64,000 nt of DNA from Apostichopus japonicus. Taxonomy: Eukaryota; Echinodermata; Holothuroidea; Aspidochirotida; Stichopodidae. Shown piece by piece: positions 1-64,000 of the stretch. The number at the start of each line of letters is the position of its first letter. Within the stretch, counting starts at the first letter, position 1. The notes under the pieces are model-generated. The model was not told the DNA's origin. It did no database searches and saw only the letters and a program-made list of their open reading frames with translations. The stretch covers positions 22,089,054 through 22,153,053 of the forward strand of contig NC_092562.1 in NCBI RefSeq assembly GCF_037975245.1. The letters are read 5' to 3'. A program made the translations under genes and the position numbers.

Positions 1-1218
1 AAAATTCTGAAAACTTTGGGGGTGGGTGGGGGGAGGGGGCACTGTTCCAGATTAAGTTTTAATAACTGTCATACTGAAACTTCAGTAATTCTAGTAATTG
101 TTTGGAATAATCCACTTTTCACCAGACTCACTTCCCTTACAACTGGAATTTCCATTGCATAATCTTCTTCACATTCAGATACGAGCAATGAGCTTGTATA
201 GCTCTTATATGAGAAAAAACTACAACCACTTCAGCCTAGAATCTTACATGCAAAATAGAAACTAGGCTAGGTTTGATCAACTATCATTGGAGGTGTTGGT
301 AAACAGGACAAAGGCTTTCTCAATATTTCGAAGACAGTCAAAGGACCTTTGAGATTGTGAGGAATCCCATTAACATAGAAGTATGCCCAGGGGGCCGGGG
401 GGGGCAATCAAATGGTCAACTTTTAGCTACAGATATAATATCTCATAATCCATGAAATATTATGGGGAATACACACAAACTATTGGATAGTACACATGAA
501 ACATGTAATAGATACATTGCGAGACTACTAAAGTTGCCTGTTGAGCACCTAGAATTATATCATACTTCTGGTAAAAGGCCTCAAGTCCCAGTCCCCCCCC
601 TATCCCACAGAAGCATCAGAGAAGCTTCCTACCCTATAACTTAAGTGAAATGGGCTGAAGATGAAACATACGTACACATATTCATAAGTATCAGAGAAAA
701 GACCAGAAAAGAAAAAAGACTGCAGTGAATTTGGCACATTACAACCAGAGTGATTCAAGAGAAAATAAAAATATTTTATGAAATGAATACATAAGATGAA
801 GAAATATATCTCAAGAAATGTTCTCAGGCCAAAAATGTATACTAATAGTCTGATTAATAAGATGGTACAATCACAGTAAAAGAAGTATAAAGCCACAATG
901 ATCGGGAGCAGAATCTCCCTTCACAGGTTTGTTAGTCGTGAAGATCCATGTTGTTACAACACGCTCGTATACAATTAACAGCTGACCAATGCACACGATG
1001 TCTGTTTTCTGTGAACGACCAATGCTCGTTAAAGCTCATATGCGCATTTCCCCACGATCTGTTGCATTTTTTAAAACTGCAGCAGTTCTAAGTCTTGAGC
1101 TAACCCCCTCACAGCCAACTGCCACAGCACCCTGATTAGACCAAATCACTATTTCCTTTATGCTAATGAAGGGATTACTTAGCAAGGCTATGTCATTTTC
1201 GAACAAACCTATCTAGGG

Positions 1219-1312
1219 TTAGGAGCATGACATCCATATAGGTGTGTATAGGTTAGGAGCATGACATCCATATAGGTGTGTATAGGTTAGGAGCCTAACA
1301 TCCATACAGTTG
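1219..1312. repeat. 34-bp tandem repeat, 2.8 copies
   Basis: Units begin TTAGGAGCATGACATCC; copies at 1219-1252 and 1253-1286 are identical or nearly so, and a third partial copy is diverged. Confidence 0.9.
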
Positions 1313-2339
1313 TTTAAAGAACAATTTTTGCTTTGTCACATTGTCTGCCAGCAAAACATCCATTTAAATTTAAGAACAAATCTATTGATATAGCTAGCCA
1401 CCTTCTATCCCTTAAAACCACTTTATTAGTCTTTTATCTTTCCTTCAGTGAAGAGAGCTCACCACCAATAGGCTAAGGCAGTATATGTTTGCTTGTCTTT
1501 GTTGTAATATTATTATTTCACTTATATGAGTACTTTATCATCAATATTCTCATCTGCTTCTACATTTTATGTCATTTCTCTTCAAGGCATGCTCCTGATA
1601 AATATAAACAAGTTATAAAGATCGTTTTTATTAAAATTATACAATTATAGTTGTTCGTCAAATGCTGAAGGCAATCCTTCCCCTCATTACTATTTCCAGG
1701 ATTTATGTGCAGCATACCCTCATCAAGGGACAAACAGTAAATCATTCACACAGAAATACTTTTCATACTTGACCAATAGTTGATTTAAGTAAAAACCCTC
1801 TCAAGAACCAAGGTAAATAGTTATTAATGAGATGATAATGATGTGATGTCAAAGGTCACTCGAGAATAAATATCCATACAGATACACCTTGCTCTTGCTG
1901 TAAACAAATCTTTGGATACTGTCAAATTGAGTTTTACATCAACCTCAGTAACATCATATTTTCTCTTTGAAAATGAGCCACAAAAATACATCAAATATTG
2001 ATAAGATATTGAAAACAGCCATTTAAAAAAAAACACATCTCATTAAAGAAAAGGTAATTTTTAAAGAAGATTTAAAAATCAAGTAAAGACTTGAACTGGA
2101 TTGTCTTAGACTTAAAACAACCGGAAAACTAACATGTTAAGTGGTTCTAATGTCTAAATATATTCATAGTGTGGTAAGCCATCCATGATAATATTCATGA
2201 ACTTGTGCACACCAAAATGAAGAGGATTATCTACTGACTAATGCAGCAACATATCAAAGAAGGTACCGGGCATCAGTTTTCATGTTGACAGTCTATTTAG
2301 TGACATAGTTTAATAAAAATTGTGCACCTAAATGGCCAA

Positions 2340-2510
2340 AAGTATTCGGCCCAAACAAACTGATGCAAAAATATATTTGCCCCCCAAATTTAAACCCCCA
2401 AAAAGTAGGGCCAATAAATGTTGGGCCTACAAATTTGGACCCAAAGAATGTGTCCCAAAATGCATTTGAGGTGGAAACAAAATTTGGGCCCTCCCTGCGC
2501 AAAAATGCGC
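2340..2510. repeat. Low-complexity GGCC/AAATTT patch
   Basis: Short words such as GGGCC, AAATTTG and CCAAAA recur every 10-15 bases on both strands. Both strands stay open over about 70 codons with repetitive peptides (GPT-, VGP-), which reflects the repeat rather than coding. Confidence 0.55.
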
Positions 2511-3530
2511 CAGGAATATTTTTAATTGTTCAGATGCACAGACACATACGTTCCGATGGATGCAAAGCATCGGAACCAAAAATGATTACCTCAAGATGAA
2601 ATTCTTTCCTTCACTAACTAAAATATTAACTGAAACCATGCATTTATGTTCCTTATTTCATTGTAACAAAGTTGTAAGCCATGACAATCCATTTCTTATT
2701 TTTCTAAAGAGTACATTCCAAATAAATACTTTTATCACAAGATTCTCATAATATGGTGCAATTGACAAAATAAATAACTAAACCCTCCAATAAAATTGGA
2801 CTTCTGATTAACATAGAATAGCTTGAACTTTAAAAACAGATGAATATTATCAGAAAATATTATTAAGATGAGTTTCTTCACATTTTTTCATGTTTAGAAT
2901 TCAAAAGTAAATCTGGTGCAGTTTGTACAAAGAGTGCGCGTAGATCGACAAAGAGTAAAAGTTTAAGGTCTCATCTAAATATTGCACCTTCGCTACACGA
3001 GATACTAGTGTAGATTCACAGAGGCAATTGAAGTCACCTGAAGGAGGATATCAATTCAAAAGGCTGTTCCAACAAAGTTAAGCTTTATCGAATATAGACA
3101 GAAAACAAATATTGAATTACAACCACTGACAAGGTTGCTACATATAGTTATCATTAACATAATTTATGCAAATTTACCTGCTTCCTTTTTTTTTTAGTTC
3201 ATCTCGCATGTAAGGTTTTCAACTGTTGGGTCAAATGAACTTGCAATTTTACAGCTGAGCTTCATTATTAAGTTGTGGACCACCTCACATGCAAAACAGT
3301 TTAGATTGTCATTCTTGTCATCTTGATATGGCCTAGTTTTTCTTGGTGTGTTTTCTGTTCTTGTGTTGAATAACAGTTCCTTGTAAAGCTTGATAACTTT
3401 GATTTGAAAGTAGGGATGATCTTGTCTTTAAAATATTGTAATTAATGCAAATACAATGCTAGCTAGTTATATGATAAATTCCCTTGACCCAAGGCACACT
3501 CCTCTGCTCTACTAAAAAGATTACGAGAAA

Positions 3531-3641
3531 GTAAGTGGGCCTGATGTTTTGATCTTGGCAGGATCTTCTTCTGAGGCAGGATCATCTTCAGAGGTATTTC
3601 GATCCTGCTGGTATCAAAACATCAGGCCCACACACTCTTAC
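3531..3641. mobile_element. Inverted pair of a retroelement-end-like motif
   Basis: Arms at 3531-3553 and about 3613-3641 share GGGCCTGATGTTTTGAT and its complement. On the minus strand the left half reads CTGAAGAAGATCCTGC-like then GATC-AAAACATCAGGCCC; the same string occurs on the plus strand at 42959-43010. Such conserved hairpin-bearing ends are typical of dispersed retroelements. Confidence 0.5.
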
Positions 3642-5082
3642 ATAGGCTCTTTAGTGGATAAACAGTTTGCAAACAGTTTTTTGTTTTATCTTATTTTGAT
3701 TTTATACTAAAAAGACTGATGAGAATGATTTCGGGAGAACCCAGCAGGTGATTAACCAATGTCTCTACACTCTCTTTCATAAACATGATATGTAAATTTT
3801 TACTGGTCAGATTAATAACATAAAGTATTGATAATGTTGTTAGGTGTTATTTCACAGATCAGTAACTCCATATTTCCAACAACCTTCTACTCATGATTTC
3901 TGCATTTTCAAGCAGCATGAACGACCGATGACTTAACTGCGGCATGAAATGCGCCACTTAAATATCTAACCTGTTACATTCTAGAAAATATCATGTCTTC
4001 TTACTATTACAGTGTCTGTTACAGTGTATAGATCGTTTGTATTTAATGAAGTTGCTTTTAAAGTATTCATTATTACCCTCAGATTATTTTCAACCATATT
4101 TAAAAATCATACTTTTCTAAACTAAAAAGAACAAAATTGAAAGAGTGTTTAACATACCTCAGCACACCGTACGATGATGATGATAAGAATTAAAAGCTAA
4201 ATCATGGAATAGTTTGAAGTTAACGTAACAGTCTAGTGTAAACAAGAAGATTTGATCACAACTCGGTATATATTCTGATATATATAACTTATGTCAGATT
4301 AATAGACAATCTTGTACAGAAATGACATTAACATATTATGCAGTGATTGCAATCCTATCTAATAGTAGAATAATGCTTGAATTATGAGGCAGCTCTGAAT
4401 CTATGTATTTTTTTCACATCCATAAATTCCTCGGTTAGTTTGGTTAAATCCAGACAAGTTCTTCCATATGAAATCCCCAGTCTTGTAATGCCGTTTGATC
4501 AACCTTCGCTTTTTCCCACCTTCTCGTTCTGCTGCCACAAGTACTATTAATTTCTCCAAGCTGGTTGGCTCAACCAAACGTCTCTCTTTACCGGCTCATT
4601 GAACCATGCTCCATCAACTGCATTCATATTGTCTTCAACCACAGTTTTTAAGTTACTGGTAATGTAATTTTCTCTGAATACAATATATTTAAAGTAGATT
4701 ATCACATCTATTTTTTCCCTTTCTGCTTTTGATATTTTACAAGTTCTTCACAGTGAAATAGCAGACATTGATGGAATTTAGCTTCTCTGACTAAAGTAGT
4801 TCACTTGTATAATTATAGTGAGATATATCCTGATCTCCACCATTGTTAAGCACACTGCAGTTAAAGGGACTGTCATTCCCCAGCTGTTTACTTTTAAGCA
4901 GGCCCTGTTTAGTTCTTATACACCTCCAAAGTTTGTACCAATATGACTCTTGACCTCCTCTGATGAGAACAGTGTAGGTTGCTCACAGAATGACTTATCA
5001 AACTACGTCAACACACAGTGCTTCCGGTCCAAAATCAATCTGCCACGATGCTAACGAACTGTAGCTGTTGCCCCCCCCATCT

Positions 5083-5256
5083 TTATGATTCTTCACCCCC
5101 CTCTGATTCTACTTTGACCCAGGAGTCTTCTTTGCTTTCCGAGGAACTGTTCTGAGACTCTTGACGAGGATTGTTGAAAGACGGTTGTGGAGGCTCGGGT
5201 AACTCAATGTCCAGATCCCTAAGAACATGCATTACATCTTCCCAGGCTGAAAGCAT
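5083..5256 (-). CDS. SNX7/SNX30: SNX exon 12: C-terminus and stop
   Basis: Begins MLSAWEDVM directly after acceptor TTTGTAG, aligning with the LMAWES word that follows YYE in SNX7/30. Then a proline-rich and Ser/Glu-rich tail to TAA at 5085-5083. The tail is longer than in the vertebrate proteins as I recall them. Confidence 0.9.
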   Translation of the reverse strand: MLSAWEDVMHVLRDLDIELPEPPQPSFNNPRQESQNSSSESKEDSWVKVESEGGEES

Positions 5257-8200
5257 CTACAAAGTAAAATGACGGCAAGTTTTACAAATTTGTCAATAAA
5301 TGTTAACTCTGTTAAGTCTAATTTAATTCTAGGAGAAGTGATGATGCTCCTGTTTGGCAGACTTGACAAAAAGAAAGTTTGAATAAGGATCACATAAAAC
5401 TTCAAGACAGTGTTGCTGTGATTGAATAGCATCAAACAGTTACATTGTGTCTTTTTCAAGTGATGTATCTAGTTAGTGATTAAAGATATGACTTAAATAT
5501 TTGTTGTAAGGGAAGTGACTCTTTCATATATAGGATTAAAGATATGACTTAAATGTTTGTGGTAAGTGATGTGCCAACTTCATGTCCAATTATGAGTTGA
5601 CGTTGTTCCTCATTATTGCTTCTAGAAAGTCCTAAGTAAAGGCAACACACTAGATGTTCATAGTGTGTGATGTGTCTCTGTTATATAGTACTAATACTGA
5701 AGTGACCTACATGCTCATAGTGTGTGATGTGTCTCTGTTACATAGTACTAATACTGAAGTGACTTACCAGTTCATAGTGTGTGATGTGTCTCTGTTATAT
5801 AGTACTAATACTGAAGTGACTTTTCATAGTGTGTGATGTGTCTCTGTTATATAGTACTAATACTGAAGTGGCTTACATGTTCATAGTGTGTGATGTGTCT
5901 CTGTTAAATAGTACTAATACTGAAGTGACTTACATGTTCATAGTGTGTTATGAAGTGGCTTACATGTTCATAGTGTGTGATGTGTCTCTGTTAAATAGTA
6001 CTAATACTGAAGCGACTTACATGTTCATAGTGTGTGATATGTCTCTGTTATATAGTACTATTACTAAAGTGATTTATATGTTCATAGTGTGTGATGTGTC
6101 TCTGTTATATAGTACTAATACTTAAGTGAGTTATATGTTCATAGTGTGTGATATGTCTCTGTTATATAGTACTATTACTGAAGTGACTTACATGTTCATA
6201 GTGTGTGATGTGTCTCTGTTATATAGTACTAACACTGAAGTGACTTATATTTTCATAGTGTGTGATGTGTCTCTGTTACATAGTACTAATACTGAAGTGA
6301 CTTACATTTTCATAGTGTGTGATGTGTCTCTGTTATATAGTACTAATACTTAAGTGAGTTATATGTTCATAGTGTGTGATATGTCTCTGTTATATAGTAC
6401 TATTACTGAGGTGACTTACATGTTCATAGTGTGTGATATGTCTCTGTTATATAGTACTAACACTGAAGTGACTTACATGTTCATAGTGTGTGATGTGTCT
6501 ATGTTATGTAGTACTAATACTAAAGTGACTTACATGTTCATAGTGTGTGATATGTCTCTGTTATATAGTACTATTACTGAGGTGACTTACATGTTCATAG
6601 TGTGTGATATGTCTCTGTTATATAGTACTAACACTGAAGTGACTTACATGTTCATAGTGTGTGATGTGTCTCTGGTATATAGTACTAATACTGAATCGAC
6701 TTACATGTTCATAGTGTGTGATGTGTCTCTGGTATATAGTACTAATACTGAAGTGACTTACATGTTCATAGTGTGTGATGTGTCTATGTTATATAGTACT
6801 AATACTAAAGTAACTTACATTTTCATAGTGTGTGATGTGTCTCTGTCATATAGTATAAATACTGAAGTGACTTACATGTTCATAGTGTGTAATGTGTCTC
6901 TGTTATTTAGTACTAATACTGAAGTGACTTACATTTTCATAGTATGTGATGTGTCTCTGTTATATAGTGCTAATACTGAAGTGACTTACATGTTCACAGT
7001 GTGTGATGTGTCTCTGTTATATAGTATAAATACTGAAGTGACTTACATGTTCATAGTGTGTGATGTGTCTATGTTATATAGTACTAATACTAAAGTAACT
7101 TACATGTTCATAGTGTGTGATGTGTCTCTGTCATATAGTACTAATACTGAAGTGACTTACATTTTCATAGTATGTGATGTGTCTCCCTGCCATTCCTATA
7201 AAGGCATCTTTTGTATCTTTCCTCTTGTTTCTGTGCCACCGATCCACATCTGCTTTAAGGTCTGCATTGGCACATTCTGTTTTGTCATTTAGAAATTCCA
7301 CCTGTGTCTGAAGCTGCAAGAGGTAAAACAAACATTACGTTACACCCTCAATGAGATCAAAATCAGCTTACTCTATGGATTCATTGAAATGGTAAATGTC
7401 TATTGATAGAAGCTAATGAAAATGATCATAATAATAATCATCTTAAAATAATAAAGAAACTATGAATTGCTCAATTTTAACAATGCATACCTTCAAAAAA
7501 AAGATGATAATGTTAGTTGAAACTTATGAAATTAAAGACACAATCTGATGTTTGTGTACCAATCTTAACATATACGTAACACACATAATCTAGATCCCAC
7601 ACGCATTATGGTCAGACACATTTATCTAGGTCAGAAACACATGTAAAGGTCATACACATATGGTCAGAAGGGAGGCTTGAAAACGGCATTGCAATGCTGC
7701 CCAAGCATAACAGTACTAGTTGAGACTGGAGCCAAAGTATGGGTACATCAATTCATTAAAGTTTTACTGCAGTCTCAAGCCTTCACACCAGTCTTTTTTC
7801 TTTCGGTGGGGTGGGGGAGGGGATGGGAAGGGGCAGGAACAATACAGGGCAGTCAACAAAGGGAGCTGTCATTATTTGCCATTGTCACAGTTTTCAGATA
7901 CTGATAACATATATTTGTTTACAAACCAAACATCCTCATTATGATAACACTGATGCTTATAATGAGCAACACTCCAAAACAGTTGAACAATCCTCAACCA
8001 AAAACACATGGTATCTTATTTTCCATACAATCAAGGGATAGTCCAGCAATATCATATCTATTGAGAAAAGGGACTTGCTTTAAACTTCCATTGCTGTGTA
8101 TATAAAGTTACATTATCACCTTAGTACATCCCTACGGCGGCTTAATAGGGACATAGGGGACAAAAATAAGTGTCCACAAATCTCAAAATTTTGACTTTTT

Positions 8201-10070
8201 ATCCCAAATTTTTGACTTTTTTTTCATTACCATATCAGTCAAAGTTTCGACTTTTTATCTCAATGTTTTTCGTTCTTATGTCCCTATTAAGCCACCGTAC
8301 ATCCCAAGCGAAAGATGACATATTTTTTTATAATGTGAGGGAATGTGGCAGGTCACAAACATAATCTCTTCTAGACATGATGACATAACTCTGATAGCTC
8401 TATTTCTATAAATTTTTTGCTTTACTGAAAAGGGTTAAACACCACCGCAGTAACATATATACAAATGAATGAGCATTCCATAACAAACGGTGATCAACTG
8501 ATGCTAATCCTGTCAGCATACAAATCATATCTTTCTGATAATTAATAGCATGGTGCGGTTGATGTAGCTAATGTGTACATTGTGACTGTTTTAAAAATGA
8601 CATGCACACACTTTAAAGGAAGGTCACATGATGACAAGTCAGGCTTTTTTTCCTCCAAATCTGGATGCAGTTTCAAAAGTATAATATATCATTTATAAAA
8701 AAATGATTATGGATATTTGCGAGAGCATGTTTAAAATGAATAGCCTATTTCAAACTTGATGAATACCAAACCTGAATGTATTGGAAATCCAAAGAGTAAA
8801 AGACTTGCATGAAGCAAAAAAACAATATTTACATATCATGCATAATGATATAATATCATGCATAATGACATAATGAGAAAGCATTTAAAGACAGCAAGCA
8901 CAGAAATAGAGCTAACAAAATGGATGCAGTGAGGAATGGAAAAGTCTGGATAAGTGATGAAACAAACAGAACAGAACGATACAGACATGACCTTGTGAAT
9001 CTACCGTAAAAGAAGTGTTCATGTGATGAAAAACAAAAGAGAAAATACAACACCGGGATACAGATTATTAAGTCATTGATAGAGCAAAGATAAAGCGTAA
9101 ATTTTTGAGCGTTTATTCCACAAAATGTTTATTCCTTTGAAAAGTTCCTGCCTTCACTGAATGGCTCTGTCAAGTTTTCAACGTGAGGAAACATTTTCAA
9201 AGATATTTAGCTTCTGTTTTATCTGTGTTAGTATTGGGTTTTGAGGTGATAATATGTAAATATTTGACAAAACAAAATGGTTATCCTCTAATTTTAATGG
9301 TTGTCATAGGATGATTTCTTTTGGTTTTGAACAAAGGTTAAAGTATTAACAACTAATATTTATAACTCAGTGCAGCCTTAACTTTATAATGAGAAGGGTG
9401 TAAATCAAAACGAATGTTAGTTTACAGAAAACTACCTGTAATGATAGAAATCTATCAGCCACACGCTATCACAGACACCTCTAGAGATTTGGATAGTAAC
9501 AGACATTTCCAGAAATGTTCAACTTACTTTCTCTATTTGAGTCTCAAGTTTCACACCTTTCTCTTCCTTGACCTCTTGTGGGTCCTTACCCATAATGGCT
9601 CCAATCGAATAGTTTTGGTCCGAAATTTTTACCTAATGAGGAGAGCAGGAAATGGATTCTTACCCTTTCTCCATTGGATTGACTGTTGTCTTTAATAATA
9701 CCATAACATAGTGGAACGGATAACTTTGAGGTTTATCATAGCATCACACTAGGCAATGAAAGCAAATACACAGACAAGGGGATTGACAGTCATCCCTTCT
9801 CTACAGATTAGAATATCCTAGTATCCTATGTACAGTGAAATCACAAAAAAATACTGAGGGCAGTATTAAACAATTCAGTACATATCCTCCCTCAGAAATA
9901 TGTAGTATAAAGCATTGACATACTGAGGAGGACTAAGGAGAGTAGTAAAAGAAATTTTCCTGTCTCTGCACACAGGAACATGCTGGTATCCCAAACAGCG
10001 AAACAATGATTTCACAAAACTATTGAGAATATTGCAAAAAGGATTTGCACATACTCTTTCTCCCTATGCA

Positions 10071-10101
<31 letters not shown>

Positions 10102-13100
10102 TGGGTCATTCCGTGTCAATCACAGATGGCGGTTGCTGGACCCTCTCCAAACATTACCACTCTCATTGCATGATTAGAGGACATTATTATCTCTGAAAGA
10201 ATCAAGTATGCTGAAGCAATAGTTTAGGAGCAATTTATCACTCACAATAGCACATTTTTTAGTGAAAAATACCAAAATTGAATATTTTTTACACTTGTAA
10301 GTTGACTGTACTTCACAAGACAATGCCTTAATTGCTTAAGTTTTTATTTTCCATTTATATGGGATAGAATCTTTAGGCTTTTGGCATGGACATGTAGAAG
10401 GATGTTTAATTGCAGAGCAATGAAACCTCAAAAATCAAGAAAATGCCAAAGTGCCACGGTGGCAACAAATTGCAGAATTTCAGAGTGTGATCGATGAGCT
10501 AATTTTGAAGCAATGCAACTGATATTTTCAGAATATGCTTATTCCATGGTGTTTCAAGCATACAATAAATTTGGTAATTTTTAAAAGAGGTAGAACTACA
10601 ACATAATCAAAAATTTGGAGATTTGATATGGAATGACCGATATACAGTATATATATGCGTCATTAGCCTAGTGGCGTCCATAGCCTATTGGTTAGGGTGT
10701 CTGCGTACATAGTGGGAGGCCCGGGTTCGAATCCTGGTGGAGGCTGGAAGTTTTTTCACTATTCTTGATTTTCCAACTAAATAAAATTTCAATTACATTG
10801 GTAAAAATATATGTATATATATAGATATATAATTGTAAAGAGTTGGGAAATCCAGAATAGCAAACAAAATTCCAGCCTCCACCTGCATTCGAACCCGGGG
10901 CTCCCGTCAATATGCGGACACGCTAACCAACTAGTCTATGGACGCTGCTTATTGTATGTCCAGAGTTTCGAAACTGGTAGGACGGTCGCCTTTCCACTGT
11001 AGGCTCCCGCCACCCTCATATATACATATAAATATATATATATATATATAAGAGAATGTTGTAGAACTGATTTGTTTCATAATGGTAGGTGAAGGATGTT
11101 TTAGTACATTCATCATATGAATTAACAGGATTTGCAATAAGAGAGGGGTAAATTAGAATTATATAGTGATAGAACTGAAATATACTTGTTGCACACATTT
11201 TCCTCTTATATTGCTCATAAAGATAGGAGAAACAAAGGACACTATCAAGAGACACAAACATGTAAAACTACTGACAACATTGAGAAACTGTTTCACTGGG
11301 AAAATGCTGATGGGGGATTGTGAAACATAGAGGCCAAAGAGAGGGAGGAAAAGGGCCAACGAGGATAAGAAGCATAAGAATTCAATTCTCAAGTGAGAAA
11401 CAAGAAAACTCTTTGCAAAGATTATATAAACACTGAGCGATTAAATAGATTACAAAATAACACTCATTATCCTACAAAAGTTGTTGTTTTGAGGCAAACT
11501 TTACATTTAAATGGACTTTTCACTTTTGCTTTTCAGATAATATAGAAATAAAAAGCTAAGCCCAGAGGCAAGAGCAAACCTGTTCTCTTTCGTTTTTCTT
11601 CCTGGTGATTTCTTCCACAGCTAGTTCATATTCCACCTGAAATAAATCCCTTTTCTTGAGTACAGTCTTTACCCAAAAAAAAAGAAAAAAAAAAGAAAAA
11701 AAGAAAAAAAAAAAAAGGATTAATAAATCAATTACCATAAACAGCAATGGCACAATGAATCACAAGAATATACAAGAGATTTAGGAAAAAACAGAATTTT
11801 TTATTCACTGTACATTCAAAATACTCCAATCTAAATCCAAATTTCATGGGGTTTTAATTGGCAATGAGTTTGAAAAACAGAAGACAAATATTTAGTAAAA
11901 GTAGAAACTTCAAACTGACCCGGTCAGCATTAACGTCTCACCTTGACAGATTCAGCATACAGCATGTATTCCTTGATCAAAGGAACGAAGTACAGTTCTT
12001 GGCCTTGGATCTGGGAGGAGAAAGTATGAAAGAGAGTTCGTAAAACTCAACTCCCCAGTATATAACTACAGTACTGTAACCTTCAGACTGGTAGAGGTTC
12101 ACTGAATGCATGTAACAGGTGTTACCACAGAGATGGAAGTACCCAGGCATGAAACATGGGAAGTATTATTAAAACTATAAGGCATACTACCTATCAATGC
12201 AGTAATACTGTAACATAATGGGGAGAGAAAACAAATATTACACATTCATGTATGTTAGATGCACTGTATTCCCCATAAAGAATATGATATTTTTTTGTTC
12301 CCCCTATAAAACTTAATTAAGGGAGAATATGTAACTACATAAGTGAATAGCAGTGTTACTGTTAGGAAAGGGAAATTGGAAGTATTTTTCAATGAGTGAC
12401 TTTAATTAAACAAATTGCTGCCTCTCTGGGAGATGAGAGAAAAACATGATCTCTTGTCAACTATTGACAAGGGAAGAAATAGGCATAAGATAAGGGAAGG
12501 ATATACGGTGGTCTCATATGGTAGAGACCTGATCTGACACTAGGCCTGCTAGGTCTACCTTCATATAGACATCCATCTTCTTGCTTCCTGACATTTCCTT
12601 TCTTCTAATACCCCTATCATATCTTATCGATTCCAATATAAGAAATAAACCGCAAGACATTTCAGTTGCCAAACTTCACCTCCCAGTGCTTGCTTTCTCT
12701 TACCAATGTCTCCATGCTCTTTGCACACTTATCGATGCTGGAAGCAAAGGCGTTCAATATATCAGATAGATCAACCTCCCAATCGGACCAAAGTCGATAA
12801 GCCGGTCCGTAATTTGTCAGATCTTCTTGGTATACTGTTTCAAATCAAAATGCCAAAATACAAGGTTACAAGTTGTTAAAAGAGGTTAAAACCTATTTTC
12901 AATAACTGTGCAAGATGATGCAAGACAGAAGCTGAATTAGTTTTGTTCCCCCCCCCCTTTAAATGTGCCTTGGTGTAGGGCGGTAGGGTGGGTACCAACA
13001 TCAGCTCTCCTGTGGTAAAAGTAGTGAAAGTAATGATTCCAGAATAAACAAACTTGATCAGCAGCTTGTGTGTCCATCCCAACAACCTCACGCTTTTAAC

Positions 13101-16100
13101 TGAAAATGATCCGTTTTTATTCCTTTGCCAGAATAAATATCAACCCGTAACATACAACTTCGACTATTTATATTAAATGTATATTAAACTGATTACAACT
13201 AATGCACCTCATTGAACTTACAGTAATTTTCAGACAAACACATTGAAGTTTGATTTTAAAACAATAGAATATTAAATGTTGCATTTTTATGTGACATTAC
13301 TAGAGTATCCTTGCTGTATTAGACTCTTAAAATTAAAGAAGATTCAACAAGTGTATACTGAAGACATACTCCAGTCCCAAGACAAATATTGTGATTCCTA
13401 ACTCCTGTCCATTTCACCCAGAACATCTTGTTGTAAGAAACCCAAGAATTTATACTCCATAATCTAAAGCATCTGAAGGCCAAGATTCTAGTTTCATAGT
13501 GAGTTAATAACAACCAGAGGAAAACCTCTCCCAGCAGTAACTTGTCTTTAAGTACAGTACATATGCCGCACAAAGAGTAGTTTGAAGCAGTACCTAGCGT
13601 TATTGCTACAGAAAAATCATGAAACTATGAATGCCTTTCTGCTATACTGTAATAGCTAGCTGGCTTTCAAGATTATTTTAAGGCAGTATTACTGTAGCTA
13701 AGCATGGAGGACCCCCCACCTGTAGTTGCCTATGAATCAGGGCCAAGATTCTACGATTTCATAGTGAGTAATAACAAAAAGCATCTATCCTATGACAGAC
13801 ACTGTGATTCCTACTCGTGTGGGCTTTTATTTTTTATTTTACTTTTAGCACTCATGTGATTTTGTCATTGCTGTTTTGGTTTCACTTTTGGCACGAGACC
13901 TTTTCAAAGCATAACTGTCACTAACTTTAAACAGAGAAATTTAACCTTTCAACACAGTCACCAGGATGCACTAACAAAACACAATATGAGGGAATGAGAA
14001 TTAACTTTCATACCGATTTGTTCTTTTAGGATTCTTTGCGATATTCTATCAACTGAGCCCATCTTATCCCCAAATGTATGGACGTACTCTCCCATCATGG
14101 TATACTCTGGACTTCTGTTCTTCAGCATGTAGGCAGAGGCATTGGCTTTAACAGAGCTGCCTAACCTGAACACAACCGATGGCGACTGCTTACGATATGA
14201 TGAAAGCTCCTATAAAAATTAATGGAAAAATGTTAAAGATGAAAAATCTTTTCTCGGTGAGAGGGTGGAGAGATGTGATCTACCATGCCCTAAGAATGAT
14301 TGTGCTATAGCAGCATTAAATATTCAATTGATTTTATCAAATATTCTATGAGGATTGCTTAACATATAATTACAATTAAACAAATCCAAAAAAGCATCAT
14401 ACTTTAAACACTCCAATATCACATTTAATTTTGTTTCACTCTAATCCTGCAAACTTTGGCACAAAAACCCCTTTTTAACTAATGATCTTAGCTCGCACTG
14501 AATGTAATGTCAACTGATTCATTTTCTTGGTTGTCATTTGAAATGGAGTTTGAACGGTTAAGTGAGTTGAGGTGCAAACACCTGGTACGGAAATGAATAA
14601 GATCAGTCTAATGAGAGCCACTTATCTGAATATGACATAATTTACAAAGAACAGGATGCAGTGCTTTGAAGTCTACTATATCTCAGCTATTGACAAAAAG
14701 AGAACATTAACCACACAAAATGAAAGATACAATGCAATCTTTTGTAAAGGAAACAACCCTTTTTAGGGAATAATTCATCCTATGCCACATGGCAAAATAC
14801 TATATACTTATTGGTACATGTTGCTATACAAGTGTACATATGTATAGCAGTTTTCTACACAGTCACTGATAGTATTCAATGAGAGCAAACAAACTCAGAG
14901 CCTTCCTAGAATGCTACACAAACTATTATTTCTCTGCTTTCTTAAAAAAAAATTCTTTTTACTCATGTATATAGGTACTTTCACATCCATATGAGCCCCT
15001 ACAAATAATTTTCACTGCAATTGATTTTGAGGATAGCTGCAGTTTAGGGAATAAAGAGGGAATAATAGCTTTTTACACATGTATGCAAGTCTCAACCACA
15101 GCATTCTTTAAATCAATTTTTGTTTCTTGTTTTTGTTTGTTAAAAAGCTGGGGATATACAAATGCCAAAATTATTCTTTACAAAACAAAATGTAATCAGA
15201 TTGCTATGCATTCTAATAATACTCTACAGACTTGCTAGGTGTAATGTCTATGCAATTTACATTTTTTTTTCAACTTCCCTGATTTTCTGAGTGTGGGGAG
15301 TCTGGGCTCCTGTCATTGCAAGCGCCAATTTCATAACGATTTGACGAGCAACACAAAACAAAGCCAAAAGAACAGGGTGCACTCTGCTATTCTGAATGTT
15401 TGGGCAACATAAATCTTGTTTACTTAATTTCATGCCAAAAGTCCAAAAATATCAAGCAAGACATCTTTCATATTTTCTTTATTAGAACATCATTGTCGTA
15501 GGACAGCAAGAATGATTCTCCGTAATCTAAGCGCCTGAAGGCCGAGACAACTACGGGTTCATTGTGAGTAATAACTAAAAGCAACTATCAACAGATAAAA
15601 ATTGTTTAACGACCCCCAAACCAGCACTGTGTACTATGAAGTTCACATAAAACGACTACGCAGCAACAGAAAATGAGTTTGGCAGCAGACAGCCCTTCCT
15701 TCATACCACAATGATATGAATGATTAATTATATATAATCATTTCCCTCCATGGACTCACATCTATATATAAATACTACGTACAACTACTGTTCCACCAAA
15801 CACTGACAGATATGACAAGGCAGTCTTGTCTTGCATGAAGTTATTGGCAAAACTGAACATCTTTACACTTTGCAGGACACAATGACATCACTGGAGGATC
15901 TTGCGACACTGGCCACACGTAAGCAAAGCCCTCTACACCACCAGCATAGGCAAATTATTTTAATTTTTTTTTATAACTTTGTCAAACAACAAATAGCAGC
16001 TTTGTGCGCAGAGCAAGTTTGTGTTGTGTAAGCACACAAGCAAAAACAAAACACCAAAATAAAAATAATAAAATTTGCAATTTGGGGGGGGGGTTGTGGG

Positions 16101-19100
16101 GTTACCAGCGTTCCATGACACCCTATGACACCTGAAAACTGTATGGTCCTCCAGAAAAATGAAAACTCCTTTTGACGGACTAAAGATTGGAAAATCGCCA
16201 GTAAAATTTTAAACTGTGACAAATGAAGAAATATATATAAGTGATGTGATTAGAAAAGAGATCAGGTGAATGCAAAACAAAAAATGTAATGTATGAGATT
16301 ATGTTGTTTCCGGTATTTACGCTATATACAGGTAGCAATATATCGTTTCTGACAATATTTAAACATAACACAGACAGACATGACTATATATAGTCAGGAA
16401 GTTTTTAATGACTGTTTCCCTTTAATTTGATACAATTTGATTGCCTTTAACCCTTGTCAATAGAGTGAAATATCTTGTACATAGGGAAACAAATAAAGAG
16501 TTAGCAAAAAGTGTGGCTGATCTGCAGACCATGGAATTCATTTTAATCATGACAGGTTACAGACACCACAGTTGTCAAACTGAATCAAGACTGTCTGCAG
16601 TCAATACTGTTAAGGTAGTGTAGTATTCACAAAGTATTCCTAGCTTGCAACAACTTTAGCCAACAATACAGAATGTTGTCCAAACTGTATGACTGAATTG
16701 GATCAAAATTCAAAGACATTTCTTCAAACAATTTTGTAATCAATGATTTTGGTTAATTTAGTTAGTATAAGTTATCAACAATTTGATCCACTTTTTCACT
16801 CATACACTGCCAGGACAATTTTGTTCAATTAAATACCCATTTTTTAAATTATTTGTTATTATTTGTGTGAAATTAACAGTTGAACAACACTACACTATGA
16901 ATTTTGGTTGTAATATAAGAAAACAATACTTTGGATTCAATACAAAATGCTAACTTTAAATAAGACAACAACCCAAGAGGAAGACAAATAATAATTATGG
17001 TAATGAAGCATGTCACGCTACTGGACCTACTGTACTACTTCAGTTTCCCTCTTCAACTCTCCTAACAAGTTAAAAAAATAATTTGAAAATAATAAAACTG
17101 GACAGATTTGACTATTAAAAACAAAAATCTTTCGACAGTTGATTTCTTGATCTCAGGATCAAACTGATCATGATACTTTTTACTAAGAAAGTTTTTTTTT
17201 TTTATCATTGTCTGGCATTTTCATTTGTGCATAAAAAAACAACAACTTGCAACTAGTGACAAGTGCATATAAAACAGCAGTAAAATGTTGCAAAGCTTGA
17301 GTCAATAACAAAGCACTTAAAGCCTTCTAAAACTCTGCCACTGGCCAAGCTATCAGCCAAGTTATGATGAGAGCAACCTGTGCTACACAGAAAAGAAAAT
17401 ACTGACAATTCGATAACTTCATGTTTGATAATTCACAAAGAAACTGTTTGAGTGCCTCAAACCAATTATTCTATGAATGTAAATTTATCAGATTTGGTAT
17501 GTTTGTTTCAACAACCATTCAAAACTTGTGGTTGTAATATTAGTGTTGATAACTATTTCCAACTTTTTTCCTGATTTTTTATTCTCCCTCTCCCTCTCCC
17601 CCTCCCCCTTACTGGATAAGTCATCCAAACTAAGCGAGGAAGGACACAAGCTTTGTAACAATCACAAATTGCCCACCAAAAATAATGAAATGGATGGATG
17701 CAACATTGAACGGTTGCTCGGTTACATACTTGCGTGCATGCATGGAGAAGGACTGGTGCGTTTTAAGCAACAAACTTTCTCAAGGAAAAGATATGAATTA
17801 CCCATGCCTTTGCGGTCAAAAAAATCTTGAAATATTCATTGAAGGATAGAGTTGGGTGTTCTGATATGCGGGTCATAAACTTATTGAGAGCACGTTGTCT
17901 GGTCGTGAGGAACTCGGTGCCGAATCGATCAAGCTTCATACTGTGTTTCTCTGGCAAAGGCTGTGGGGTGAATACGTACATTAATTTAATTTTATAGTTC
18001 ATAAACGACCATTTCACAATAATATTTTGACACAAGACCAGCCAGAAAGAACTTGCAAACTGTAATCATTGCTACGGTTAGTACATAAATGTATAGATTA
18101 GCACAACCTCGTCGAAAAATCCATTTAACTCCGAAAGAATATCAATGGAATAACAACATCTTGAGAACATTTAAGGATGAGTGGGGGATACTTGGAAAAC
18201 TTGGCTGGAAGGAGAACGAGAGTCTCAAATGATAAGATAATACAGGGTATATTAAAAGATAGTGGTTGTTCCTCACAGTGCTGTGCCTTGTTCCATTGGC
18301 GCAATACAATACAACCAAATTTAATTGCAGTATGCGCAAGTGTAAGGCACAATCTGTAGTATTGCATAGCATCAAAACATCAATTGCTCCTCTCAGTATT
18401 TTGATTCAGGTAACTTTCAAAAGTAATACACCTGTGGTAACGAATGAAATCTTTAGAACGATCAAGTCATTTCAGACTATAACAGTGGGACTGCTTTCAG
18501 CTACTGACTGCATATTAAAGAAACTACGACAATAAAATATCAGGCTTTACTTTATTTAATGAAGGGTGAAACAAAAGGGACTTACTGGCACAAGGTGAGT
18601 TGGCTGAGTTTCTTCTAACTTCTGACGAAGCCAAAGAAAGTCTGTGTATCTTCTCCTGAGACTGTACTCTGGTTGGTCAAAGTCTCCTCGGGTAGTCTGT
18701 CGAATATGGAAAGATGGATTTCACTTCCTCGGATAACATCATATCAATCAAGACACAAACACAAAAGCTCTAATCTCTGGGCTGGGAATTACTTGAACAA
18801 CACTGGACTTCCACATGCATAACTCCCAACCTTACAACAACCTCAACATAATGTACCCTCAAACAAACTTCTCTGGAAATTTGTGAACCACTGCCCAAGA
18901 TGTATTTGACAACAACGACCATTTGAATGTTTCTACCAAATTCTGACCCGTTTATCATTAAACGCAGTCATTTTCAGATCATGTACGCAGTGATGATATG
19001 ACAGTCAAAAAGCCTCTTGTTGATACAGTCTGTGTGATGATCAACAGAAATGAATGCCAAAATATCCAGAAAGTGTCTAAATGTCCTTCGAAATGTACCC

Positions 19101-22100
19101 AACGACCACATCACCAGCAGCAACCCTTTTCGTGACTTCAGACTGTATATGGGAGCTGGAGATCATTAACAGAGATGATCCCCCCAAACAGTGTCTAGGT
19201 AACCGTAGCTAAACATACAGGATATCATTTACATATATGACAATGTACACAGAAAAAAAAAAAACAGAAGTCACCTAACCATAGCTAAACATCCAGGATA
19301 TCATGATACCTATATATATGACATTGACAATGAACACAGAAAAACAGAAACAGAAGTTACCTACCTTTGTTGAGACCTTGTATGTGGCATAGGTCTCCAT
19401 CTTCGTGACATGTTTCCGGGGATCATCAACAGTAATGAAGACGTCATGTGTGTCCTGGTCGTCCATCGACAATGAATTGATCGCTAACCTCTGTAGATCT
19501 GGCATTTGATTTTCCTTTAGGGTCGAGGCAAGGACGGTCTGAATGTGAAAAGAAAAACTTACCATCTAATCACCGAATTTTATCATCGTAAATGTTGTAA
19601 AAATTTAACTAGTTGTTCTGTTATAGCAAACAGAGAGGAAGTCCGTACTATTTGCCAACAACTGTTTAATTAGTAAACAAGACACACATTTTTTGCACTT
19701 GAAATGATCTATGACAAAACATTATTTTTATAATGCCATACTGTATTTTCAGCATGGAAGAAAATGCTGCAGTCTGTTCTTCATATAAGAAAGGAGATAT
19801 ATTAAAATCTTATTCCACTGGTTCCAGTCAAAATTATCAACACTAAAGTTCATGCATGTACAAAATAAAGTATTCTGAAATGGAAGGTCAAATTATTATT
19901 AATTGGGGGAGAAGGGTCAGTGGAGATGTGGTTGGAGATGGGCAGAAAAGAAGGGGGGGGGGGGGTGAGGGGGTGGAATGTGAATTAGCAACTTTGTGGG
20001 GTTAAAATGTTACCAAACCATGCATGATATTGTTAATACTAAATGAGATGATATTCAAGCAGTGTATTTCGATGGTTCTTAAAACTAAGAAAAAGAAGCC
20101 GAATACAACGATTGTCTTAAAATGTCTGACCTTACAGTGCATTGCTACAGTATCTTCTAAAAATCAATAAGATAATGATGACTTGCATTATTGACACATT
20201 GCAGTCCAGAATACTGTACAGTATTTCCTAACACAGGTGTTACAATAACATACACTTCAATAATACACCTACTCACTAATATTCATGATTACATGAACTG
20301 GATAGTAAGTTGTGTTGGCTTTGCTGTAAGGTCACAAAACAGCTCATGCAGAAATTAAAGAGTTACAACTAGTTGTGAAAGGGATGAGCAGATGGTTAAA
20401 TACACAGGTTGAAGTCAAAAGTAAAGTATTGGTTGAAATCTTCATTGTTGAATGCAATTGATACTGTAGGTAGCAGATATATTGTTTCTGGCTTTTACTT
20501 TGGTTTGGGAAGCACTATCGTAGGTACAGGACACAGTGTAAACCATATGTGAACAGGGATGGAAGGAAAGGTTCTTACAATTTGTTAATTGTGCTATTAC
20601 TGTAGGTACAGTACAGTATGCCAGCAGTTAGTACAAAGTGTTACTTTTAAGCAGTTTGTTAATACAGATGTATTGACGATTGAAATGGAAGTATTTATCT
20701 CCAACAAAGCTTCTTAACATGCAAAGCATGAGAATCAAATAGAAGACCCATGGTTATCTTTTGTAATACTCTGGCATTTAGCAGGATAATAGAAAGGATT
20801 TGCATGAATAACATTTCAACTTTACATGGTCGGTCACAAGACAAAAATGTACAACTTTAGTACTTTGATGCCACTTATATCTTAATAAACTTTACACAAT
20901 CAACGATAGTAAACTGCATGGTTATGGGTATCTATTTTATCATCAATGAAAAATTTGTTTAAATTAATTGCTTTAGAGAAAAATTCTTTTTCCATTTTTT
21001 GCAATTTACTGTAGTTACTATAATATAACATTCCTAATTGTAGGGTATATCATGGACTGAAACTTTAATACTGTATCTGAATGAAAGATTGTCCTGAGTG
21101 GTAGCTGCTATGTCTGTCAGTCTTGCTGTCAATTCCAACCACTTTTTGGAGGTTTATTTTTAGCAGCCTCTGCCTTGTCTTTTTTACATCTTTATGTTAA
21201 TAGAACTATGAGAGTGATCCCTCCTGTGAGTAAAGGAACATTTCTGATTAAATGCTGCATATAACTGCAATACAGTCCATAATGTCCCATGTAGAACAAT
21301 TGTTAAAGCCAGAAAGTTTCAATTCCCAAAGATGATAAATTTCTCTAAGTTGCAATTTCCATCCTGTATGGAACTGATGTGAGTTTCTGACCTTGGTGAA
21401 TTTTTGTGGCATCTGTCCTTTTCATGTTACATTCTTAAAGTTGATCTATCAGGTCTGTTGATCAGCTGACCATGCACTGTCCTGAACCAAACTATCTGCA
21501 CCCAATATTCCTTGCCTCCCCTCCTGCCCCCCCCCCCCCCCCAAACTATCATCTTGTTCAAGTTTGCTATATTTACAGATAGTAGCTTGTGCCAATCCTT
21601 GCTCACAAATTCACTCAATATCACTGTGCACAGACTTTCAGGAAGTCTATTCATGGATTTAAAAATAAAGGGTACCTTTATCTTACCTTCTTAATAGTTG
21701 TTGCTTGCAATAGCTCCAAATAAGCAACCAGCAAATATGACATTGTTATCAATACTGGATAGTGACTGTTTTAATACTCAGACACATGTACAGGTAAACA
21801 AGAGTATTCACTGTCATGTATTCACTGTCATGTATGCACAGCAGATAACACAATGGAGGCTAACCTGAACAAGAATGTAACTTGCTTTCAGAAAACAACA
21901 GTAGGAATTTATTTTCTGCTGATTTAATGGTCTTTTGGATCTTTAATAAATCAGAGGCATGTGTTTTGATGACAACTTACACATAAATGTAGGTTTAAAA
22001 ATCTTACACATAAATGTAGGTTGAAAACTTACACATAAATGTAGGTTATTTGGTCAGTGGGTTATATACAATGTGTAAATATCTGAAGTACTCATGACCT

Positions 22101-25100
22101 GTTAACAGACATACTGTATATATACATATATATATACTACAGTAAACATTCCATTGTACACTGCGCACATCACACTGACAGTGAATTGCCTCAATGATGC
22201 AACAAAGGATCCCAAAGATGTCTGTACAGGGTTAACCTATTCAATGGTCACATTTTGAGTTTATATGTTTTGAGTTTTAGAGGTCTAATAAATTATCTAG
22301 TACTTAATAGAGGGATAGGAAGGGTGGTTAGGTTGATGTGGTTGGTTAGTACAGATGGCACTGGGAGGATGTACTGTACAGTAAGTACTGAAGATGCTAG
22401 CAAATACTGTTGCTCTACATATGATTGTACAGCAATAGTAATAAAACTACTGTACTCTGTTTACATTCAGCTCCTGTGCAAAGTGAAATCATACTGTTTG
22501 TGAGATTAACAAGAAATGGAACAAACCCACAGTTTCAGTTACAAAGGTTTGACCAAACTATATCTATATGGAAACAGGGATGTGCTCAAACTGGGCGGCG
22601 GCAGGCAGCTGTGCCCAGCAGTTCTGAATGCCTCCCTACACAAACAGTGTTTTAAACATTTCAGCCCGGCACTTTTCTTGATGATTATTTTAACTTAATT
22701 TTACCATTACCAAAATATGGGTGAATACTTAACACAGAAGTTAGCGACACAAATAGGAAATAGATATCACCATTTGCCATATTAGCATACTTCATTTGCA
22801 AAAACTTTCCAAATGGGAAGGGGTACCCCACACCTGAGACCCTCCCTCAGGACTTGGAACACACTACAACACAAATCCGTGTGGCACTCAAAATATTAAC
22901 ACGCACATTCCTGTGGAAATACAAAAATAGGTTCATCAATTCATGACTCATGTCTTTATAACTAAATTAATATTCACTACCGTGTGCCCTGCCAAACTCT
23001 TTCTGAAGTATTTATTGGCTGCCATATAAATTGATTGTGTCACATTCTGTTACACTCAATTTGACACACTCACTTTAACTAGCAAACAAATTCTCTGAAT
23101 TAACAGTAAATTAGCTGGTAGCCTTTTACAACCATTAAATTCACACAAGTTACCTGAACAATTTTGTGTATGAAGTCTATTTGAGTACTTCTACCTCTCT
23201 TTGTTCTGTTGCACAAAGAAATAGTTTTGCTGGTAGCTAGCTAGCTACAACAGTATTCTGAATAAAGACTTCAATGACCAAAGTGCTAATAGTGTACATG
23301 CAAAGCAACTTAGGTCATGTACCAATGTTACAGTATATAAGTGCGGTATGTCTTGGATACTGTAAGTGCTGGTGCTTTTTCAGACTTCCTCAAGATTTAA
23401 AGCAGTTTTTGCTAGGAATGCAACAAACTTTACTGTTTCTGTGATGAGAAATACTTTGTTGCAAAATGCAACCAGTTGCTTGAAAGGATATTAAACATGT
23501 ATCTGACAACTTTACCATCTGCAACACAACATCACCAACAAGTTCTTTACGAGGACTACAACGATACTCGGCATCCTCTCATACTCCGATATTTCCTCCA
23601 ACTGTTACAGTACGACAAATGAAAGTTGGGCTAGAAGTTCTGCATGCTTCAGAGAGAAATGTACATGCCAATTGGGTACAGCAGTATTAACAATAACAGG
23701 TCACCAGGTGTTGTGAAAGTATAGTACAAGGGACTACACTTCACATTAGGAAGTTCACCGCAAAATGTTCCACCACAGTCGTAAAAAAATGGATAGAATA
23801 AATTCAGGCATAGGAAATTGAATTCAAGCAGTACTGAAAGGGGACAAAAATACTCGCATTACACCACAATGACATGAGTTGAAAAGGAAATCCATCCATA
23901 TACAATGACAGGTAGTGACTTCTCGAGCCCACACAGTATTAAAAAAACAATATCCAGAACATGAAGAGAACCTTAACCTGGAGATGAATGATTACGGTAG
24001 TAATGGAATGAAAGTGAAACCAATCTATAGTGCTCATTCACAGTGAGTGTGAGGGGTTCCCTTTAAATCTTTAACCCACATCATACCCATCACATGCACA
24101 TCACACAAACATGAAAACAACCACTGTATTTAGAGGTATGGGCAAGTATCCTACATCGCAAAGGGTACCTGTAGGAAATCTTCAAACTTTTAAGATACAG
24201 TATAAGCTACCAACTATGTCAAGATACAGGCTTGCTTGCTATGTTAGTATTCTACTTATATAAACTGATATATGTGTTAGGCTGTAATCAGAGATGAAAC
24301 TGGCAAGTACAGTAGCTTACAAGAGCAGTGGCCCAGGTTTCATGCAAATGAATATAGGACCTAATTTCCAGTTCTATAAATGATTGATGTAATTAACTGC
24401 AAAAGTGTAAATGTAGCATTATCAGGTGGTTTTCCAACAGCACTCTCCATATTTATCATTCTCTGTGTAATTATAATTTTGCAGCAATTATGGAAGGGTT
24501 TTAGAGATCTGGTCAACAGTTGTCTTGAATAAGATAAGTTGCAAACAAAACTTGGTAAATGATGTGAAGAAAACTGCAGATATGGAAGGCGACTTAATGT
24601 ATGCTGCTATTGTGATACACTCTGCCTTGTTCAACAGATGAAGAGGTACCGTACAGTAGTACATGATACCACAGAGATATATGACTTGGAAGTATAATAG
24701 TCTGCACCACACTGTAAAAAGACTGACCAAAACTGTCTTGCTTACCTTAGCAACTTCTGAGTCATTGTTCTGTACATAGAAACAGATCAAAAAGCATCAT
24801 CAAAACAGGTACTGATAATATAGTGTGCCTAAATTCTACAGTAGAGTTTTCTCGCCTTACTAATACTGGCATAAAATAAAAATAAAAAAAGCACTAAGGG
24901 TGGAGAAATGAAGGGCAGGGGCAAGGGCAATTTTTAGAGAAAGAGATACTTTTTTGTTACATAGCACAATGTTACATTCACTGTGCAGAGGTAACAACTT
25001 GCATATAACAGAAACCAAAGCTGTTATTATTTATTTTAAATTTCTCTGCCTAGAGGATTACTGTATATACTGTTGAATGTCACAGTACGGGGAATAAAGT

Positions 25101-26850
25101 AGTTCAAATTTTGTGTAGCATTTTCTAAGACTCTGAATATTTCACTCATTGAAAGCTACAGCACTTTTGTAAAGAATGCTTTACACTTGTATATAAAGCA
25201 ACTAGAATTTAGCGATGCGATACTTGATAAATCATTCCCTGATGGAGAATTAGGGACATAAGGTCTACAAAAGGTTTGTGACTGTACACTACAGTAATCG
25301 TTGCGAATGCTATCAGCTTGAAATTTTGGTATTGTGGAAAGTGTACGATTAGTAATTGATATTGCCTTATTTTGAAATGAGGATTATAATAAGAATTGGC
25401 CCAATTGTGGAGCAAGACAAAAAATGTGTGCACCACAAAGAAGATGAATGCACTTGCTTCAGTATGTAGTTACTAACTCTGTTCAGTATATTATAGCTTC
25501 AATGCAGCCATCAGCATGATTGTAATGTGTAATGATTAGTAGTTCTAAAATATAGAATTTAAGAGCCATTCTGCAATCTAAAAGGAAGTCAAGTCGCAAC
25601 ATTAATTTGAAGCCATGCATACGATCAACATGTTTTCAAAGAAAGTTCAGACTACGTCTGATTATCAAAGAGGTCTGCAATTTGAAACAGAAATCAATGG
25701 CTTGGATCAAGAGGTTTCTCAAACGTTTTGTGACAAAGCTCTGATTGGATTCTGTATTGATCTTATTACACAGATTTAAATTTGCAGCATATAACCTGGG
25801 CAGGTAAGTATATCTAACCCCTCCATTCAGTGCTCAGAAACAGCAGCAGTGTTATATTCCATACCTACAGTAGGCCAATTAATTCTATAACTCTCTATCA
25901 TACTAGTGGTAACGTTGGTTATAAAGTTCTAGTACTAGTAGACTAGGCTTAGCTACAGTACCGTAGTACTAGGATAGTATAGTAACTTTGCAATGCTAAG
26001 ACTGAGAGAACCATTCAACCAATGTTGTATTCAAAGGACAAGGGTAATGAGAATTTCTTTAATATTTCATTGCAGTTTATTTTATCCTTCAACTAAGTTT
26101 ACTGGTGCTTTGACAAGACTTTGCTGGATTGAGATAGGCCTAAATTTCAACTCAAAAGGTCTCGAGTCGAAACAGTAGGAGCAAGGAAAAATTCCCCTAA
26201 CTTTGCATTTGGTTAGTAAATGGTGAAATAATTGATGATCTCATCTTCTTAATTCCACTGAATAAATGTTGGCCTTTTTGTATTCAGGATGCGTGGATTT
26301 TGAGTTTCGTTCGAAAAATAGGGTTACAAATACCTTGCACAGCAGCTACAGTATCTGTGTACTGTATATATGCAAGTGCATGCTAATTGCTACTGCTCAT
26401 AATACCATATGTACACTAAGTACAGGAACGCGCAGAGTTATCGTACACCACCATACGACCACATTCTTCCCACATTTTATCAATAGATTAGGCGTGGAAT
26501 TGCTAAAAAGCAGGATCCCTCTAGCAAGGTGTGTGATATTGACAAAGCAGGTTCTTGAACTCAATATACTCCAGCAGAACGCAATAACAATTACTCGTTA
26601 GGCTATATACTAGTAACAGCGTTACAGGTACGTTATAATACTGAAGTTAGGCCCCTATATCAACGTCAGCTTCATTACCGATACTGCACTAAGCTAACGA
26701 TAACAAACGTTCATTTCGAAAAATATTACTAACAGCTAGGATTTCTTCCTCCTCGTCGTCATCATCTGTCAATGGATTTGCAAACGCCTCTTTCATCGTT
26801 TCTGAAATGGATCCATTTTCACTGTCGTCTTTGGGCCCTGAGTCGGCCAT
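5083..26850 (-). CDS. SNX7/SNX30: Sorting nexin of the SNX7/SNX30 type (PX-BAR), complete, 12 exons
   Basis: PX-BAR sorting nexins bind endosomal phosphoinositides and membrane curvature; the SNX7/SNX30 group acts with SNX4 in endosome-to-recycling and autophagy traffic (family knowledge). Coding exons, in transcript order: 26734-26850, 24746-24769, 19365-19538, 18586-18696, 17802-17960, 14014-14209, 12704-12834, 11942-12010, 11580-11666, 9528-9632, 7161-7313, 5083-5256. They sum to 1500 nt (499 residues plus stop) and every junction keeps frame with GT-AG borders. The N-terminus is acidic (DDDDEEEE at residues 30-37). The PX domain spans about 78-193, with RRRY (119-122), the proline loop PPLPEK (142-147) and R163. 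A BAR region (about 210-460) contains [24 protein letters not shown] and ITYYEN. Both SNX7-like words (KAWELSS) and SNX30-like words (LKKRD, NADLKAD) occur, as expected of an invertebrate gene predating the vertebrate split. The tail after 460 is Ser/Glu-rich. Family assignment is firm; 7 versus 30 is open. Confidence 0.93.
5653..7185. repeat. 57-bp tandem array derived from SNX exon 11 end plus donor
   Basis: About 27 head-to-tail units of 57 bp, diverged by a few percent, lie in the last SNX intron and run into exon 11 itself. Read on the minus strand, each unit holds a copy of the last 25 exon bases (coding RHIT-YE-) followed by GTAAGT in most units. Groups of variant units recur 228 bp apart (for example from 6126 and from 6354), i.e. 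a four-unit higher-order repeat. Because 57 is divisible by three the plus strand stays open (up to 312 codons of a 19-residue repeat), but that is an artefact. In the SNX frame each unit has a stop. Confidence 0.95.
7161..7313 (-). CDS. SNX7/SNX30: SNX exon 11: distal BAR helix, source of the 57-bp array
   Basis: Fifty-one codons, phase 0, acceptor CTCTTGCAG and donor GTAAGT. Includes [14 protein letters not shown] and ends ITYYEN, the conserved I-YYE word. The last 25 coding bases (7161-7185) plus the donor are the source unit of the tandem array filling the following intron. Confidence 0.95.
8133..8299. mobile_element. MITE-like element with 23-bp terminal inverted repeats
   Basis: Left end TACGGCGGCTTAATAGGGAC and the complement of the right end TACGGTGGCTTAATAGGGAC differ at one base; the match continues for a few more bases. 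The direct repeat CATCCC flanks both sides (8127-8132 and 8300-8305), a likely target-site duplication. It is 167 bp, has no coding capacity, and lies in an SNX intron. Confidence 0.8.
9528..9632 (-). CDS. SNX7/SNX30: SNX exon 10: variable BAR linker
   Basis: Thirty-five codons, phase 0, ending at donor GTAAGT. Encodes a charged helix ([20 protein letters not shown]) at the poorly conserved segment between LKKRD and [10 protein letters not shown]. Acceptor CATTAG. The frame is forced by both neighbours. Confidence 0.88.
10071..10102. repeat. AT microsatellite
   Basis: Run of alternating A and T in the SNX intron, directly abutting the inverted-repeat element that follows. Confidence 0.95.
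10103..10639. mobile_element. Inverted-repeat element of about 535 bp
   Basis: The left end GGGTCATTCCGTGTCAA is answered at the right by the complement of GGTCATTCCATATCAAA, near-perfect terminal inverted repeats. Both sides are TA-rich, consistent with insertion at TA. No coding frame inside; a non-autonomous DNA element is the likely reading. Confidence 0.65.
10674..10744 (+). mobile_element. tRNA-derived SINE head, plus copy
   Basis: B box GGTTCGAATCC at 10724-10734 is perfect; an A box (TAGCCTATTGG) is at 10681-10691. GCGTCCA at the start pairs with TGGAGGC at the end in 6 of 7 positions, as an acceptor stem would. The arms are too degraded for a working tRNA; the A/T-rich sequence after it is probably the SINE body. 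Confidence 0.7.
10847..10946 (-). mobile_element. tRNA-derived SINE head, inverted copy
   Basis: Mirror copy of the 10674-10744 element on the other strand: B box GGTTCGAATGC at 10895-10885 and A-box-like TAGACTAGTTGG. The SINE body shared by the two lies between them, so 10674-10946 is a long imperfect palindrome. Confidence 0.7.
11015..11052. repeat. AT microsatellite
   Basis: TATA-rich run adjoining the inverted SINE pair. Confidence 0.9.
11580..11666 (-). CDS. SNX7/SNX30: SNX exon 9: BAR helix with LKKRD motif
   Basis: Twenty-nine codons, phase 0. [16 protein letters not shown] matches the family word -VLKKRDQVQAEYE. Its acceptor is preceded by an exceptionally long pure pyrimidine tract on the transcribed strand (A-rich on the plus strand at 11675-11717). 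Confidence 0.93.
11942..12010 (-). CDS. SNX7/SNX30: SNX exon 8: BAR helix
   Basis: Twenty-three codons, phase 0, acceptor CTCCTCCCAG and donor [19 protein letters not shown] aligns with the L-REYILYSDSMK segment just before the LKKRD motif. Confidence 0.93.
12704..12834 (-). CDS. SNX7/SNX30: SNX exon 7: BAR helix
   Basis: 131 nt completing the split codon from exon 6 and ending in phase 0 at donor [19 protein letters not shown] corresponds to the YGP..--W-A-E word shared by SNX7 and SNX30. The rest is amphipathic helix. Confidence 0.93.
13441..13805. repeat. Short dispersed repeat, two copies
   Basis: Copies near 13441-13520 and 13738-13800 share GGCCAAGATTCTA, TTTCATAGTGAGT and AATAACAA; a third related copy is at 15515-15600. 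All lie in SNX introns and no coding capacity is seen. Confidence 0.65.
14014..14209 (-). CDS. SNX7/SNX30: SNX exon 6: PX-BAR linker and first BAR helix
   Basis: 196 nt, phase 0 in and phase 1 out. Encodes [12 protein letters not shown], then a helical stretch ending [13 protein letters not shown], which matches the conserved DRISQRI-KEE word of SNX7/30. Acceptor TTTTTATAG, donor GTATGA. Confidence 0.93.
15515..15600. repeat. Third copy of the 13441-13805 dispersed repeat
   Basis: CCGTAATCTAAGCGCCTGAA then GGCCGAGACAACTACGGGTT, followed by CATTGTGAGTAATAACTAAA, aligning with the two copies 2 kb away at roughly 80-85 percent by eye. Confidence 0.55.
17802..17960 (-). CDS. SNX7/SNX30: SNX exon 5: end of the PX domain
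   Basis: Fifty-three codons, phase 0. Begins PLPEK, which completes the PPLP loop with exon 4, and includes [10 protein letters not shown] and [20 protein letters not shown]. The donor GTAATT is weaker than average; a GGGTAA alternative one base away would break the frame. Confidence 0.94.
18586..18696 (-). CDS. SNX7/SNX30: SNX exon 4: PX phosphoinositide-binding core
   Basis: Thirty-seven codons, phase 0, with a consensus GTAAGT donor. Contains [15 protein letters not shown]: the RRY basic patch that contacts the 3-phosphate in PX domains. Ends at THLVP, the first part of the proline loop. Confidence 0.95.
19191..19364. repeat. Degenerate tandem repeat starting at the SNX exon 3 donor
   Basis: Two diverged units (about 76-90 bp) share TAGCTAAACAT, CAGGATATCAT, ATATGACA and an A-rich CAGAA end. 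On the minus strand the AGGT..ACTTCTG of the true donor is echoed 90 bp downstream as AGGTGACTTCTG. Confidence 0.7.
19365..19538 (-). CDS. SNX7/SNX30: SNX exon 3: start of the PX domain
   Basis: Fifty-eight codons, phase 0 at both ends, acceptor CATTCAG and donor GTAGGT. Encodes the linker and the first PX strands ([14 protein letters not shown], then [12 protein letters not shown]), matching the SNX7/30 pattern. A degenerate tandem duplication begins at its donor (19191-19364). Confidence 0.93.
21975..22047. repeat. Short tandem repeat, three copies
   Basis: Three copies of CTTACACATAAATGTAGGTT separated by short A/T spacers, within SNX intron 2. Confidence 0.9.
24746..24769 (-). CDS. SNX7/SNX30: SNX exon 2: 24-nt microexon (optional)
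   Basis: Eight codons (NNDSEVAK) lie between an acceptor ending in TACAG and a consensus donor GTAAGC. Phase 0 on both sides means exon 1 could also join exon 3 directly, so this may be a skipped or alternative microexon. The support is splice signals and frame only. Confidence 0.5.
26734..26850 (-). CDS. SNX7/SNX30: SNX exon 1: start codon and acidic N-terminus
   Basis: Starts at the ATG on 26850-26848 (MADSGPKDD) and encodes 39 residues ending EEEEILA, then donor GTTAGT, phase 0. No in-frame upstream ATG is linked to it. The acidic head is typical of sorting-nexin N-termini and is predicted disordered. Confidence 0.85.
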
Positions 26851-26925
26851 CTTGCGTAAATTAGAGATTCGTCTACGAAATCACGGACTGTTGGCACAAT
26901 TCAATATATTGGACACAGTATCGAG

Positions 26926-26933
26926 TATAAATA
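26926..26933 (+). promoter_or_regulatory. TATAAATA box
   Basis: TATAAATAGGCGCC on the plus strand, 76 bases upstream of the SNX start codon but oriented away from it. A donor-like GAG/GTTAAGT near 26993 would fit a first untranslated exon of the plus-strand gene. The minus reading TATTTATA could alternatively serve SNX. Inference only. Confidence 0.35.
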
Positions 26934-27145
26934 GGCGCCTTGGTTGGTCACATTGACTTTTCTATACACAATACACATTTCCTCTGAGGTTAAGTCTCAA
27001 CTCTCAAACCGCAAATTTACGCTCAATAACTTGTTTATAAAGAAACCTGAAACGTTACGCCTCCATTTGGGTCGCACTAAGAAGCTGTTACTATAGACCA
27101 GGCTGTGAATGAGATAGCTATCACCTGGAAGGAGGATTGATCTCA

Positions 27146-27430
27146 TGTAGTTTTTCTAAACCAGAATTTCATAGGGAATAAGAATATCTTGGGTTATTGG
27201 GGGTTCTTCCTGGGGAGGGGGGAGGGGTACATTTTTTAAGGAAAAAATACCATAAGTTACACTTACACAAAAGAGGATAAATGTGGTTTTTCTAGGCCAT
27301 AATTTCATAAGGAATATGAATATTTTGGGTTAAAAGCCCAATCCTGAACGCACCTCCCGAGGGGGGGGGGGGAGGTCCATTTTTTACAGAAAATATACCA
27401 TAAGTTACATTTACACTAAAATAGGATAAA
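27146..27430. repeat. Tandem duplication of about 140 bp
   Basis: Two units share TTTTTCTA..CC, AATTTCATA.GGAATA, TTGGGTTA, a G-run, then TACCATAAGTTACA and AGGATAAA. The G-run differs in length between units. Confidence 0.8.
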
Positions 27431-28932
27431 ACAAATTCTTATTAACCTCAAAATTTAAATCCAGTTAGTTCCTTACATATTGGATGTGGTAACAATGTGG
27501 TGGTGGGGGAGTATTAGGGGTTTCTAAAGTACCCCCTACTTAACCCTAACTGCAATGGGGTGGGGGTGGCATTATGACATTTTTTGCCACGTATTTTGAA
27601 CCGTTTGAGATGAGATTCTTTCATGACTTTTTCCCCACGTATTGATGCCACGTTATGAGGCAAAATTTATCCTTGGACTCCCTGTGTGCAGACATTTCAA
27701 TGATAAATTGGTTACGCCAGAAATAACATATACAGAAGTAAAGAGGAGAACAAACTTAGGTGTATATTTAATCAACTCCTCGAGAAATAAACCAAAGACG
27801 TTTCTATTCAATGTACTGAGCTCCAAGTTTTATATTTTCAAAGATAAAATCAGAGACCACTGAAAAGGTTTAATCAAGAGGGAGGGTGAAGGGGACGTAG
27901 GCTATATGTTTTGAGGGGCAGTGGGATATGCCTTTGACTCAGGAGGGGTCAAACTCCACAAAATAACCACCCGACAAAAATTAATCCTCTATGTCAAATT
28001 GTGCCACGCATCACAGAAGTAATATGTTTTTCAATTCAAAAGGCAAATTTTCAATTACAGTTTTCTTATTTTCTCAACAAAAGTTCGCATTTTAAATAAC
28101 AAAACCCGGCCATGCCCTTTTACTAACAATAATGGAAATGGATACTCTCAATGAAGTAACCGCGGATACTGCATGGAGCCTAATTTATCAAAACTGGTTT
28201 GGGGAACGTATACGTGCCTCAAGTTCCCGGGACTCCACCACTCCTGGATATCTATGGCATTCATACAACAAATGGCCGGAGACACCGAACCAACTATTAC
28301 CAATGCACCAGCTGCCTGGCATGCCCTTGGCAGTCAATGTAGAGAATTAAAAGATATACATAATACCACGTACAGTTCCATAGTCACAACTCTCAAATGG
28401 AAACGAAGATCAAAAGCTATGGGAAAATTTGTTCAGTGTCGGTAGATAATTGTCCTCGTTTTGATGTGATCAATACTTACAGAACTGTCCTGCCGCGTAT
28501 TGCTTATATCATACAATATATAAGTTAGATAAGCTATCCATATAACCAATTTATTGAGGAAGCGATAGGCCTGTACACAACACACACTCACGTGATGTCA
28601 TTTCGCAATACACAGACACACACAGTTTCAATACAAAACTGAGCACAGTATTATAAATAGGGAGGCTTACATAATATATACGGAACACTGTCGCGTAGGC
28701 CGATATAACGCTCTTCAGTTTTTTAGTTGTACTGTTGAACACAAACAAAAACGGGGAAACACGCCATACTGCTGTTGAAAGGAATATAGAGAGACAATGG
28801 TAAGGCAATAACGACGACTTAATTTTACAGGACAGAAGCAGTTGGATTTGATTTTTATCCCCGTTCAAGCCTACGAGGGTCCACTGATAAGTACACTAGA
28901 CAATAGCATACCGTAAGTGAAGCTTTTATCCG

Positions 28933-30027
28933 ATGGAATTTACTGTATTCGGAAATCTCAACTACCGTACGCTAAATCCAGGACAATGTCACCTTAGCAA
29001 TGATTTACAGCAGCCTGATACACATAAAATCACCAAGACATCTTTGGATTTGTTCCTACCACGAAAACTTGAGGTGAAGGAATTGAGTCCGGCCAACAAC
29101 CTCCAGGGTACTGAAGGGTTTCCTAATAAAGTGGAAGGATGTTCTGTGAAAACGCGAGCTACTTTTGTCCAAGATAATTCTATTCTTGTGATCTTCGTTC
29201 ACGGTGGTGGATGGAGGAGAGGTCACACGAGAAATTGGCAACATTTTCTGTCCAGGTTTGATACCAATTTGTTGGTATCTTTGTATTCAAAGTATTGTAA
29301 CCACTACCAAAACGTTGGTGAAAGTTTCGCGCGGAGTGGGTACGCATGCGCAGTTGTTACCTACCCTCTCGTTGCTCCACCAATCAGAGTAGTTTTTGTT
29401 GAGACGGTAACATCATTCTTAATGTCATGGATGTTATTTTTGATACCATTAAGTATGTTTTACCAATTGCTCAGTTTACTGTTTTATTTGACTGGAGTCA
29501 AAAGTGTCTTACTCCATGAAATGTGTACTTGGAATTTTCAAGTGTGTTCGTCCCTATTGATATCACAAACCTTCACCAAGTTTCTGATCTCTACAAATTG
29601 CGCCAACTACTTGACGTCAAGTACATCCGATGGGAGGCACAAACCTTTACTACCCAAGCTGCTGTCTTCGTTTATGTTAGCCTCAATCATAGGAGTTATC
29701 TTGTATTTAATTATCTTTGTTTGTACAATCCCTCAATTAAGTTTAGTAGTGTCCATTGACTTAATTTGCACACAGATCCTGATAACAGGGTTGCAAATAT
29801 GGAACTGGAGTAATGGGACAGACACAGCTAAAACAGTTACCGATCAGGTTAAGAGTGTAGCTTCGGCGATCCGTTGGCTACAGGATCTTGCTGAGTCGAA
29901 TCCTGGTTACTATGATCACAGACGCATTGCACTGTGTGGTCATTCTGCTGGTGGTACTATTGTTTCTCTTCTGGGATTGGAACCAAGATATCTGACGTCA
30001 GTTGGTGTGGATCGCTCACACATCAAG
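28933..30027 (+). CDS. Alpha/beta-hydrolase exon 1
   Basis: 365 codons from ATG to donor AAG/GTAGGA at 30027. Carries the oxyanion motif, both hydrophobic segments and the GHSAG elbow. The open frame runs 40 codons past the donor into the intron (across a C-run at 30063-30072) to a stop at 30150, so an unspliced transcript would lack the catalytic histidine. Confidence 0.85.
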
Positions 30028-31874
30028 GTAGGAGAACCTCCCTTTAAACTCCTTGAACTCAGCCCCCCCCCCCATGGTCTCAATACCATCCCCCTTTCAT
30101 TCCACCCCATCAAACTTCACATTCAGAAAATTCATTATATGTGGAGCTGAGGTAAACCTTACCCTATTCTATGCAAAAGAGAAGGCCTTGTTCTCTATCA
30201 TATCATTCCCTAAGCCCTTTAGGTGACCCAACTCAGGCCGGGGCTAATAACGGCCAGCTGTTACCCCGTCACTCCCCTTCAGGCTCTGGTCTGACCGGGT
30301 TTCATACCATTATTTAGCGAGAACAGCAGTAACCAGTCATGCAAATATGAATAGTTATTTTGTTCGTTGAAAGGTGACTAACATAAGTAATTCAAGGTTA
30401 ACAGCGTTGTCATGGTTTCAACCAGTACGTGACTTGTCAAATCAGTAACTTCATACTTGTTCATATAGAAACTTCTTTATCATGAGTTGTGTAAATATGC
30501 ACTGTTGAGTAGTGTAAATATTAATGTTGTGGTTTGTACGTTACCAGCTGCATTATAGATTCGAGCCCATTCACGTAAATACGCAGGTACGTGTAAACAT
30601 CAATGGGGTGCACAGGATTTCAAAAATGGGGCCAAGTTAAAAGAAAAAAATGCCGAATGATTGCCTAACTTTTGTGGTAGACCAGAGGCAAATAAAGGAT
30701 TTTATAGAGGGAGGGGACTATACTGGGATCATTAAAGTTGACTCATATCAAGGGGGGGGGGTCTGGAGGTCCTCCCCCAGAAAAAAGTATATAATGGTGC
30801 ATTCTAAGGCATAGTTAGATTTGACATCAGGTATATAGTACCGTACTGTAAGTAGCTCTAAACGCAACGTTTGCTAAAAAATATACTTTGTGTGATGCAA
30901 AACTGAGGCCAGGGAGATGATACACCCGTAGTAGTGGTCAAATTCTTCCCGGCTGAATACAACACCCCCCTCCTCCCCCCGATGGAATCATTTTCTCGCA
31001 ACTGACGGCGGTCGGAGGTGGGTGGAGTCATTACAGGCTAAGGAACTCTGTAGTGCAGAGGATTGTTTAGTTTGAGAACCCTTTCCCTTTCCACTCATTT
31101 CCTGCTTCTCCAATCTTCCCCTTGCCTCACATTCCTGGAGACCCATCCCTGGTACAGTATATTACCTTACACTTTATACAGATCAACCATACCCTATATA
31201 GCGCAAAGCTTCATTGTTAACATTGGGTGTCGACTCTCCATCGAGATCAAGATAGATGGAGTGGTTAGTTCGATAGGGGTAGGGTAGGGGGCGGGGGGGG
31301 GGGGTGCATTCTAATGAATTCAGTAAATGCATCTTGTAAAGCTTTGTCATCTTAGGACAGTAGGAGGAAGTGAGCGATGTTGTCGGGGTACTATAGCTAT
31401 AGACAGCGTGATACTCTACCACCTTTAGAACGTAAAATGACAAATATAAAGAAAGTCAGAGCGTATATGTTGAGTAACGTAATTTACCTCGTCTCTGTCC
31501 CACAGGGTGTCATCTCAATTTCTGGGGTCTGTGACGTTTCATCAATGGACAGGTCTCCTTCTACTCGGTTCTTTTACCTACTTCCGGTTTTCGGTGAAGA
31601 CTCTAACGAATGGAAGAGGATGTCACCTGTTCATAAAGTGAATAAAAACTCCAAATGGAAGAGTAAATTCTTACTCGTATCTTCAAGTTGGGAACCAATC
31701 ATTAGAAGCGATGCGGACGAGTTCGAGAAGAGGTTGTTATCAGCAGAATTCGATTGTATGAGATTAAAGCTGACGTCGAAAAACCATTACAGTATTTTAA
31801 ATGCATTTACCACAGGAACGAAATTAACTGTGTTAGAAATAGCTTGTAATAAATTTATAAGAGAATTGTCATAA
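28933..31874 (+). CDS. Alpha/beta-hydrolase (HGGGW / GHSAG), two exons, with hydrophobic insertion
   Basis: Exons 28933-30027 and 31506-31874 join in phase 0 (donor GTAGGA, acceptor CCCACAG), giving 487 residues. HGGGW at 90-94 is the oxyanion-hole motif and GHSAG at 336-340 the nucleophile elbow (Ser338). His459 in NHYSIL is the likely catalytic histidine, with Glu428 or Asp434 as the acid. This is the layout of the esterase/lipase alpha/beta-hydrolase families that include isoprenylcysteine methylesterase, arylformamidase and arylacetamide deacetylase. Between the first strands and the nucleophile lie two strongly hydrophobic stretches (about 153-195 and 243-293), suggesting a membrane-inserted protein; such an insertion is unusual. 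The start is the first ATG of the long frame; an upstream untranslated exon is possible. Substrate unknown. A likely polyadenylation signal AATAAA is at 32266-32271. Confidence 0.85.
31506..31874 (+). CDS. Alpha/beta-hydrolase exon 2
   Basis: 123 codons including the TAA. Begins GVISISGV, the strand that follows the nucleophile helix in this fold, then SPVHKV, FLLVSSSWEP and NHYSIL containing the presumed catalytic histidine. The acceptor CCCACAG is preceded by a pyrimidine-rich run. Confidence 0.87.
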   Translation, partial: GVISISGVCDVSSMDRSPSTRFFYLLPVFGEDSNEWKRMSPVHKVNKNSKWKSKFLLVSSSWEPIIRSDADEFEKRLLSAEFDCMRLKLTSKNHYSILNAFTTGTKLTVLEIACNKFIRELS

Positions 31875-32265
31875 AGGTTGTACAGCCTGCGGATTATACC
31901 TGCGCTTGCCCAAACAACTCCCTGCCTGTATGGATGCTAAACGCTTTGATTTCGGGAGGAGATCTGATATCACATAACACACCCTTTTGCACTTTATTCG
32001 GAATAGCTTAATCAATAATGTTTCAAAACTGGCTTGATCACTTTATATCGAACTTACATTTTATTACGGGAATGTTTTTATAAATCAAACAGCTGTATAT
32101 CTCCTATTTGTTTCACGTATAACTTAGTCGCAGTTTGGGAAAGTTGTGTAAGTCATGAAAAAGAAAAGAAAAAGGGTTTGTCAAGTATACAGGAAATATT
32201 GAAAAAAAAAACTGTAAGAGAAGCAGAAACATCTCAAACGGGGATAAGTCGTCCATTAGTAAAAC

Positions 32266-32271
32266 AATAAA
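32266..32271 (+). terminator. Candidate polyadenylation signal of the hydrolase gene
   Basis: AATAAA 392 nt after the hydrolase stop codon; first clear signal downstream on this strand. Confidence 0.4.
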
Positions 32272-32620
32272 TCTTAGTTCCTGTCTCCATGATTATCTCG
32301 TCTATAGTAGGCTGACTTAATACGTAAAATGCATCCACCTTTGGCTTTTACTTTGTATGCTGACCCCCACGTCAGCCTGTATCAGCTTAGTCAGATAATC
32401 GATGGTGGGGGGTGGGGGGGGTGGTGGGTGGGGAGTGGGTGGGGGAGTTGAGGGGTAAAGAAGCATAGAGAAATGACACATTATAAATATATAGTTATGT
32501 ATGAAAATCCGCGAGAAAGAAATAATAAACGAATTTTCAAAGTCTGAGTCAAAGTCTTTGGCAATACCGGATTTGTAATTAGTGATTTAATGAAAAATAA
32601 ACCCAAAACAGCCTACTGTA

Positions 32621-32785
32621 CAAATTGAGCTGTATGTACATAGCCAATGGTTGAGGACGGTCCCTATAGCTTCCACAAATAATTGAGCTGTATGTATATA
32701 GCCAATGGTTGAAGACGGTTCCTAGCTTCCACAAATTGAGCTGTTTGTATATAGCCAATGGTTGAGGACGGTCCCTAGCTCAATA
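32621..32785. repeat. Tandem repeat of 53-60 bp, three copies
   Basis: Units contain ATTGAGCTGTATGTA, TAGCCAATGGTTGA and GACGGT.CCTAGC; the last copy is truncated. Confidence 0.9.
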
Positions 32786-34056
32786 ATCTCTTGTTTTCTA
32801 GCAACCAGACAGAAGCCGCTCTACAATGATAGAAAAACTGAAATCGATTCCCTGCAGTCAGTAATCACTGGTTATATGATAATGTGGATACTGTACGGTA
32901 CAGGTACGTACCTCCTCCACCCCGAAATTAACGAAGGAAACGAAGTGTGAGACAATCCTCGTGTCTTATACCTAGTTACATTTTATACCGAGTGCAATAG
33001 AAACATTATTTTAGGTGGTAATCTCCTCAAAGCAACATGTTTAACAAAAGATATACCCGCTGGCGAGTTCCGTATATAGGCCCTAAATCTTTGTAGAGTA
33101 CAAGTAAGGCACGTTGCACTCTCCATGATGATCGAGCTTCTGTACCAAACAAACCCACTCGATCGAGGTTTTACAGTAAAATCAGTTCCACAGAAGAATT
33201 TGGAGATTCAACGAAAACCTATGGCGTAACGTGAAAATACATATCTGAACTTACGATTGCACACGGCTTCGAATGCAAAATTTAAATGATGCAATTACAG
33301 GAACTGCTCACTGGATATCAATAATTATGGTATTATCAGTAACCATAACCATAGACGTAAGAGCCCAATTTGATTAGGGGGGGGGGGGGGGGCTGTAACG
33401 ACTTGCCTGAAAAATATAACCAAAATTTTTCGCGGGCGTTCAACATGTTAATGTACATATATAGGCTGGCATCGGTAATTACATCGCATTCCAATAACAA
33501 TCATTATCCTTCCATATTGGTTACAATTAATGGGGAAGTTGTTACAATATTAATGATAATAATAATATCAGTTTAACCATTGAAAAACACATTGCAAATT
33601 ATTCCCCCCCCCCAACCCTCCACGTCAGTTGCAATCATGGTCTTCGATACCTTAAAGTCAACGTTCGTTGAAAAACTTGTACAACAAGATACCAACATCG
33701 CTATTTCTTTGTAAACAACCGCGGACATATAACCATATGTACTGATCGACCTGCTGACCAAGAAAATGATTTGCCAGTCTTTTTAGGTCATAAGAAATCA
33801 CGGTGGAACTCCTATTGCAGAACCCTGTCACAAAACCCGATGCACCATCACGTGAAACCCCTGGCGATTCTCCCCGAGCTTTATCGCCAATGAAGGTAAT
33901 TCCCTAATTGAAGTGCCTATAAGAGTGCTACAAATTTTAAAAAGTTCTTTCTGAAGTTTTCAGTGAAAGACAATTCAGTGCGCGAAAATAATTCGAGAGA
34001 GGAAGCAAAAACTGCTTGCTGGAAGTTTGAACGTGAAAGACTGATATTGGAGTTAA

Positions 34057-34325
34057 CTATCATTCCTCAGAGAAATAATGATCATTAAGAAATGGAGTTT
34101 CTAAAATTCCTCAGGGAAATGGTGACCCTTAAGCACCCGGAGTTTCTAACATACTTCAGGGAATTGATAACCTTTAGACACTGGAGTTTCTAACATGCTG
34201 CAGGGAAATGGTGACCCTTAAACACTGGAGTTTTTAACATACTTCAGGGAAATGGTGACCCTTAAGCACTGGAGTTTCTAACATACTTCAGGGAAATGAT
34301 GACCCTTAAGTACTAGCATGCTGGA
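34057..34325. repeat. 44-bp minisatellite, about six copies
   Basis: Unit built of GGAGTTTCTAACAT, ACTTCAGGGAAATGGTGACC and CTTAAGCACT; outer copies are more diverged than inner ones. Confidence 0.9.
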
Positions 34326-35494
34326 GTAAACTCAAGTACATATCAATTGACTTCTAGCAGAACTTGACCCAAAATCAATGCACCCCATGAAACTGATGGA
34401 AAAAGGTGGACACAGTAGCAATGAGAACCAGGTTGGGAGGGGGGGGGGGAGATGACATCTAACTTGGACCCCTACTCACGGTCTACATTTCTCTGAACGT
34501 ATATTAAGGAAAGGACAATAATTTTTTTCTCCCATATTTCCCCTGGCCCCGTAATTGACCACAGACCCCAGGCTGTAAACCCCTAACCTGCTCTTGTTAG
34601 TCCTGGTGGCACAATGGGGGAGGAGAGGGAGGGAATGCGTGATTGACAACATTGCTAGAAGCCAGGTTGAACTAATTGATACATTCTGTCCACAAGCTCA
34701 GCATTTTGGTAACAAACGTAGCATTCAAAAGTCTTATTAGGTCTTTTCTGAAGGGTGGGGAGGGGAGAGGGGGTGGGTGGGTGGGTTTCAGAGTATTAGT
34801 GCTTAAGAAAATTAAATAAGACAAATATTTTTCATTTTAACATTTTGTGTGATCAACTTATATTAAAAGTAGTAAAGGCAGAGCAAAGCTGTTACATGTT
34901 AACTGAAATTAGTCATAAATTTCCAGGATTTGCAAATGACTATCCTATACATGACATCTAAATTTATGGGAGACAAACTTTGCTGTATTGGATAAATATG
35001 GTGAATAAGGAGCAGCAAAAATATTGAAACCGCACAAATCTTTTAGTTAGATACGAAGGGACACCCAATTGAATGTAAATTGTACATGCTTCTGTCAAAG
35101 TGACATAAATATGTACTGCAAAGTGCAACATTTGGATCATCCCATGACATAAAGCTTGAAGGGATTGGGAGGTTATATATGGAGAAGGGCAGTGGTTCAG
35201 CTAGTACATGCATGAAGACAGATGCATTGCTTTAAAGTACCAAAATAGAGTGTTGTTCGCAGTGGATATGGGAGTGTAACAGTTCTGTGGAGGTTGGTAA
35301 GTACTGAACAATGTAAGCTTTTCCATTGCCAGAAAGTTACTCAAATATTGGAAATAGTAAACACTAAGTAATAAACCTAATGTCAGGGGTTTGAAGATTA
35401 AATGATAAATAAAAACGAAAGTTTATAACTAAACTCAAGAAATATATTTTAATCTCAAAGTATAAAAGAAATCACCATTTTCACCAAATAATAT

Positions 35495-35640
35495 ATCTAT
35501 CTATATAGAACTATATGTCTATCTATATAGAACTATATGTTTATATAGAACTATATATATATATATGTATCTATACCTATATATATAGATATCATTATAT
35601 AGATACGCATATATATACATAAATATGTAAACACAAGTAG
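35495..35640. repeat. TATA/TCTATATAG-rich simple sequence
   Basis: Interleaved ATCTATATAGAACTATATG and TA runs with inverted symmetry. Confidence 0.85.
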
Positions 35641-36469
35641 TTCAGCTCTTGTTGCTCTGAAAAAAAAGGAATCAAATCAAATCAAAATAGCGTGGCATAA
35701 TCAGATTATAAAATCTCTAATTTAGACTGCAAATTGCTAGAAATGACTTCATTGTCATGATAAATAAATGTTAATATGACCCAAGGACAAACCCATCCTG
35801 ATAGAATTTCATTTAAGTACCAAAAAGATTCCAGTGCTGAAAATATGATATGGAAATTATGACTACAAAGTAGTACTTAAGTAAAGTGCTGTAACCACTA
35901 TTTACGGAACTCTTAAAAAACAAATCTTTATAGATGATTAACTTCAGTATAAATCTTAAATGCAAGGAAATGTTTGGAGGTAATATCAAAATGGAACCAT
36001 TATACAGAAAAAAATCATTAAAATAAAAGTGAGTATGAATAGAAAAATAATTATATATCAAAAACAAATATAAAAAAACATTTACTTGCATAATTGTTAT
36101 TAGTTATAGGCTAATATAGAATTATGCAAAAACAACCGTTATGGATCATTAGTATTCTCCCCGAATATGCCTAACAGACAGAAAGTGGTCATCGGGGAAT
36201 CAAACTTTCAGAGGCTCTGCAAGGTGGCTCTCAATGCATGTACCCACTGAGATATTTCATGATCTAACTGGACCCTCATCAATGTCTTGGAACAATTTGG
36301 AGATAATCCAATGGTTGCTGGTTAGAATTCTGTTGCTTCTATCAAATTGTTAGATATAATTTGCGAGTTGCTTTCCTGCTTGTTGACTTTACTTCGACCA
36401 TTTGAAGGATTAGAACCTCCAGGAAACAAGCGTTAGAAAGTATCAAAATATTTAAGCACTAAAAAGTGA

Positions 36470-36740
36470 ACCTGTAGAGTACTTATTGTACATTCATATA
36501 GTACTTATTATGTATGCAGTTACTACGTATTCATAAAGTACTAATAATACGTTCATTGAGTACTTACTATGGATCTGTAGAGAACCTATTGTACATTCAT
36601 ATAGTACTCATTATGTATGCAGTTACTACATATTCATATAGTACTTATAATACGTTTATTGAGTACTTATTACCAATCTGTAGAGCACTTATTGTACATT
36701 CACAAAGTACTTATTATCCAGTAGCATAGTTCTTCGGAAC
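36470..36740. repeat. AGTACTTATT-type minisatellite with about 120-bp higher order
   Basis: Sub-units of about 20 bp (CATTCATATAGTACTTATT and variants) are arranged in a longer unit that recurs about 115-120 bp later (CTGTAGAG.A..TATTGTACATT). Confidence 0.85.
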
Positions 36741-39700
36741 ATTCATTGAAAATACTTGTTATACAACCATGTATTACTTATTACGAATTAATATCCTTTT
36801 TATGATGTATTCATATAGCATCAACCCAAATCACTATCCTTGCTTTAAAACTCATTTATTTGAGTAAGGTTTTGAAATTATTTGGGTAAAAAAAATAATT
36901 CTGCAGAAATTGTGTTTAGTTAACAAAATAACTGTTTACCAGTATGGTTCAGAAAAAGATTTCTTTGTATTTAGGAACTGTTTGTAATAGATTTGAGAGA
37001 TAAAAAGAGATGAAACTATTCAAAATTCAAAATGCCCAACCAATTTGACAGTTTTTTCTTGTGGGAGAAGGGAGAGGGGAGTTGTACAAAACTGTACGTG
37101 TAGGTATCAACAGTGCAAAATTTAGTACGCAACAGTGACTTTATGTACACCGTCATTTCTGAAATTCAATTTGGACATACCAATACAACCACTTAATGTA
37201 CACAAAACTTTTTAATTTGTTTTGAACAGCTTTAATCACCAATTTGTATGCTTATCTACAAGAAAGCATATGACTAATGGATAGGCCGCATTGACCATGA
37301 CATTGGAATACTATACCTATATATACATGTAGTAGTACCCTGCAGCAAGGTAAAAATAGCTCCCAATACTTTGACCCAAAATGTAAAATGACATAGCTTT
37401 TACGGCCAGATGAATATTGATGTAATTGGGGATAAGATGTAATCAACTATGTATCATACAAATATCGGACCTTAAGTATCTTAAAAATGATCTGTTTATT
37501 ACAAAATATGTTGAATATGAGCATTATACATATTAAACAAACTTATTGTGACAGCTCGATCCAGAGGTTCAATTAACGCCAGATGAAGACATGAACCTCA
37601 TGGATCTCTGTGTACTAAATATTTACGTAAACCGAAGACATAAAAACAACACCAAATGAGATGAAATAATTTTATAATTTACAGCAGCTGGTTCCACAAA
37701 TCTACTAAAGTTTCCAAATGCCATTTCCCACCAGATTCACCTTCCCTCAGCAAGGTCCGGTGGACACACCTTGAACTATGTCTTTCTCTCCATAGCGTTA
37801 AAATTAATCTGTTTTATGACAATAACAAGTTTTCACCCAATTCTTATTTAAAGTATAGGCTGGGCAGCCTACTGTAGAAAGCACTGTAATGAAAGTGTTA
37901 CAGATCGATGCTATGTGTTCACATTTGGATTGAAGCATAGCAAACATCTATGTATAAATGTTACCTTTATGCTTACACAACCGGCTGAGTTAAAGGTCTT
38001 AATTCCTTGTATCACGTCTATCAGGCCCTTGCACAGTACATGTCTTCCTTTACAGATCTTCAAAATTGCAGTCCAATAGTTTTAAAGTAAATGTGCAAAC
38101 TGATGACAGGTGCAGTGTCGAGATTGTCTTTGTACATCGTAGTAGTTTTAAAAATCTGGCTAGTCTGATGGTTATTATATCACAGAATATTATATTACTA
38201 CAATAATTAAGTTAAACCTATGAAACTTCATTTCATAATAAATCAAAAATATCCTCATATCAATTTTCATTGACATTTCCGCATTTCATACATCACCTCA
38301 AAATGAAGTACATAACATGAGGTAACTTCTAACTTCTGTGTTAAAAATGACAAATAGGTTACATTTTGATCTGCCAATTTCTCTTTAAAGTTGCTATTCT
38401 TCCATTGTAGACAATGATTTGAATTTGTTCACGTGATTATTTTGGTTTTAATATTGACTGTATTTCATTTGTAATATCTTTTTCTTTTACTTTAAGAATC
38501 AACCTAATTTCCCTTGATTAAATGTTTAATATGCAACTTTCTATACCTTCTTTGTGTTTGGCATTTCCTACACAATGTCTGCATAGTGTACCTTAATATT
38601 TTGATAACCCCCCCCCCAAAAAAAAAAATTTTTTAGCTGCTGCTGTTACATGCAATAGATCACCGAGTCTGTATGTACACTCATAATATAAAAAATATTT
38701 CTGTCTATCCTTTGAAAGAGAAAAACAAAAAGGTCATTTACAAAAAAGACCTGATATTAGCAAATGCACGTGATGTCAAATGAAAGCAAAGAAAAACAAT
38801 TAAAGAAAAAAGGATATAAAACATACTTTTCCCATTTACCATGATTACTATCAGATACAAACATTGAAATAAGATAATTCTCATCATGAAAGGATAATCT
38901 ACATAAGCTGCCATAACCAAATCGCTTACCAAAAATGTAGATGCACGAGTAAAACAAACTTGTTAACAATAAACAAATAAACAATTTAACAAACACACAC
39001 ATGCACAAAACACACACAATTGACCTCCTATGAATCTCTTCATTTAGTTGTGGCTTATTTTGAACACAAAGAACGCCAAATCAATTTTACAGTTCCATGC
39101 ATCAGTCCTTGTACTTTGACTATAACAAGTGACTTTATAGATGCAGTCGATATATGTGATTGTCATACGGAAGATGATAACGTTAATGGAAAATAGCAAT
39201 AACAAGGCTATCTGACTTGTTTTAAGTACTAACCAGCTTCAAACATATTTACCCATTTCAAGGTACCTTTATCCCAATACCAATATTTACAGCACACCGA
39301 CAAACTGACATCTGGTTAATTCAGCCATCGGTTTAAAAGATGACCTTAAAGGCACATTTGAATTTTGAATAACTCTATGCTATATTATACAATTACAGAC
39401 ATGTTAACTTCCATTCAAAATAGCTAACTAACAAAATAGAGCAAACCCCCCCACCCCCCCCAAAAACAAACAAACAAACAAACAACAAACACCCAAAACA
39501 GTAAAAAAAACAACAACCAGACAGTTATATACAATGAAACGTTTTATCAAGGTACTGTCATTTACAGCTGCCTACCATTTCAGAAACAAAGACATGATTT
39601 TCAGGAAGAAACAGAGAAATACGTTCAAAATCAGTCATTCTTTGCCAACATACAGTAGTGCCCAAACATTCACTCTGATACTTTCCCTATGATATACACA

Positions 39701-40687
39701 GAGATCATTGTGTTTCTTGGGACTTTGAATGACATTGGAAAGTTTCCCATCCATCGATTGCAAATGATTTACTTAGGTAAGGAAAGTCATTGATGTTTAC
39801 CATTGATGATTTAAACATACATGCAAATCTGGTGCATGTTTACCCTCTGGTCAAAATCGTATGGATGGAATAGGTTAGACATCTCATACACACTCACCTA
39901 AGTTTCAAAAACATGAAAGAAGATCACACCTTTGGTTACAACATGGGTCTAAGTACGGGAAAAATGCTAGAGAAATGCTATTGAAGATGACATTAAGTCT
40001 ACATATGGAAGACTTGGCATGGGCTTTGATCTGTGCTACTTAAGTTCTAAACGGGTTTGGATCTCATCTTCTTTGTCTAAAACTCTCTGAGTGAATGCCT
40101 TTCACTCTACGATGTCTATGATGAAGGCGATGACAATGAAGCTGGATAATTTGTTCCACAATCTAGTGCATCACATCATGATGGGCGTATTAGCATCACG
40201 TTTACAAAAATCAGTCCATATTCAACAAATCTACTAAATTGACCGTTCTCTCTTGGAGTTGCGAACCTTTCGCATTCATTACTGAACAGGCCGTAGGCAA
40301 ATGTAAGCGACATTCCTTAAAGCGATGAATTTAAGCTACTAAATACTAATTTGGGTTATTTTACAACTAAGTCTACTGCACTGGCTATATTTTTGGCTAT
40401 TACGCTAAAAAGAAAATTCTACACTGAAGTGATTTTAGATATAACAACTAGTCCTGACAGTGACAGATTTTCCATAAAAGGTTTGCTTTTGACAAATTTT
40501 GATTGCTCAACTATCTTTTACTGAGAAAAAATTGCATCCTTTTGGTTTATAAGCACCATACTTGTTGATTATGTTAGTCAGGATGAAATAAACTCTCATC
40601 CCCCTGTTACTTAGTCAAGAAATGAAAATATAAGATAGCTTGCATAAAATATTCACTTGATTACAACGATGTATAAGTATCTTGGCA

Positions 40688-40792
40688 TTATACAGCAAAG
40701 AATAAACAATAACAAATAAAAGGTTGCTTGAAAGACAAAAGTCTCTCCTGAATAGTAATTCTGGAGTTAGCTGAGTTTTCAGATTTACTGCC
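40688..40792 (-). other. Possible alternative last exon of PTPR
   Basis: A strong acceptor (pyrimidine run then TTGTACAG) is followed by 34 open codons (GSKSENSANSRITIQERL...) and TAA. Phase 0 fits the donor of the exon at 42552. No homology recognised; it lies beyond the main stop and the candidate polyA signal. Confidence 0.25.
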
Positions 40793-41027
40793 CTGTACAA
40801 AAGAAAAGAAAATAGTCCATGTCAGTACGGTTTCAAAAAGGTTGCCAGCAAGATGGAATTTTAGATTCTTCGATAAACCAACAACATAAACATCAAATGA
40901 TATCAACATTGCGACAAGCAACAACATAGGAACTATATTGAGCATTCTTTTTAATGTGAGAAATCAACATTTTAAACACCAGCATCAAGTAAACATAACC
41001 ATTGTGAGAACAAACAATGTGAGATCC

Positions 41028-41105
41028 AACCAGTGACATATAATCTCCTAGCAACATATGATCTCCTAGCAACCTATGATCTCCTAGCAACCTATGATCT
41101 CCTAG
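41028..41105. repeat. 18-bp tandem repeat, four copies
   Basis: Unit AGCAACCTATGATCTCCT, in the 3' flank of PTPR. Confidence 0.9.
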
Positions 41106-41239
41106 CAGCTAAGTAAAGTCTCCAATGGCATCATCAATATCCATTGAACTCCATTGTAACTATGTGGTGTTACTAATACACCACTTATATGATCCAAAGA
41201 ACGAATGTTAGCAGCATTTATAAACAAAATCACGTAGCA

Positions 41240-41245
41240 TTTATT
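41240..41245 (-). terminator. Candidate polyadenylation signal of PTPR
   Basis: AATAAA on the minus strand about 360 nt after the PTPR stop codon. Confidence 0.4.
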
Positions 41246-41604
41246 TAATCTCTGGTTTATACCCTGGCTGGCTCAAGTATGGCGGGTTCTTTCATCCATG
41301 ACGAGGCAAAGCAATCAAAAGCGATAACACACATGAAATGATAACTGAAAGAAAAGTTACTTTAACTTCTTAAACGGTAAGTTATAAACCATTTTACGTT
41401 CACCATATGCAAATGTGGCTATACGTGACACATTATGATAACTGCCTCAACGCCAAGCTGGTCTTAGATGTATTAACTACCAGATGAACGGAAACTATGT
41501 TAACCACGGCAGCTATCTTCAACTTCAGCACACTCTCAGTTTATCAATGCAGAATTTTTCTTATTTTGTTTTTTCATTTAACCACTTTTATACTCACCCT
41601 CTCT

Positions 41605-41679
41605 CTATCTATAATTTGCATACTGGTCAAAAGTATCTAAATGCTTCAGTACTGCCTGGTAAAGGAACTCATACTGAGT
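41605..41679 (-). CDS. PTPR last exon: C-terminal helix and stop
   Basis: Twenty-four codons plus TAG, phase 0, acceptor [31 protein letters not shown] matches the closing helix of D2 (QYEFCY--V-EY---F--Y). A candidate polyadenylation signal AATAAA on this strand is at 41245-41240. Confidence 0.92.
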   Translation of the reverse strand, partial: TQYEFLYQAVLKHLDTFDQYANYR

Positions 41680-44600
41680 CTGAAAGTGAGAATGTTAAAA
41701 TAATTCCATCATTTTCGATAAGAACTGAGAACATGCTTTTCAAATTGTTACTTAATGTCAAATGAGCTTTTAACAAGCATAAATTGTTCAAAGCATTTTA
41801 TTCTCAGTGACAATGAATATCTCATTCATGGACAGTGTGAGTGCAATGTCATGAGTATGAGAACAACATCACAAGTATGAGAACAACATCAAGAGTATTA
41901 GGACAACATCACACATATGGGAACAAGATCACAAGTATGAGAACATCAGAGATATGAGAACATAACTACTGTAGTATGAGAACAACATCACAGATATGAG
42001 AACAACATCACAGATATGAGAACAACATAACTAGTATGAGAACAATATCATGAGTATGAGAACAACATAACTAGTATGAGAACAATATCATGAGTATGAG
42101 AACAACATAACTAGTATGAGAACAATATGCTGAGTATGAGAACAACATGACTAGTATGAGAACAATATCATGAGTATGAGAACAACATAACTAGTATGAG
42201 AACAATATGCTGAGTATGAGAACAACATGACTAGTATGAGAACAATATCACAAGTATGAGAACAACATAACTAGTATGAGAACAATATTCTGAGTAAGAA
42301 AACATGTCAAAGTCCGTTGATACGATAACGAATCTGATTTAGACAATGTTTCCAACTAAGTCTGCTCTTTAATTAGATGATCAACTACACAAAAGTGCAC
42401 CGGTATATTGGCCATTCTGTCAACAGAGTGTCTGTCAAATCAAAACCAGCTCAATGTTGGACCGTGTGGTTGTGGTATGGACCTGGTTTGAGTTTGTGAG
42501 ATGAGGGTCCACTTGTGACTATATTTAATTTCCATTGTTTATAAAACTTACCGCATCATGAAGCATGTGTTGTCGCTGTTGTCGTAGGGTTCTCACGGTC
42601 TGGAAGACATCGACCACACCCTCTGCCCTGGCCCTCTCCATCAATATCGAAAGAGCAATCCAAACTGCTGTCCTTCCAACGCCAGTACTGATTAGAGGAG
42701 CAAATGAAAAGAAAGTGTAAACTAATGTCGTTACAACCAATTCCCCCCCCCCCCCCCCCCACCCCCTAACCTCTTTCCTTAATCCTCTCTTTGTCTTTCT
42801 GCAGTTTATCTCCTACCCTGTTGTTTTCTTTCTTCTCTCCATCCCTTGTCTACTAATCATCTTAGATCTTTCTCTTTTGTGTTCACCCTGCTCATTAACC
42901 TGTCTGTATTCTGTGTGTGTATATTTGTCCCTTCTGTTACTGTAACTTGTCATTCAGCCTCTGAAGAAGATCCTGCTAGGATCGAACATGTCAGGCCCTC
43001 TTACTTTTACACATAACTAACTTTTGGTAACAATTACACAGATAATAAAACTTGTTTGAGTGAAAGCGGTTAACTGAGGCCAATGTCAGCTAGGATTAAA
43101 TTTCAGTTAAAATGTAATACTTTATTGTCTTAGAAGAAGCTATAAACATGAACAGAGGCTGTAAAATTCAAACAGGTAGTAAAAGTTGCTAGTCAGCACA
43201 GAGTTCCTTGGCTTCAATGAACTAACTGGGGAGAGATTTTTATCCTGTGTTTGGTGTTTTGCTTCACCAGCAAAGACTGTTTTCATATTGAGGCACAGCA
43301 GCCACTTATTTTGTGGTGACAACTTTATCATCTGATCTAGAAACGGTAGGGTGATGGCAGTGGTGGTGGGGAGGGGGGTTTGGGTCAAAAATATTTCAAT
43401 AAAATACAACCTTTTTAACCAACAACATCACATATCCATTTCCAAATTGGCACACATATGTTAACACCACTGAAATAGTATTTTCAAACGAGTTACATTT
43501 CTTGATTTTGTATCAATATATTTTGGTACCAATGGTGCTCTGCACTCTTTATATCATTGTAAGGTTGAAGGAAAATGGGGAAGATATTTGGGCTTCTCGA
43601 GCAAAGGAAGAACCACACACATACAAGGACACCAGGTTTTATTACTAAGAAACCATTTACATGACCGGTTATTTACTCACTCCAGAAACAAACGGTGTTC
43701 CTGTTCATTCAATATCTCGTTTATATCAACTTCCAGCATTCCAGCTAGATCCAATATTAAGTGTTAAATTTCTTCCCTCTATGTTTAGTCAATTGCTATA
43801 TATTACAGCTCACATATTTATTTATTCTGTTTAACTTACTGGCAGAAGACAACGATTGGATGTCTAGAGTGATCAGGTGACTCTTCACGCTCCGAGTTCT
43901 GCTGATGTTCGTGAGCAACGTTCACTAAGTCGATCACAGATTCACAGCAGTTTGGAGTTCCCACTTCAGGCCAACCATGGAAGCGAAACATCGTTACCTT
44001 ACGTCCACTTACCCCCTATAGGACAAACAAAAATGGAAAACGCTAGAAATCCCACAAAATGCTAGTTTTGACCACCTCATTTGGTCTTGGATTCAAGCAA
44101 GTAACCTTCAAACATGACAAAGTCAATCTAGCCATCTTTCTGTTTAAACTTATATACTAGCAGCCTAAAATTAGAATTTCACTCATATTGTATTACTATC
44201 GGTTTCGGCCGGTATAAACCGGTGATACACATCCCACTGTTGACCGATAGCAATCCGATACCAATTGCAAATAAAGATAATAAAAAAAGACAAAGATGAA
44301 CATGGAATTGTGCTTGGATCGCATTGAAATGACACAGAATTGGGGATTGGTTTCTAAACCAGAATAGTATCGACCTTAACTTTGACAAAAAATCAGGCTT
44401 GTTTTGAAGAATCAATATTGGTTGCAAAACTAGCAGTAAATCCCGCATGCTGTTAATCGGTGCAACACTACTTAAAACTATTTCTTTAAACGAAATGTTC
44501 ACACTTTGAAATATATCACTGAGTCCCATTCACACTTGGAATCTTTGTTTCATAAATTATCTTAAATTATCATAAATTATAAAGCATTGGTGTGAACAGA

Positions 44601-47600
44601 AAGTTATTTTGTTTAAAGGGAGACACATAGCATGCCAAAATTGTCACTGTGGTGATCTTATCACTTTAGTGTCCACCCTAACTTAACCTAGATCGTTACA
44701 GAAAACCAACAAAAGACAGAGAATAAAAAGAAAGACTTCTCTTCTTCATTCTTATATTACAAACAACAAGCACTTAAAAACTGGTCAAAGATGCTGATAT
44801 TTCTACTCATTCATACTATCCTATACTACTATTGATGTACCCGCATACATACCTCAGTGCTGGACAGGCTAAAATTATGGACGGTGTAATCTTCTTCTTC
44901 ATTTTCTGAAGCAAGTTCAACAGTCAAATTGCCAAAAGTCTGAGGCTCCTCCTCCGGCCAAAACTTCACACACATTTCCTAAAAAGACAAAATCAAGTAT
45001 TGGTTTTGAACAATTAAGCACAATCTAAACTAATGGCAGATTTTTGGAGATGATGTCACTTCATATAACCATACAACTGAAGCAGCTTTGCATTTAGTCA
45101 GTACAGTAAAATATACTTCTAAAAGTATGCATAGTATTGTTACGTGACCTAAACTTTTCAGTTTGATTGACTGGAAAACTGCAGCTAAGAGTAAATAGTC
45201 AAGAAGTGTTGGAAGGTCTCGGCATAGTACTTCTATTTATTTTGAAAAATACGAATATAGATTTTGCTTTATACTTTTTCATAAAAGCAGCTGTGAATCA
45301 AAGAATAACTAATTAGGCAGGAATTTGGTATTTGAGCAGGAGCAGCCCCCAAAATATAAAATAAATAAAAGCAGAACAGAACATTCAAGTACTAGTAATG
45401 TTTCTAGTTATACCTATAACAGTTTTCAAGATATCAAACCTTAAATGTCTGAGATGCTCCTTTAAGGCCAAATGAATGAGAAAATCCTCATCTAAATCCA
45501 GGCTTAAATATTCAGGATGATTCTTTTGTTCGTTTAATACATTATGATAACTAAAATATGTTCTTTATATATCATACAATTCCAAAGAACAAGCACGGAA
45601 GACATTTCAGACATCTTTGTCTTCGAGAAACTTCTAGTGTGTGTTCTTAAAATCTCCCTTGTGGCAGTAAAACCATTCTGTAAAACCATTGAGGTTTTAT
45701 CCTTGCTTCTGTGGAGCTGGCACTCATCGATATATACTAGACTTAGTAGTTCATACACTTCGGCCTGACGATCCCCTAGAAAAATTCAAGCATCCAGCCT
45801 CACCAAAAACAGAGACAGTATATATAGCCAGGAATGATACCAGTGGTTATTTTGTGCCTACAGTCATACTTTAGATTGCACTACAAACAAAGGGGTAAAT
45901 TTACCAATGGGCATTAAATTTACTCCCACCTCACCCCCCCTGCACAAATCAAAGGTTAAATTCTGGGAAGTCATCTTGGTAAACCAACTATCTTTTCTTC
46001 CTTGCCCCCCCCCCCACTCCTGGAGTTCCTTTAATATCCTTAATACTCACATTTCCTTTCTCTTCCAAGTCTGTTAGCATGATGACTGTAGCTGTTAAAC
46101 TTTCCCAAACCAGTCTCCAGAAATCATGAACAGTATTCTCCATGGGTGCCTGGGTAGCGATGTACATGTTCTTCCTTTCGTATCCCTGGTGTCAAAAGTC
46201 AGTCAAAATGAATTTTTAAATTAATTATTTAATTATTTTGTTTTAGTAAATATAAAGTTGATGCTTTAAAGAAACTTGATCTCAAAGAAAAGTCAGCTTC
46301 GTTTTTCTTAAATCATTGAAGGGTGACCAACAAGCACTATCAAGATTGAGCAGAACACTAACTGTAAATTCTAGTGGCTGAAGATGATGGCTAAACAAAT
46401 AATTTTGGGAATTTTCTGCATCTGTACTTCAAAACCACACATCCTCATAGCAATTCCGTATCGCAAACATTTGAACTTTTCAAGTCTGTTTATGTTTTGT
46501 GAATGCATTTGGCAACAGCAGTAAGAATGATAACATGGTAATTCAGTTGAAAATGTTTTAGTTTTTTTCCTATATGGTAATTCAACTCACTTATTCTATT
46601 ATCTTATGTTATAATACTTGTTCAATAATGTTTCTAAGAATAAGGTTGTTTTAATTCTAAATACACAGAATATTGACAACTAAGCAACCATTCTTTGGGA
46701 ATCATATGTCGAAGATAAATCAACAAGAATATTATAATAGCAACAAGAGTATTATAATAGCAAAGTAAAACCCTTGAAGAACAGTTGTCATGATGACATC
46801 TCAAACCACCTTGTGCACTCCCTGGAAGAAACCAAGGGATTATCTTATCAAAACAAAAGTTTACCTTCAAGTTAGGAATAGGATATTGAGATGGAGTTTT
46901 CAACTAACAGTGTGGAATATCTTTCTCTCTTAGAAAAGTGTGACATTGCCTTTTTAGTTTTTTACATTTTTTTCATTGATAGGCATCAGTCACTAGATTA
47001 GAGGCATAATTGACTTACTTTGATGTAGGATGCATTGATGTAGGTTGAATTTTCATCTCCGACCAACCTCTCCAAAAGGACCCTATTGTGGTCATCTGCA
47101 AAAAAAATCACAAAAGGAAGTGAAATAAAAGTGAAAATTTACATTACAAAAAAAAAAATCTAACAGCAAAATGGCGGTTACCCATATAAGGGATCCCACA
47201 CTTTGGTGAAATTTAAATCTCATGAATTTGCAATAAAAAAATTTCATGCAAAGGTTAAGAAATTCCATGAATGTTTTGAGCAAAAACGATTTTAAGGAAA
47301 CCTTTCTACGTAACATGGCTTTTGATATATTTACTCATTTCATGACTTTCACACGTACAGAAATTCAATTTCAAATTTCTATGACCTTTCTATGAACATG
47401 TAAACCATGCATTGTATCTTTAGTAATAGGTCAAACTCATACACTCAAATTATGGAACTAACAAGCATCCGTCCTTGTCACATTCTTCTTAGACACAGAA
47501 AAAAGAACATGTAAGAAAAAGAGTGCTTGTTTTATTTCAAAAAGACACAAAAGTTCATATTTGCTAAAATTTGGGGAAAAAATATATGTTTGAGATATGT

Positions 47601-50600
47601 GCTGCACTTGAGACCTGCTTGTATGAAAACATTATTTCAAATCATCACATGCTGTACATTTAAGTAATTATAATGAGGAGATTCATACTTTATTCACTAA
47701 TTAATATAAGATCAAATTATGGCCACTTTCCTACTTTAGACGGTGGAATTATTTAATGAACGGATTGAGCCTGTTTGTGACAGGGGACAGCAAAAAACAA
47801 AGAGAAGATGCTTGGAAACTACAAAAGGACATTAATGAAACAATTTCCTCAGCTAATGAGTAGGACATTTGACTGATCGAATGAACACACAAGAGCAACA
47901 TAAGAGTAGATTATGTGGTCAAGCTATGATTATTTGGAGGTTAGATTCACGTTCAGAAGTGAATGAATGAGAGAAAGGTTAGGTTTATGGGTTAGTGTAT
48001 TATGGTCTCACAAGGTAAGTAGTTCCTAGTTCTGTTCTTCTCCTTATTCCCTTCCTTTGAGGCATCTATACACTTTGTGATTCTGATCGGCAGAGTAGCA
48101 GCAGTCTGGAAGAGAAGAGTTTAAAAAACACGTTGAACTATTATTACTAGAGAAGTGAGAACAAGGTTACAACTTCCTTCATTAATCCCTGTTGAGTCGA
48201 TATTCATAAAAAAATGTAACTGATTACGTTAAATATACAGCATGCATATTTAATAAAAGGGAGTGTTCTAAGAAGCCTCATGGCTCTACAAAGTAGACCA
48301 CTCCAATGAAAGAAAAGAAGAGAAAATATATGGAAGCATGAAAAAGAACAGGATACAACAAAATATGTGTACTGCTGTATGCACACTTAACAGATGCATG
48401 CACACATACTTGAGGGAGTGAGTAAATCAATCATAAACTGCATACCAATCTTACAGAAGCAATAGCAAACTGATAATCCCTTACGATATGCTTATCGACC
48501 GTTTTCTTACAATGTGAGGTACAGTAGATGGATTGCATTGTGTAATTATTATGGAGTGTCAACTCTTTGAGTACATGACATGATATGTGCATCATAAATT
48601 ATAGGTATTACCCTGAAATCATTACAGAGCTAATTTAAGTTGTTATGTTTATTTAAAAAAATGTCCAAGACTGTTACCTCACAACTTCGAAAATCTGTTT
48701 AATAGTATGAGTCTATCTGAAATATTCATAAGTATAATACACTTTCTTTCAAATTGTTTTCACTCTGATCTTACCACTTGTCAAATATCTCAATACCATT
48801 TTATAAGAGGTGACTATGCCACTATCTGGAATAACTGTATAAAGATACATACACTACTTAGGTACATTAATAAAAGTGTTTATCAACCAGTATATGACAT
48901 TACCTTGAATTCATTATGTAGGTAAGTGATAACATGACATTACCGTTGAATCATCAAGTGTATACACTAATTAGGTACGTTAATAAAAGTGTTTATCACC
49001 AGAATATGACATTACCTTGAATTCATTATGTAGAGGTGAGTTGTCATCGATGTGAGTCTTCAAACGTAACCGTCTGAAATACTGGTGCAAGTCTGCCAGA
49101 GGAATCTCTGTGTGGCCATAGAGGTGTTCCTCATGCATTGCGTGGTGGATGAACGTGTACTGAACCTGATCAAAAAAATGTGTGCAAAATAATGAAAATT
49201 CATATTCAATGTCAGCTCTCAACCACAATGAATATTCATGTCTATATGACATGTCAATTATAAATGAACACCTTAATATCCACCATAGTTAGGCTTAACT
49301 GTAAGGACATATCCTACAGACAATGAGATATGTGTCTATGTTGATACCACCTGTCAGTAACTGTGTCCGTTAGTTTCCAACAGAATGCGGTTCACTTAAA
49401 AATTGAATATTAGGTAGTTTTGAGGTTACTGAAAAATATAAATTGTCTTTGATCCCTGCCTTTGTTATACCTTTGAGGGTGCTACAACCATAAATCGTTT
49501 CAATGAAGGATAATATATGAGTCTTCTTCTTATCATTTTATTGTTTGATTGCTGTTTATCTCTTCATCTGCTTTTTTGACTTGTTAGTATACTTGTTGTG
49601 ATATGTTCGTTTTGTAGTCAAACTTTTTGAAGCTTTTAGTTTGCTTTTTTGCTTTGAATATACTGCTTCTTTAATGTTCGCATTTCTATTATGTTTTTAA
49701 TGTCCCTTTTATGTTTGACTTTTGTATGATGTATGTTTTCTATCTTTTGTATATACTGCTCCTTTACTGCCATACCTCGCACCATATTATGTTTTATACA
49801 ATTTCTAAGTGAGGGTCTCGGGGAAGACGAGCCCCGGCGATAAACCAAGTTACCCTCTTCTATGCAAAAGTTTGAATACCAAGAAAACAAAATGTATATA
49901 TATAAAAACTTTGGTTTCTTACCTCTGTCTGTACTAGTAATCTCCTGTTGAGTCTCATTGAGTTAACAAAGTTGTAGATATCAACAGTCTTCTCTTCCTT
50001 CAATCTATCCAGCATGGCATCAATGGTGATGTAGGTCCCAGTACGTCCTACTCCAGCACTGTGTAAAACCAAATGTAAAATAACTTGCTATAGTCTTTAG
50101 CAACACCAATGGAAACTTTCTGTGAACATTTATATGTCTCCAATCAGAACTGCCAGAACATCTCATATGAGGTGACCATATTTTGAAATCTAGGGATATT
50201 TGTATTGATTTTGACCTCATCATATGGGTGGCGGTGGTAGGCGGGGGTTGGCAGAGAGGGGGCGGTGGTATCTTCTAGACTATTAATACAATTCAGTATA
50301 CGTTTAAGGGAGGGATGGAATTTCAGAGTACTTTGCATCATGTTTGGGGACGCTATGTTTTAAGGATTATGGTAGAATATTTTGGGAAATTTCTGTCACA
50401 TATACTCAAGAAACAAATATTTTGTCAACAATACAAATCCAAGTTCAAAAAAAAAATCAAAGGAAATCAGAAGAAGTCTTATTATTCATTACTCAATGTA
50501 AAACTGCAGAAAAAAAAGGAGTGAATTACAGACTGAAATTATTCACTGATCAAATTTATTCTTTATAATCTGTGAGTGAGAATGAGAGTTCCCGTTTGTA

Positions 50601-53600
50601 TTTTCAAGCAATTGCTGCTTTACTTTCAAGCTGTTTGCAGTAGGACAGTAGGCCTAACTAGAATAAAAGTGGAAATTAATGAGAGCTTTTCAAAATTTTT
50701 GGTGAAAGTCCTTGCAAAAGAAAGATCAAGGGACAGTAAATGAAATTCAAGGGTGGATCCAGTGACAATTATAATTCTGGAATCCGGAAACTTCCCAAGA
50801 CCGCCGGGGAGCTCTGTTCTTCCTGATCTAATACATCAAGCTGGATGTAACAGAGTCCAAAAAAAAAGTTAACAGTAAATAATTGAATGATATGATTACA
50901 GAAAGTGGGTAAACAAAGTAAATTAATTTTTTTCATGTATTATAATCAAGATTTGACTAGAGTAACACCAAACTTTGGGACTTAACATTAGCAAAGATTG
51001 AAAACATTTGACCTCTGCAATGTTTGCTTTTAAAAACTTGGTTAATATCTGTAGGCTTTTCCTTCCTCAATTGCTTCATTGTTGCTTTGGACAGAGTATG
51101 ATACGCTGTTGGTCTGTATTGAACATTAAATGTATTGTTTTGACGGTAACTAAGCTGCAATGAACAATACATGTATTGTTATGACTAACCTGCAATGAAC
51201 AATAAATGTATTGTTATGACTAACCTGCAATGAACAATAATGTTTCCTTTCTCTGGTTTGGGTGGGGTCATCTGTCGAATACGCTTCACAAAGGCCAGTA
51301 GTGTGTACGGATACTCTGGCACGCCATGATCAGGCCAAGCCAAGTAGTGAAACTGGTTGATACTTCGGTATGTACCCTCTTCTTCTCCTTCCTTAGTTAG
51401 AGCAAACAAAAACAAACAAAAAAAAAAGTGAAAATTTGGTAAAATAAAGCTCTGAGCAGCCAAATATGTTTCTATGCCATTTACACTGCGATAGCTGCAT
51501 TTTCAAACTAAGAAAACAGACATGAAGCAATAAATTCATATAGATATCTGTTTATTGTGAATGTAATTTCTGTAAAGACATATTTTAAATATTAACCAAA
51601 AGGCTAAAATGCATTGAAGTTTTGATGATCTAATTAGATGCGTCTTTTAGGAATCTGATACTTGAAGCCTCCCTTCTTAAGATATCATGTTTTCAAGGCC
51701 TCTGAGTCCTACAAATTGTGATGGATAAAATTATTATAATAAACTGGATAACTATCTTGGTACTTTGGCAAACATTGTCTAATAATCTATGATGTTGTGC
51801 TTAATGACCCATTTCTGAAAATGGGAGGTACTGTAGGCTGTAAACATCAAATATTGATCCACTTCACCATGTCCAAGCAAAAATAAATTGGTATCTAATT
51901 GGAGAAAAAATATCGTCCATAAACTTCATCACCCTGTTACTATAGAAACAAGGATCTGTCCGTAATACGTTCTGCAAATCAACTGCTAAAATTGAAACCT
52001 GCCAGGTTAAATCTAAAATTTCTTGCAAAATTTTCTCTGTTGATATAAGCAAACCACTTGAAGTTGCAGATGACTAGCTTTTCAACAGCTCCTTTACCTT
52101 AGTCACTCTGAACTTGCGAATAAGATAATCAGAGCACTCAGCAGTGCTGTCCAAGTGAACTGTGAACTGTCCAAACTTCTGTGAGCCTTCGTCTGGCCAG
52201 TACTGAGCACATTTCTCTCTCTACGAAAGACAAAAAACGGAAACAAGATAATTTTTTTTTTATAAGATTTCAAAAGATTAGACTGGCTCATTTAGAATAC
52301 TATGAAATTTCAAATATATTCAAATCTTCCAACCATGTTACCATGGCAACAACTATGATAATCTCTCAAGGAAGACATTTTGAATCTTCATGTCTCAAAA
52401 AGTAGGTAATTCCTTCATAATATTTCTCCATTGTGAGATAATATAGACAGCCTTGTGACAGCTGAAAACAGCTGCTTGTGTTAACTTCAAAATGATACAA
52501 CCCTACTGCACTGTTTTGACCATATTACCTGTCACAATTTCTGTCACAAACTGTTCTGTACCACTGTCATGAAAAATTGCTGGTTGTCCAAAATCGAACA
52601 GTTCCATATGACAATACGCTAATCGCTTGATCAATGTAAGGATTAACAATACTAACGGTAATATTCAAACTAGGATTATTTGAAGCTGGTAAATCTTTTA
52701 GGGCTCAGTTCAAACTTTGACATTTAATTTGAAAATGTTTTGAATTTTCTAAACAGTGGATACAAGCAAAAGTGTTAAATTTGATAAATAACAGTTTTTC
52801 AATTTGATTCCAAAGAAACATCACATGATGGGGCTGAAATTCACACGATGTTGACATGAATTTTTGATGATAGTCCAAGCCAACGTCGTTATACACGCAC
52901 CTCAGAAAGCTTGACTATTCAAGTCATAAGTAAAATTATGAGTTTAAGTTTTCCAATATGTCTTTTGCATAAAATTGTTAATATGATAAGAAGGTTTTTA
53001 CATCAAAATGTTGAGAATTCAACAAATCAAATTCAAATGACTTGACCTGGTAAAAAAATAAAATAAATAAAAAGCTCTGGTATATTGTTTGATGTTTTAG
53101 CTTGATCAATTGCAAACTTGATATGAATGACATGCACTCATGTTTATAGCATTAAACAGTGATTGAAAACAGAGTGAACCTGATTCAATTCAACATACCG
53201 CCACACTGCTCACTGAACTATGGTAAAAACATGTGGGTGTGTTGTTTTAGTTTCCCTTCCTGTCTGGTAAGCCTTGCTTTGAATAAAACACTTTCACTTT
53301 TCAGAACAATTTCCTGCAGACTGTTCATCTATCTGTCTCTGTCAGTATCTCCATCAAGTACTCAATCACCCAATCAATCACGCAATCAATCAATCCATCA
53401 ATCAATCAATCAATCAACCATCTGGTTCACTAAATCAGAAAAGTTATCAACAAATAGACTGCTCTTATCACCTTTAATCATGAATATCAACAGTCATTGC
53501 AAAGTGTACAATTTATTTCACTACTTCATTCACATACAATTCACTTCCTATGCTGTATTAAATCTGACACTGTATAAAGTGTGCTATAGAGATGAAGAGA

Positions 53601-56600
53601 TTTGTCATTATTAGAAGCTCCTATAAGCTCCGATAAGGAAGTGAAAGCCGTCCCAGCCAAAGCCAACAAACGTTACCTTATCGAAATAGAAACTAGACAC
53701 TTTCGTTGCCACCAAGTGATAGCACTCTCACTCTCTCTATGGCAACGGACACAAGGAGATAGGATCTGGTCAAACGGTTGATTCAGGTTTTCAATAATAA
53801 CAACGCTACTGATTGAACTCCAACCCATGAAATCGAAAATGAAACTGATCCCAATGCAACTAGAAGGAATTGAGTGCCTACTTTCCATTAGAATAACAAG
53901 TTGGTTATATTTCAATTGTCTTGCAAATACTTTATCCATTACCTGACATTAGCTCTTTCCATTAATTGGACAAGTCAAAGTGTATTTCAATCAACATGTT
54001 CACACAATTGCTGATTTGCACTTTGTGTGTGTGTGTGTGATACTATGAAAAACATCATCTGGGCAATAAAATATGAAAAGTAGAATGGAATAACTTCTTT
54101 CTTTATTACTTTAATGATGCTATGAATATTGTCTTGGTTTCACTAATTGCCATCTTGTTTTGAATATAAGTGATTAGCACTCTTTGGTTGAATTGTTGAT
54201 ATCAACTTCTAGGAGCTGATTTTCGCATGTTGTTTGACAGAATCAAATAATCATTGTATTACTTGACTAGTCAATTAAGTTACATTCCATACACTAGGAG
54301 CATTGGGAAAGTATAGTGTCACTGTTTAGATGTATAGATGTTCAACAGAGGTGTGTGTAGTAGTCTTGTCATACAGATCAGAGCACACATACAACACACA
54401 CGACACAGTGGGGTCAAAGAAGCAAGAGCCAAAGGTCAATGGGATACCCATAACTTTCCCAAATGGTTGTATTTTCATCCTCCAGAAGGTTTTGACACAC
54501 AATTGTTTTGCACATGTGGTAGATGCCAGCCAATCAATCACTCTCTAATGCAGTTTCTTCTTCAAAGTTCAAACAAACACAAGAACTATTTCATATATGT
54601 AATCTTGTTGCTGCATTATAATTCTGCACATCATAGTAGGAGTACAAATGATAGGATTGACCTTACCAATTGGTCCCAAGTTTCACTCCAGAGGCCCCTG
54701 GTTCTGCCAAAACGCCAGAGAACCAGTGACTAACTTAATATAAAAGTGGCATCCAGCTGAACCTGGACACCTTAACCTCACCCCTAGTAAATACACTAGG
54801 CATACTGTAGCTTGCAAAATGCTTTGAAGTAGATTTTGACCTCATTTGTGGTGGAACCAGATGTTCGACTTAAAAAAAAGAAATGTCAGGGTAACCAGGA
54901 AGTGTCATTGCATCAGAGAGTCCTAAGTTTGGCTAAGTTTAGGCATGGCAGTATAGGCTGTCACAACATGCCTCTTGCAGCATAGTGTTTAATGTCTTGC
55001 CCTGTCGTTACTGCCACTACACACAGGAGCCACAAGCATATCATTGCAAAGGCATTGAAACAGCTACAAAATTAGAAACATAGTATTTTAATTTATTTCC
55101 CATACCCCTCCATCCTCAAAGCATCTTGCCAGCATGATTATGGTAGCAGTCTTCTGCTCCCAGATCATCCTCCAGTGATCTTCCAAAGTTTCTGTTTTGG
55201 GACCTACAAACACAAAAGCGTAAAAAAAAATGTTTACAAACACTCACCAAACACTCACGAAACACAGCAAAATATGATATTTATCTACTTTTCAATGCAT
55301 GTGTTCTGTGAATAAAGTTCTTTCATTTCCATCTGTTTATGACAACTTACCAATAATTCTCTGCATCTTACGAGTTCCAAACTCAGAAAATCTTATCTTA
55401 TGAATCAATCGCTTTTGAAACGTATCAGTGAATCCCGATGAAAAAATTATTATTACTACTGATTATGTGAAAACTGCTCACAATCCATGGTATGTTATCA
55501 GATATAATGCCATACTTCAATTAATCTATCTGATTTAATGCTCCTAATAATGTCTAAAATATTTTTTTGATAAATTGCATTTTATTTTCCCCAAAACCAA
55601 AATGACTAAATTTGTTATGTCTTATCTCTGAGCTTGAGACAAGTTTTCAACATCTGAATTGGACTCAAAGATTTCTTTTCATTCATTGTATATGTTTTGG
55701 GTCATCCCTTTTCCTTTTCAAAAATCCTCATTACGAAAAAAGAGAACAACAGGCAGGCAGACACTGTAGTTAAATCACTATTCATCACATTAAAAATGCT
55801 TTTCTTCATCTACAGACATGAAAAAGAATAGGCAGAAAATGATGTAATGGACGAACAAAATTTCATAACTACATAATTTGCGGAGATAAATCGTCGACTT
55901 ATGTACTGTTACAGTTCATTACTATCACAAGACCATAACACACAGAGAAGAGTTTTCCTTGAAGCAATAACTAGAAAACTCTCACCTTGAGCAGCAATGA
56001 ATTTATTAGGCTGCTTGTAGCCCTGTGAATAGAAAGAAAAATACGGATATGACTGGTGGAATAGCACAGTAAAACAAACATCATTTCTGTGAACATGACG
56101 AATAAAGGAAAACACAAAGCCAACGTTTGCTTTTTCTACTAATAACATCTGCTCGATTAGCCTTGCATGACTTCCTCTTTAATGCTGAGATATCCTTCAT
56201 TTTTGATACTGTTACATATTTCCTCTTCATGATAGATTTAAAAAAAAGTACAATATGAATCAGACAAGATCTGAGTCATTAACTTTACTTGAAACTTCAA
56301 AATAAAAATGTAAAATTTGCAGAAGAGGCGTGCAACCATGGACAATTTCCATACAATGAAATAGAGGTAAAAACCGCTGGGAAAGAACTGATATGTGAAA
56401 GGTACAGAGAGATACGAGAACCGAGAAAACAGTTTGATACTACTATTTACAGCCGCTGCACAAATGTTTCTGGGAAACATGCAGCTATTATATTTCATTT
56501 TACTTCTTATCATAAAATTCTTTTTGAGAAATGACAGGTTTGTAAAAGTTCATTTCCTTTGGCTATTATGTATGTATAGACACCATAGCTTTCCACATTA

Positions 56601-56627
56601 AATAAGACATATCAGCAATGTATATAT

Positions 56628-56673
<46 letters not shown>

Positions 56674-59600
56674 TATAAAAATATATAAAAGTCCATGAAT
56701 AAATGGAAAAGTGACTGGGAAATTTCAGATGAAGGAAAAGGGCGAGAAAACTATATTTTATGTTGAAATTGAACTGAGATGTTCAAGACAATGAGCAAGT
56801 GTGTTGCTCTTAACAAAGAAAAATACATAATTAAATGACAGAGTTTTACTCACATCTATGTAGTTGGCATTGATATAGTCAGACTGTTCCACGCCTTCTA
56901 ATTCTTCAAGCTTTACACGACTATGGTCATCTATAAAAATAGGGATTTATCAATTAATAGATGCATTAATCGATCAATAAACGAAAGAATCAATTCATCA
57001 AATCAATTCAAATCACTAACCAGTCAAATTGATCAGTCATTTATCAAAATCAATTAATACGTTATTCAAATATATGAATAAGACAATTGATATTGACAAT
57101 TATATATAAGACAATTGATATGAATAAGTCAATTGACAATTGTTTGTTCAATCAATCAAGCTATCAGTTACAGGTTTAGGAAAATTCTACAATCCTTTCG
57201 TACTTCCTGCAACAAAAAGTAAAGTTTTTTTCAACTGCTGCAAAAAAGTTGATGCATTTCAGAATGGATATTCCATTTTGGTACCCAAACATGCAGTGTA
57301 CTTCAAATGGAACAATCAGATATAAAATTCTCCAATTTTAAGGCTGGAAACATGCTACAGTATTCAAGAGGAGTAGGCCATTTACTTTACCGGTTGAAGA
57401 TGGTAAAACCTACACTGGCTTTTAAAAGTAGACCCAGATATACCTTGCAGCCAAGGTGTTGTAGAACTATTGATGGACAGGCCTAGCATTTCACCTTTTG
57501 ATAAAAAGTGCAAGTGCTTAATGAATCCATTGGATGAAAACAAGTTCTTGCTGGCAATTTTTTGGAATTTAACACACATCAGTTACTGTGCAGGGTTATG
57601 AGAAAAGCCCCATCAAAATGTATTTGCTGATAATCAGCTTTAATACAGGGCTTATGTTAGGTACGGAAATCATGCAGATTTTTTGACCGACAGTCATTAA
57701 CTGACTTATAACATGTTCTTGATGTCTACTGGCAGCAAAAAGCAAGTGCCCCTTTTTATATACTGGCAAACTGCAAAATCCACCGACATTTAGCCAGAAA
57801 ATACCCTGAACATCATCGCCTGGTTACTGTTCTCCTTAAATAACAATATGTTCTATACATTGCATATATGCACATTTCGGTTAAGTGGCATCAGATTATG
57901 GACATCACTTGATGCTGTAATTGCTGGCCTAAATTCATTTCCAAGTAATTACAAATACAGACAGTCAGTCTTTTGAGCTCTACACATCTTGAACTGATGT
58001 AAAGCAAACAGTCCACATACTGAAAGGCACAAACCAAAAGCGGATTGCAAAATAAAACAGGTTTCGGTCAGTTCTGTCAGTTGCAGGAACTTGCTGCAGT
58101 CAGAAATTTTATTTATGATTTTTTACATCAAGTCTGAAGCCTGAACCAGCTTTGTTGAATTCTGAGCATCAATTCAGAGGGGTGAGGATGTGGTGTATCC
58201 TGGCTAATTCCTCCTGCAAGGTCATAGGTCGCGGACCTACGAGATTGCGGACTGCTTATGTACAAAATATTGAAATGCTCATCACGAGTTGTAAATGTTT
58301 GAATTTACAGCAATTTAAAACTGCTTAAATCATTACTCATTCTCATTAGTAAAAACTGACTCTGATGCTGTGCATAATAAACTATCATATCATTATTTGC
58401 TTGGCAAGTTCATCTGACATGCTTACTTGCACAAGTACGGTATGCCAACATGTTATTTCCAAATAACAACAAGCTCCTTTAACAATTTCCTTAGATAACA
58501 GTGATTTTGCCTCCTAAGCAGTTTTTAAAGGGTTAAATCTCACAAGCACTAACATTGAAGGCATCAATGAAAATAATCTATACATCAAATAAACAAAACA
58601 CTAGTTTTCCCCTTTCTTTCTTCAATGTTTATGCAGTGATTCTGATGTAACAAAGAAATTGTAAGGATGACCTTTTTTGCATAGACCTGCTGGTAACAAA
58701 GTTAATAGCTTTTTCTCATTACCAGCAAACACTTAATAGTTTGCTGCTAAGCTAAGCTTTCCTATCAAATGAAGGTTGGAAACTTGTAAAACTTTACATA
58801 CATTTAGCAAACTCAGGTTGTTTAGATTCAAATATTATTTGGTTGGTCATCTTGGTAACTTTCCAGTGGTGAATGTTGTGGCCTGGGAAAGGGGTCTCTA
58901 AGGGTAGGAGGTATTCCCCTGACATTTAAAGAATTTTTTATATGATTAAAGGGTGATTAGTTGCGAAATGGAGTTATGGTTTTTTAAGTTTACATAAGTT
59001 CTTTAGTTTCAACATGTTTTCCACTTCTTTCTACAGAAGTGGACAATGTTATTGTTTTGTTCCCTCAAATTTATGGCGATCTCTCCTATACCTTTTGCCG
59101 ATCATGAAAAAGGGTTGCAAACCCCAGTTTGAATACCTGGCCTTTAGAGAGACAAAGATACAAACAACAATTGCATTAAAAAGCAAGATCTTCTTCCTGA
59201 ATAAAACACTTGAAAACAGCCAGCAAAAAGTAAAACATGTGCAACTGTTCAAGATATTATTAGATATACAAACAGTCAATGTTTATATTTAAAAAAAAAA
59301 GAAGAAGATTAATTTGCTTACAGCAGAAGATGTTGATGTAACGATTCTTCTCTTGGTAATTTGTCTCGTGAGAGAATGCTTCGTGGGTAGCATCCTTGTT
59401 GACATCCAGCAAGGACTGTAGATGAAGAGGTTTTTAATAAGCAATGATTAAAAGGAAATATCAGGCTTGAATGATGACTGCATTTAAAGGAGACACAAAG
59501 CCAGCCATCATCATTAAAGTATGTGCTGGAGATAACTGCCATGAACAACTTATCCCACTGCTCTCCTCACCCCACCCTCCAGAGCCAGAAGGAGCAAACC

Positions 59601-60185
59601 CAACCATCACATAGAATTCTTTCGTATAAAGCAAGAGATGGTGTTCTTGTTTGTGCCTTCTTTAAGGGCATTTTTATGGGCGTCACAACCACCACAAAAG
59701 CAAAAAAGAAAAAAAAATCATATTAACACATTTAAACACTAATATTGTTAATTTAAACAGAAAGTGGAGAATCTTTTCAAATGAGGTTCCCTTTGAGTTT
59801 CCTGGAGGTTTGATCCACTAGATGCTACATTCTGTAGAATTCGACCGACAAATTGGGAGAGAGCTCATGGGAGGAATGGGGTGCCGAAATGAATTTGTGT
59901 TTTCAAGCAAAAAAAGGTAAACTCTTTCAAGACAACATGCACTACTAGAAAGAAAAGCTATTACTGTTTTCACTGAGCATCCCCCTCTAGTAAACCTATC
60001 CTGATCCTTACGGTCCAACCCCAGCCCCTCCCCTCCCCTCCAAAACACATATCCTACATACCAACTGGTAACCAAAGCAGTTATTACCATAAACTCCTGT
60101 TTGAAAATCCTGTTCGAGTTTTGATGCTTTGTAAGGATGCAATTTCCAAGCTCATCAATGTTGATCGGGTCTAACTTTTCTATCA
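41605..60185 (-). CDS. Receptor-type protein tyrosine phosphatase, cytoplasmic D1-D2 (5' part outside window)
   Basis: Dephosphorylates phosphotyrosine at the inner plasma membrane (family knowledge). Exons in transcript order: 60088-60185, 59322-59415, 56854-56930, 55986-56022, 55106-55203, 52098-52220, 51225-51391, 49923-50058, 49016-49165, 48012-48105, 47019-47095, 46051-46185, 44853-44978, 43840-44015, 42552-42687, 41605-41679. All phases agree (1799 nt; 598 whole codons plus stop). D1 has KNRY (55-58), [13 protein letters not shown] (194-196), [10 protein letters not shown] (229-238, Cys230) and Q274/Q278, so it should be active. D2 has KNRT in place of KNRY (349-352), WPE (485-487) and FCHTGVGRT (527-535), so it is probably inactive or regulatory. 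The end, FDQYANYR, resembles the R4 and LAR groups. The subfamily is not settled. Ectodomain, signal peptide and membrane segment are upstream of 60185 and were not identified. Confidence 0.92.
41855..42297. repeat. 20-bp minisatellite with alternating A/B monomers
   Basis: About 22 units of AGTATGAGAACAACATAACT type. From about 42040 they alternate with AGTATGAGAACAATATCATG, giving a 40-bp dimer. It fills much of the last PTPR intron. Confidence 0.93.
42552..42687 (-). CDS. PTPR exon: TGVGRT signature of D2
   Basis: 136 nt completing His, then [20 protein letters not shown] and [18 protein letters not shown]. Cys and Arg of C-X5-R survive. A run of 18 Cs (42743-42760, G on the transcribed strand) lies 56 nt upstream of its acceptor. 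Confidence 0.95.
42959..43010 (+). mobile_element. Second copy of the CTGAAGAAG-hairpin-CAGGCCC motif
   Basis: CTGAAGAAGATCCTGCTAGG then ATCGAACATGTCAGGCCC; GATCC-TGCTA-GGATC forms a 5-bp hairpin. It matches the 3531-3641 copies and sits in a PTPR intron just upstream (in gene sense) of the exon at 42552-42687. Confidence 0.55.
43840..44015 (-). CDS. PTPR exon: WPE loop and Cys of D2
   Basis: 176 nt, phase 0 in, phase 2 out. [12 protein letters not shown] carries Glu where active domains have the general-acid Asp; the exon ends RHPIVVFC plus CA of a His codon, so the His before the catalytic Cys is Phe. Donor GTAAGT. Confidence 0.94.
44853..44978 (-). CDS. PTPR exon: C--FWP of D2
   Basis: Forty-two codons, phase 0. 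[20 protein letters not shown] matches the C--YWP word with Phe for Tyr, then an acidic stretch ENEEED. Donor GTATGT. Confidence 0.94.
46051..46185 (-). CDS. PTPR exon: DFWRLVWE of D2
   Basis: Forty-five codons, phase 0, donor GTGAGT. Encodes [19 protein letters not shown] and [12 protein letters not shown]. In D1 the matching region is split into two exons. Confidence 0.95.
47019..47095 (-). CDS. PTPR exon: DHNRV / YINASYI of D2
   Basis: 77 nt with the same size and phase as its D1 counterpart at 56854-56930, as expected from domain duplication. [20 protein letters not shown], donor GTAAGT. Confidence 0.94.
48012..48105 (-). CDS. PTPR exon: start of D2
   Basis: 94 nt, phase 0 in, phase 1 out. 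[20 protein letters not shown] then KNRTRNYLP: the position of the KNRY loop, but Thr replaces Tyr, the first of several D2 losses. Confidence 0.92.
48842..49034. repeat. Tandem duplication (112 bp) over a PTPR exon end and donor
   Basis: The segment TTAATAAAAGTGTTTATCA, ATATGACATTACCTTGAATT, CATTATGTAG occurs at 48867-48921 and again at 48980-49033. The second holds the real exon end (49016 upward) and donor. A third fragment, GACATTACCGTTGAATCATC, is at 48936-48955. Confidence 0.9.
49016..49165 (-). CDS. PTPR exon: end of D1 and D1-D2 linker
   Basis: Fifty codons, phase 0. [20 protein letters not shown] matches the closing D1 helix (QY-FI--A--E---G-TE), followed by the linker to HNEFK. Donor GTAATG; the exon end and donor are duplicated 112 bp downstream. 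Confidence 0.95.
49540..49870 (+). mobile_element. Possible 3' tail of a non-LTR retroelement
   Basis: T-rich lead-in, then GTGAGGGTCTCGGGGAAGAC, GAGCCCCGGCGATAAACCAA and GTTACCCTC: a G/C-rich hairpin tail standing out in an A/T-rich intron. No reverse transcriptase remains; the assignment is by general appearance only. Confidence 0.3.
49923..50058 (-). CDS. PTPR exon: SAGVGRTG signature of D1
   Basis: 136 nt completing Ser, then [19 protein letters not shown], and ending LLVQTE with the Q-loop glutamine. Donor GTAAGA. With the previous exon it forms the full [10 protein letters not shown] catalytic loop. Confidence 0.96.
51151..51235. repeat. 35-bp tandem repeat over a PTPR exon end and donor
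   Basis: CTGCAATGAACAATA.ATGTAT then TGTTATGACTAA recurs three times; the copy at 51225 is the true exon end. On the minus strand each repeat reads TTCATTGCAG/.TTAGT. Confidence 0.92.
51225..51391 (-). CDS. PTPR exon: WPD loop and catalytic HC of D1
   Basis: 167 nt, phase 0 in, phase 2 out. [20 protein letters not shown] is the WPD loop; the exon ends IIVHC plus two bases of the next Ser codon. The donor GTTAGT and about 29 bases around it are repeated downstream at 35-bp spacing (51151-51224). Confidence 0.95.
52098..52220 (-). CDS. PTPR exon: C-QYWP of D1
   Basis: Forty-one codons, phase 0 both sides. [19 protein letters not shown] matches KC--YWP, followed by the beta strands before the WPD loop. 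Donor GTAAAG, acceptor TTTCGTAG. Confidence 0.94.
53380..53418. repeat. CAAT tetranucleotide microsatellite
   Basis: Imperfect run of AATC/CAAT units within a PTPR intron. Confidence 0.9.
55106..55203 (-). CDS. PTPR exon: HWRMIWEQ of D1
   Basis: 98 nt, phase 1 in, phase 0 out. [20 protein letters not shown] matches the family word T--DFWRM-WE---, with His replacing the usual Phe. The donor GTATGG follows a G-rich codon. Confidence 0.94.
55986..56022 (-). CDS. PTPR exon: GY--P--FIAAQ of D1
   Basis: A 37-nt exon encoding [12 protein letters not shown], phase 0 in, phase 1 out, donor GTGAGA. Matches the conserved GY-----FIA-QGP word, whose glycine is split with the next exon. Confidence 0.93.
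56618..56672. repeat. AT microsatellite
   Basis: Two TA runs separated by AAA, in a PTPR intron. Confidence 0.95.
56854..56930 (-). CDS. PTPR exon: DHSRV / [10 protein letters not shown] of D1
   Basis: 77 nt completing the Tyr codon, then [15 protein letters not shown] and [10 protein letters not shown], hallmark D1 motifs. Donor GTGAGT, acceptor TTTTTATAG. Confidence 0.95.
59322..59415 (-). CDS. PTPR exon: KNRY phosphotyrosine loop of D1
   Basis: 94 nt, phase 0 in, phase 1 out, donor GTAAGC. Encodes [14 protein letters not shown] and then [10 protein letters not shown], the KNRY loop that sets substrate depth in classical phosphatases. Confidence 0.93.
60088..60185 (-). CDS. PTPR exon: juxtamembrane helix before D1
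   Basis: 98 nt, phase 1 in, phase 0 out. [20 protein letters not shown] resembles the helical lead-in (I-I-EL--YI--K) of receptor phosphatase D1. Acceptor TTTCACTTTCAG, weaker donor GTAATA. The split first codon ends in TG. Confidence 0.82.
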
Positions 60186-61665
60186 CTGAAAGTGAAACCA
60201 ATGCAGCATTTGAGTTGAACAGAAGGAATTACCAAGAAATATAGAGAAAGAAGAAAAATATGATTATAGTAATAAAGTATTACAGTGAGAGGCTCAAATA
60301 GCATTGATCATTTAAATGTGCAGAACTAACAGACATTCAGTATATCTTAAAGTAAAGAATCAACGTAACTTACGTTTGTCTGGAGCTGAGTTTGATCATT
60401 TTGTCTTTTTTTTTAATGAACTTAGGTCATTTGATCACCATGTAGGCAAAGTGCATTTCAAATAGAGCTTGCTTGCTTTTTATGTGTTTTAACATTAGGC
60501 CTATTGAATGTTCCCTATCATGGGCATGTAGAGAATTGAAGCAAAAGTTGGTGATCAAATCTAGGAAGTTATAATTCGTTTCCCTGTGATCTTAAAGATT
60601 GAGTAATATTTGACACATTTTAATATAATTAACTGCAAACTTTAAATTTTAAAAATTGCATAAATTATAATACATATATATTTTAATCAATAATCAAGGT
60701 TCAAGCAGGTATTCTCTTCTTAAATTCTAGTCAGTTTCACTCTTGTTTTCTTAAACAGAAATATATTGAATGACTTAAGATGAAAAATAGAGCAGAGCAT
60801 AAAAATCTTCTCTTCAATTTACTTCCAAGTTGTTGCCCTGCACATGACTTTTTTTAGTATCTTCATTAAGATTTGATTATTACCCATGACATGAGAAATG
60901 ACTAATATTTATCACACCAGAAACAGGCGACATTTTACCCAATGGATGAAACTTATCTTTGAAGATCATTATTATTTTATAAGAGTGGAATACAAAATTT
61001 TTTTTTAGTATATGGTTCTACTATTTGTGCTGTGCTACTGTACCTTGAGGGTAAAAAAAAAAACATTTTTGGTTTATGGCCAGAAATGTTGTCAATTTTT
61101 TTTTTTCAAAAGTTGTCAATTTTAAAATTCATCTCAATACTCACATGTACCAAAGTGTGATACATATGAATTACTTATATGTGGCATTGATATCAGCACA
61201 TATAGCAGCACTGATGCAAACAGCAAAAATGTAATAATATTAATAATAATATGACAGAAATAATGTTGCCAGGCTTTTGCAGTTTTTTTTTTAATGTAAA
61301 TATTCACATACAGGTTATTCCACTTAAATACCACAAGACATATCAAACATATGCCACTGTTCAAAATAATTTTCATTCTATTGTGCAAATTGCCATATGC
61401 ACAAACTACAAAGTATTATCTACTTGACATACAAGCTGTAAACGGTTGCCACTGAGACATATTATTAAGCCTACACCTTGATGTGTACACATTATAGGAA
61501 ACCGTAACTCAAGAAACTATGTTGTGATCGTGTGTATATCAATGGTAACACAGAATCGATTTAATATCGCTGGCAAAACAGCTTCATAAGGTGCCAAAAG
61601 AATTAAAAGGTTCATGGTTTGACAGAATACTATGCTAAAGAAATATTCAACTAAGCAGCTAATTA

Positions 61666-61697
<32 letters not shown>

Positions 61698-64000
61698 TGG
61701 AGGCAACTTAGTTTCCTTTCACATTTTGTCTGGAGTCTAATAAAACCCTTGTGGTGTTAGGGGTTTCCTTTCAACATTTTTATAGCTGGTTAAAATCTGT
61801 AGTCCCACAACTCCCCTAGCAACCAAAGTTGGATGCATTGTCTTTGTTCTTTTCCGACCTTTATTTAAGTCTTTCTAAAACAAAAGTGATTCTTTCATTT
61901 TTTAGTTAAGTCCACTTGAGGAAATTTGCAATAATATTTAGGAGGTATGCTTGATATTGATTGGACTCCAGTTAACATGCTAATGATTTCAATATGAAAC
62001 ATAGACATTTGTAAATCAAGCAATTACGTTAGGTAAAACACTTCGCTTTCCAAATTTGGCTGAAACCTTTACTTGTTCTCCCTCCCCCCCCCCCCCTCTC
62101 ACCTTCTTTTTGATAATATTACACTGTTTCAGAAGGGAAGAAGGCTGAATTTTAAATAACAACCAGACAGGAAATATTTATATAGAAGAAATGAAAAAAA
62201 ATGGTTACTTAGAATTATAAAATGCAGAGTTAAATTTATATTACAGACCACTGGCTAACTGCAGTTAAGCCTGCATATAAAGACGTAATAGCCTACATGA
62301 AACATATGCCGTGAAAAGTCGACAGCAAATTAATGTTGGTATAAAGCTTCAGTTGATGAATTCCATGAACTGACTTGATATATGAAAGGAAATGTCCTTG
62401 AAATACTGTGTAGTAACCTGCTTTGACTTGCTACACAAAACACAAAATTATTTGAAGCTTTACTGTGAGAGAACTGGTAATAATCACACCTCTTGCTACA
62501 AGAATTTGTTAGTAAAAAACATGGCAATTGTAGCAGCGGTCTATGCTTATTTCATAAGTAATAAAAAAATTAAAGGAGCAAAGCATGCATAATTTTTGCT
62601 GCTACTACAATGGCATTAATAATAATAATAAATTAATAACTGATACAGTGGATTGATAATATGAAATGTGTTTTTTGATGAAACACATGAAACATACTAT
62701 GTATAAGAATATTCTCAGAGGAAAAATATCAGTCCAGGTCTATCTAATTCCCCTCACCCCCCTAAAGTTGAACAGAAATGAGTATTTGTAGGGAGACAAT
62801 GAACCAAGGAGACATAATATTTGAGCGCAATTAATTTCTAACCTCAATAAAGCCTCACTGCTAGTGTAAGGTCTAAATATTATGTGTTTGTTTTAAACCT
62901 GCCAAATCAATAAAGCAGCAATACAAACAAAATCAAGCATTAGCCAAAACAATATTTTTCTTCAATAAAACCACTTTACAGCCAATTGAATCTGATTAAC
63001 AGAATTTAATCATTTTCATGGAATAGTCGAATGCTTTAAATCTGGTAATGACCAATGATATAAGAGCAATCAAATGGTAACACATTTCAGCAATGTGATT
63101 TATATTATTCCACATTGCATCAGGCAAAAATCACATCTCTAAAAATCATGTTTTTTGGCAGGTTTTCCACTTCAAATATGCTAAAAAAAAAAAGCAAACG
63201 TCCAGTTTTTCTGGGCCGGCCAGACATGGTATGAAGCTTATTAATGATTAGTGGGTTAATTTGATGAAGAATGCTGAACATGAAAGCATGATCATTGCAA
63301 GACAGTTAATAACAGCAACACCAGAGAAAATTTGTGTGTGTAAGTAATTATTAAATGAAATTCATGTCAAAACAAATTGTACCTATATTAAAGATTTCAA
63401 CTGCTTGGTACAACAGAGTGACATTAAAATATATATTAGTGGAACAGTTGTTTATTTTAATTTTCCAAAGGATTTGTTTTTCTCCATTTACTTTTGAACA
63501 GGTAATGAATTTAGTGATATAAACCATGAAAACACCTCATTAAAATTTTATTTTGTGTAAGAAGAAAGTAGCAACTTGACTTTTAAGGCAACACTGTTGG
63601 ACAAAAAATTATGGATTCAATTGAAAGAAAACTGCACTTACAGTCAATACATGATTTGTGCGAAAGTTTACAAAGCCAATTAAATTTAAGCAAAAATGCT
63701 AGTTTTGGAGAGGATTTTCATTAACATTACAAATGAAATTTACAATAAATTTTTGTTTCTATTACCTCCAAATTGTTGCAGAACTTTTGTGAACATATAA
63801 ATGCATCATGAATAACAAGTAAAATTTTGCATTTATGGTACTACTAAACTATTTTATTATTATCTGTTATATATTTATTATTATAAATACATTTTTTATA
63901 TTAAAAATATAATCTAGAATTATTTCATCATAATAACTATTATTTTGTTTGCTAAATAATATATTCATGTAAAATTTGATCCAAAGGTGTTGACTGTAAT
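60186..64000. other. Upstream PTPR intron or flank, no certain exon
   Basis: The exon at 60088 needs an upstream exon ending in phase 1. Two weak candidates end correctly (60374-60385 and near 61145) but have poor acceptors. The rest is A/T-rich with a CAAT microsatellite (61664-61698) and a 13-C run (62084-62096). Confidence 0.55.

Follow-up and report, generated by a model that had tools for sequence, protein, structure and literature searches.

A probably silent exon-end minisatellite in a putative SNX7/30-like gene of the sea cucumber Apostichopus japonicus

The SNX gene and its repeat array

The 64,000-nucleotide stretch of Apostichopus japonicus DNA analysed here (the window) carries a sorting nexin gene on its minus strand (Table 1). 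Two same-strand exons upstream of the exon that adjoins the array encode the two parts of a PX domain, in keeping with a sorting nexin. The narrower label SNX7/30-like is our assumption from vertebrate proteins. The reading frame of the penultimate coding exon carries on into the last one. These last two exons gave no significant match in Pfam or PDB searches. The C-terminal SNX protein was also compared with the whole genome (671,581,487 bases in 35 contigs). Among seven scored candidates there were two matches, both at this locus, and the search found no further place matching this protein.

The window has further features. A separate open frame of 409 residues lies on the plus strand at 28921-30150 and has an alpha/beta-hydrolase (BD-FAE) match near its end. 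Further minisatellites occur at 32620-32780 (unit 53 bp), 34048-34314 (44 bp), 36472-36717 (103 bp), and 41844-42304 (40 bp). No exon boundary was recognised in the 34048-34314 array, the sole one of the four that was read.

Table 1. Features of the SNX locus (window positions) and database-recognised exons that end at the first donor of a survey array
Feature	Location	Strand	Evidence or remark
Exon with first part of PX domain, SNX7/30-like gene	18586-18696	-	PF00787, E 4e-6; acceptor and donor signals
Exon with second part of PX domain, SNX7/30-like gene	17811-17978	-	PF00787, E 1.9e-9
Penultimate coding exon, SNX7/30-like gene, 153 nt	7161-7313	-	Open frame between acceptor and donor; ends ...RHITYYEN in phase 0
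First repeat unit: last 25 coding bases, donor, 26 intron bases	7129-7185	-	TGA in frame at 7133-7131
Authentic splice donor AAT/GTAAGT	7155-7160	-	Frame and signal boundary; U1 pairing -5.4 kcal/mol
27 downstream copies of the 57-bp unit	5653-7128	-	
Perfect GTAAGT copies, first half	7103, 7046, 6989, 6932, 6875, 6818, 6761, 6704, 6647	-	
Perfect GTAAGT copies, second half	6590, 6533, 6476, 6419, 6305, 6191, 6020, 5933, 5767	-	
Decayed copies of the 57-bp unit without GTAAGT, old distal array edge	about 5466-5610	-	Gapped alignment to tandem consensus
Last coding exon, 57 residues, stop TAA	5083-5256	-	Frame and splice signals
L002, glycosyltransferase 21			Pfam 1.6e-10
L004, serine palmitoyltransferase 1			PDB 1.3e-5
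L006, protein tyrosine phosphatase			Pfam 1.7e-10
L008, KRI1			Pfam 5.6e-28
L012, prostatic-type acid phosphatase			PDB 2.8e-6; match stops 22 residues short of donor
L014, alpha-2-macroglobulin TED domain			Pfam 1.5e-4, just below curated cut-off
L063, YJU2/Saf4			Pfam 2.9e-13
L066, C8			Pfam 6.2e-12
L071, SPT16	G000 C3:3614500-3615800	-	Pfam 2e-23; confirmed against PDB

On the minus strand, the penultimate exon runs unbroken into a minisatellite that starts inside the exon, at 7185. The array has 28 units, with 26 spacings of 57 bp apart from one of 30 bp and one of 52 bp. Among the 27 downstream copies, one is accordingly shortened to 30 bp and one to 52 bp, and the final copy stops in a lost donor. 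An earlier sequence-only reading had described the units as copies of the last 25 coding bases with the donor and intron bases, continuous with the exon, and the copy relationship bears this out. Against the consensus of the 23 in-register downstream units, unit 1 matches at 23 of 25 positions in its exon part (7185-7161) and at 31 of 32 in its intron part. That reading named a failure of the unit exon parts to align to 7161-7185 as a refutation; they do align. Copy 6957 equals the exon at all 25 bases, and the best same-strand match to these bases outside the array reaches 17 of 25, at 5577 and 5521, both within the decayed copies. Copy relationship and register together support an origin of the array from the exon end, giving a run of near-identical donors. 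A DNA search places the array at one position in the genome.

The 23 in-register downstream copies show one to four differences from their consensus per 57 positions. Two bases that are absent from the exon are common to most copies; copy 6957 agrees with the exon at both, and copies 6843, 6330, and 6273 agree with it at one of the two. The two bases look as if one changed founder had spread. Identical units lie three or four units apart (6615 equals 6444, and 6387 equals 6159), which indicates that blocks of units were duplicated. The earlier limit of the array, 5653, proved too short, as diverged copies in the same register extend from about 5610 to 5466. They align with a score of 101, where 300 mononucleotide shuffles reached 75.5 at most, and TRF reports a 56-bp period in this region.

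The donor is GTAAGT in 18 of the 27 downstream copies, GTAAGC in two, and GTAGGT in one, and the GT is lost in six. The earlier figure of about 27 decoy donors therefore holds for the number of downstream copies, but the usable donors number about 21. The array has two features of the tandem repeats known as mirages: a real exon/intron boundary lies within the tandem unit, as seen in unit 1, and the splice signal is retained in many, not all, copies.

Strength and fate of the copied donors

The usual copy pairs with U1 at -6.0 kcal/mol and copy 5767 (CTG/GTAAGT) at -9.1 kcal/mol, compared with -5.4 kcal/mol for the real donor. In total, 19 of the 21 GT-bearing copies equal or exceed the real donor, which is the weakest first donor among the 13 exon-end arrays compared below. 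Because most decoys are equal or slightly stronger by U1 pairing, position rather than strength must favour the first donor.

Selection for function in the decoys was considered and rejected. The donor columns (6 of 57) hold 9 of 61 mismatches against 6.4 expected, and in 42 of 52 six-column windows the number is no higher. The donor columns are thus no better conserved than the rest of the unit. The decoys show no sign of purposeful upkeep and none of purging. Lower divergence of the exon part was likewise discarded as evidence of function, since the variable columns number nine of 25 there and 14 of 26 in the intron part outside the donor (Fisher p 0.26).

Read-through past 7160 adds VSHFSISTI before the TGA at 7133-7131. 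Copies down to 5844 share one frame, since 57 and 30 are multiples of three. A stop had been claimed for every unit. Units 6786 and 6729 have none of their own, but this is harmless because the TGA of the first unit comes earlier and intercepts every extension. The claim that decoy use would remove the C-terminal 57 residues agrees with the coding content of the last exon (5256-5083). The distance from this stop to the last junction is 27 nt when decoy 7103 is used and 84, 141, and 198 nt for 7046, 6989, and 6932; by arithmetic it is larger still for the remaining decoys. Nonsense-mediated decay (NMD) follows a 50-55 nt rule, so distances of 84 nt or more make NMD the expected outcome for all decoys except 7103. 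A message spliced from 7103 may evade NMD and be translated into a protein that lacks the last 57 residues. Messages from the decoys beyond it are predicted to be NMD targets and not sources of stable truncated proteins, which counts against the truncated BAR isoforms of the earlier reading.

Exon-end arrays elsewhere in the genome

Donor-motif arrays were sought genome-wide as three copies of GTAAGT (or AGGTAAGT, GTGAGT, or AGGTGAGT) at minisatellite spacing. The upstream edge was read in 31 of the 34 distinct arrays listed, all on C1 to C3 and taken as the first by position, not at random; those left out were C1:18259, C2:15833624, and the simple repeat C1:2246933. Of these 31, scanning covered the 23 in which an open frame longer than 20 residues lay close to the first donor. 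The other eight (L016-L019, L062, L064, L067, and L069) lacked such a frame and were left unscanned, and the sequence piece of L016 did not reach the array edge. Edge finding in this survey was rough, and the families at L006 and L066 were found with the second frame tried, after the array edge had been re-placed. Comparison with PDB sequences was given to donor arrays L004, L007, L012, L020, and L071, of which L007 and L020 gave no match.

In nine of the 31 arrays a coding exon ends at the first donor, seven recognised by Pfam and two by PDB comparison only (Table 1). The Pfam-only score is therefore 7/31, or 6/31 without L066, where the copy relationship is weakest and the next clear copy lies 237 bp away. 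Coding-looking exon ends were seen by eye, without a significant match, at L007, L010, and L020. L003 and L070 were not counted as exon-end arrays. L013, with a cortactin repeat match (1.1e-10), was also left uncounted, as no copy of the exon is visible in its repeat unit.

The exon share of the unit varies: none is measurable at L014, 4-8 bp are present at L004 and L006, and about 25-33 bp at L071, L008, and L002. Thirteen exon-end arrays were compared, comprising the nine recognised in databases, the three seen by eye, and the SNX array. In the sequence pieces read, 11 of the 13 include one or more downstream copies whose U1 pairing matches or exceeds that of the first donor; L004 and L014 are the exceptions. 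Use of the next copy would cross a stop in 11 of the 13, shift the frame in one (L004), and leave the frame open in one (L007). At L071 the SPT16 exon end and its donor are amplified as a 31-bp unit, so that successive copies fall in different frames.

Comparison with acceptor arrays

Arrays of acceptor motifs served as controls. The 25 chosen comprised 13 TTTCAG and 12 TTTGCAGG arrays; a dispersed TTTCAG satellite and dispersed TTTGCAGG families were for the most part left out. The pieces for L073 and L081 did not reach the array edge, and four of the 12 TTTGCAGG arrays lacked a 20-residue frame to scan. In none of the 25 does a Pfam-recognised exon start at the last acceptor. By eye, one does (L048). 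There, at 776-1051 (G000 C1:3940741-3941791, minus strand), a 59-bp unit consisting of an acceptor and 31 bases from the start of a likely exon is repeated upstream of that exon, which has no Pfam match.

Scanning 96 edge frames of 20 control arrays gave four families at E values up to 0.01. A FAM60A exon (3.2e-27; L036 452-668, minus strand) has its acceptor about 60 bp beyond the array's last TTTCAG. A UCH exon (0.0066, under the curated cut-off; L025 150-340, plus strand) has its acceptor some 30 bp past the edge of a TGAATG array, and other UCH exons of this UCH-like gene lie nearby. Thus two of the 20 control arrays end shortly before an exon, and in both the junction lies beyond the repeat. 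In the seven TGAATG arrays, no junction was recognised within the repeat.

By Pfam only, the donor and acceptor sets differ at 7/31 versus 0/25 (Fisher p 0.013), or at 6/31 without L066 (p 0.028). With the PDB matches, obtained for the donor set only, the donor count rises to 9/31 (p 0.003), and with the cases judged by eye the contrast is 12/31 versus 1/25 (p 0.003). All these contrasts are unclean: any one donor word probably accounts for more of the donors in total than any one acceptor word does of the acceptors, sampling followed position order, and the donor set was examined harder. Against random placement, at least nine of 31 has p 0.0009 if 9% is expected anywhere and p 0.07 if 17% is expected in introns only, both being our own rough estimates. 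Exon-end arrays recur in this genome, and an enrichment of arrays at donors is suggested only.

Genome-wide motif counts were also set against the reversed patterns: 5475+4306 versus 5901+5590 for GTAAGT, 320+52 versus 315+150 for AGGTAAGT, 4350+3737 versus 4176+3295 for GTGAGT, and 252+359 versus 161+122 for AGGTGAGT. Taken together, the forward and reversed counts do not show an enrichment of donor arrays. Reversed GTAAGT is itself the word of a (TGAA)n microsatellite, and the reversed counts were dropped as a control for donor arrays.

Relation to known systems

The sequence-only reading had presented the array as a singular oddity. It is instead of a kind already known from lancelets and from the human CBS gene; its recurrence within this genome is new. 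As published accounts describe them, mirages are lancelet tandem repeats that extend over exon-intron boundaries, found in Adh3, the globins BflGb6 and BflGb9, troponin C, and PGBD5. Splice signals are reported in many copies, lengths vary, splicing seems undisturbed, and concerted evolution acts inside the arrays with the edges excluded. The SNX array resembles these amphioxus repeats as described, in that the unit contains an exon end or start with its splice site and many copies retain the AG or GT. It differs in belonging to a sea cucumber and a different gene and in its 27 copies of a 57-bp unit.

The human CBS 31-bp VNTR, c.1444_1467+7(16_21), is described as 24 coding and seven intron bases in 16-21 copies with polymorphic alleles, and the title of one report links it to reduced activity (Lievers, 2001). 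Each of its units, like those of the SNX array, holds the last exon bases and the donor. According to these accounts, the CBS unit is shorter than the SNX unit and has hardly any intron part. Polymorphic alleles and an activity association are published for CBS, with nothing comparable for the SNX array. Intron gain through internal tandem duplication, as outlined in earlier work (Rogers, 1989; Gao and Lynch, 2009) and in a human ITR study (PMC2812944), shares with the SNX array a duplication across a splice site. Unlike those cases, the SNX array leaves the intron where it was, with no new intron demonstrated. The literature search returned exon-boundary repeats only from lancelets and human genes, with no echinoderm case. 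The present array extends the phenomenon to an echinoderm, and the survey adds a new hint that exon-end minisatellites are widespread in this sea-cucumber genome.

Origin and splicing of the array

From the observed anatomy, copy relationships, and single genomic place of the array, we infer its history and its splicing. It is quite probably a tolerated minisatellite that grew from the exon end, with near-neutral decoys and the first donor in use. A tandem duplication of the stretch straddling the exon/intron boundary of the SNX penultimate exon would have given birth to the minisatellite. Multi-unit duplication and unequal exchange would then have brought it to 27 recognisable copies while the far edge decayed. 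Under exon definition, that is, recognition across the exon, donor 7160, the nearest to the exon's own acceptor, would be paired with it and used, and the whole array would be removed within the 1.9-kb intron. Occasional use of a decoy would extend the exon past the TGA at 7133, yielding a shortened protein from 7103 and mRNAs degraded by NMD from the others. The decoys would thus be near-neutral, and the array would be one of a recurring class in this genome. Between the two options offered by the sequence-only reading, a favoured first donor is the better supported, and copy-number-dependent truncated BAR isoforms are the less supported.

Measurements behind the exon-definition rule come from other animals, and the rule would have to carry over to the sea cucumber. 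In the published comparison, the upstream 5' splice site was preferred when strengths were near equal and the exon lay between long introns, and the stronger site was dominant in 86% of events. The weak real donor, the stronger copies, and this 86% rule make some decoy use plausible, which speaks against exclusive reliance on the first donor. The other exon-end arrays bear on the same point. SPT16, YJU2, and KRI1, which we take to be essential genes, carry such arrays, so their first donor must be used mostly. These genes could hardly tolerate frequent use of the copies.

Were decoy use frequent at the SNX locus, the array might act as a copy-number-dependent splicing rheostat, with decoys capturing U1 snRNP, diverting transcripts to NMD, and lowering SNX output. 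There are many decoys, they lie close by and slightly exceed the real donor in strength, the NMD geometry of the stops fits, and the human CBS VNTR, which is claimed in published work to act in this way, shares the anatomy. This reading is nevertheless unlikely, as the decoy donors show no extra conservation, six copies have lost the GT, and the same structure sits in genes presumed to be essential. The copies might also be spliced in as in-frame micro-exons that each add eight residues. New exons have been proposed to arise in this way from lancelet mirages, for which an intron-gain model has been published. In most units an AG precedes the exon copy (...AACAG/AGACACATCACACACTATGAACAT/GTAAGT), which would give 24 nt encoding RHITHYEH in frame. 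No clear pyrimidine tract accompanies this AG, whose surroundings are A/T-rich and contain purines, and just 33 nt of intron part separate neighbours. The usual minimum for an animal intron is larger than 33 nt, and we regard micro-exon use as very unlikely.

A collapsed or expanded assembly is scarcely credible as a source of the array. Tandem arrays are a usual site of assembly error, and one lancelet mirage is reported to have seemed mis-assembled in a draft. An A. japonicus assembly of matching size is described as based on PacBio HiFi reads (671.60 Mb in 34 scaffolds, with 23 chromosomes of 18.21 to 46.02 Mb), which makes an artefact of 1.5 kb unlikely. The ordered variants among units, the decayed edge, and the presence of the same class at other loci also argue against it. 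The SNX array is real, well formed, and probably a silent mirage.

A wider proposal would have exon-end minisatellites arise genome-wide and be seeded more often at donors than at acceptors, as extra donors behind the first would be near-invisible to an exon-defining spliceosome and extra acceptors would not. SNX-like arrays, with copies stronger than the real donor, would then leak according to copy number and tune output. This proposal is tentative and, on balance, rather improbable.

The array offers a natural test of splice-site choice, with one acceptor, one real donor, and about 20 near-identical, slightly stronger donors behind it. Junction counts along this mostly evenly spaced array would directly measure the effect of position in a normal gene. 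Recurrence in up to nine other database-recognised genes, some of them presumed to be essential, would provide a series of differing unit lengths, strengths, and copy numbers. Separately, the array L007 (G000 C2:13555040-13556500, minus strand) has a 33-bp unit of about 27 exon bases plus GTAAGT. Read-through meets no stop in the piece read, and each later donor would add 11 residues, which makes this array a candidate for variable protein length.
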